Positions 1 through 33,463 of a stretch of 33,463 bases of DNA are shown here, piece after piece (position 1 is the first letter of the stretch; every line of letters begins with the position of its first letter). Under the pieces are notes generated by a model. The model did not search any database, was not told the origin of the DNA, and saw only the letters and a program-made list of their open reading frames with translations. The DNA is from Pirellulales bacterium (GTDB lineage Bacteria; Planctomycetota; Planctomycetia; Pirellulales; JAEUIK01), in assembly GCA_019745975.1 (NCBI GenBank), contig JAIESQ010000098.1, forward strand, positions 1 to 33,463. Direction: 5' to 3'. The position numbers and the translations under genes are program-made.

Positions 1-54
1 TACCTGAGTGAGCGTGGCCAGTGGGACGACTTCTGGAAAGACTACCCAAACTAA
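1..54 (+). CDS. 3' end of an unidentified gene (partial)
   Basis: An open frame enters from the left edge and ends at TAA (52-54). The 17 visible residues are YLSERGQWDDFWKDYPN. They are rich in aromatic and acidic residues and look like a real protein tail, but they are too few to assign a family. A reading frame on the opposite strand overlaps it, and only one of the two is likely to be real here. Confidence 0.3.
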   Translation, partial: YLSERGQWDDFWKDYPN

Positions 55-160
55 CCACAATCCTGACGCCCACACGTCGCTCCCAATCGGCAAACACTTC
101 CGGCTGGACCTCACACTCCGCTAGCATCGCCTGCTTCCGCACCGTGTAACGCCGCTCCAT
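2..160 (-). pseudogene. 5' fragment of a transposase-like gene (remnant)
   Basis: An ATG at 160 is preceded by a strong ribosome binding site (AAGGAGG on the minus strand, about 164-172). The frame begins MERRYTVRKQAMLAECEV and stays open to the window edge. From memory, the first 25 or so residues resemble the N-terminus of DDE transposases found in planctomycetes (IS701/IS4-like). From about position 88 towards the left edge the sequence no longer looks like that family and runs into the 3' tail of a plus-strand gene. The simplest reading is a decayed insertion-sequence end: ribosome binding site and N-terminus kept, the rest lost. No terminal inverted repeat or target duplication is visible. 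Confidence 0.3.
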
Positions 161-404
161 GACAAATCCTCCTTGAGCTTGCCGCCCACAAAGAACTATG
201 CCAGAAAACACTTGCGTCACGCGATAGCAAATCGAACAGTAGAACTAAGATAAAAGCTCTTTTCGACGGGTGATTCCCAAACGCTGCTTTCGCTGGCAAT
301 TCTCTTGAATTGCTTTGGCGACATCGCGATCTGATTTGTTCATCAGACCTGAATCGCAATTGCGCCATTCATGCCGAACAAATCGCGACAAAGCAACATT
401 CAAT

Positions 405-1733
405 CTACGCACGCACGGCGCCGATGACCACCGCGCTGGCCTGGCCCTGCGGCGTCACGTTCCAATGCGCGGCGGTTTTGCCCGAGGGCGTGCTGTCGCC
501 GCGCACCGCCGAAACGGGGCAGGCAGGGTCGGGCGTGTCGTAGTTGAGCACGGGGAAGAGTCGCCCTTCGCGCAAGGCCAAGACACTGGCGGCCAGTTCG
601 ACGATGCCGCTGGCCGCGCCTAAGTTGCCGAAGTAGCTCTTGGCCGCGGTGACCGGCAGCCGCGCAGCCGCCGCGCCGAACACGTCGCCGATCGCCGCCG
701 CTTCGTCGACATCGGCGCGACGCGTGCTCAAACCGTGCGCGTGCAAGTGGCCGATGTCGTCAGGTTTAAGGCCCGCATCGCGCAGCGCCGCGCGCAGCGA
801 GTTGGCCAGCGCCTTGGTGCGGTTGGCGATGTGCTGGCGATCGGCCACGTAGCTGGCGCCGCTGCCGAGCACTTCGGCGTAGATCGTGGCGCCGCGGGCC
901 CGGGCGTGCTCTAGTTCTTCGAGGACCAGGCAGCCGGCCCCTTCGCCGATTACCATGCCGGTGCGATCGAGGTCGAAGGGCCGCGAGGCGCGCTGGGGTT
1001 CGACGCCAGGCTCGGCCGTTTCTTCTTGCACGAGGGCTTGCAGCGACTTCATCAGGTGGACGCGCGTGCCGGTGGCGCCGGCCAGCATCACGTCGGCGCC
1101 GCCGCGCTCGATCGTGCGGGCGGCCTCGCCCACGGCCAGGTTGCTCGAGGCTTCGCGCTGCGTGATCGAATTGTTCGGCCCGCGGAAGTCGTTGAAGATG
1201 GCGATGTGGCAGGCAGGCATGTTAGGCAAGTACTTCAGCAGCCAGAGCGGGTTCATCTTGCCCATGCCGGCGGCGCCCCACTTTTCAAAGTGGAACCGTC
1301 GGGCATCGTCGCCGCAGAGGTCCATGCCATCGCTGAATTCCTGCGGCTGGCTGAGCATGTAGTCGGCGCCGTAACAAACGCCGACGCGCTCGGGATCGAA
1401 CGTTCCGGCCGAGAGCCCGGCCTGATGGATCGCGCGCATGGCGGCGGCGACCCCCATCTGGCACTCGCGGCACATCATTTTGAGGGCTTTGCGGACCGCC
1501 TTTTTCAGCTCCCCTTCCAAGGGGCCGAAGTCGTCGATCGAGCCAGTGAAGTCGGGGACTTCGGCCGCGCAGGCGGTGGGCAGATGGGTTGGGGGGATCG
1601 CGGTCAGAGCACGAACGCCGCTGCGGCCGGCGGCCAACGACGCCCAAAGATCGGCTGTGTTCATGCCGATCGGGCTGATGATCCCCAGGCCGGTGATCAC
1701 CACGCGTCGCGGTTTGGCCGAAGGGGTGATCAT
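405..1733 (-). CDS. Ketosynthase-like protein (FabF/KAS-II fold) with altered active site
   Basis: The 442-residue protein has the full length and order of a FabF-type beta-ketoacyl-ACP synthase: an N-terminal RRVVITGLGIISPIG strand, the nucleophile-elbow region near residue 185-205, an AHG motif and a C-terminal KS...GN segment. Active KAS-II enzymes use Cys-His-His. Here the Cys position is Glu194 (SITQREASSN), the first His is kept (His333 in HAHGLST), Lys365 is kept, and the second His is replaced by Asn370 (KSYFGNLG). The protein therefore should not carry out normal condensation. Chain-length factors (KS-beta) and KSQ domains also lack the Cys, though they usually have Gln. It stands alone: no acyl carrier protein or partner ketosynthase lies beside it. 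The start at 1733 has no clear ribosome binding site. The fold is secure; the role is unknown. Confidence 0.9.
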   Translation of the reverse strand: MITPSAKPRRVVITGLGIISPIGMNTADLWASLAAGRSGVRALTAIPPTHLPTACAAEVPDFTGSIDDFGPLEGELKKAVRKALKMMCRECQMGVAAAMRAIHQAGLSAGTFDPERVGVCYGADYMLSQPQEFSDGMDLCGDDARRFHFEKWGAAGMGKMNPLWLLKYLPNMPACHIAIFNDFRGPNNSITQREASSNLAVGEAARTIERGGADVMLAGATGTRVHLMKSLQALVQEETAEPGVEPQRASRPFDLDRTGMVIGEGAGCLVLEELEHARARGATIYAEVLGSGASYVADRQHIANRTKALANSLRAALRDAGLKPDDIGHLHAHGLSTRRADVDEAAAIGDVFGAAAARLPVTAAKSYFGNLGAASGIVELAASVLALREGRLFPVLNYDTPDPACPVSAVRGDSTPSGKTAAHWNVTPQGQASAVVIGAVRA

Positions 1734-2035
1734 GCTTGCGTCAAGCCCGTATCGACGACACCAGAAACTAGTAAGTCACAGCAACGGAACGACTTGCCGC
1801 GTCGGAATTCGCGACGCGTTGCGGCTTCACGGCGAAAAACTCCAGATCCGCGTCGAATTGTAGTCGTCAGCCGGCGTTGCAGTCGAGGCGAGTGGGGGCG
1901 GTGACCGGCCCGGTGACAGTCGTTGCTGTCAACCATCGGCGTGAAAGGAGGGACGGGGCTCAATCCCGTGTTGCTCGCACCGGCCTAGCCGGGGATAACA
2001 ACATTCAAGCCGATGCGTGTTTCGGGCTTGGCGTC

Positions 2036-2165
2036 GGGTGGCCCCGACCCTGTCGGGGTGCCGAAGGCACAAGAGGTCCCATGAAAAGCCGGCGCGGCTC
2101 GTAACGCGACACACAAAGAGAGAGCCTCTTGTCGCTGCGCGACACGGACAGGGTCCGTGCCACCC
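2036..2165. repeat. Imperfect inverted repeat built from small hairpins, in the 1734-2303 intergenic gap
   Basis: The 570-bp gap between the ketosynthase-like gene and the permease gene shows no convincing gene. It holds two related arms in opposite orientation, 2036-2076 and 2124-2165. The left arm contains CCCCGA-CCCTG-TCGGGG (2042-2058) and TGCC-GAA-GGCA (2059-2069). The right arm contains CACGGAC-AGG-GTCCGTG (2143-2159). The outer sequences GGGTGGC and GCCACCC, and the inner CTCTTGT and ACAAGAG, complement each other. This is the look of a dispersed palindromic (REP/MITE-like) element. Confidence 0.55.
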
Positions 2166-2303
2166 TGCGGCGTCGACGGTGTCGTAAACCCCGTCGCGTA
2201 ACACCGGGCGAACTCGATCCGGCGTCGCACGTAACAACAAAGAGCCAGCCGATTTGCCCCGCCGCGCGGCATCAGGCCTGGTTCGTTTTGGGAGCCCTCC
2301 GGC

Positions 2304-3626
2304 ATGAGTTTGTGGAAGATCGCTCTGCGCAGCATGCAGCAGCGGCTGCTGGCCTCGTCGCTCACGGGACTGTCGATGGCGCTGGGCGTGGCGCTGGTGA
2401 TCACGGTACTGGTGATCCTGGGGGTGATCCGCGATTCGTTTGGCCGCGGGGCCCAGGGCTATCACATGATCGTCGGCCCCAAGGGGGGCAAGCTGCAATT
2501 GGTGCTCAACACGGTCTACCACCTCAGCCAGCCGATCGAGAATTTGCCCTGGTCGTACTACAAGAAGTTCAAGACGCCGGGCAAGGAGAACTTCGGCGAT
2601 TACGTGGCCACGGCCATCCCCTTCTGCCTGGGTGATAACTACGAAGGCTACCGCGTCGTGGGGACGACGCGCGAGATGTTCACTAAGCTGGAGTATACGG
2701 CCGGCCGCAAGTATGAATTCGCCGCAGGCCGAAACTTTCTGCAGACCGGTTTTTTTGAAGCGGTGATCGGAGCGACGGTCGCCCGGCAGACCGGACTGAA
2801 GCTCGGCGACTCGTTCATGCCGACCCACGGCGTCAGCGAAAACGAAGACGGCCACGTCCACGAAGACAAGTTCAAGGTGGTTGGCATTCTCAAGCCCACG
2901 GGCACGCCGAACGACCGGGCGCTGTTCATCAATATCGAAGGGTTCTTTCTGCTCGAGGGGCACGCCAAGGGGCCGGGGGTGCCGCATGCAGAAGGAGAAG
3001 CCGCCGCCCACGCGGAGCATCACGACGAGCACGGCGATCATCACCATCATCATCACGAGCCCTTGCCTGAGGATCAGCGCGAGGTGACGTCGATCCTGGT
3101 GGTGGTGAAGAACGACCTGTATGCTGCCGGCCTGGCGCAGAAGATCAACGAGGGGCTCGAAGCGCAGTCGGTCGCCCCCACGCGCGAGATTCAACTGCTG
3201 ATGGAAGAGATCGTACGGCCGATCGAGTGGCTGCTGTTGTTCTTGACGACGACGGTGGTCGTGGTGGCCGGCATCGGCATCCTGGTGAGCATCTACAACT
3301 CGATGAACGACCGGCAGCACGATATCGCCGTGATGCGGGCGCTGGGGGCCCGTCGCGGCACCGTGATGTCGATCGTGCTCTTGGAGTCGCTCTTGTTGGC
3401 GCTGGGGGGCGGGCTGGTCGGCGTGCTCTTGGGGCACGGGCTGATCGGCGCGATCGACCCGATCGTCGAATCGCGCACCGGCGTGAGTGTAGGTTTCTTG
3501 CAGTTTGAAGGGATTGAGCTAATTTTGATTCCAGGGCTGACCGTCCTGGCGGCCCTGGTTGGGTTTTTGCCGTCGCTGGCGGCCTATCGCACCGACGTGG
3601 CGAAAGCCCTGACCGCCCGCCCGTAG
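2304..3626 (+). CDS. ABC transporter permease, FtsX/MacB type, with His-rich insert
   Basis: The 440-residue protein has the MacB/FtsX layout: one N-terminal membrane span (about 20-45), a large extracytoplasmic domain, then three spans (about 305-335, 350-385, 405-430) with the FtsX-type segment SIYNSMNDRQHDIAVMRALGA between the second and third. Such permeases act on substrates at the periplasmic side and couple to a LolD/MacB-type ATPase. A stretch near residues 232-252 is packed with His, Asp and Glu and includes six His in a row, suggesting that metal is bound outside the membrane. Similar His-rich permeases are, as I recall, common in planctomycetes. No ATPase gene lies upstream (gap, then an opposite-strand gene) or in the cluster, so the partner must be elsewhere. 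It is the first gene of the cluster that runs to 8400. Confidence 0.85.
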   Translation: MSLWKIALRSMQQRLLASSLTGLSMALGVALVITVLVILGVIRDSFGRGAQGYHMIVGPKGGKLQLVLNTVYHLSQPIENLPWSYYKKFKTPGKENFGDYVATAIPFCLGDNYEGYRVVGTTREMFTKLEYTAGRKYEFAAGRNFLQTGFFEAVIGATVARQTGLKLGDSFMPTHGVSENEDGHVHEDKFKVVGILKPTGTPNDRALFINIEGFFLLEGHAKGPGVPHAEGEAAAHAEHHDEHGDHHHHHHEPLPEDQREVTSILVVVKNDLYAAGLAQKINEGLEAQSVAPTREIQLLMEEIVRPIEWLLLFLTTTVVVVAGIGILVSIYNSMNDRQHDIAVMRALGARRGTVMSIVLLESLLLALGGGLVGVLLGHGLIGAIDPIVESRTGVSVGFLQFEGIELILIPGLTVLAALVGFLPSLAAYRTDVAKALTARP

Positions 3627-3712
3627 AATAAACCTGCCCTGGAACTCCCTATCTGAGTCGTTTGAATCGACGCGCCGGCCCGCGCGGCCGCTTTGTCGAA
3701 GAGAGGTTCGCC

Positions 3713-5530
3713 ATGGCTGCCAAGACCCCTCGAGGATTGAACATGATCCGTCGGTTGGATTCTGTAGCCGGGGTCTGTGACCCCGGATTACGCGGCGAAT
3801 CTCCGGCCTCACAGAGGCCGGCTACAGGACTTCGACAGAGCGCGACCTTTCGGTTTAGCTCGCGGCGGTTTCGCGGACTCGCGGTCGTGGCGTCGTTGGC
3901 GGCGCTGGTCGTCGCCGGCAGTTCGCTGCCGGCCGTGTGGGCCTGCCCGTTTTGTAGCGCCGTCTCGGTGACACTGGGCGAAGAGCTGAAGGGAGCCACG
4001 GCCGGCGTGATCGTGAAACTGAAGAAGCTCCCCGAGCCGCAGTCGGCACCCGACCCAACGAAGCCGCCAGTGCTCTCCGACAGCCTAGCGCGGTTCGAGA
4101 TCGTGCAGGTGCTCAAGGGGGCCGACGTCGAGATCGAAACGCCGGCGGGGCTGAAGAAGCTGGCCGACGTTCGCGAGATTGACGTCACCTATTTTGGCCA
4201 GGACGAAATCGGGCGGCATTTTCTGATCATGGGGATCGACGCGCCGAAGATCGCCTGGAACACGCCGATCGCGCTCACCGAGCGGGCCGTGGCTTACGTG
4301 AGCAAGATGCCTGGCCTCCCGGAGACCGGCCCCGATCGGCTGGTCTACTTTCAAGAGTATCTCGAGGACCCGGAAGAGCTGATCGCCCGCGACTCGTACG
4401 ATGAGTTCGCCAAGTGCACCTACATGGAGATCAAAGGGCTGAAAGATCGCATGCACCACGACAAGCTCGTGGCCTGGATCAAATCGCCGCAGGTGACGCC
4501 GAGCCGACGCCGGCTGTATTTGTGCATGTTGGGCGTGTGCGGCAACGCCGACGATCTGCCGATGCTCGAAGAGACGATCCGTTCGGACAACCGCGATCTG
4601 CAGACCGCGCTCGACGCGGTGATCGGCGCCTACCTGATGCTCAAGGGAGAGTCGGGTGTGCCGCTCGTCGAGGAGCGGTTTCTCACAAAGAAAGATGCCG
4701 ACTACACCGATACCTACGCGGCGATTACCGCCATCCGCATCTTGGGGCAGGAAGACCCGGAGCAGACCGGCATTCCCCGCGCGCGGCTGATCGAGGCGCT
4801 CCGGCACATGCTCGACCGTCCGCAGTACGCCGACCTGGTGATCGCCGACCTGGCGCGGTGGGAAGATTGGGGTTCGATGGATCGGCTGGTCGCGCTGTTC
4901 AAGAACGCCACTGACGAGACAAATTGGGTGCGCGTGCCGGTGATTCATTTCCTCAAGGCCTGCCCGCTCCCCGAGGCGAAAGCCCACATCGACGAATTGG
5001 CCAAGATCGATCCCGACGCGGTGAAGCGCGCCAATAGCTTCTTCCCGCTGGCGGCGCCGAAAGTTCCGCCGCCGAGCGAAGCGACGACCGACGCGGCCAG
5101 CGGCGCGACCGCACCGGGCAGCGACACCACGGGGAGCGGCGCCGCCTTGACTCCCTCCGGCGCGGCAGCAGGCGACGACATCCCGCTACCCCCGCCGCCA
5201 GTGGCCGATCCCGAAGACGGGCCGGTCGCCGTGGATCCTTCGACGACAACCGCCGACGTGGCAGCCGCCATGGCAGCCGATGCGATTGACGAACAACCGG
5301 CGGTAGCCGCGACCAACGAAGGCAACAAGACGAGCACCGCGGTGGCGACGACCAAGTCGCCGGCCGACGAACTCGAGTCTGGCGAGGAAGAAGAGCAGGC
5401 CTCGGCTCCGCAACCGTTACCGGCGATCGCCACCTGGAAAATGGTGGCGATTGCCTTGGCGGCCGCCGCCGCGCTGTTGGCGCTGTACTTCGTGATCCTG
5501 GGCTGGCAGCGCCGGCTCGCGCGATCGTAG
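3713..5530 (+). CDS. Secreted, C-terminally anchored CPFC-motif protein, paralogue of the gene at 7114-8400
   Basis: I assign no enzymatic function. ATG 3713 is preceded by AGAGG at a good distance; ATG 3743, with GAGGA, is an equal alternative. A hydrophobic signal segment (about residues 54-76) ends in VWA, and the predicted mature protein begins with CPFC (Cys78, Cys81). A domain of about 380 residues follows, shared with the product of 7114-8400: compare the helical repeats around FLKACPLPEAKA here with YLSACPSAKAKA there. Next come an Ala/Thr/Pro-rich acidic linker (about 455-570) and a C-terminal membrane span (WKMVAIALAAAAALLALYFV) with an RR-containing tail. The domain would therefore sit outside and be tethered. 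Oddly, residues 17-39 are encoded by a 66-bp double-hairpin repeat that keeps the frame. Confidence 0.75.
   Translation: MAAKTPRGLNMIRRLDSVAGVCDPGLRGESPASQRPATGLRQSATFRFSSRRFRGLAVVASLAALVVAGSSLPAVWACPFCSAVSVTLGEELKGATAGVIVKLKKLPEPQSAPDPTKPPVLSDSLARFEIVQVLKGADVEIETPAGLKKLADVREIDVTYFGQDEIGRHFLIMGIDAPKIAWNTPIALTERAVAYVSKMPGLPETGPDRLVYFQEYLEDPEELIARDSYDEFAKCTYMEIKGLKDRMHHDKLVAWIKSPQVTPSRRRLYLCMLGVCGNADDLPMLEETIRSDNRDLQTALDAVIGAYLMLKGESGVPLVEERFLTKKDADYTDTYAAITAIRILGQEDPEQTGIPRARLIEALRHMLDRPQYADLVIADLARWEDWGSMDRLVALFKNATDETNWVRVPVIHFLKACPLPEAKAHIDELAKIDPDAVKRANSFFPLAAPKVPPPSEATTDAASGATAPGSDTTGSGAALTPSGAAAGDDIPLPPPPVADPEDGPVAVDPSTTTADVAAAMAADAIDEQPAVAATNEGNKTSTAVATTKSPADELESGEEEEQASAPQPLPAIATWKMVAIALAAAAALLALYFVILGWQRRLARS
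3762..3827. repeat. Double-hairpin palindromic repeat, copy 1 (inside a coding region)
   Basis: The unit runs from CTGTAG to CTACAG. Inside are two perfect 8-bp stems with three-base loops: CCGGGGTC-TGT-GACCCCGG (3768-3786) and CCGGCCTC-ACA-GAGGCCGG (3803-3821). Copies 2 and 3 are at 27681-27736 and 29049-29103. This copy is 66 bp, exactly 22 codons, has no in-frame stop, and lies between the start codon and signal sequence of the CPFC protein gene. Confidence 0.85.
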
Positions 5531-5535
5531 TTGTC

Positions 5536-5616
5536 GGGGACTGTCCCGATTTTGCTCGGCGAGAAGATGCGGTCTCTCGTAGCTCGCCTTGCTCCGAGCA
5601 AAATGGGATTGTCCCC
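5536..5616. repeat. 81-bp inverted repeat with arms of about 24 bp
   Basis: The left arm at 5536-5559 (GGGGACTGTCCCGATTTTGC..) and the right arm at 5594-5616 (..AGCAAAATGGGATTGTCCCC) are near-perfect reverse complements around a 34-base loop. It lies between the CPFC protein gene and the DUF3299 gene. It could form a strong hairpin in mRNA but lacks a T tract, so a dispersed MITE-like element fits better than a terminator. Confidence 0.75.
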
Positions 5617-5648
5617 CTCGCTTGGTAGTTCGTTGTAGAAGCAACTCC

Positions 5649-6320
5649 ATGAGCCTGGCCACCCACCGCGAAGACTACGATGCGCTCGACGAAGTCGACT
5701 ACCGCGCGCTCTCCGCGCCGGCGGTCGCCAGTCTGGTGGCCGGCGTGCTCTCGTGCACGGCGTTCGCGGGCTGGATCATGGGTGCGATTCCGCTGGTCGG
5801 CATCCTGCTGGGCGTGGCCGCGCTGTGGCGCATCGGCCAACAGCCCGAGAGCCTGACGGGCGCCCGGCTGGCCTGGACGGGGATCACGCTGTCGGCGTTG
5901 TTTTGGGCGAGTGGCGCTGGCTGGCTGGCGTACGAATACGCGCACGAAGTCCCCGAAGGGTACACGCGCATCACTTACGCGGAGCTGCAACCCGAGCCCG
6001 GCGCCGCACCCGACACGGTGCCGACTTCGGCCAGGCGGCTCGACGGCCAGCGGGTGTTCATCAAGGGCTTCGCGTACCCCGGCAAGCAAAGCAAGGGGAT
6101 CGAGGAGTTCATCCTTTGCCGCGACAAGGGGACGTGCTGCTTCGGCGGTCCGAGCCCCAAGCTGACCGACATGATTCAGATCCACCTCAAGAACGGGCTG
6201 AAGCTCGACCACTCGCTGCGGGTGCAGAAGCTGGCGGGGACGTTTCGGGTCGAAACCAGCGCGGCCAGCGACGACCTGGGACGCGTGCTCTATCACCTCG
6301 ATGCGGAGTACCTCAAATGA
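5649..6320 (+). CDS. Membrane-anchored DUF3299-like protein
   Basis: The 223-residue protein has two N-terminal membrane spans (about 20-60 and 75-98) in a short hydrophobic module resembling DUF4190, then an exported domain of about 110 residues. That domain carries the features I associate with DUF3299: RVFIKGFAYPG, a strand ending in ILCRDKGTCCFG, and a closing segment like that of the next gene. The paired Cys in CCFG are kept in both proteins. The start was placed at ATG 5649 because the in-frame sequence upstream comes from the inverted repeat at 5536-5616. The stop overlaps the next start as ATGA, so translation is probably coupled. The function of the family is not established; DUF3299 genes near FtsX-type permeases suggest a role in an envelope transport system. 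Confidence 0.75.
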   Translation: MSLATHREDYDALDEVDYRALSAPAVASLVAGVLSCTAFAGWIMGAIPLVGILLGVAALWRIGQQPESLTGARLAWTGITLSALFWASGAGWLAYEYAHEVPEGYTRITYAELQPEPGAAPDTVPTSARRLDGQRVFIKGFAYPGKQSKGIEEFILCRDKGTCCFGGPSPKLTDMIQIHLKNGLKLDHSLRVQKLAGTFRVETSAASDDLGRVLYHLDAEYLK

Positions 6321-7117
6321 CGCACTCCGCAGGTGAACGATTCGTGGTGGCACGGCCATCTTGGCCGTGGTCGGTCTTACCCCTCACCCGGCGGCTGCGC
6401 CGCCACCCTCTCCCACAAGGGGAGAGGGGAAGCTGTTTAGGGTGTGTGCAACGCACCGGCCGCGTGGGTGCCATGCCCACGCTGGCCGTGGGCATGATGC
6501 TGGGCGCACTACTGATCGTCGCCGGTTGCGATCATTCGTCGGGCGATCCAGCATCGAGTGCCGCGACGACGAAGCAGGCCGCGCCGGCGACGGCGCAAGC
6601 AACTTCGGCCGAGAAGCCAGCGGACAAGGCAACCGCCAACGCGACGCCAACGGCGCCAACCGCGTCGGCCACGCCGGCTGCCGCCCAAGCGACGGAGACA
6701 CCACCCGCGGTGACGGCAGCCACGGCCCGCCCCGCCGTGCCCGGCCGGCCGCGCGACGTCACCTTCGACACCATCAAGTTCGGCATCGAGAAGGACCAGA
6801 AGTTCTTCCGCGAGATGCTCACGCCTGAGATCGAAAAGCTGTTCGGCCAGCCGATCCGCATCCGCGGGTTCATTTATCCCACGTTCCAGCAGACGGGTAT
6901 TAAGACGTTCGTGCTGGTGCGCGATAATCAGGAATGCTGCTTCGGGCCCGGCGCGGCGTTGTTCGATTGCATCGTGGTCGACATGAAGCCGGGCAAAACG
7001 ACCGACTACTCGATCCGGCCGGTGACTGTCGAAGGGATCTTCGGCTTCAGCGAACTTAAGGACCCCGACGGCATCCAGCGGGCGATCTTTCATCTCGACG
7101 GCGAGAGCGTGCGATGA
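6317..7117 (+). CDS. DUF3299-like protein with lipoprotein signal
   Basis: The C-terminal half carries a DUF3299-like domain: IRIRGFIYPTFQQTG, LVRDNQECCFGPG and a final strand before IFHLDGE, matching the preceding protein. Before it lies an Ala/Thr/Pro-rich linker of about 70 residues and a lipobox (LIVAGC), so the mature protein is probably lipid-anchored. Two starts are possible. ATG 6317 overlaps the previous stop (ATGA), has GGAG upstream, and gives 266 residues with an odd basic N-terminus. ATG 6473 gives 214 residues and puts the signal peptide first. The DNA between these starts, and the first codons after 6473, consist of perfect hairpins (6351-6495). The 6473 start makes more biological sense for export; the 6317 start fits operon overlap. 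Confidence 0.7.
   Translation: MTHSAGERFVVARPSWPWSVLPLTRRLRRHPLPQGERGSCLGCVQRTGRVGAMPTLAVGMMLGALLIVAGCDHSSGDPASSAATTKQAAPATAQATSAEKPADKATANATPTAPTASATPAAAQATETPPAVTAATARPAVPGRPRDVTFDTIKFGIEKDQKFFREMLTPEIEKLFGQPIRIRGFIYPTFQQTGIKTFVLVRDNQECCFGPGAALFDCIVVDMKPGKTTDYSIRPVTVEGIFGFSELKDPDGIQRAIFHLDGESVR
6351..6495. repeat. Row of four perfect hairpins inside a coding region
   Basis: In order: CACGGCCA-TCT-TGGCCGTG (6351-6369), GGCGGC-TGC-GCCGCC (6390-6404), CCCTCTCCC-acaag-GGGAGAGGG (6406-6428) and ATGCCCAC-gctggcc-GTGGGCAT (6473-6495). The last one supplies the alternative start codon and the first residues of the lipoprotein signal of the 6317-7117 gene. The segment keeps the frame open over 145 bp. 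Confidence 0.7.
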
Positions 7118-8400
7118 AGGCCTCGGCGGGGTCTCCGCATCGGGACAGACTGGTGCGTTTCACGCACCCTACATTGCTTGTTTCCGCGATCGTAGTTTTC
7201 GCGGCGTCATCGCTGCGGGCCTGTCCATTCTGCACGCCATTGGCGGCGCCGCTGGCCGAGCGGCGCGAGGCGGCCGATGTTGCGGGGCTGGCCGAGCTGG
7301 TGTCGGTCGACGACGCGATCGCCAGGCTCAAGCTGCGGCACCTGGCCAAAGGCGCCGCGCCACTGGCGGTCGACACAGTACTTGAATTGCCGGCCAAGGA
7401 ACTGGCGATCCCGCGCGACGCCAAGCCCGGCTCGCTGTGGCTCGTCTTCGGTACGAAGTCAGCGACCGATGACGTGCCGACGAAGCAGACGGCGGCCGTG
7501 GCTGCCGGCCTCGACTGGTCGGCCGAGCCCGTCAATGAAACGGTCTACGGATATTTCGTCCGTGCGCCGGGCTTGCGAGTGCCAAGCGCCGAGCGATTGC
7601 GCTATTACGCGCGCTATCTCGAACACGCGGAGCCGCTCGTGGGGTCCGACGTGTACAACGAATTCGGGCTGGCGCCGCTGGATGTCGTCGCCAAGGTGGT
7701 CGACGAATTGCCGTTGGCTAAGATGCGAGACTGGCTTGTCGATCCAGCCGTGCCGGGCGGGCGCAAGGGCTTTTATGGCGTCGCGCTGGGGCTGGCGACC
7801 GACGAGCAAGACCGCGCGGCCAACCGCAAGTTGCTCGAGAGCCTCGTCGATCAGGCGGGCACGGCAGGCGACGGCCCAGCAGCAAAGCCGGGGAGTGATT
7901 TTCGCGCCGGCTTCGATGGCGCTCTGGGCGGCTTGTTGTTGTTGACGGGCGTGGATGGTTTGGATCGCATCGAGAAGCGGATTCTCGACAACCCGCGGGC
8001 GGCCGAGGGGGACGCGCGACACGCCGTGGCGGCGCTGCGGTTTGCCCATGAATACGTGCCGGGAATCCCGCGCGAGCGGCTGGCGGGGGCGCTGGCACGG
8101 GTGCTGTCGCGGCCAGGGTTCGCGGCGACCGCCATCACCGACTTGGCTCGCTGGCAGGCGTGGGACGAACTTCCCGCGGTTGTCGCCTGCTATCGCGAGC
8201 AAGGCGGGCCGGCGGATGACGATGTCGCGGCGGCCGTGCGCTACGCGGTGATCGGCTACCTGTCGGCTTGCCCTTCGGCCAAAGCCAAAGCACGCCTCGC
8301 GGCGCTGCGGCGCGAGGATCCCGCTGGCGTGGCCGCTGCCGAGCGGTTGCTCGGCCAGGGGTTTGGCCCCAGCGCGCTGCCTCGTCGGGCGGAGCCGTAG
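7114..8400 (+). CDS. Secreted CPFC-motif protein, paralogue of the gene at 3713-5530
   Basis: ATG 7114 overlaps the previous stop (ATGA). The 428-residue product has a signal segment (about 18-36) ending in LRA, followed by CPFC (Cys37, Cys40) as the first mature residues. The rest aligns by eye with the exported part of the 3713-5530 product: a beta-rich region (SLWLVFGTKS), RLRYYARYLEHAEPLVGSD against RLVYFQEYLEDPEELIARD, a helical-repeat region, and YLSACPSAKAKARLAALRR near the end. It lacks the long linker and C-terminal membrane span of its paralogue, so it is probably soluble outside the cytoplasm. CxxC at the very N-terminus could bind a metal or do thiol chemistry, but nothing else identifies an enzyme. 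It is the last gene of the cluster. Confidence 0.75.
   Translation: MKASAGSPHRDRLVRFTHPTLLVSAIVVFAASSLRACPFCTPLAAPLAERREAADVAGLAELVSVDDAIARLKLRHLAKGAAPLAVDTVLELPAKELAIPRDAKPGSLWLVFGTKSATDDVPTKQTAAVAAGLDWSAEPVNETVYGYFVRAPGLRVPSAERLRYYARYLEHAEPLVGSDVYNEFGLAPLDVVAKVVDELPLAKMRDWLVDPAVPGGRKGFYGVALGLATDEQDRAANRKLLESLVDQAGTAGDGPAAKPGSDFRAGFDGALGGLLLLTGVDGLDRIEKRILDNPRAAEGDARHAVAALRFAHEYVPGIPRERLAGALARVLSRPGFAATAITDLARWQAWDELPAVVACYREQGGPADDDVAAAVRYAVIGYLSACPSAKAKARLAALRREDPAGVAAAERLLGQGFGPSALPRRAEP
7152..7168. repeat. Perfect hairpin GGTGCGT-TTC-ACGCACC inside a coding region
   Basis: A 7-bp perfect stem with a three-base loop lies 38 bases after the start codon of the CPFC paralogue, just before its signal sequence. 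It follows the same design as the hairpins at 3762-3827 and 6351-6369. Confidence 0.55.
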
Positions 8401-8501
8401 TCGAGTCACGGTGGACCGGCCCGAAGGTCGGCTTGAAAAGGAATTTTGAGGGATTTTTCACTTGCATCGGCCGGCTGGCCAGTTAGGCTGAGATAGTCTT
8501 T

Positions 8502-8530
8502 GGGTTCAGAGCCGAACCCTATTCGTTTTT
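8502..8530 (+). terminator. Possible terminator after the 2304-8400 cluster
   Basis: GGGTTC-AGAGCC-GAACCC (8502-8519) is followed by TATTCG and five T (8526-8530). The stem is short and the T tract is displaced. The rest of the 418-bp gap (8401-8818) shows no gene or clear promoter. Confidence 0.35.
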
Positions 8531-8818
8531 CTTTGAAAGCGCTAGTGGCGATCGGGTAAGAGCCAACTTCAAGTGCGGCCGTCGGCGAGGCTGTTTCGCC
8601 CGTTCTGGCCGCGGCTCTTCCGCACTGAGGCTCTGGGCCACTCGCAGGCCGCTTGCCAGGTTCCGCGTGCGTTTTCTGTACGCGCGAGCCTCGATTGGCA
8701 GCGTGCGTTGTGCGCCTGGGGGTGCAGACGCCGATTACCCGAATCGCACCTGTAATCTTCGGAGATCACCGAGTTGTTGAACTTCCGCATTTTCCGCCCA
8801 TTCGCCCGAGAGATTCTT

Positions 8819-9586
8819 ATGCCGCGTTGGATTCGCTTTGCCGTACCGGTGGTCGCACTTTGGCTCGTGCCTTTTGCTGCCCAGGCGGGGACGGTTGTGG
8901 AATTCCAAACGCAACTTGGCGGCTTCCGAGTCGAGTTGATGGACGACGCCGCCCCGAACACCGTCGCGAATTTCCTGTCGTACGTCACCAGCGGCGAATA
9001 CAACGGTTCGGTGTTTCATCGCGCCTCGGGCATTGACGGTGGCGGCGGGAAGCTGATCCCCTTCGTGCTGCAGGGGGGCGGCTTCTATCCCTTGCCTGAC
9101 GGCGCACAATTCGTTCCAGAAGTCCCCAATCATGGGCCCATCAAAAGCGAATGGATCGGCACACCCAACTCGCGCGGCACGATCGCCATGGCGGTGCCGG
9201 TCACGGGCGGTGTTCCCAATCTCGACGGTGCATCAAATCAGTGGTACTTCAATCTGAACGACAACCAGGCCATCATCAATCCGCCCCAGATCGTGGTCTT
9301 TGGAAAAGTGCTCGGCAACGGCATGGATGTGGTCGACCTGATCTCCAATCAACAAACCTATAACTTCGGTGGGGACTTCAACACCCTCCCGTTGCTGCCC
9401 AGCTACACGCCCGCGAAGTTCTTCGCAGGCACCGTCCCGTCGCCCGAGGACTGGATCACCATCAACGTGCACGTCGTGCCCGAGCCGGCGAGCCTGGCGA
9501 TGGCTGCGGGGGGCGCGGCGCTCGTCGGCGGGGTACTGCTGCGCCGTCAACGGCGGCGCTCGAGATTCAGGCGACGCGCACACTAG
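8819..9586 (+). CDS. Exported cyclophilin-type peptidyl-prolyl isomerase with PEP-CTERM tail
   Basis: The 255-residue product has a signal peptide (about 1-22, ending AQA), then a cyclophilin domain. The family's catalytic block is recognisable: FHRASGID (the Arg of FHR) and FVLQGGGF (Phe and Gln of FxxQGG), with a glycine-rich insertion between them; NLDGASNQWYFNL matches the usual SQFFI region. The end has the PEP-CTERM form: VPEPASLAM, a hydrophobic span and an RRQRRR tail. Known PEP-CTERM proteins are sorted by exosortase, which is not in this window. The expected role is proline isomerisation outside the cytoplasm. ATG 8819 was chosen because it follows GAGAGA at five bases and puts the signal peptide first. 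It converges on recG with only 10 bases between stops. Confidence 0.88.
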   Translation: MPRWIRFAVPVVALWLVPFAAQAGTVVEFQTQLGGFRVELMDDAAPNTVANFLSYVTSGEYNGSVFHRASGIDGGGGKLIPFVLQGGGFYPLPDGAQFVPEVPNHGPIKSEWIGTPNSRGTIAMAVPVTGGVPNLDGASNQWYFNLNDNQAIINPPQIVVFGKVLGNGMDVVDLISNQQTYNFGGDFNTLPLLPSYTPAKFFAGTVPSPEDWITINVHVVPEPASLAMAAGGAALVGGVLLRRQRRRSRFRRRAH

Positions 9587-9596
9587 CGCGCAGACT

Positions 9597-11693
9597 CTAC
9601 CCCACGTCGCCCAGTTCCAACACGCGGCCGTAGCGCACCAGCATCTGTCGGCGTAAGCGCGCGTGTTCGGGGCGCGCCAGCCCTGGATCAAGCGCCACCA
9701 GTTTCAAGGCGTCGCGGCGCGCTTCGTCTAACAGCGGCGCGTCGCGCAACAAGTCGGCAATCCGCAGCGGCGGCAGTCCATGCTGGCGCGTGCCGAACAG
9801 ATCGCCCGGCCCGCGAATTTCCAGGTCTACCTCGGCCAGCTTGAAGCCGTCGGTCGAACCGACGAACGCCTCGAGCCGCTGGCGGGCTTCGTCGGTTTGC
9901 ACGTCGGCGAACACGCAGCAGTAGCCGGTAAACCGTCCGCGCGTGACGCGGCCGCGCAACTGATGGAGCTGCGAGAGCCCGAACCGCTCCCCTCCTTCGA
10001 TCGTCATCAGCGTGGCGTTGGGGACGTCGACGCCGACTTCGACGACCGTGGTGCTCACCAGCACTTGCAGTTGGCCCGCGCGGAACGCTTCCATGGTGCG
10101 CTCTTTTTCGGCGGTGCCCAGGCGGCCGTGGATCAGGCCGACACGGAAGTCGGCCAGCTCGCCGTTGACCAGCGATTCATACGCCTGTTCGACGCTGGTG
10201 GCGGTCACGTCGTCGGAGTCATCGACCAAGGGGGAGACGACGTAGGCCTGCCGCCCCGCGCGGAGCTTCTTGCGGAGGAACTCCCACCACTTCGCGCGCT
10301 GCTCGGGCGTGGCCAGATAGGTGTGCACCGGCTGCCGGCCGGGGGGGGCGTCGCGGATTGTCGACAGGTCGAGATCGCCGAAGAGCGTCATCGTGATCGA
10401 GCGCGGGATCGGCGTTGCGGTCATCACCAGGTAGTGCGGGTCGAGTCCTTTTTGTTTGAGCGTGGCGCGTTGCCGGACGCCGAACTTGTGCTGCTCGTCG
10501 ATCACCACCAGCCCGAGCCGGCGAAAATGCAACTCGGCCTGCACGATCGCCTGCGTGCCGATGATGATGTCGACCTCGCCGGCGGCCACTTGCAGTTCGA
10601 CCTGTTGTCGCTGGGCAGCCGCGAGACCGCCGACGAGCAACGCCCGCCGCACCTGGCTTCCGGCCAACAGGCGCTCGAGCGTGGCGGCGTGCTGGCGGGC
10701 GAGGACTTCGGTGGGGGCCATCAGCACGGCCTGATGCCCGGCGGCCACGGCCAGGAGCATGGCGTACAGCGCGACGACCGTCTTGCCGCAACCGACTTCG
10801 CCTTGCAGCAGGCGGTTCATGGGGTAAGGGCGATTCATGTCGGCGGCGATCTCGCGCACCGCTTCGTCTTGCCCCGGCGTCAGCTCGTAGGGGATCAGGC
10901 GGCGGATGCGAGCATCGATCTTGGCCGTGCATTCGAGTGGCGGCGCGTGCGCCCGCTGCCGCTGCTGGTGGCGGCGCACCGACAGGCCCAATTGTAGTAC
11001 GAACAACTCCTGATAAACCAGCCGGCGCCGCGCGGCGGCCAGGGTTTCGCGATCGGTCGGGAAATGAATGTGCCGCAGCGCCTCGCGCACGGGGCTCAAG
11101 TGATGCGCGGCGAGGTAGTCGGGAGGAAACGCCTCTTCGATCTTCGCCAGTCCGAGCTCGAGCGCTTCAGCGGTGGCGCGGCGGACGTGGAACTGGCTCA
11201 AGCCTTCGGTGAGCGCGTAGATCGGCAGCACCTGGCCGGTGACCTCTTCGACCGATTCGGGATCGAGCCAGGTGACGCGCGGGTGAACCATTTGCCACAT
11301 CATGCCGCGCAGGTCGGCGCGCCCCGAGACGAGCACGCGCTGTCCAACTTCGAAGCGGTCGCGCATGAAAGGCTGGTTGAACCACATTGCGCGGAGGAAG
11401 CCCGCTCCGTCGCTCAACAGCACGCCCAAGAGCGACTTGCGGCCAGGCTTCTTGCGAAGTTCGATTTCGGCCACGCTGGCGACGATGCTGACGTTGTCGC
11501 CATCGCGCAGGTCGCGGATCGCCCGCTGCTGGGAGAGGTCGTGATAGTCGCGCGGGAAGTAGAACAACAGATCGAGCACGGTTCGCAAACCCAAGCGGTC
11601 GAACAGCTCGGCCCGGCGCGGGCCGACGGCGCGCAAGCGTGCCAGCGGGGTCGCGAGCACTTCGAGGCCAGGCTTTTCTTGCACGTCGGACAT
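9597..11693 (-). CDS. recG: ATP-dependent DNA helicase RecG
   Basis: The 698-residue product matches RecG in length (about 690 in E. coli) and layout: an N-terminal wedge/OB domain (FYFPRDYHDLSQQRAI, then VLVSGRADLRG), Walker A (GEVGCGKT), the DEQH box (VVIDEQHKFGVRQR), the TATPIPRS motif, and the C-terminal helicase motifs STTVVEVGVDVPNAT and QLRGRVTRG. RecG reverses stalled forks and processes branched DNA. ATG 11693 (MSDVQEKPGLEVL) was chosen because the upstream in-frame sequence does not look like protein. The gene runs divergently from the esterase gene, with 212 bp between starts. Confidence 0.96.
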   Translation of the reverse strand: MSDVQEKPGLEVLATPLARLRAVGPRRAELFDRLGLRTVLDLLFYFPRDYHDLSQQRAIRDLRDGDNVSIVASVAEIELRKKPGRKSLLGVLLSDGAGFLRAMWFNQPFMRDRFEVGQRVLVSGRADLRGMMWQMVHPRVTWLDPESVEEVTGQVLPIYALTEGLSQFHVRRATAEALELGLAKIEEAFPPDYLAAHHLSPVREALRHIHFPTDRETLAAARRRLVYQELFVLQLGLSVRRHQQRQRAHAPPLECTAKIDARIRRLIPYELTPGQDEAVREIAADMNRPYPMNRLLQGEVGCGKTVVALYAMLLAVAAGHQAVLMAPTEVLARQHAATLERLLAGSQVRRALLVGGLAAAQRQQVELQVAAGEVDIIIGTQAIVQAELHFRRLGLVVIDEQHKFGVRQRATLKQKGLDPHYLVMTATPIPRSITMTLFGDLDLSTIRDAPPGRQPVHTYLATPEQRAKWWEFLRKKLRAGRQAYVVSPLVDDSDDVTATSVEQAYESLVNGELADFRVGLIHGRLGTAEKERTMEAFRAGQLQVLVSTTVVEVGVDVPNATLMTIEGGERFGLSQLHQLRGRVTRGRFTGYCCVFADVQTDEARQRLEAFVGSTDGFKLAEVDLEIRGPGDLFGTRQHGLPPLRIADLLRDAPLLDEARRDALKLVALDPGLARPEHARLRRQMLVRYGRVLELGDVG

Positions 11694-11905
11694 CACAGAG
11701 GAATTGTACCGCTGGCGAGCACACCGGGCCGGTAGACGCGTCCCCCATTCGTGCTGGCACGACAACGAGCCTCCTTGTAGCCGAAGCCCCGACCGCCGAG
11801 TAGGATAACTGCCGGCATACGGGGTATCCGTCGGCTGGCAACGTGCGCCGCGGCGATCCATTCGGCAACAGAATCGTTCCCAACCCTGGCGAGGAGCGTG
11901 CTCTT

Positions 11906-13597
11906 ATGTGGCGCAAGACTTACCTGCTGGCAATCGCGGCCGTGGTGCTCGCCACGTCGGCGCGGGCGAAGGATTCGGCGACTGCCGACGCTGGCAAGTC
12001 ACCCGACGTGCTCAAGGTCACCTCCCAAACGGTCAAGCTCGCCGAGGGGTTGGTGCGCGGGCTGGTGGTGGGCCAAGAGGACGAGGTCCACTGTTATCGC
12101 GGCATACCTTTTGCGGCGCCGCCCGTGGGCGATTTGCGCTGGCGACCGCCGCAACCGCCAGCCTCGTGGGACGGGGTGCGCGAATGCTTCGAGTTCGGCG
12201 CGGCCGCGCCACAGAAGCCGAGCCCGATGCTGGCGGCGTTCCCCGGCATGAAGCTCGAAGCGCCGACCAGCGAAGACTGCTTGTATCTGAACGTGTGGAC
12301 GCCCGCCAAGCCAGGGGACAAACCGCTGCCGGTGATGGTCTGGATCCACGGCGGCGGCTATGTGATGGGGGCCGCGTCGCAGCGGATGTACGACGCCACG
12401 GACCTGGCGCGCCGCGGCGTGATCGTGGTGGCGATCAACTATCGGCTGGGCCCATTGGGCTTCCTGGCGCATCCGGAGCTGACTGCTGAGTCGGAGCACA
12501 AGTCGTCGGGCAACTACGGCTTGTTAGATCAGATCGAAGCCTTGCGCTGGGTGCAGCGCAACATTGCGGCCTTTGGCGGCGATCCGCAGCGCGTGACGAT
12601 CTTCGGCGAATCGGCCGGCGGCGGCAGCGTTTTCTCGCTGTTGGTCTCGCCGCTTGCCAAAGGGCTGTTCCAGCGGGCGATCGCCGAGAGTGGACCGACA
12701 TTGAATTTCGTGCACCTCAACAAGTCGCACTACGGCTTCAAGACCGCTGAAGAACTGGGGATGGAGTTCGCAAAAGCGGTCGGCGCCCCCGAGGGAACTG
12801 GCCAGGTGGCGGCTCTGCGCAAGCTGTCGGCCGACGCGCTTTTGGCCGGCGCACCAGGCATGGAGGAGCAACGCGACTTCACGATCCGCGGCAACCTGCT
12901 GCGGATGGCGCCGGTGGTCGACGGCTGGGTGATCCCTGACGATCCGATGACCTTGCTGGCCGACGGCCGCGAGCACGACGTGCCGCTGATCGTGGGCGCT
13001 AATCGCGACGAAGGGACGATGTTCACGATGGTGGCCAAGCTGCCGCGCAGCATCGACGAAATGACCGCGAAGCTCAAGGAGAACTTGGGCGACACGCACG
13101 CCGCCACGATCGCCCAGCTTTATCCCGCGACCAGCGTGCCGCAGGTGCGCCGCGCGGTGACCGACTTCGTTGGCGACTTCATTTTCGTGGCGCCGGCGCG
13201 GTTCGTCGCCCGCCATGCCAGCGGCGATACAGCGCCAGTCTACTTGTATCACTTTGCCCATCCGCCGGCGGGGGGCTCAGGCAAGATGCTCGGCGCGCAC
13301 CACGCCGCCGAGGTTCCCTACGTATTTGACAACATCGAACTGGGCGGCCCGAACCCGCCGACCGTCGATCAAGAGTTGCGCGATGCCCTGGTGGCGTACT
13401 GGCTGCAGTTCGCCGCGACTGGCAACCCCAACCGCGACGGCCTGGTCGAGTGGCCCGCCTACAACGCCGACTCGGATCAGTCACTGTTGGTCGAAGAGAA
13501 GGTCAGCGTGGCCGACGGCTTGCGCAAAGCGAAGCTCGACGCCATCGATGCCTTCATGGATACGTGGCGCCAGGAGAGCGGAGTGGTGAAGCCGTGA
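11906..13597 (+). CDS. Exported carboxylesterase type B
   Basis: The 563-residue alpha/beta-hydrolase has a signal peptide (about 1-20) and the type-B esterase motifs in order: YRGIPFAAPPVGDLRW, EDCLYLNVWTP, WIHGGGYVMG (oxyanion hole), GESAGG with nucleophile Ser236, Glu369 in NRDEGT, and His466 in GAHHAAEVPYVF. All three catalytic residues are present. The substrate cannot be told from sequence; the family hydrolyses a broad range of esters. ATG 11906 has GAGGAG nine bases upstream. The stop overlaps the next start as GTGA, so the esterase and the VOC protein are probably made together. Confidence 0.93.
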   Translation: MWRKTYLLAIAAVVLATSARAKDSATADAGKSPDVLKVTSQTVKLAEGLVRGLVVGQEDEVHCYRGIPFAAPPVGDLRWRPPQPPASWDGVRECFEFGAAAPQKPSPMLAAFPGMKLEAPTSEDCLYLNVWTPAKPGDKPLPVMVWIHGGGYVMGAASQRMYDATDLARRGVIVVAINYRLGPLGFLAHPELTAESEHKSSGNYGLLDQIEALRWVQRNIAAFGGDPQRVTIFGESAGGGSVFSLLVSPLAKGLFQRAIAESGPTLNFVHLNKSHYGFKTAEELGMEFAKAVGAPEGTGQVAALRKLSADALLAGAPGMEEQRDFTIRGNLLRMAPVVDGWVIPDDPMTLLADGREHDVPLIVGANRDEGTMFTMVAKLPRSIDEMTAKLKENLGDTHAATIAQLYPATSVPQVRRAVTDFVGDFIFVAPARFVARHASGDTAPVYLYHFAHPPAGGSGKMLGAHHAAEVPYVFDNIELGGPNPPTVDQELRDALVAYWLQFAATGNPNRDGLVEWPAYNADSDQSLLVEEKVSVADGLRKAKLDAIDAFMDTWRQESGVVKP

Positions 13598-14538
13598 GCG
13601 GGATTCGCTGTTTAATATTCGCAGCGCTCGCGGTTGCCGGCACGGCACTGCCGCTTGGTCAGGTGCCGGCCCGCGCCGGCGATGATGCCGCGACGGCCGC
13701 ACAAGCCGTTGAGCCGGCCCGCTTCCATCACGTGCTGTTGAACGTGACCGATCCGGAGAAGTCGCTGCGCTATTACCGCCGCGTCTTCGGCGCGGTGCCG
13801 GTGAAGTTTCGCGGCGGTCCCGACGCCTTGTTCACCGAGCGCTCGTTCCTGCTGTTGAACAAGGTCGATTCGCCGCCTAACCACGCGCTGAACACCGGCG
13901 TCTGGCATATCGGCTGGGGCGGGGTCGACATCCAGGGGGAATACCAGTGGTGGAAGAACCACGACGTGGAATTTCACACCACGCCGCAGCCATTGCCGGG
14001 GCGCGACAACTTCTACATGTACATCTACGGCCCCGATAAGGAGCTGATCGAGATCAACACGATGGGGCACCATCGTTTCGCGCACGTGCATTTCTTCGCC
14101 ACGGACGTCAACGAAACGGTCAAGTGGTATGAACAGCACTTGGGGCTCAAAGCGCGATCTAAAGCGGTGGCGCGGCCGACGGGCGATCCCAACACGCTGG
14201 GCGGCATCTGGATGAACGTCATCCAATGCGACAATGTGACGATGATTTTCTTCGGCAAGCCTGAGCAGGACCCTCCGCCGCGGTGGTGGCCCGATCCGCC
14301 GCTCAAGGAGCTGCAATCGACCAAGGATCGGCCGATCGAGCGGATTGGCTTCTCGTACCAGCGCCTCGAGCCGGCCTTCGAGCGAATGAAGGCGGCTGGG
14401 GCGACGATCGTGGAACCGATCACGCTGCGCGAGCCGTGGCGGCTGAAGTCGTTCGTTGTCGAAGGGCCCGACCGCGTGCTCATCGAAGTGGCCGAAGCCA
14501 GGCCGATCCCCGAGGGCGTGTGGGACGAAAAGCCGTGA
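13594..14538 (+). CDS. Exported protein with two VOC (glyoxalase-fold) domains
   Basis: GTG 13594 overlaps the esterase stop (GTGA). The 314-residue product starts with a signal peptide (about 1-29). Two vicinal-oxygen-chelate domains follow: the first opens with FHHVLLNVTDPEKSLRYYR and ends at KELIEINTMG; the second opens with FAHVHFFATDVNETVKWYE and ends at RVLIEVAEA. The His at each opening strand and the Glu at each closing strand match the usual metal ligands. VOC enzymes include glyoxalases, extradiol dioxygenases and epimerases, and I cannot choose between them. A VOC protein outside the cytoplasm, coupled to a secreted esterase, suggests joint breakdown of an ester-linked compound. 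Confidence 0.88.
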   Translation: MSGIRCLIFAALAVAGTALPLGQVPARAGDDAATAAQAVEPARFHHVLLNVTDPEKSLRYYRRVFGAVPVKFRGGPDALFTERSFLLLNKVDSPPNHALNTGVWHIGWGGVDIQGEYQWWKNHDVEFHTTPQPLPGRDNFYMYIYGPDKELIEINTMGHHRFAHVHFFATDVNETVKWYEQHLGLKARSKAVARPTGDPNTLGGIWMNVIQCDNVTMIFFGKPEQDPPPRWWPDPPLKELQSTKDRPIERIGFSYQRLEPAFERMKAAGATIVEPITLREPWRLKSFVVEGPDRVLIEVAEARPIPEGVWDEKP

Positions 14539-14580
14539 GTACGCAGAGTACTTCGTCGCGCCGCCCCGCGTCGCAGCGCC

Positions 14581-15684
14581 ATGGATGATTGCCTGATTGT
14601 CGGCGGGGGCGTGGTCGGCTTGTCGTTGGCCTACGAGCTGGCTGGTCATGGGCAGCGTGTGCGCGTGCTCGAACGCGGCCAGCCAGGGCAGGAAGCCTCG
14701 TGGGCCGGCGCTGGCATACTGCCGCCAGGGCACTTTCGCACCGCGACCGATCCCTACGAAGCACTCAGCGGGCTGAGTTTCGAGTTGCACGGGCAATGGG
14801 CCGAGCAACTGCGCGCCCAGACCGGGGTCGACACCGGCTATCGCCGCAGCGGAGCGATCTACGTCGCCCGCACGCCCGAGGAAGTTGACCTGCTACGGGG
14901 GGCGGCCGCACATTGGCGCGCGAGAGAAGTCGCGTGCGAAGACGTTTCGCCCGCGCGGCTGGCCGAACTCGAACCGGCACTGGCCGTCGGCACGATCCTC
15001 GCCGCGCTGTACGTGCCCGACGAATGCCAGTTGCGCAATCCCTGGCACCTGCGCGCGCTGGTGCTGGGCTGCCAGCGCCGCGGTGTTACGATTGAGACGG
15101 GAGTTGGAGTCGACGCTTTCGAGCTCTCAGGTGGGCGCGCGAAACGGGTTGTCACGCCGCTGGGTCCGCGGCCAGCCGAGTCGTTTTGCTTGTGCGGCGG
15201 CGCGTGGACGCACTCGCTGTTGGCGCGGCTGGGGGTTGAAGTCGCCATGCGGCCAGTGCGCGGTCAAATCGCGCTGTTGCGCACGTCGCCCCCCACGCTG
15301 TCGCGCATCGTGAACGAGGGGCGCCGCTACCTGGTGCCGCGCGCCGATGGCCGGGTGCTCGTCGGCTCAACCGAAGAAGAAGTCGGCTTCGATAAGCGCA
15401 CCACCTCGGCCGGCATCGCCGGGCTCTTGGAGTTTGCGATCGGGCTCGCGCCGGCGCTGGCGCACGCGGAGCTCGAGCGCGGTTGGGCCGGCTTGCGGCC
15501 CGGCACCGTCGATGGGCTCCCCTATTTGGGACGCGTGCCGACGATCGACAACGCCTTCGTGGCGGCAGGGCATGCCCGCGCGGGGCTGGGGTTGTCGCCT
15601 GGCACCGCGGTGGTGATGAGCCAGTTGATCCGCGGAGAGCCTCTGGCGGTGCCGCTGGACTTGTTTCGCATTCCGCGCAGCTAG
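14581..15684 (+). CDS. thiO: FAD-dependent glycine oxidase / D-amino acid oxidase family (ThiO-like)
   Basis: The 367-residue protein begins with the Rossmann dinucleotide motif IVGGGVVGLSLAYEL, then ASWAGAGILPPG, the segment that contacts the flavin in ThiO-like oxidases. RPVRGQIALLR, RYLVPRADGRVLVGSTEEEVGFD and GLRPGTVDGLPYLG are typical of the glycine oxidase branch. ThiO oxidises glycine to the imine used for the thiazole ring of thiamine. No other thi gene is in the window, so a broader amine oxidase cannot be excluded. No signal peptide is present. It starts 42 bases after the VOC gene and may be in the same transcript. Confidence 0.85.
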   Translation: MDDCLIVGGGVVGLSLAYELAGHGQRVRVLERGQPGQEASWAGAGILPPGHFRTATDPYEALSGLSFELHGQWAEQLRAQTGVDTGYRRSGAIYVARTPEEVDLLRGAAAHWRAREVACEDVSPARLAELEPALAVGTILAALYVPDECQLRNPWHLRALVLGCQRRGVTIETGVGVDAFELSGGRAKRVVTPLGPRPAESFCLCGGAWTHSLLARLGVEVAMRPVRGQIALLRTSPPTLSRIVNEGRRYLVPRADGRVLVGSTEEEVGFDKRTTSAGIAGLLEFAIGLAPALAHAELERGWAGLRPGTVDGLPYLGRVPTIDNAFVAAGHARAGLGLSPGTAVVMSQLIRGEPLAVPLDLFRIPRS

Positions 15685-15792
15685 TAGCGACTGTGCGCAT
15701 GGTACCGCGCAAGCCCAGGGTACGCATACGCATTGCGCCGCCGAACGACTCGCGCGGGGAGCGTGCCCTGGGAACACCACTTCATGTCACGA

Positions 15793-18700
15793 TCACTTCG
15801 GCTCCGCGGGTGCTGGCGGCGTGGCTTCCGTCTTCTCAGGCTCGACTTTCGGCTGCGCGTTAGCGATCAGTTCCTTGAACGACTCATCGTTGGCGAGCGA
15901 TTCCCAGGCCGGATCGGTCGCCACCTTGGCTGGGTCGACCTGGCCCGAGGCAAGCGCCGTTTCCAAGAGCGCCAGCGCCCGGCGACGACAGTGATTCTCG
16001 TCGATCTTGGGATTGCCCTTGATGCCAGAGATGAGCGGAATGAGCTGCGCAAAGACTTGAGCTGCTTCCTGGCCGGCCTCGGGACCGAGACTCGCCATTC
16101 GTTCGGCGACTTCCCCCGCGACACCCGGTTCGCCCATCGCGAACAGCGTGCGGACCAGGCCGCGCAAGTGTTGCACCAAGCGGCCACGGTAGCGGGCACT
16201 CTCTGGAGTCGCGTGGCAGGCTTGTTCTTGATAGCGAACCGCTTCGTCGAGGTAGACCTTGGCCTGGGCGGGCTGGCGGCGCTCCATGAGCAGTTGCGCT
16301 TGGGCGTCGTAGACCACAGCCAGACGGCTCCCCAAGTCGGGGCGCGCGGAGTTGTTTTCCAGGTACTTTTCACAATCGGCCAACACGGTCTCGAGCGCGT
16401 GCTGCGTTTCGCGCGCCGAAGTGAAGCGATCGAGCCGCACCAGCACCGTGGCGTGCAGCGCGAGAATCTCGGCTAGCGACAGGCGCTGCACGATCGGATC
16501 GGCCGACGAGGCCAGCAACTTCTGATAGCGATCGCGCGCCGCGGTGAGCACGGGCTCGGCTTGTGCGGCGCGATCCTGCGCGATTAGGGACAAGGCCAGC
16601 GTCACCTGCGAATCGGCCAGCGCTTGGCCGTAGCGGCTGACGTCGGGATGCGCGTTGACCAGGGTCTGCGCGGCGGCCACCGCGCGGCGCGCCGCCGCTT
16701 CGGCTTCGTCGGGGCGCTTGAGACCATTGAGCGTCACGGCGCGATTGTTTTCGGTGGCCACCCGGGCGATCTGCACGGCTGGGTGATGCTGGCGATTGGC
16801 CGGCAAACCCTCGAGCAGCCGGGCCGCTTCGGCGAAGTGCTGTTCGGCTTCGACAGGGCGACCGGCCAATTCGAGCACACTCGCCAGGTTTGTCGTGGCC
16901 GCGGCCAGATCGACCTTGGCTTCGGCATCCTGAGGCAACTCACGGGCAATGGCTGAACGCTGGGCGTATGCTTCTTCGGCGAAATCACGGGCGGCGGTGA
17001 CTTTGCCGGCGGCCACGAGCGTAAGCCCCAGGTTGCCACAACTGGCCGCCGCTCCGCGTCGCGCGACCAGATCTTGCGGCGAGGTTTTCAAGCACTGGTT
17101 CCACAAGTCGAGCGACTGACGATGCGCGTCTTCGGCGGCGGCGGTATGCCCTTCGTATTCTTCCAGCAAGCCCAGGCTGTTGTAGACCGAGGCCAGCTCG
17201 CGAATCGTGGCCGGAGACCGTTGATCGGCCGCGTCGAACTGCTTGATGGCCGCCAGGTAAGCTTCGCGCGCGTCGGCGAAGTTCCCCAGCAATTGATCGA
17301 TATCGCCCACTTGCCGCGCTGCGCGCCCTGCCTGGCGGGCGACGTTGGGGTCGTTGGGATGTTGCGCGGCCAATTGCCGGCAGAAGCCGACTGCGGCGGC
17401 CAACATTTCGCGGCGGACCGGTTCGCTGGCCGAGAGGGGGCCAAGCCGATCGGCGGCCGAGCGCGTGAGCAAGGTGTCGATGGCGTCCTGGGCCGAGCGC
17501 AGGTTCGCTTGCGCCTGGCGGAAGTTCTCCTCGACGCGGCGGTGCGCGGCGGCCAAACGCAAGTGATACGCGCCTGCGACTCCGAGCGTCAGCGTCAGGC
17601 CCGCGAGCGCCACCGCCACCAGGGCGGCCATCGCAGGGCGACGGCGCCGCCACTTGGCGAGCCGCTCGATTGGTCCGCAATGGCGCGCTTCGACCGGTTG
17701 ATCGTTGAGAAAGCGGTGCAGGTCGTCGGCCAGCGCCTCGGCGCTTGAAAAGCGGCGCTCGGGGTCTTTCCGCAGACAGACCAGGCAGATCGCTTCGAGA
17801 TCGGCCGGCACGTCGGAGCGCTTTTCGCGTGGCGACGGGGCGGGCCGCGACCAGACGAGCTCAAGCGTTTCGCGATCGCTACTGCCGCGCAATGGCACGC
17901 TGCCGCAGAGCGCCTCGTAGAGGATGACGCCCAAGGCGTAGATATCGGCGGCGGGACCAATTTCGCGCGCCTGGCTGGTCCCCCAGACTTGTTCGGGAGC
18001 CATGTAGTGGATCGTGCCGACCTGCGAATAGCTGTGACCGTCGCCGCGGGAGGTAGAAATCCGCGCACGCAGGGCGTCGCTGATGCGGCCGGCGGCCAGA
18101 CCCGAAATCACGTTGGCCTGGTCGTCGAACAACTTGGCCAGGCCGAAGTCGGTGATCTTGGGGACGCCGGAGGGCGCCATCAGTACATTGGCCGGCTTGA
18201 GATCGCGATGCAGGATTCCGCGCAAATGTGCCGCATGGACGGCGCGGGCCAGCGTTTCGACGAGTCGCGCGGCCTCGCGCGGAGCCAGCCCTCGGGCGGA
18301 AGGCTGTCCGGCGGCGCGATGCGCCTGGTGCAGCTTTTCGTGCAGGCTTCCCCCTTCGACGAACTCGAGCGACAGGTAGGTCAGGCCTTCGTACTCGCCG
18401 ATGTCGAAAATCTGCACGATATGCGGATGCTGCAAGCGAGCGATCGCCTCGGCCTCGATGCGAAAGCGCATGATTTCGTCGGGCGACGCGGTGCGACCCG
18501 AGTGCAAAACTTTGAGCGCGACGACCCGGGCCAGGGCGACGTGACAGGCTTTATAGACGACACCTTGGCCGCCCCCCGCAAGTCGTTCGAGGATTTCGTA
18601 TCCAGGAATCCGCGGCCAGATCTCCGCTAAGCGCTGGGCTCCCTCCTGGTGGGAGACGCCGAGTTTGGTCTCGGAGCCCGAGTCGGCGGTTGAACCGGCG

Positions 18701-18900
18701 AAGCTGGCCGGTCCGCCAGGTCCGTGGGCCGGAGCGGTGGCGTTGATCGTGACCGGTCGATCGGAATCGGCCAAGGGGGCGGTGGCCACCGCCTTCGAAC
18801 CGAGGTCGTCGCCGCGCTGTCGCAATCGCACGGTCGACTGGTCCTCGGCGGCCTCGAGCGATTCGGGTTTTCCTTGCATATCGGGCTCGGCCTTCGGCAT
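15793..18900 (-). CDS. Membrane Ser/Thr protein kinase with tetratricopeptide-like repeats
   Basis: The 1035-residue protein has a disordered N-terminus (about 1-95), then a Hanks-type kinase domain: glycine loop LAGGGQGVVYKA (about 107-118), Lys130 in VVALKVL, HRDLKPANVL with Asp233, DFG at 251-253, and GTIHYMAPEQVWG. All catalytic residues are present. An insertion of about 25 residues, rich in Arg and Ser, lies between DFG and APE and lengthens the activation segment. One membrane span (about 422-445) follows, then about 590 residues of Ala-rich helical repeats in TPR style. In such proteins the kinase is cytoplasmic and the repeats extracytoplasmic. ATG 18900 was chosen for its AAAGGA site. 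It is divergent from the subtilase-like gene. Confidence 0.92.
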   Translation of the reverse strand: MPKAEPDMQGKPESLEAAEDQSTVRLRQRGDDLGSKAVATAPLADSDRPVTINATAPAHGPGGPASFAGSTADSGSETKLGVSHQEGAQRLAEIWPRIPGYEILERLAGGGQGVVYKACHVALARVVALKVLHSGRTASPDEIMRFRIEAEAIARLQHPHIVQIFDIGEYEGLTYLSLEFVEGGSLHEKLHQAHRAAGQPSARGLAPREAARLVETLARAVHAAHLRGILHRDLKPANVLMAPSGVPKITDFGLAKLFDDQANVISGLAAGRISDALRARISTSRGDGHSYSQVGTIHYMAPEQVWGTSQAREIGPAADIYALGVILYEALCGSVPLRGSSDRETLELVWSRPAPSPREKRSDVPADLEAICLVCLRKDPERRFSSAEALADDLHRFLNDQPVEARHCGPIERLAKWRRRRPAMAALVAVALAGLTLTLGVAGAYHLRLAAAHRRVEENFRQAQANLRSAQDAIDTLLTRSAADRLGPLSASEPVRREMLAAAVGFCRQLAAQHPNDPNVARQAGRAARQVGDIDQLLGNFADAREAYLAAIKQFDAADQRSPATIRELASVYNSLGLLEEYEGHTAAAEDAHRQSLDLWNQCLKTSPQDLVARRGAAASCGNLGLTLVAAGKVTAARDFAEEAYAQRSAIARELPQDAEAKVDLAAATTNLASVLELAGRPVEAEQHFAEAARLLEGLPANRQHHPAVQIARVATENNRAVTLNGLKRPDEAEAAARRAVAAAQTLVNAHPDVSRYGQALADSQVTLALSLIAQDRAAQAEPVLTAARDRYQKLLASSADPIVQRLSLAEILALHATVLVRLDRFTSARETQHALETVLADCEKYLENNSARPDLGSRLAVVYDAQAQLLMERRQPAQAKVYLDEAVRYQEQACHATPESARYRGRLVQHLRGLVRTLFAMGEPGVAGEVAERMASLGPEAGQEAAQVFAQLIPLISGIKGNPKIDENHCRRRALALLETALASGQVDPAKVATDPAWESLANDESFKELIANAQPKVEPEKTEATPPAPAEPK

Positions 18901-19345
18901 GGCGGCGATCCTTTGAGGGCGTCGGAACCTTGGGCAGGGCCTGTCGATGGCGCTAGGCAATCCTCCCGACTATGATACGCCACCCGGGGGGCATCCTGAC
19001 ACGCGGGCGAGATCGTCAAAGTGGCGTAAGTGCCTGCGAGACTTGGTGCCACGCAGTCGGTCGCAGACCTGCGTGGGCCCTGACTACACGACTGCCTTTA
19101 GGGAGAATCTCGTTGACACTCGTGGGATTTCTGGGGTAGTTTAAGTTGCGTGCGTAGCACGGCTTAGCCGTTTCTGGCAGGGACCTGGGTCTGGCCGGCC
19201 GATCAGGGGAGAGGCTGCCAATATCTAGGGTAGGACCGGTGCCCTCACTTCGGCTCGTACGTCCCATTTTCCGTACTATTGAGACGTCGCGCAAGCGGCG
19301 TCGCGCCCTGATTCTCGCGTCCGGATTGGGTAGGTCGGAAAGCCA
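18901..19345. other. Divergent intergenic region
   Basis: No gene is visible in these 445 bp between the kinase and the subtilase-like gene. A weak promoter-like pair for the plus strand is TTGACA (19113-19118) with TAGTTT 18 bases later. A hairpin GACGTCGC-GCAA-GCGGCGTC (19283-19302) with a GNRA loop lies 44 bases before the plus-strand start and may be part of its mRNA leader. Both calls are tentative. Confidence 0.35.
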
Positions 19346-21103
19346 ATGAAGCATTCGCTCGGCGCGAAGTTCTCGACCGGCTTACGGTGGTACCGCGCCT
19401 CCGCGCAGTACAAACGGGTTTCACTGGAGCGCCAATCCAGCGCGCCACGCCGTTGTGTTCGCCGCGCCGTGTCGGCGCTCGTCTGCCTGACATGTTTGGC
19501 GCTGGCCGACAGCGCAAGCGGCGGCCCGCCCACCGCCAACGACTTCGCCAAGATGGGCAACGGTGCCGGCGGCCCGACCGGGGCCGGGGTCAAAGTTACA
19601 CAGGTTGAAGCGGCGCAAGGGCCCGCGACACAGTATTTCGTTAACACGGCCCTGAGCGACTTCACAGGCAAGACAATTGTCGACGTCACGGGGGGTGGCA
19701 CCACATCGAGCCACGCCACGAATGTCGCGCAGAACTTCTACGGTAACTTTGGGGTCGCGCCAGGCGTCACGAACATCAAGGTGTATAGCGCCGACGACTG
19801 GTTGAACTCGGGCTTCTTGCGAACTCGGATGCCGCAAGCGCCGGTCGTCGAGACGCAAAAGGTGCAAAACCACAGTTGGGTCGCCAACTTCACCGACGGC
19901 CTGGGGAATCCCGACACCGTCAAGGCGCTCGATGTCATTCGCCGGCTGGATTACGTGATTACGCGCGACCAGGTGGTGTCGGTCGTGGGGGTAAACAACG
20001 GCTCGGGCACGACGCTCCCGCAGATTCTCGCCAACTCCTACAACTCAATCGCGGTTGGCGTTGCCAACGGCAACTCGTCAACCGGCGGCTCAACGCTCGA
20101 TGGTCTCGGCCGCTCGAAACCCGATCTGGTGGCGCCGGCCGCCGATAACTTCCCGTCGGTCAGCGTAGCGACAAGCTGGGTCTCTGGCGCGGCCGCGCAA
20201 CTGCTCGAAGCAGGCGCATCGAGCGCCAATGCACAGCGACCCGAAGTGGTCAAAGCCCTCTTGATGGCTGGCGCCGTCAAGACACCGTTCGATCTCGATG
20301 GCACGACCGTGTCGACACTCGACAATTGGTCGCATACGCCGACACAGCCGCTTGACCTGCGCTACGGCGCCGGGCAACTGCACATCGACAACAGCCTGGC
20401 GATTCTGGCCGCCGGCGAGCAAGGGCCCGCGCCGCTTAGCGAAGTGGGAGCCACAGGCTGGAATCATGAAGCCATCAGCGGCGGCGGTACACAGAGCTAC
20501 TATTTTACGGTGCCGGAGAATCAAGTCGCGTTCACCTTCTCACTCGTCGCGGCCTGGAATCGGCAGATCACGTTTACGCCGGGTATGGGGATGAACCCGG
20601 CGACACTCACGCCGCAGGCGCTGGCCAACGTGAAGGTGCAGCTCTACGACTCGGTCGGTTTTTCGCAGACGACGCTCGTCGACCAGAGTATCTCGACGAT
20701 CGACAACGTACAGCATCTCTACGAACGGGCGCTGCCGGCCGGGCAATATAAGGTCGTGGTCAACTCTAACCTGGCCACGGACTACGCGCTGGCCTGGCAA
20801 AGCAACCTGGTGACGGTCGGCGACGGCAATGGCGACGGCACGGTTGACGGGCTCGACTACATCAACTGGGCCGATCACTTCGGGCAGACCAATGTCGGCT
20901 ATTGGCGCGGCGACTACAATCAGGATGGCGTCGTCAACGGGCTCGACTACACCCGATGGGCCAATGCGTTCGGGATCGGCGCGGCGGCGTTTCCAAATCT
21001 GGCTCTCCAGGTGCCTGAACCCACATCGCTGGCGCTGGCGGTCGTGGGCGCGGCGATCTGCGTCGTCGTTGCCAAGCGACGTCGGCGTAGCTGCCATCGC
21101 TAA
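19346..21103 (+). CDS. Subtilase-like secreted protein with dockerin repeats and PEP-CTERM tail
   Basis: The 585-residue product has a long basic N-terminus followed by a signal segment (about 40-58). Residues about 75-350 resemble a subtilisin (S8) domain: GAGVKVTQVEA in the Asp region, SSHATNVAQNFYG in the His region (His123), VNNGSG near the oxyanion Asn, and KPDLVAP followed by VATSWVSGAAAQLL with Ser277. The Asp position is Glu88, and the Ser motif is short, lacking the usual MAxPH, so activity is uncertain. Two dockerin-like calcium loops follow (about 491-545: GDGNGDGTVDGLDY and GDYNQDGVVNGLDY). The end is a PEP-CTERM signal (VPEPTSLALAVV, hydrophobic span, KRRRR). The protein is probably surface-bound. 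No cohesin or exosortase gene is in the window. Confidence 0.8.
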   Translation: MKHSLGAKFSTGLRWYRASAQYKRVSLERQSSAPRRCVRRAVSALVCLTCLALADSASGGPPTANDFAKMGNGAGGPTGAGVKVTQVEAAQGPATQYFVNTALSDFTGKTIVDVTGGGTTSSHATNVAQNFYGNFGVAPGVTNIKVYSADDWLNSGFLRTRMPQAPVVETQKVQNHSWVANFTDGLGNPDTVKALDVIRRLDYVITRDQVVSVVGVNNGSGTTLPQILANSYNSIAVGVANGNSSTGGSTLDGLGRSKPDLVAPAADNFPSVSVATSWVSGAAAQLLEAGASSANAQRPEVVKALLMAGAVKTPFDLDGTTVSTLDNWSHTPTQPLDLRYGAGQLHIDNSLAILAAGEQGPAPLSEVGATGWNHEAISGGGTQSYYFTVPENQVAFTFSLVAAWNRQITFTPGMGMNPATLTPQALANVKVQLYDSVGFSQTTLVDQSISTIDNVQHLYERALPAGQYKVVVNSNLATDYALAWQSNLVTVGDGNGDGTVDGLDYINWADHFGQTNVGYWRGDYNQDGVVNGLDYTRWANAFGIGAAAFPNLALQVPEPTSLALAVVGAAICVVVAKRRRRSCHR

Positions 21104-21276
21104 TCACGCCGGTCGGCTGACACATCGTCGTCAGTGCCGCACGCCTGCCGGTCCTTTCTCGATCGTCGGCGATGCGCGACAAAGCGCGAGACCTTCGCCG
21201 CAGCGCGCCGGGACGCTAGACTGCGTTGGCCCGCCAACTTCGACGGCCCGTTCTCAGTGCTACCCGACGACATCGC

Positions 21277-22590
21277 ATGAATGACGCGCCTGAGGAGATT
21301 TCGCCCACAGTGCCTTCCGCCGGCCCCCCTGTGGCGCCGGCAGACGGCTGGTCGGGCGACGACACTGAGCCACCGCCAGGTAACGCCTATGAAGTGATCC
21401 GGTCGCCGAATTTCCGCCGCTATCTCGTCGGCAACTTCATCGGCGTGTTGGGCATGCAGATGCAGACCTTCACGCTGGGATACGAAATCTACGAGCGCAC
21501 CAATTCAAAACTCGCCTTGGGGTTCGTGGGCCTGGCGCAAGTTGTGCCGGTGATTGCCTTGGCCTTGGTCGCCGGCCATGTCGCCGACCACTTCAGCCGC
21601 AAGCACGTGCTCATGGTGTGTGTATTCTGTTTGGCGCTCGTGTCCGCGGCGCTCGTGCTCATCTCGCTGCGGCAAGCGCCTGTTGCGCTGATCTACGTCT
21701 GTCTGTCGCTCAATGGCGTAGCGCGGGCGTTCTTGCAGCCGGCCAAGGGGTCGCTGCTGCCGCTGATCGTGCCGCGATCGCAGTTCGCGCATGCGGTTAC
21801 CTGGCACACGGGCGGTTTTCACCTGGCGGCGGTGCTTGGTCCCGCGATTGGCGGTTGGGTCGTCGCCGGGACCACGCGCCCGGCGTTTGTCTATCTGCTC
21901 GATTTGCTGGCATCGCTGTTCTTTCTGGCGATGCTCGCGCGCATCTCGGTGCCGACCAAGGAGGCCGCCAGCGGCGCCCTGTCGCTGCGCACGCTGGCTG
22001 CCGGCATCGAGTTCTTGTGGCGCACCCGCATTCTGCTGGCCGCCATTTCGCTCGATATGTTCGCGGTACTCTTGGGGGGCGCGGTCGCGTTGTTGCCAGT
22101 CTACGCCAAGGACATTCTGCAGGTGGGCCCCGAAGGGCTTAGTTGGATGCGCGCCGCGCCGGCCATCGGGGCGCTGGTTACTGCCTTTCTGATCGCGCAT
22201 TTGCCCCCCATGCGCAAGGCCGGTTCGCTGCTGCTTTGGTCGGTGATCGGCTTCGGCATCGCGACCGTAGTGTTCGGCTTGTCGCGTTCGTACGGCTTGT
22301 CGCTGGCGATGCTCTTTCTGACCGGCGCGCTCGACAACATCAGCGTGGTAATTCGCCACACTTTGCTGCAGCTTTCGACGCCGAACGAAATGCGCGGGCG
22401 CGTGGCGGCGGTCAACGGCCTGTTCATCTCGTCGTCGAACGAATTGGGAGCGTTCGAATCGGGGCTCGTCGCCGAACTGACCACGCCCACGATTTCTGTC
22501 GTCAGCGGCGGGCTGGGCACGATCGTGGTCGTCGCCGTAATCGCCTGGCTCGTGCCCGAGCTGCGCAGGTACGGCCGCCTGGGTAGCTAA
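21277..22590 (+). CDS. MFS transporter, EntS/DHA3-like exporter
   Basis: The 437-residue protein has about 12 hydrophobic spans. The loop after the second span carries the MFS motif A in the form GHVADHFSRKHVLM. FLQPAKGSLLPLIVPRSQFAHAVTW and the late ELGAFESGLVAEL resemble the EntS/multidrug-exporter branch (MFS_3). Such proteins export small molecules by proton antiport; the substrate is unknown. ATG 21277 was chosen because the hydrophobic core then starts after a Pro/Asp-rich tail of about 45 residues. A terminator lies 24 bases after the stop, so this is the last gene of its transcript. Confidence 0.9.
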   Translation: MNDAPEEISPTVPSAGPPVAPADGWSGDDTEPPPGNAYEVIRSPNFRRYLVGNFIGVLGMQMQTFTLGYEIYERTNSKLALGFVGLAQVVPVIALALVAGHVADHFSRKHVLMVCVFCLALVSAALVLISLRQAPVALIYVCLSLNGVARAFLQPAKGSLLPLIVPRSQFAHAVTWHTGGFHLAAVLGPAIGGWVVAGTTRPAFVYLLDLLASLFFLAMLARISVPTKEAASGALSLRTLAAGIEFLWRTRILLAAISLDMFAVLLGGAVALLPVYAKDILQVGPEGLSWMRAAPAIGALVTAFLIAHLPPMRKAGSLLLWSVIGFGIATVVFGLSRSYGLSLAMLFLTGALDNISVVIRHTLLQLSTPNEMRGRVAAVNGLFISSSNELGAFESGLVAELTTPTISVVSGGLGTIVVVAVIAWLVPELRRYGRLGS

Positions 22591-22614
22591 GCCCAAACTA
22601 GCGGCGACGCCAGC

Positions 22615-22636
22615 ATCGGGCGGTGCCGATTTTTTC
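22615..22636 (+). terminator. Terminator of the MFS gene
   Basis: ATCGG-GCGGTG-CCGAT (22615-22630) is followed by six T (22630-22635). It has the usual rho-independent form and sits 24 bases after the MFS stop codon. Confidence 0.7.
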
Positions 22637-22927
22637 TTTTTCGTGAACCACTGAAACCCGAGTTGCGTCTTACGAGTACTGATTCGGCGGGTATTGGTTG
22701 ATGCAAAGCAAGCAAGATGCTTTTTGAGGTGATGATTTCCATGAGCTTCTGGCAATCGAGTGTGACCGAACCGCTTGGCGGTGCGGAACTTTTCGCACCA
22801 CGAGCCTGCTTGCGCGCGCGAGGCGATGTACCGTCGAGCGCCGCACAGCAAAGCGCTTCCCCAGCGGGGAACACAACCTCGCCCAAACTGCGCTTGTGAC
22901 ACGCGGCCGCCGACAAGGCGAACACTC
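22637..22927 (+). other. Non-coding stretch, possibly a small RNA or transcript leader
   Basis: No convincing reading frame is present. Two clear hairpins are GGTGCG-gaactttt-CGCACC (22780-22799) and TTCCCC-AGC-GGGGAA (22857-22871). The stretch lies between the MFS terminator and a second strong terminator on the same strand, which would have nothing to terminate unless transcription starts in here. No promoter could be placed with confidence. Confidence 0.35.
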
Positions 22928-22963
22928 AAAGGCCTGCTGTCCGAGCGACAACAGGCCTTTTTT
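22928..22963 (+). terminator. Strong rho-independent terminator
   Basis: AAAGGCCTG (22928-22936) pairs perfectly with CAGGCCTTT (22952-22960); the stem continues through TGTC/GACA around the loop CGAGC. Six T (22958-22963) follow. The T tract makes it a plus-strand terminator. It lies 338 bases after the MFS stop and 943 bases before the EF-Tu-like start. Confidence 0.85.
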
Positions 22964-23900
22964 GTTGCTCGTGGCTGAGCCCCGAGGCCACGGGCTTGAG
23001 CGCAACGATCGGCAAGCGCGGATTCGTAGCGATGCAAGCCTGTCGCCTCGCGCCTCAGGCCCAACTGCGCCCTGAGTGCGCGCCGATCTTTGACAATTAC
23101 CAAGAGACAAGTCCGTGGTGTCGCCCGGACTCTAAACCGATTTGCTCGGCACGGGCGGTCGGCTCCCGTAAGGGAGATAGACGAAAGGCTGTCCTTGGCT
23201 CCGGCGTTCATTCGTCGGCGGCCGGGGCAATGAAGCTGGCGGATAACCGTGTGGGAACGGGAAGCCGCTTGGCAACTGAGGGCGTGAGGCGCTGCCCACC
23301 AGCGCAGAGCTGCTCGGAAGATCACGGATTTGATGCGGTTATCGTGAAACGTGCCCGTCGGCTGACGCCGACTTCCGCGAAGTGTCCGGGAAGTTGCCAA
23401 TCTTTGGAGCGGCAACAAGCCGTGTGTGCAACAGAGTCGAAGTGCCTACAGCGATCGCCGCAAGGCGGTCGCGCTGCCCGAAAGGGGATCGTGGAACTGC
23501 TTCCCGGAGCAGCGAAGCGATCGAGCGCGGCGAGAGTGTCCGACGGGAAACTTGAGCCTGACCCAGAAGATTCGTTGCACTACAGCCTGCTGTTGGGCGA
23601 TGGAGACATCAACAACAGGGGTAAAGGCGGTGCAGGGTCTAACACGCCCGTGTGCAGACCTCGTGAGCGAGCTCGCGAGGGTCATCGCCAGGCCAGATAG
23701 AGCTTGCGCTAAAGCTGGCCTATTTCAAGAAGGCGGTTCATTCGCGCTGGATCCGCGTCAACGCGGCAAAGCCGGGCTGACGAACCGCTGTGTTGATTCT
23801 TCACTGCTCTGGCGTCACTCGTTGTGCAAAAAGATCTCGTGATCGAGCGGTGAGAATCAGTCACCCAAAGAGTCTCCCCGCAAGAGGAGACAGGGAGCAG
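22964..23900 (+). ncRNA. Candidate large structured RNA / leader of the EF-Tu-like gene
   Basis: About 940 bp without a credible gene, packed with stems. They include AGTCCG/CGGACT (23110-23131), CTCCC-GTAA-GGGAG (23163-23176), GATAACCG/CGGTTATC (23242-23249 with 23336-23343) closing a branched region, GTCGGC-TGAC-GCCGAC (23357-23372), GTTGCC/GGCAAC (23393-23416), a 9-bp stem with GCAA loop (23451-23472), CCC-GAAA-GGG (23477-23486), CCTGCTGTTG/CAACAACAGG (23586-23619, one mismatch) and CCGCG-TCAA-CGCGG (23753-23765). The loop of the 23586-23619 hairpin holds GGCGATG (23596-23602), complementary to CATCGCC (23683-23689): a pseudoknot. A 14-bp stem with one bulge (23795-23809 with 23845-23858) and GTCTCC/GGAGAC (23872-23891) precede the ribosome binding site AGGGAG (23892-23897). 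Three GNRA loops read correctly only on this strand. A TTGACA (23091-23096) is a possible promoter element. I cannot match it to a known RNA class. Confidence 0.5.
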
Positions 23901-23905
23901 TTCCC

Positions 23906-25081
<1,176 letters not shown>

Positions 25082-25087
25082 CGCACG

Positions 25088-25118
25088 CGCCGGCGGTGGC
25101 AACACCGCCGGCGTTTTT
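25088..25118 (+). terminator. Terminator of the EF-Tu-like gene
   Basis: An 11-bp perfect stem CGCCGGCGGTG / CACCGCCGGCG with a GCAA loop (25088-25113) is followed by five T (25114-25118). It starts seven bases after the stop codon. The 75 bases between it and the murA stop hold nothing notable. Confidence 0.9.
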
Positions 25119-25193
25119 CTTCGATTCGAGCTGGCGCGTTCCTCACTTCGCGTCAGTCGCGCGCGCTGCGCCGTGGAGCTCGACGATACTTTC

Positions 25194-26513
25194 CTACCGC
25201 GCGGCCAGCAGCACATCGCGCGACGGGATCGACTCGCGGCGGATGTTGGCGCCCAGTGACCACAGCTTGTCTTCGAGCCGTTCGTAACCGCGGTCCAGGT
25301 GATGCAGTCGCTCGACATGGCTCGTGCCGCGGGCGGCTAGTGCGGACAGCACCAGCGCGGCGCTAGCGCGTAAGTCGCTCGCGACGACACGGGCGCCGTG
25401 GAGTTGCTGGACACCCCGGATGGTAACGCCGTTGGCGCGCTGCGTGCTCTGTGCTCCCATCCGCCGCAACTGTTGCACATGAGCGAACCGCTCGGGAAAC
25501 ACCGAGTCGGCGATCTGGCTCGTTCCGTCGGCCAGCACAGCCAGTGCCATGAGCTGCGCTTGCAAGTCGGTGGGCACGCCAGGATAGGGTCGCGCGGTGA
25601 AGTTGATCGGATGAATCCGGCCGCGGCGCGACACGGTTACGCGATCGACGGAAACTTCGATTTCGGCTCCCATTCGGGCGAATGCTTCAAGCACTGCACT
25701 CAGATGATTCGGGTCGATGCGCTCGACCGTCACGCGCCCACAGGTCGCCAGACCCGCGGCCAGCAGCGTGCCGGCTTCGATCCGATCGGCGATCAGCTCG
25801 TGCCGCGCGCCGCCGAGCTGCTCGACGCCGCGGATTTCGAGCATTGCCGTGCCGGCGCCGTCGATCCGCGCGCCGAGGGAATTCAAGAAGCGCACGAGGT
25901 CGGTGATCTCCGGCTCGATCGCCGCCCCCTCGATGATCGTAGCGCCACGCGCAAGCACCGCCGCGCAGAGTACATTGGCCGTGCCGGTGACCGTGGGTCC
26001 ATGCGGTCCGATGAGCGACACCCTCGCGCCGCGCAAGCGCGCAGCACGGGCGATCACCAGTCCATCGACCACGCGAATGTCGGCTCCGAGCGCGGCCAGT
26101 CCACGCAGGTGCAGATCTACGGGCCGCGGCCCGATCCGGCAGCCGCCTGGCAACGGAACCACGGCGCGACCGTGCCGCGCCAACAAGGGACCGAGGACAC
26201 AGAAGCTCGCGCGCATCCGGCGCACATAGCGGGCCGCCGGCGCGGCACGGGTGAGCGTGCGCGGGTCGATGGTGACGGCACTGTCGGACAAGCCAGCAGT
26301 GGCACACGCGGAAATCGTCGACTGCGGCGCGCCGAGCGACTGAAGCAGCCGCAGCATCGTGTAAACATCGGTCACGCGCGGCATGCGCGAAACGGTGACC
26401 GGTTCGCTGGCCAGAATGCTGGCGGCCAGAATCGGCAGGGCGGCGTTCTTAGCGCCGCTGGCCGCGACGCTGCCAACGAGTGGTCGTCCGCCGATGATGG
26501 TGAACTGTTGCAT
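25194..26513 (-). CDS. murA: UDP-N-acetylglucosamine 1-carboxyvinyltransferase
   Basis: MurA transfers enolpyruvate from PEP to UDP-GlcNAc, the first committed step of peptidoglycan synthesis, in the cytoplasm. The 439-residue protein shows the family's key sites: GAKNAALPIL with the substrate-binding Lys, LPGGCRIGPRPVDLH with the loop Cys125 (the residue that fosfomycin alkylates), PTDLQAQLMAL with the catalytic Asp, and VVASDLRASAALVLSALAA near the end. With Cys present, the enzyme is of the fosfomycin-sensitive type. ATG 26513 (MQQFTIIGGRP) matches the usual N-terminus; ATG 26522 adds three residues and cannot be ruled out. It is the last gene of the rpmE-prfA-prmC-murA run. A planctomycete murA fits the view that these bacteria make peptidoglycan. 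Confidence 0.95.
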   Translation of the reverse strand: MQQFTIIGGRPLVGSVAASGAKNAALPILAASILASEPVTVSRMPRVTDVYTMLRLLQSLGAPQSTISACATAGLSDSAVTIDPRTLTRAAPAARYVRRMRASFCVLGPLLARHGRAVVPLPGGCRIGPRPVDLHLRGLAALGADIRVVDGLVIARAARLRGARVSLIGPHGPTVTGTANVLCAAVLARGATIIEGAAIEPEITDLVRFLNSLGARIDGAGTAMLEIRGVEQLGGARHELIADRIEAGTLLAAGLATCGRVTVERIDPNHLSAVLEAFARMGAEIEVSVDRVTVSRRGRIHPINFTARPYPGVPTDLQAQLMALAVLADGTSQIADSVFPERFAHVQQLRRMGAQSTQRANGVTIRGVQQLHGARVVASDLRASAALVLSALAARGTSHVERLHHLDRGYERLEDKLWSLGANIRRESIPSRDVLLAAR

Positions 26514-26575
26514 CCGTGCCATCCGTTCTTGAGGCGCCAATCTAATGACTAATCGAAACGCGACGCCTTCATTCA

Positions 26576-26776
26576 AACACAAAGTTCACGAAGGATACCA
26601 AAGGGTCACGAAGCGGGATGGGCGAATGCATCCACAGAAGGCGCAGGAGGACACAGAAAGTGAGTTCAATCTAGTTTCGGCGAGCATCCGAGATTCGAAC
26701 GGAACGTTCTGCGTACCTCTGCGTCTTTCTGTGGATCGTGTTGTCTTTGTGCTCTCCGTGCTCTTTGTGGTTAACT
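26576..26776. repeat. Inverted element made of degenerate CACAAAG/CACAGAAG units
   Basis: The left arm (about 26577-26662) has short units such as ACACAAAG, CACGAAG, ACCAAAG, CCACAGAAG and ACACAGAAAG. The right arm (about 26711-26774) reads as the same units on the other strand, such as CTTTCTGTGGA, TCTTTGTGC and CTTTGTGGTTAA. The arms flank a centre of about 50 bases. It fills the gap between prmC and murA and reaches the prmC stop. Similar degenerate CACAAAG-type repeats are, as I recall, found in many unrelated genomes. Confidence 0.65.
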
Positions 26777-27664
26777 TGCAGGCCGCTTCCGCTGGGCTTG
26801 TACCACGCGTGCGAGGCCGGCAAGGTCCTTGATCACCTTGAGCGAGTCGAACGCGCCGGACGCGGTCACGAGCTGTTCTACCTCGCCGCGCAACTGCGGG
26901 CTGATTTCCAATAGCAGCCAGCCGCCGGGCCGCAATCGCTCGGCAGCCGCAGCAATCAAGCGCTCGATGACCTCCGTGCCGCGCGGGCCTGCTTCCAAGG
27001 CGACGCGTGGTTCGTACTCCGCCACGCCAGGGCCCAAGGAGGCCATCTCCGACGACTTGACGTACGGCGGATTCGACACGAGGTAATCGAAACGCTGCTC
27101 GGCCGGCACCGACGCCAATAAATCGCTGTCGACAAATTCCATCCGCTGGGCAACCTGGTACCGCTCGGCGTTTTCGCGCGCCACGGCTAGCGCCGCCGGG
27201 CTGACGTCGACGGCCATGACGCGAGCGTTCGGCAGTTCGCGCGCCGCGCACACCGCCAAGATGCCCGAGCCGGTGCCCACATCGGCAATCGCTAGCTCGG
27301 CGGCTGCTTGCCCGGCCGCATTCACCAGGTCCAACAGCGCGATCACGAGGAACTCCGTCTCGGGCCGCGGGATCAGCACGTCGGGCGTGACGCGAAACGA
27401 GAGCGAATAGAACTCGCGCCGCCCGAGTAAGTACGCCACGGGCATGCCGTCGGCGCGGCGTTTCACCAGCTCGCGGAAGGCGGTCCGCACCGACTCGCTC
27501 GGCTCCTCGGAAAACGATGTGTAGAGCTCGATCCGCTGACAACCACGGGCTTCGGCTAACAGCAGTTCGGCGTCGAGCCGCGGCGTGTCGGAGCCGTGCG
27601 ACTTGAGAAACGTGGTGGTCCACTCCAGCAGCCGCCCGACGGTCCAGGTTTCGGTTTGCGGCAT
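26771..27664 (-). CDS. prmC: Peptide chain release factor N5-glutamine methyltransferase
   Basis: PrmC methylates the Gln of the GGQ motif in release factors, and the prfA gene lies just upstream. The 297-residue protein has the N-terminal helical recognition domain (DTPRLDAELLLAEARG), the linker RREFYSLSFRVTPDVLIPRPETE, the SAM-binding motif ADVGTGSGILAV and the catalytic NPPY (VSNPPYVKSS). ATG 27664 follows AGAGG; the in-frame sequence upstream is repeat DNA. The prfA stop lies 88 bases upstream, and a double-hairpin repeat sits in that gap. Confidence 0.95.
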   Translation of the reverse strand: MPQTETWTVGRLLEWTTTFLKSHGSDTPRLDAELLLAEARGCQRIELYTSFSEEPSESVRTAFRELVKRRADGMPVAYLLGRREFYSLSFRVTPDVLIPRPETEFLVIALLDLVNAAGQAAAELAIADVGTGSGILAVCAARELPNARVMAVDVSPAALAVARENAERYQVAQRMEFVDSDLLASVPAEQRFDYLVSNPPYVKSSEMASLGPGVAEYEPRVALEAGPRGTEVIERLIAAAAERLRPGGWLLLEISPQLRGEVEQLVTASGAFDSLKVIKDLAGLARVVQAQRKRPAS

Positions 27665-27680
27665 GGCAAATACGCCTCTG

Positions 27681-27736
27681 CTGTCGCCGGGGATTGCGAC
27701 CCCGGAGATCACCGGCCTCACAGAGGCCGGCTACAG
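27681..27736. repeat. Double-hairpin palindromic repeat, copy 2
   Basis: The unit runs from CTGTCG to CTACAG, 56 bp, between prfA and prmC. Hairpin 1 is CCGGGG/CCCCGG (27687-27705, loop region changed from copy 1). Hairpin 2 is CCGGCCTC-ACA-GAGGCCGG (27712-27730), identical to that of copy 1. The spacer between hairpins is 6 bases, against 16 in copy 1. Confidence 0.85.
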
Positions 27737-27752
27737 TAATCCATGACAGCAC

Positions 27753-28826
27753 TCACTCGATCGTGCCGAACGAATCGCGCAACTGCCGACGGTCGTAATC
27801 CAAGAGTGCCTCGGTCAATGGTTCGACGCTGCCGGCGATCACGTTGTCGAGCTTGTACAGCGTGAAATTGATGCGGTGGTCGGTCACTCGATTCTCGGGA
27901 AAGTTGTAGGTGCGGATCCGCTGACTGCGGTCGCCGCTGCCAATCAGGCTCTTGCGTTCGGCCGAGCGCTTGGCGTGTTCGGCCGCGCGATAATGCTCAT
28001 ACAGTCGCGTCTTGAGCACCCGCAGCGCCTTGGCCCGATTCTTGTGCTGGCTCTTTTCGTCCTGGCAACTGACGACAATGCCGGTCTCCAGGTGTGTGAG
28101 GCGAATGGCCGATGCCGTCTTGTTGACGTGCTGACCACCGGGGCCACTCGCGCAGAAGATGTCCTCGCGGTAGTCGTCACGCTTGAGATCGACTTCGACA
28201 TCTTCGGGCTCGGGCATCACCGCGACCGTGGCGGCCGACGTGTGGATGCGCCCCTTGGCTTCGGTTTCCGGCACGCGCTGCACACGGTGGCCGCCACTCT
28301 CGTATTGCATGTCGCGGAAGACGCCATTGCCTTCCAGGCCGACGACCACTTCCTTGAAGCCCCCCAGCTCGGTGGCGCTCATATCCAATAGCTCGTACTT
28401 CCAGCCCTTGTGCTCGGCGTAGTGCTTGTACATTTCGAACAAGTCGCGGGCGAACAAAGCGGCTTCGTCGCCGCCGGTGCCGGCGCGGATTTCGAGCACG
28501 CAGCGCGTACGGTTGGCGTCCTCGCCGCCGACGGTCAGGTCCAAGAGCTCGTTCCAGATCGCTTCGCGCTGCTGCCGCAACGCGGGGATCTCGGCCTCGG
28601 CCAGCTCGCGCAGTTCGGCGTCGCCCGCTTTGAGCATGTCGCTGGCTTCGGCGATCTGGTCGTTGAGATGCTTGAAGCGGCGGTATTTCGTGGCCACCTT
28701 GGCCAGCGAACCGTGCTCGCGCGCGACGGCGGCCAGCTTCGGCCCGTTGGCTAGCACCTCGGGGTCGACCAGTTGCCGCTCGAGTTCTTCAAAGCGGGCA
28801 AGTTGTTTTTCGAGTTCTTCGCGCAT
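27753..28826 (-). CDS. prfA: Peptide chain release factor 1
   Basis: RF1 reads UAA and UAG and triggers peptide release. The 357-residue protein has the long N-terminal helical domain, the RF1-type P-x-T codon-recognition tripeptide as PET in [17 protein letters not shown] (RF2 has SPF), and the catalytic GGQ in [27 protein letters not shown] near the end is typical of RF1. ATG 28826 starts [15 protein letters not shown], the usual N-terminus. The next gene, prmC, encodes its methylase. Confidence 0.97.
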
Positions 28827-29048
28827 GGGTGGGTTGAGTGCAATCGAGGACGTCACGAACACTAAGCGTGAAGAGCAAGCGAGGAATACTTGAGCTACAA
28901 CCCTCGCTAGGGCGTCGGGTTAGTGTTTCGTCGTCTGGCGACAAAAGCGGGTCAATTAGACGCGGAATGCGGGAAACGGAGCAAGAGCGCACGAAAACGC
29001 GCGGTGCAGTGCTCCATAGCGGGGTTTGCCAACCACCGGTCCGTCATT

Positions 29049-29103
29049 CTGTAGCCGGGGTCTACGACCCCGGACGTTCCGGCCTCGCAGAGGCCGGCTA
29101 CAG
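29049..29103. repeat. Double-hairpin palindromic repeat, copy 3
   Basis: The unit runs from CTGTAG to CTACAG, 55 bp, in the 297-bp gap between rpmE and prfA. Hairpin 1 is CCGGGGTC-TAC-GACCCCGG (29055-29073); hairpin 2 is CCGGCCTC-GCA-GAGGCCGG (29079-29097). Against copy 1 both stems are unchanged while both loops differ. The rest of the gap shows no gene or clear signal. Confidence 0.88.
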
Positions 29104-29123
29104 GTACAACGAGAGAAACATCG

Positions 29124-29381
29124 CTAGGTTTCGGCGGCCGAAGCGGCCGACTTCTTCTTCGCCTTGGCGACGCTAGCGTACCCCTTGCCGGCAAACTTCG
29201 TCTGGAACTTCTCGATGCGGCCGGCCGCGTCGAGGAACTTCAGCTTGCCCGTGAAGAACGGATGGCACGCATTGCAGATATCGACGGTCAGCTCGGGCAA
29301 GGTGCTGCGCGTAGTGAAGGTATTGCCGCAGCCGCAGCGGACCTTGGTGTCGACATACTTGGGGTGAATTCCGGCTTTCAT
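29124..29381 (-). CDS. rpmE: 50S ribosomal protein bL31, zinc-binding type
   Basis: The 85-residue protein begins [16 protein letters not shown], the normal bL31 opening. It has the four Cys of the zinc-binding form (CGC in VRCGCGN and CNAC in [10 protein letters not shown]) and the [17 protein letters not shown] core. The Lys/Ala-rich tail is longer than in short bL31 forms. Zinc-binding bL31 is often exchanged for a zinc-free copy when zinc is short; no such copy is in this window. It opens the rpmE-prfA-prmC-murA run. Confidence 0.97.
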
Positions 29382-29431
29382 GGCGGCGGTCTTTCTCGGG
29401 CAGTTGCGGCGGATTTAACTCGCTTTAGCAG

Positions 29432-29448
29432 AGGGGTCTGCGACCCCT
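29432..29448. repeat. Single hairpin AGGGGTC-TGC-GACCCCT
   Basis: A perfect 7-bp stem with a three-base loop lies 51 bases upstream of the rpmE start. It resembles hairpin 1 of the double-hairpin repeat without its partner, so it may be a half copy. It could instead act in the rpmE leader. Confidence 0.5.
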
Positions 29449-29544
29449 GAATCAGTACAATTTGGGAACCCAGAATTCTAAATCGGCCACTGCCGTCCGG
29501 CAAGGGCGGGAATAACACGCATCTAGCTGCCTTTCGCGGAGAAT

Positions 29545-29796
29545 TCAGCCCGCGCCATAAATCAGAAATATCAGGTACGGCAACAGCAACGAGCCGATCG
29601 CCAGTGCGATGATCGCCCCGCGCAACGGCCGACCAAACAGCGCACCAAGGCCTGCCCCGACGAGTGGAGGGAACGCCACGACGGCATACCAAGAGGCCGG
29701 CGGTTCTAGATCGAACGCCAGCGTGTCGAGGAATGCCAGGGCAGTGCAGGCGCCTGCCAGGACGAGTCGAAGCGACCAGCGTTCCATGCCCGTCAT
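29545..29796 (-). CDS. Small membrane protein downstream of lnt, function unknown
   Basis: The 83-residue product (MTGMERWSLRLVLAG...) has three hydrophobic spans (about 7-24, 34-52 and 58-79) with short polar loops, including GRPLRG. It starts 33 bases after the lnt stop and is probably in the same transcript. ATG 29787 (MERWS) is an alternative start. I recognise no family. Confidence 0.55.
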   Translation of the reverse strand: MTGMERWSLRLVLAGACTALAFLDTLAFDLEPPASWYAVVAFPPLVGAGLGALFGRPLRGAIIALAIGSLLLPYLIFLIYGAG

Positions 29797-29828
29797 AGTT
29801 GGCCGGTACGCTGACACGCAGTGAGCCC

Positions 29829-31556
29829 TTACCGCCGCTGCCAGCGATCCCACAGCCCAGATATCGCCAGCCCGACGCACGCCAGCAAGCACATGCCGGC
29901 CGGCAGGTCGCCGTAATTCAGATACGGGCTCGTGCGGTCGTCGAGTTCCACGTCGGCAATGATCACCCCGCGGTCATTGCGCGGCCCTTGCGCCCGCACG
30001 CGCCCGCTTGAGTCGATCCACGCTGAGAAGCCGGTGTTGGCCGCAATTAACATCGGCTTGCGGCATTCGATCGCCCGAAACAGTCCACACAGCAGGTGCA
30101 AGTCGAGCTCGTTGGAGCCGTTGTACCAGCCGCCGTTGGTCAGGTTCACCAGCACGTCGGGCTCGCGCCCCGCGCGACGCATTTCGAGCACCTGCCGGCG
30201 AATCAAATGCGGCAACACGTTCTCGAAGCAAATGTCGGGCTGCAGCCGCATGCCGGCGTACTCGAACGTGGCGGCTTGCGATCCAGCGGTCAAGCCCGCG
30301 GCCAGTGGCGTGATGCGGTACAAGAGCGGAAACCAGGCCGCCAACGGGATGTACTCGCCAAACATCACGGGGTGTATCTTGTCGTAGCGGGCGATGATGC
30401 GGCCATCGGCGGTCACCTGGATCGCGCTGTTGAAATGCTTCTCGACTCCGGCGCCGATGTGGTGCACGTCGATGCCTAACAACAGCGGTGCGCCGAGCTC
30501 GCGGGCGATCTCACCGACCTGGTCTTCATTCCAGCGGGCGAACTCGCGCAGGCGATCGACGGTCCAGTCGGCGCCGGGCGGAGGGGCAGCGACGTCGCCA
30601 AAGGTAAACAGCGAGTACCGGCACATCGTCTCGGGCCAGATCAGCAGGTCGAGCCCCGGCCGCTCGGCGACCGCCTGCCGCGACAGCCCCATGTACTCTG
30701 CTTCGATCACATCGCGCAGATTGGGGTCGGCCTTGACCTTGGTTTCGATCAAGCCCTGGATGATCGCGACCGAGGGGCCGGGCCGCCCGCTGAAATCGTG
30801 CAGCCGCCAGTAGCCATACGCGAGCGTCGCGCCGATGACCGCCGCCGCCGGCACCACGGGCCACCACGCGCGGCGCTGGCCATCCCAGGCGATCAAGCGC
30901 GCGATGGCCGCCGCGCCGCACATCACCACCAGTCCGACGCCGTACGCGCCGGCCAGATCGGCAACTTGCACCAGCGGCAACCAACCGGCTTGGGTGTGCC
31001 CCAGGCTCGCCATCGTGAAGCCGGAGAGCAAATGCCCGCGGGCCATCTCGAGCCCCGTCCAGACGACGGGCGCGGCCAGCACAAGCGACACGCGCCAGCG
31101 GTGCACGGCCACGCGCACCAACCCGACGAACACCGGAATGTAGCAGCCCAGATATGCGGAGAGCGCGACCCAGCCGATCGACGTGGCCGGATGCGGATAG
31201 CGCAAGAAGTGAAGCATCGCCAACCAGAATCCAAAGCCGGCGAGCCAGAGCACCAGATACGGTCGTCGGCCGGGCAGGACTTGCTGACGCGCCAACAATA
31301 GCCAGCCGACCGGCGCGATCCAAGCCAGTGGCCAGAAGTTCAAAGGCGGGAGCGACGCCCACAACAGCGCGGCCGACAGCAATGCCAGGTAGAGCGCGCG
31401 ACCGCTTCTCTGCATGGGCGATCGGCCACTGACGCGCGACAGCGTGAGCGCCGAAGCCGCCGGTTGGGCGGCGCGCGGCTCACGCCCGCTGGCGGGTTCT
31501 CGACGTGGGGGCGAATTCACGGGCTTTGCAGGTTTGGCGGGGCGGGTTTGCCTCAT
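29829..31556 (-). CDS. lnt: Apolipoprotein N-acyltransferase
   Basis: Lnt adds the third acyl chain to lipoproteins at the outer face of the inner membrane. Six to seven N-terminal spans (PPLNFWPLAWIAPVGWLLL and following) precede a nitrilase-like domain. The catalytic triad is visible: Glu in LLIWPETMCRY, Lys in RYDKIHPVMFGEYIP and Cys in DICFENVLP (commonly ICYE). MLIAANTGFSAWIDSSGRV is the usual late motif. ATG 31556 gives 575 residues with a Pro/Arg-rich tail of about 47 residues before the first span; ATG 31415 gives 528, closer to E. coli (512). Neither has a good ribosome binding site. The presence of lnt fits the lipoprotein predicted at 6317-7117. Confidence 0.93.
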   Translation of the reverse strand: MRQTRPAKPAKPVNSPPRREPASGREPRAAQPAASALTLSRVSGRSPMQRSGRALYLALLSAALLWASLPPLNFWPLAWIAPVGWLLLARQQVLPGRRPYLVLWLAGFGFWLAMLHFLRYPHPATSIGWVALSAYLGCYIPVFVGLVRVAVHRWRVSLVLAAPVVWTGLEMARGHLLSGFTMASLGHTQAGWLPLVQVADLAGAYGVGLVVMCGAAAIARLIAWDGQRRAWWPVVPAAAVIGATLAYGYWRLHDFSGRPGPSVAIIQGLIETKVKADPNLRDVIEAEYMGLSRQAVAERPGLDLLIWPETMCRYSLFTFGDVAAPPPGADWTVDRLREFARWNEDQVGEIARELGAPLLLGIDVHHIGAGVEKHFNSAIQVTADGRIIARYDKIHPVMFGEYIPLAAWFPLLYRITPLAAGLTAGSQAATFEYAGMRLQPDICFENVLPHLIRRQVLEMRRAGREPDVLVNLTNGGWYNGSNELDLHLLCGLFRAIECRKPMLIAANTGFSAWIDSSGRVRAQGPRNDRGVIIADVELDDRTSPYLNYGDLPAGMCLLACVGLAISGLWDRWQRR

Positions 31557-31640
31557 CGCCCGCCAGCCTACGCCAGACGGCCGAACTTGCCCAGATGACT
31601 TCAATGATCCTGCGGCTGAGCAATCGGTAGTTGCGATCCC

Positions 31641-33161
31641 TCACACCCCTGCCGCGGTCACCATGCCGGGCATCGCGCCGGTCCCTTCCATGCTCCCCGT
31701 CTCCTCCAGCAGCTGTCGCCGAAACCGCACGTGCCTGGTGCGAGTCCACTCCACCAGCGGTCGCCACACCGCGTGCGTCAGGTCGTAGCGAATCAACTGG
31801 TGCCACAGCCAGTTCGAGCGTTTGTACAAGTACGACATTGCCAGGTAGGCCGGCACCGCGCGCCAATCGGCCGGCCGGCGGCGCCAGATCGACCGATGGC
31901 CGAACAGCCGCCGGTAGCAATACGCGTAGCCCTCCTCCAACTCTTCGATCGTCATCTTCCGCGGCTCGAACACCACGTGCGCCGTGTCGTACAGCGTCCA
32001 GTCGCGATGCCGAATCCGCCCGGCGGCGGCCATCTCGTCGAACAGCGGCGTGCCAGGGTACGGCGTCAGAATATGGAACGTCGCGCACTCCAGTCGACAG
32101 GCTTCAACCCAATCGCAGGTGCGCTCGAACACCTCTGGCCCGTCGTGGTCGAACCCCAGCACGAAGCTGCCGTTCACCTGGATGCCATAACGGTGCAGGA
32201 TGTCGACGCGCCGGGCGTAATCGTCGGGTCGCGGAGAGCGCTTGCCAGCGTCGTCGAGGTTTTCGGCCGCCAGCGACTCGAACCCAACGAACACGCCCGT
32301 GCAGCCGGCCAGCGCCATCTCGCGCACGAGCGACGGATCGTCGGTCACATCGATCGTGACCGCCGCGCTCCAGATTTTTTCCAGCGGTCGCAGCGCCCGG
32401 CACAACCGCCGCAAATACTCCGGCCGCGAACCGAGATTGTTGTCGACGAATACGGCATACGGTTGTTCATCGGCGCGGAACTCATCGACCACCTGCTCGA
32501 CGTCACGCATCAGGTACGGCATGTGCAAACCGCGTGTCGAAAGGTAACAGAAGCCGCAGCGGTTGTGGCAGCCGCGCGTGGCGATCACGCTGGTGGTCGT
32601 CAGAAAGCTGCGGCGCGGCAACAGCTCACGGCGCGGCGGTGGATCGTTGCGATACGGCACGCGGAAGTCACCGCGGTAGACCGGCTTTAGCTCTCCGCGC
32701 TCGATGTGGGCCAGGATGCGCGGCCAGAGCTGCACCCCCTCGCCGATCGCCAAGGCGTCGGCGTGCGGGGCGGCCTCGTCGGGACACGAGATCACGTGCA
32801 GACCGCCGAGAATCACCTTCGCCCCCCGCGCGCGATACCAATCGGCTAGTTCGTAGGCCCGCCGCGCGAAGGTCAAATGCACGGTGATGCCGACGACCTC
32901 GGGCAGCGGATCGCTCGGCGGCGCCCCATGCAGCAGGTTTTCGTCCCAGTATTGCAGTTGCCAGTGCTCTGGCGTGGCGCCGGCGATGCTCGTCAGCGCC
33001 AGGCTCGGCGTCAGCACGTGCTTGCCGAAACTGGCGTGAGGGTCTTTGGGATAAAACGGATTGAGCAACAACGCGGTGCGTCGTGCGATCGGCCCGTAGC
33101 ACCGAGTGGTGTCGAGACGCGGAGCTTCGCGCATGGCGCGTGGGATGTTGCGAGTGACCAT
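31641..33161 (-). CDS. Cobalamin-binding-type radical SAM protein
   Basis: The 506-residue protein has an N-terminal B12-binding-like domain (GKHVLTPSLALTSIA, EVVGITVHLTFARRAYELA, KVILGGLHVISCPDEAAPHADALAIGEG). The radical SAM core carries the iron-sulphur motif RGCHNRCGFC (Cys198, Cys202, Cys205). VFVGFESLAAENLDDAGK and NGSFVLGFDHDGPEVFERT are typical of this class. The C-terminus (YRRLFGHRSIWRRRPADW) resembles the tail of HpnP-like and related B12 radical SAM proteins. Such enzymes often methylate unreactive carbons; the substrate here is unknown. ATG 33161 has AGGAA about 10 bases upstream. Two palindromes 101-182 bp upstream suggest control by a dimeric repressor. Confidence 0.88.
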   Translation of the reverse strand: MVTRNIPRAMREAPRLDTTRCYGPIARRTALLLNPFYPKDPHASFGKHVLTPSLALTSIAGATPEHWQLQYWDENLLHGAPPSDPLPEVVGITVHLTFARRAYELADWYRARGAKVILGGLHVISCPDEAAPHADALAIGEGVQLWPRILAHIERGELKPVYRGDFRVPYRNDPPPRRELLPRRSFLTTTSVIATRGCHNRCGFCYLSTRGLHMPYLMRDVEQVVDEFRADEQPYAVFVDNNLGSRPEYLRRLCRALRPLEKIWSAAVTIDVTDDPSLVREMALAGCTGVFVGFESLAAENLDDAGKRSPRPDDYARRVDILHRYGIQVNGSFVLGFDHDGPEVFERTCDWVEACRLECATFHILTPYPGTPLFDEMAAAGRIRHRDWTLYDTAHVVFEPRKMTIEELEEGYAYCYRRLFGHRSIWRRRPADWRAVPAYLAMSYLYKRSNWLWHQLIRYDLTHAVWRPLVEWTRTRHVRFRRQLLEETGSMEGTGAMPGMVTAAGV

Positions 33162-33261
33162 GGCTCGATTTCCTGGAGTTTGCGCTGGGGGGGGTAAAGG
33201 CGACAGAGTGTGGCTTCCGCGGCGAGCAATTCGGTGTGGTACTGGAGTCGATGCAGCGATG

Positions 33262-33279
33262 GCTTTGTACGACAAAGTT
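33262..33279. promoter_or_regulatory. Operator-like palindrome, proximal copy
   Basis: GCTTTGTACGACAAAGTT contains the 15-base dyad CTTTGT-ACG-ACAAAG. It matches the site at 33326-33343 at 16 of 18 positions, the differences lying in the centre. It lies 101 bases upstream of the radical SAM start codon. Confidence 0.7.
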
Positions 33280-33325
33280 TGAGTTTCTAAAAAAATCGCC
33301 GCCGGAAACAGCCGCCAACGATTTA

Positions 33326-33343
33326 GCTTTGTATTACAAAGTT
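33326..33343. promoter_or_regulatory. Operator-like palindrome, distal copy
   Basis: GCTTTGTATTACAAAGTT contains the dyad CTTTGTA-T-TACAAAG. It is in the same orientation as the proximal copy, 64 bp away or about six helical turns, so both would face the same side of the DNA. The regulator is not in the window. Confidence 0.72.
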
Positions 33344-33463
33344 ACTGGCAGATTGTCAACTGCGAACCACGTCAACAGGTTGCCCTAGGGTGCATCCCGC
33401 GGTTTGTACTTTTCAGGCGGCTTGGTGGTAGCATCGCTGGCTGGAGAGTCGCTCCGGGCGGGT

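What the first reader, a model, noticed from the sequence alone, without database searches (positions are those of the whole stretch)
22964..23900. Long structured RNA candidate upstream of an EF-Tu paralogue
About 0.9 kb without a gene holds more than ten strong stems, three capped by GNRA loops on the plus strand only, a branched domain closed by GATAACCG/CGGTTATC, and a pseudoknot (GGCGATG 23596-23602 with CATCGCC 23683-23689, through the loop of a 10-bp hairpin). This density resembles large bacterial RNAs such as GOLLD, ROOL or HEARO/omega RNA, but I cannot place it in any of them.
Basis: partly seen in the sequence, partly recalled or inferred. Interest (0 to 1): 0.85.

Follow-up and report, generated by a model that had tools for sequence, protein, structure and literature searches.

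The report
New large RNA from tRNA arrays
A stretch without genes in a planctomycete genome encodes a roughly 620-letter folded RNA that several related bacteria carry as the second element of large tRNA gene clusters, and it matches no RNA family in the public library searched; its function is unknown.

Summary
It spans about 23110-23725, plus strand. Nine full-length copies (73-85% identical, window included) and one truncated copy were found in planctomycete genomes of two orders. A fold predicted from six copies holds in three held-out copies (171/175, 169/174, 171/175 pairs). With pseudoknots added, 66 of 183 pairs show double compensatory changes (shuffles 27.7 +/- 3.6; 0 of 500 reach it). 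It is not a conserved leader of EF-Tu: 0 of 80 loci with EF-Tu relatives hold it. In five genomes the RNA (truncated in one) lies inside a tRNA array, directly after tRNA-Phe. The window, G004 and G841 copies keep the arrays' leader hairpin, and G004 and G932 keep damaged tRNA genes, so the RNA appears to outlive its array. A boxA-like antitermination signal precedes it in 6 of 10 loci; that 12-mer occurs four times in this genome: 16S leader, 16S-23S spacer, tRNA array, and here. No Rfam family matches it. Best reading: a new family of tRNA-array-associated large RNA that works as RNA, like GOLLD and ROOL but without detectable relation to them. Expression and molecular function are untested.

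The parts
22928..22963 (+). Leader hairpin with T-run (AAAGGCCTGCTGTC / GACAACAGGCCTTT), like the hairpin that stands before tRNA-Phe in the tRNA arrays
   Evidence: Inverted repeat; window 22864-22967 is 78% identical to the leader of this genome's own tRNA array (C135); similar hairpins in 9 of 11 upstream regions scanned (similarity judged by eye), seven aligned. The tool's own terminator scan did not list it
23087..23098 (+). boxA-like antitermination site TCTTTGACAATT
   Evidence: Four exact copies in this genome: 16S leader, 16S-23S spacer, tRNA array and here; control pattern 0; boxA-like site upstream of the RNA in 6 of 10 loci
23110..23725 (+). Large structured RNA (about 616 nt), the conserved element
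   Evidence: Nine full-length copies (window included) plus one truncated copy; alignment A4; covariation; no Rfam match over it
23110..23131 (+). 5' hairpin (23110-23115 / 23126-23131)
   Evidence: 100% of cells paired, one pair with changes on both sides, five invariant
23148..23355 (+). Long-range pseudoknot 23148-23152 / 23351-23355 (hairpin loop to distant strand)
   Evidence: 100% of cells paired, 2 of 5 pairs with changes on both sides; parallel-strand control has no run of 6 or more with 2 such pairs
23201..23234 (+). Hairpin 23201-23206 / 23213-23218 whose loop 23207-23212 pairs with 23229-23234 (pseudoknot)
   Evidence: 4 of 6 pseudoknot pairs with changes on both sides
23333..23425 (+).
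   Evidence: 97.2% of cells paired, 2 of 8 pairs with changes on both sides
23385..23508 (+). Possible pseudoknot TCCGGGAA 23385-23392 with hairpin loop TTCCCGGA 23501-23508
   Evidence: 8 pairs, 98.6% of cells paired, seven pairs invariant, so no covariation either way; in the control scan one such long run exists outside the fold against none in the parallel control
23451..23486 (+). Two GNRA-capped hairpins (23451-23472 loop GCAA; 23477-23486 loop GAAA)
   Evidence: GNRA in 9 of 9 copies with GCAA/GAAA exchange; first hairpin 5 of 9 pairs with changes on both sides, second invariant
23585..23622 (+). Long hairpin capped by GAGA (inner stem 23599-23602 / 23607-23610)
   Evidence: 100% of cells paired; inner stem 2 of 4 pairs with changes on both sides, outer stem none
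23626..23689 (+). Closing helix 23626-23632 / 23683-23689, the conserved partner of CATCGCC
   Evidence: 7/7 paired in 9 of 9 copies, 2 pairs with changes on both sides
23690..23725 (+). 3' hairpin followed by a T-rich tail, possible terminator or 3' end
   Evidence: 4 of 6 outer pairs with changes on both sides; T-rich tails visible, weak in the window copy, and not reported as a terminator

Best explanation
The element is a stable, untranslated RNA of about 620 nt belonging to a new family carried by planctomycete tRNA arrays. In its home position it is the second gene of a tRNA array: leader hairpin, tRNA-Phe, boxA (in some), the RNA, then tRNA-Glu/Pro/Ile and more. Shown here: homology, a pseudoknotted fold under purifying selection with the + strand as the folded one, position in arrays, retention where the neighbouring tRNAs are lost or damaged, and no shared protein-coding neighbour among the loci looked at. 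Inferred: it is co-transcribed with the array under boxA/Nus antitermination, as rRNA is; flanking tRNA processing helps to free it; and it acts in trans as RNA, like GOLLD and ROOL, as a scaffold or oligomeric particle serving the mobile tRNA cargo (possibly anti-defence or translation support). In this window the tRNAs have been lost and the RNA remains, beside an EF-Tu paralogue by accident of location.
For: Full-length copies in G004, G026, G358, G090, G098, G658, G841 and G932 besides the window. Fold predicted from 6 copies keeps 171/175, 169/174 and 171/175 pairs in 3 held-out copies; against their nearest relative these show 19, 19 and 10 compensatory double changes and 4, 3 and 4 broken pairs. 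Pseudoknotted fold: 97.2% of cells paired, 66 of 183 pairs changed on both sides against 27.7 +/- 3.6 in shuffles and 8-15 in slid structures. + strand consensus fold -229.6 against -148.5 kcal/mol for the - strand. tRNA-Phe directly upstream and a tRNA downstream in G026, G358, G090, G098 and, with a truncated RNA, G376. Leader hairpin like that of the arrays also upstream of the window, G004 and G841 copies. tRNA-Phe with an insertion in G004 and G932, tRNA-Glu relic in G932. boxA shared with the rRNA operon. GOLLD precedent: inside a 32-tRNA cluster of Mycobacterium aubagnense (PMC6582537, passages); GOLLD and ROOL near tRNA islands and forming cages (PMC12286853, passages).
Against: No expression data and no promoter found by a simple scan. 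The family is rare: 6 strong hits (own included) in 396 genomes of the order with the covariance model, own plus one in a phylum sample of 392. boxA-like sites are absent in 4 of 10 loci. The G658 copy has no tRNA in 19 kb and no leader hairpin, so array origin is not shown for it. G004 still has two tRNA-Ala genes about 0.9 kb downstream and G841 a tRNA-Cys about 1.3 kb downstream, and Rfam still scores the G004 tRNA-Phe relic above its cut-off (33.2 against 29 bits), so 'lost array' is graded, not absolute. Trans action, oligomers and anti-defence are analogy only. The pseudoknots were found and counted on the same alignment; the number of conserved complementary runs outside the nested fold is no higher than in a parallel control (49 against 48 of length 6 or more), only the covarying ones are (3 against 0).
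Confidence: 0.72

Rival explanations
1. A highly diverged GOLLD or ROOL RNA that the Rfam models miss.
For: Same kind of place (tRNA islands), ornate fold; an HNH gene in this genome's own array, as in mycobacterial GOLLD arrays.
Against: No match to any Rfam family over the RNA at E up to 5 (window), or up to 3 in eight other loci. [quoted passage not shown]
Confidence: 0.1
2. A cis-acting element of the tRNA array: an attenuator or processing element that controls read-through from tRNA-Phe into the rest of the array.
For: Fixed position as second element after the leader hairpin; boxA upstream in 6 of 10 loci; 3' hairpin with T-rich tail.
Against: Larger and more constrained than an attenuator needs (inference); kept in the window, G004, G658, G841 and G932 without an intact array around it; this genome's own array on C135 lacks it.
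Confidence: 0.09
3. A selfish ribozyme-like element (intron-like) that inserts next to tRNA genes.
For: Patchy distribution; arrays with and without it (this genome's C135 array has none); compact pseudoknotted fold.
Against: No group I, group II or other ribozyme model matches; one full-length copy in each positive genome; position after tRNA-Phe is the same in the five arrays; the RNA tree pairs the copies of families f1 and f6 with full support and f15 with 91/96, f21 being unresolved.
Confidence: 0.07
4. A cis-regulatory leader (riboswitch-like) of the EF-Tu paralogue downstream.
For: Same strand, RNA ends 180 nt before the start codon in the window.
Against: None of the 80 fetched loci encoding relatives of this EF-Tu (the best 80 of a capped list, among them Pirellulales at 68-69% identity, some with flanks cut short by contig ends) holds the RNA; other copies sit before tRNAs, a YCII-domain gene or unrelated genes.
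Confidence: 0.03
5. A guide RNA of a nuclease (HEARO/omega-like).
For: HNH gene in this genome's C135 array, with weak matches to PtuB and Cas9 HNH models.
Against: That HNH gene lies on another contig, away from the RNA; among the flanking genes that I selected for scanning at other copies none was HNH/IscB-like; no HEARO match in the Rfam scans.
Confidence: 0.02

Closest known systems
GOLLD RNA
   Same: Large, ornate, non-coding; in mycobacteria lies within a tRNA cluster with tRNAs on both sides and an HNH gene (PMC6582537 passages); often near tRNA islands (PMC12286853 passages)
   Different: No Rfam match; conserved along its length; same position after tRNA-Phe in the five arrays seen; found here in planctomycete genomes, not in the phage records (blastn) or viral contigs (exact patterns only) searched; no tRNA found inside it
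ROOL RNA
   Same: Similar size class (recalled, about 600 nt), multiple pseudoknots, near tRNA islands (PMC12286853 passages)
   Different: No Rfam match; no phage or prophage copy seen here
tRNA array units with HNH genes (Mycobacterium)
   Same: Dozens of clustered tRNAs, HNH gene inside, structured RNA inside some (PMC5966550 and PMC12803027 passages)
   Different: Six of six planctomycete arrays seen share a leader hairpin and begin with tRNA-Phe; in 3 of 4 whose end was seen a Band_7/SPFH gene lies among or just after the last tRNAs
rRNA operon leader boxA
   Same: Exact 12-mer shared with this genome's 16S leader and 16S-23S spacer
   Different: Here it precedes a non-ribosomal RNA

Membership tests
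GOLLD | Match to the Rfam covariance model | tested here: not met
   No Rfam family overlaps the RNA at E up to 5 (window) or 3 (eight other loci)
GOLLD | Location in or near tRNA clusters | tested here: met
   5 of 10 loci inside arrays, one of them with a truncated RNA
GOLLD | Homo-oligomeric nanocage | not testable with these tools
   Needs cryo-EM
ROOL | Match to the Rfam covariance model | tested here: not met
ROOL | Encoded in phages or prophages | tested here: inconclusive
   None in 50,697 phage records by blastn; 5 exact-pattern scans of viral contigs gave only short chance matches; a phage-integrase-family gene lies near this genome's RNA-less array
HEARO/omega RNA | Adjacent IscB/IsrB-like HNH nuclease gene and Rfam match | tested here: not met
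   No such gene among the selected flanking genes scanned; no Rfam match
Group I / group II intron | Match to intron models | tested here: not met
EF-Tu leader riboswitch | Conserved position upstream of the gene | tested here: not met
   0 of 80 EF-Tu-relative loci hold the RNA in the flank fetched
boxA antitermination site | Same sequence in the rRNA leader and spacer of the same genome | tested here: met
boxA antitermination site | NusB/NusE binding and antitermination | not testable with these tools
   Needs a reporter assay

The most novel reading that the evidence does not exclude
A third, unrelated class of tRNA-island RNA that, like GOLLD and ROOL, assembles into a large RNA-only particle, here in planctomycete chromosomes rather than phages, transcribed with rRNA-type antitermination, and useful enough to the host that it is kept after its tRNA array decays.
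Probability: 0.22. Interest if true: 0.92.

Novelty: new variant of a known kind. Interest (0 to 1): 0.76.

Why it matters
Large structured bacterial RNAs of unknown function are few, and two of them (GOLLD, ROOL) share the odd habit of living in tRNA islands. A family with no detectable relation to either, in another phylum and with the same habit, suggests that tRNA arrays repeatedly recruit such RNAs, which makes the question of what they do for the array testable by comparison. Copies that survive while their tRNAs are lost or damaged separate the role of the RNA from tRNA supply. The boxA link suggests an rRNA-like transcription mode. The nine-copy alignment with named pseudoknots is enough to design constructs for probing and cryo-EM.

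Tried and rejected
EF-Tu leader: rejected because neither side of the adjacency is conserved. Protein gene: rejected, because stops occur in all six frames of all nine copies and the five ORFs tested have no Pfam match. Long-range helix 23111-23119/23321-23329 of the RNAalifold fold: dropped for the two local hairpins 23110-23131 and 23322-23347, which covary while it does not; both could be alternative states. The count of 213 G-U against 15 A-C cells is not used for the strand, since the fold was predicted on the + strand; the two-strand comparison replaces it. In that call the - strand fold also shows 45 of 152 pairs changed on both sides (57 of 175 on the + strand), as expected when most + strand pairs are mirrored; the energies and the covariation terms separate the strands.

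Short blastn matches (20-40 nt): those on C195 and G008 lie inside reading frames; the others were not followed and are treated as chance. Covariance-model hits G120 and G995 (26.7 bits, against 156-178 for the nine full copies, six of which built the model): treated as chance; no tRNA in 15 kb around G120, G995 not looked at beyond a blastn with one copy that found nothing. Viral contig hits L105, L136 and L137 share only the short pattern. Plasmids: no match. The tmRNA that ARAGORN reports in the C135 array overlaps tRNA genes and is taken as spurious. Promoter scan of 22580-23960: none found.

Rows dropped: G376 (truncated RNA) is left out of alignment A4 and all pair counts. Coverage: the genome searches used 1,997 of 2,000 allowed genome look-ups, with overlaps between calls, so no single prevalence figure is given.

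Full report
What was checked. The interval 22964-23900 lies between an MFS transporter gene (21226-22590) and an EF-Tu paralogue (23906-25081). Five overlapping ORFs, two on the + and three on the - strand, have no Pfam match. ARAGORN finds no tRNA in the window, and Rfam has no match at gathering score or over the RNA at E up to 5 (the two weak matches listed lie upstream of it). Folded alone, the + strand scores z -5.05 and the - strand -2.45, each against 20 shuffles.

Homologues. blastn in 57 relatives gave 9 genomes with any match at E <= 0.01; long matches only in the own genome, G004 (83%) and G026 (75%). In 396 genomes of the order, 7 had a match at E <= 1e-5, including the own genome and a truncated copy in G376. 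A covariance model of the 3' 154 positions (R1, built from six copies) gave 6 strong (own included) and one weak hit in 396 genomes of the order, the own genome plus G658 in 392 of the phylum, G658 and G841 in 170 of G658's order, G358 and G932 plus one weak hit in 159 of a family, two known copies in 43 of another family, and 6 strong (own included) plus 2 weak in 381 of the class. These sets overlap. Nine full-length copies result: the window, G004, G026, G358, G090, G098, G658, G841 and G932, 73-85% identical. The nearest EF-Tu relatives are Pirellulales, so the window is probably from that order (inference).

The fold. RNAalifold on six copies gave 176 pairs, 44 with a double compensatory change. 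Projected (175 pairs) onto three copies not used for it, 171/175 (G658), 169/174 (G841) and 171/175 (G932) pairs form. Against each one's nearest relative there are 19, 19 and 10 compensatory double changes and 4, 3 and 4 broken pairs. On all nine copies 57 of the 175 pairs change on both sides; random re-pairing with matched columns gives 17.0 +/- 3.3 (maximum 29 in 1000). The consensus fold of the + strand has -229.6 kcal/mol with a covariation term of 17.75, that of the - strand -148.5 with 2.43, which favours the + strand as the folded one.

Pseudoknots. A scan for conserved complementarity outside the nested fold found 23207-23212/23229-23234 and 23148-23153/23350-23355, both covarying, the covarying local hairpin 23322-23327/23342-23347, and the nearly invariant 23385-23393/23500-23508. 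The mere number of such runs is not above a parallel-strand control (49 against 48 of six or more), but three have two or more covarying pairs against none in the control; the invariant run rests on one against none. The trimmed full structure pairs 97.2% of cells; 66 of 183 pairs change on both sides, against 27.7 +/- 3.6 in shuffles (0 of 500 reach it) and 8-15 in slid structures. The pseudoknots were chosen on the same alignment, so their counts are favourable by construction.

GATAACCG/CGGTTATC is fully paired in 3 of 9 copies (6-7 of 8 pairs in the rest), against 7 of 9 for 23333-23340/23418-23425. GGCGATG/CATCGCC is fully paired in 5 of 9 (6 of 7 in the rest), against 9 of 9 for 23626-23632/23683-23689; the GATG of GGCGATG closes a GAGA-capped stem that covaries. 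The GNRA loops are right and conserved.

Where it lives. In G026, G358, G090 and G098 the RNA stands between tRNA-Phe(GAA) and the next tRNA of an array; in G376 a truncated copy does so. The G358 array holds 33 predicted tRNAs in the 18 kb read downstream. This genome has its own array on contig C135 without the RNA. These six arrays begin with a leader hairpin followed by T's. A similar hairpin stands upstream of the RNA in the window (22928-22963), in G004 and in G841, but not in G932 or G658 (similarity judged by eye from the listed hairpins). G004 and G932 carry a tRNA-Phe relic upstream, each with an insertion of about 20 nt, and G932 a tRNA-Glu relic downstream; nothing above 60 shuffles was found at the window, G841 or G658. 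Rfam scores the G004 relic 33.2 bits, above its cut-off of 29, and the G932 relic 24.4, below it; ARAGORN lists neither. That they are non-functional is my reading. G004 has two tRNA-Ala genes about 0.9 kb downstream and G841 a tRNA-Cys about 1.3 kb downstream; G658 and G932 have no ARAGORN tRNA in the 18-19 kb read. So four of the five copies outside intact arrays show a trace of one, and the RNA was kept while tRNAs were lost or damaged.

boxA. TCTTTGACAATT ends 11 nt before the RNA. It occurs four times in the 7.0 Mb genome, with 0 matches of the control pattern: about 225 bases upstream of the 16S fragment, in the spacer after tRNA-Ile and tRNA-Ala and before 23S rRNA, in the C135 tRNA array, and here. 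This is the form of the rRNA boxA (E. coli form recalled). boxA-like sites precede the RNA in 6 of 10 loci: exact in the window, G004, G026 and G376, one-base variants in G358 and G841, none in G090, G098, G658 and G932.

EF-Tu. None of the 80 fetched loci encoding relatives of the paralogue holds the RNA (best 80 of a capped list, some flanks short). Near other copies lie tRNAs, a YCII-domain gene (G004), WD40/cytochrome and nitroreductase genes (G658), PPK2 (G841), or ATPase and cellulase-like genes (G932), as far as the selected genes were scanned.

What is known. GOLLD and ROOL lie near tRNA islands, form nanocages, and have no established function (PMC12286853, passages). GOLLD lies inside a 32-tRNA cluster that also holds an HNH gene in Mycobacterium aubagnense and is expressed at a low level (PMC6582537, passages). 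Array units are considered a putative antidefence system (PMC12803027, passages) and often hold HNH genes (PMC5966550, passages). boxA regulation beyond rRNA is known in gamma-proteobacteria (PMC5725501, passages). In the listings of my searches of the held open library I saw no paper on tRNA arrays or a large RNA of this kind in planctomycetes; most subscription papers are not held.

Verdict. A real, conserved, pseudoknotted RNA, absent from Rfam and associated with tRNA arrays, is well supported. That it acts in trans as an RNA particle or anti-defence cargo is inference by analogy.

Noticed in passing
L111:6009-6857, L122:11467-12594, L107:5245-6507: A Band_7/SPFH-domain gene lies among or just after the last tRNAs of the planctomycete arrays in G358, this genome (C135) and G090; in G098 the next gene scanned is a PLD-domain protein instead.
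   Followed up: partly
L122:9369-10133 and L122:2747-3919: This genome's C135 tRNA array holds an HNH endonuclease gene and lies near a phage-integrase-family gene, recalling mobile mycobacterial arrays.
   Followed up: partly
L005:2424-2516 (-) and L134 about 4551-4642 (+): The tRNA-Phe relics upstream of the RNA in G004 and G932 carry insertions of about 20 nt at different sites of the tRNA; both contain CGCGGGCACCG, perhaps a small mobile palindrome.
   Followed up: no
window 23906-25081: The EF-Tu paralogue keeps all three EF-Tu domains but has an unusual switch I region ([19 protein letters not shown] where EF-Tu normally has an RGITI motif, recalled), so it may not be an ordinary elongation factor.
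   Followed up: no
L107:2736-3907, L111:4601-5515: Gaps of about 0.9-1.2 kb inside the tRNA arrays; the one ORF tested there (L111:4670-5476) has no Pfam match, so they could hold further RNAs.
   Followed up: no
L122:5898-5909: The C135 tRNA array carries its own exact boxA between tRNA-Lys and tRNA-Gly, suggesting rRNA-type antitermination of whole arrays.
   Followed up: no
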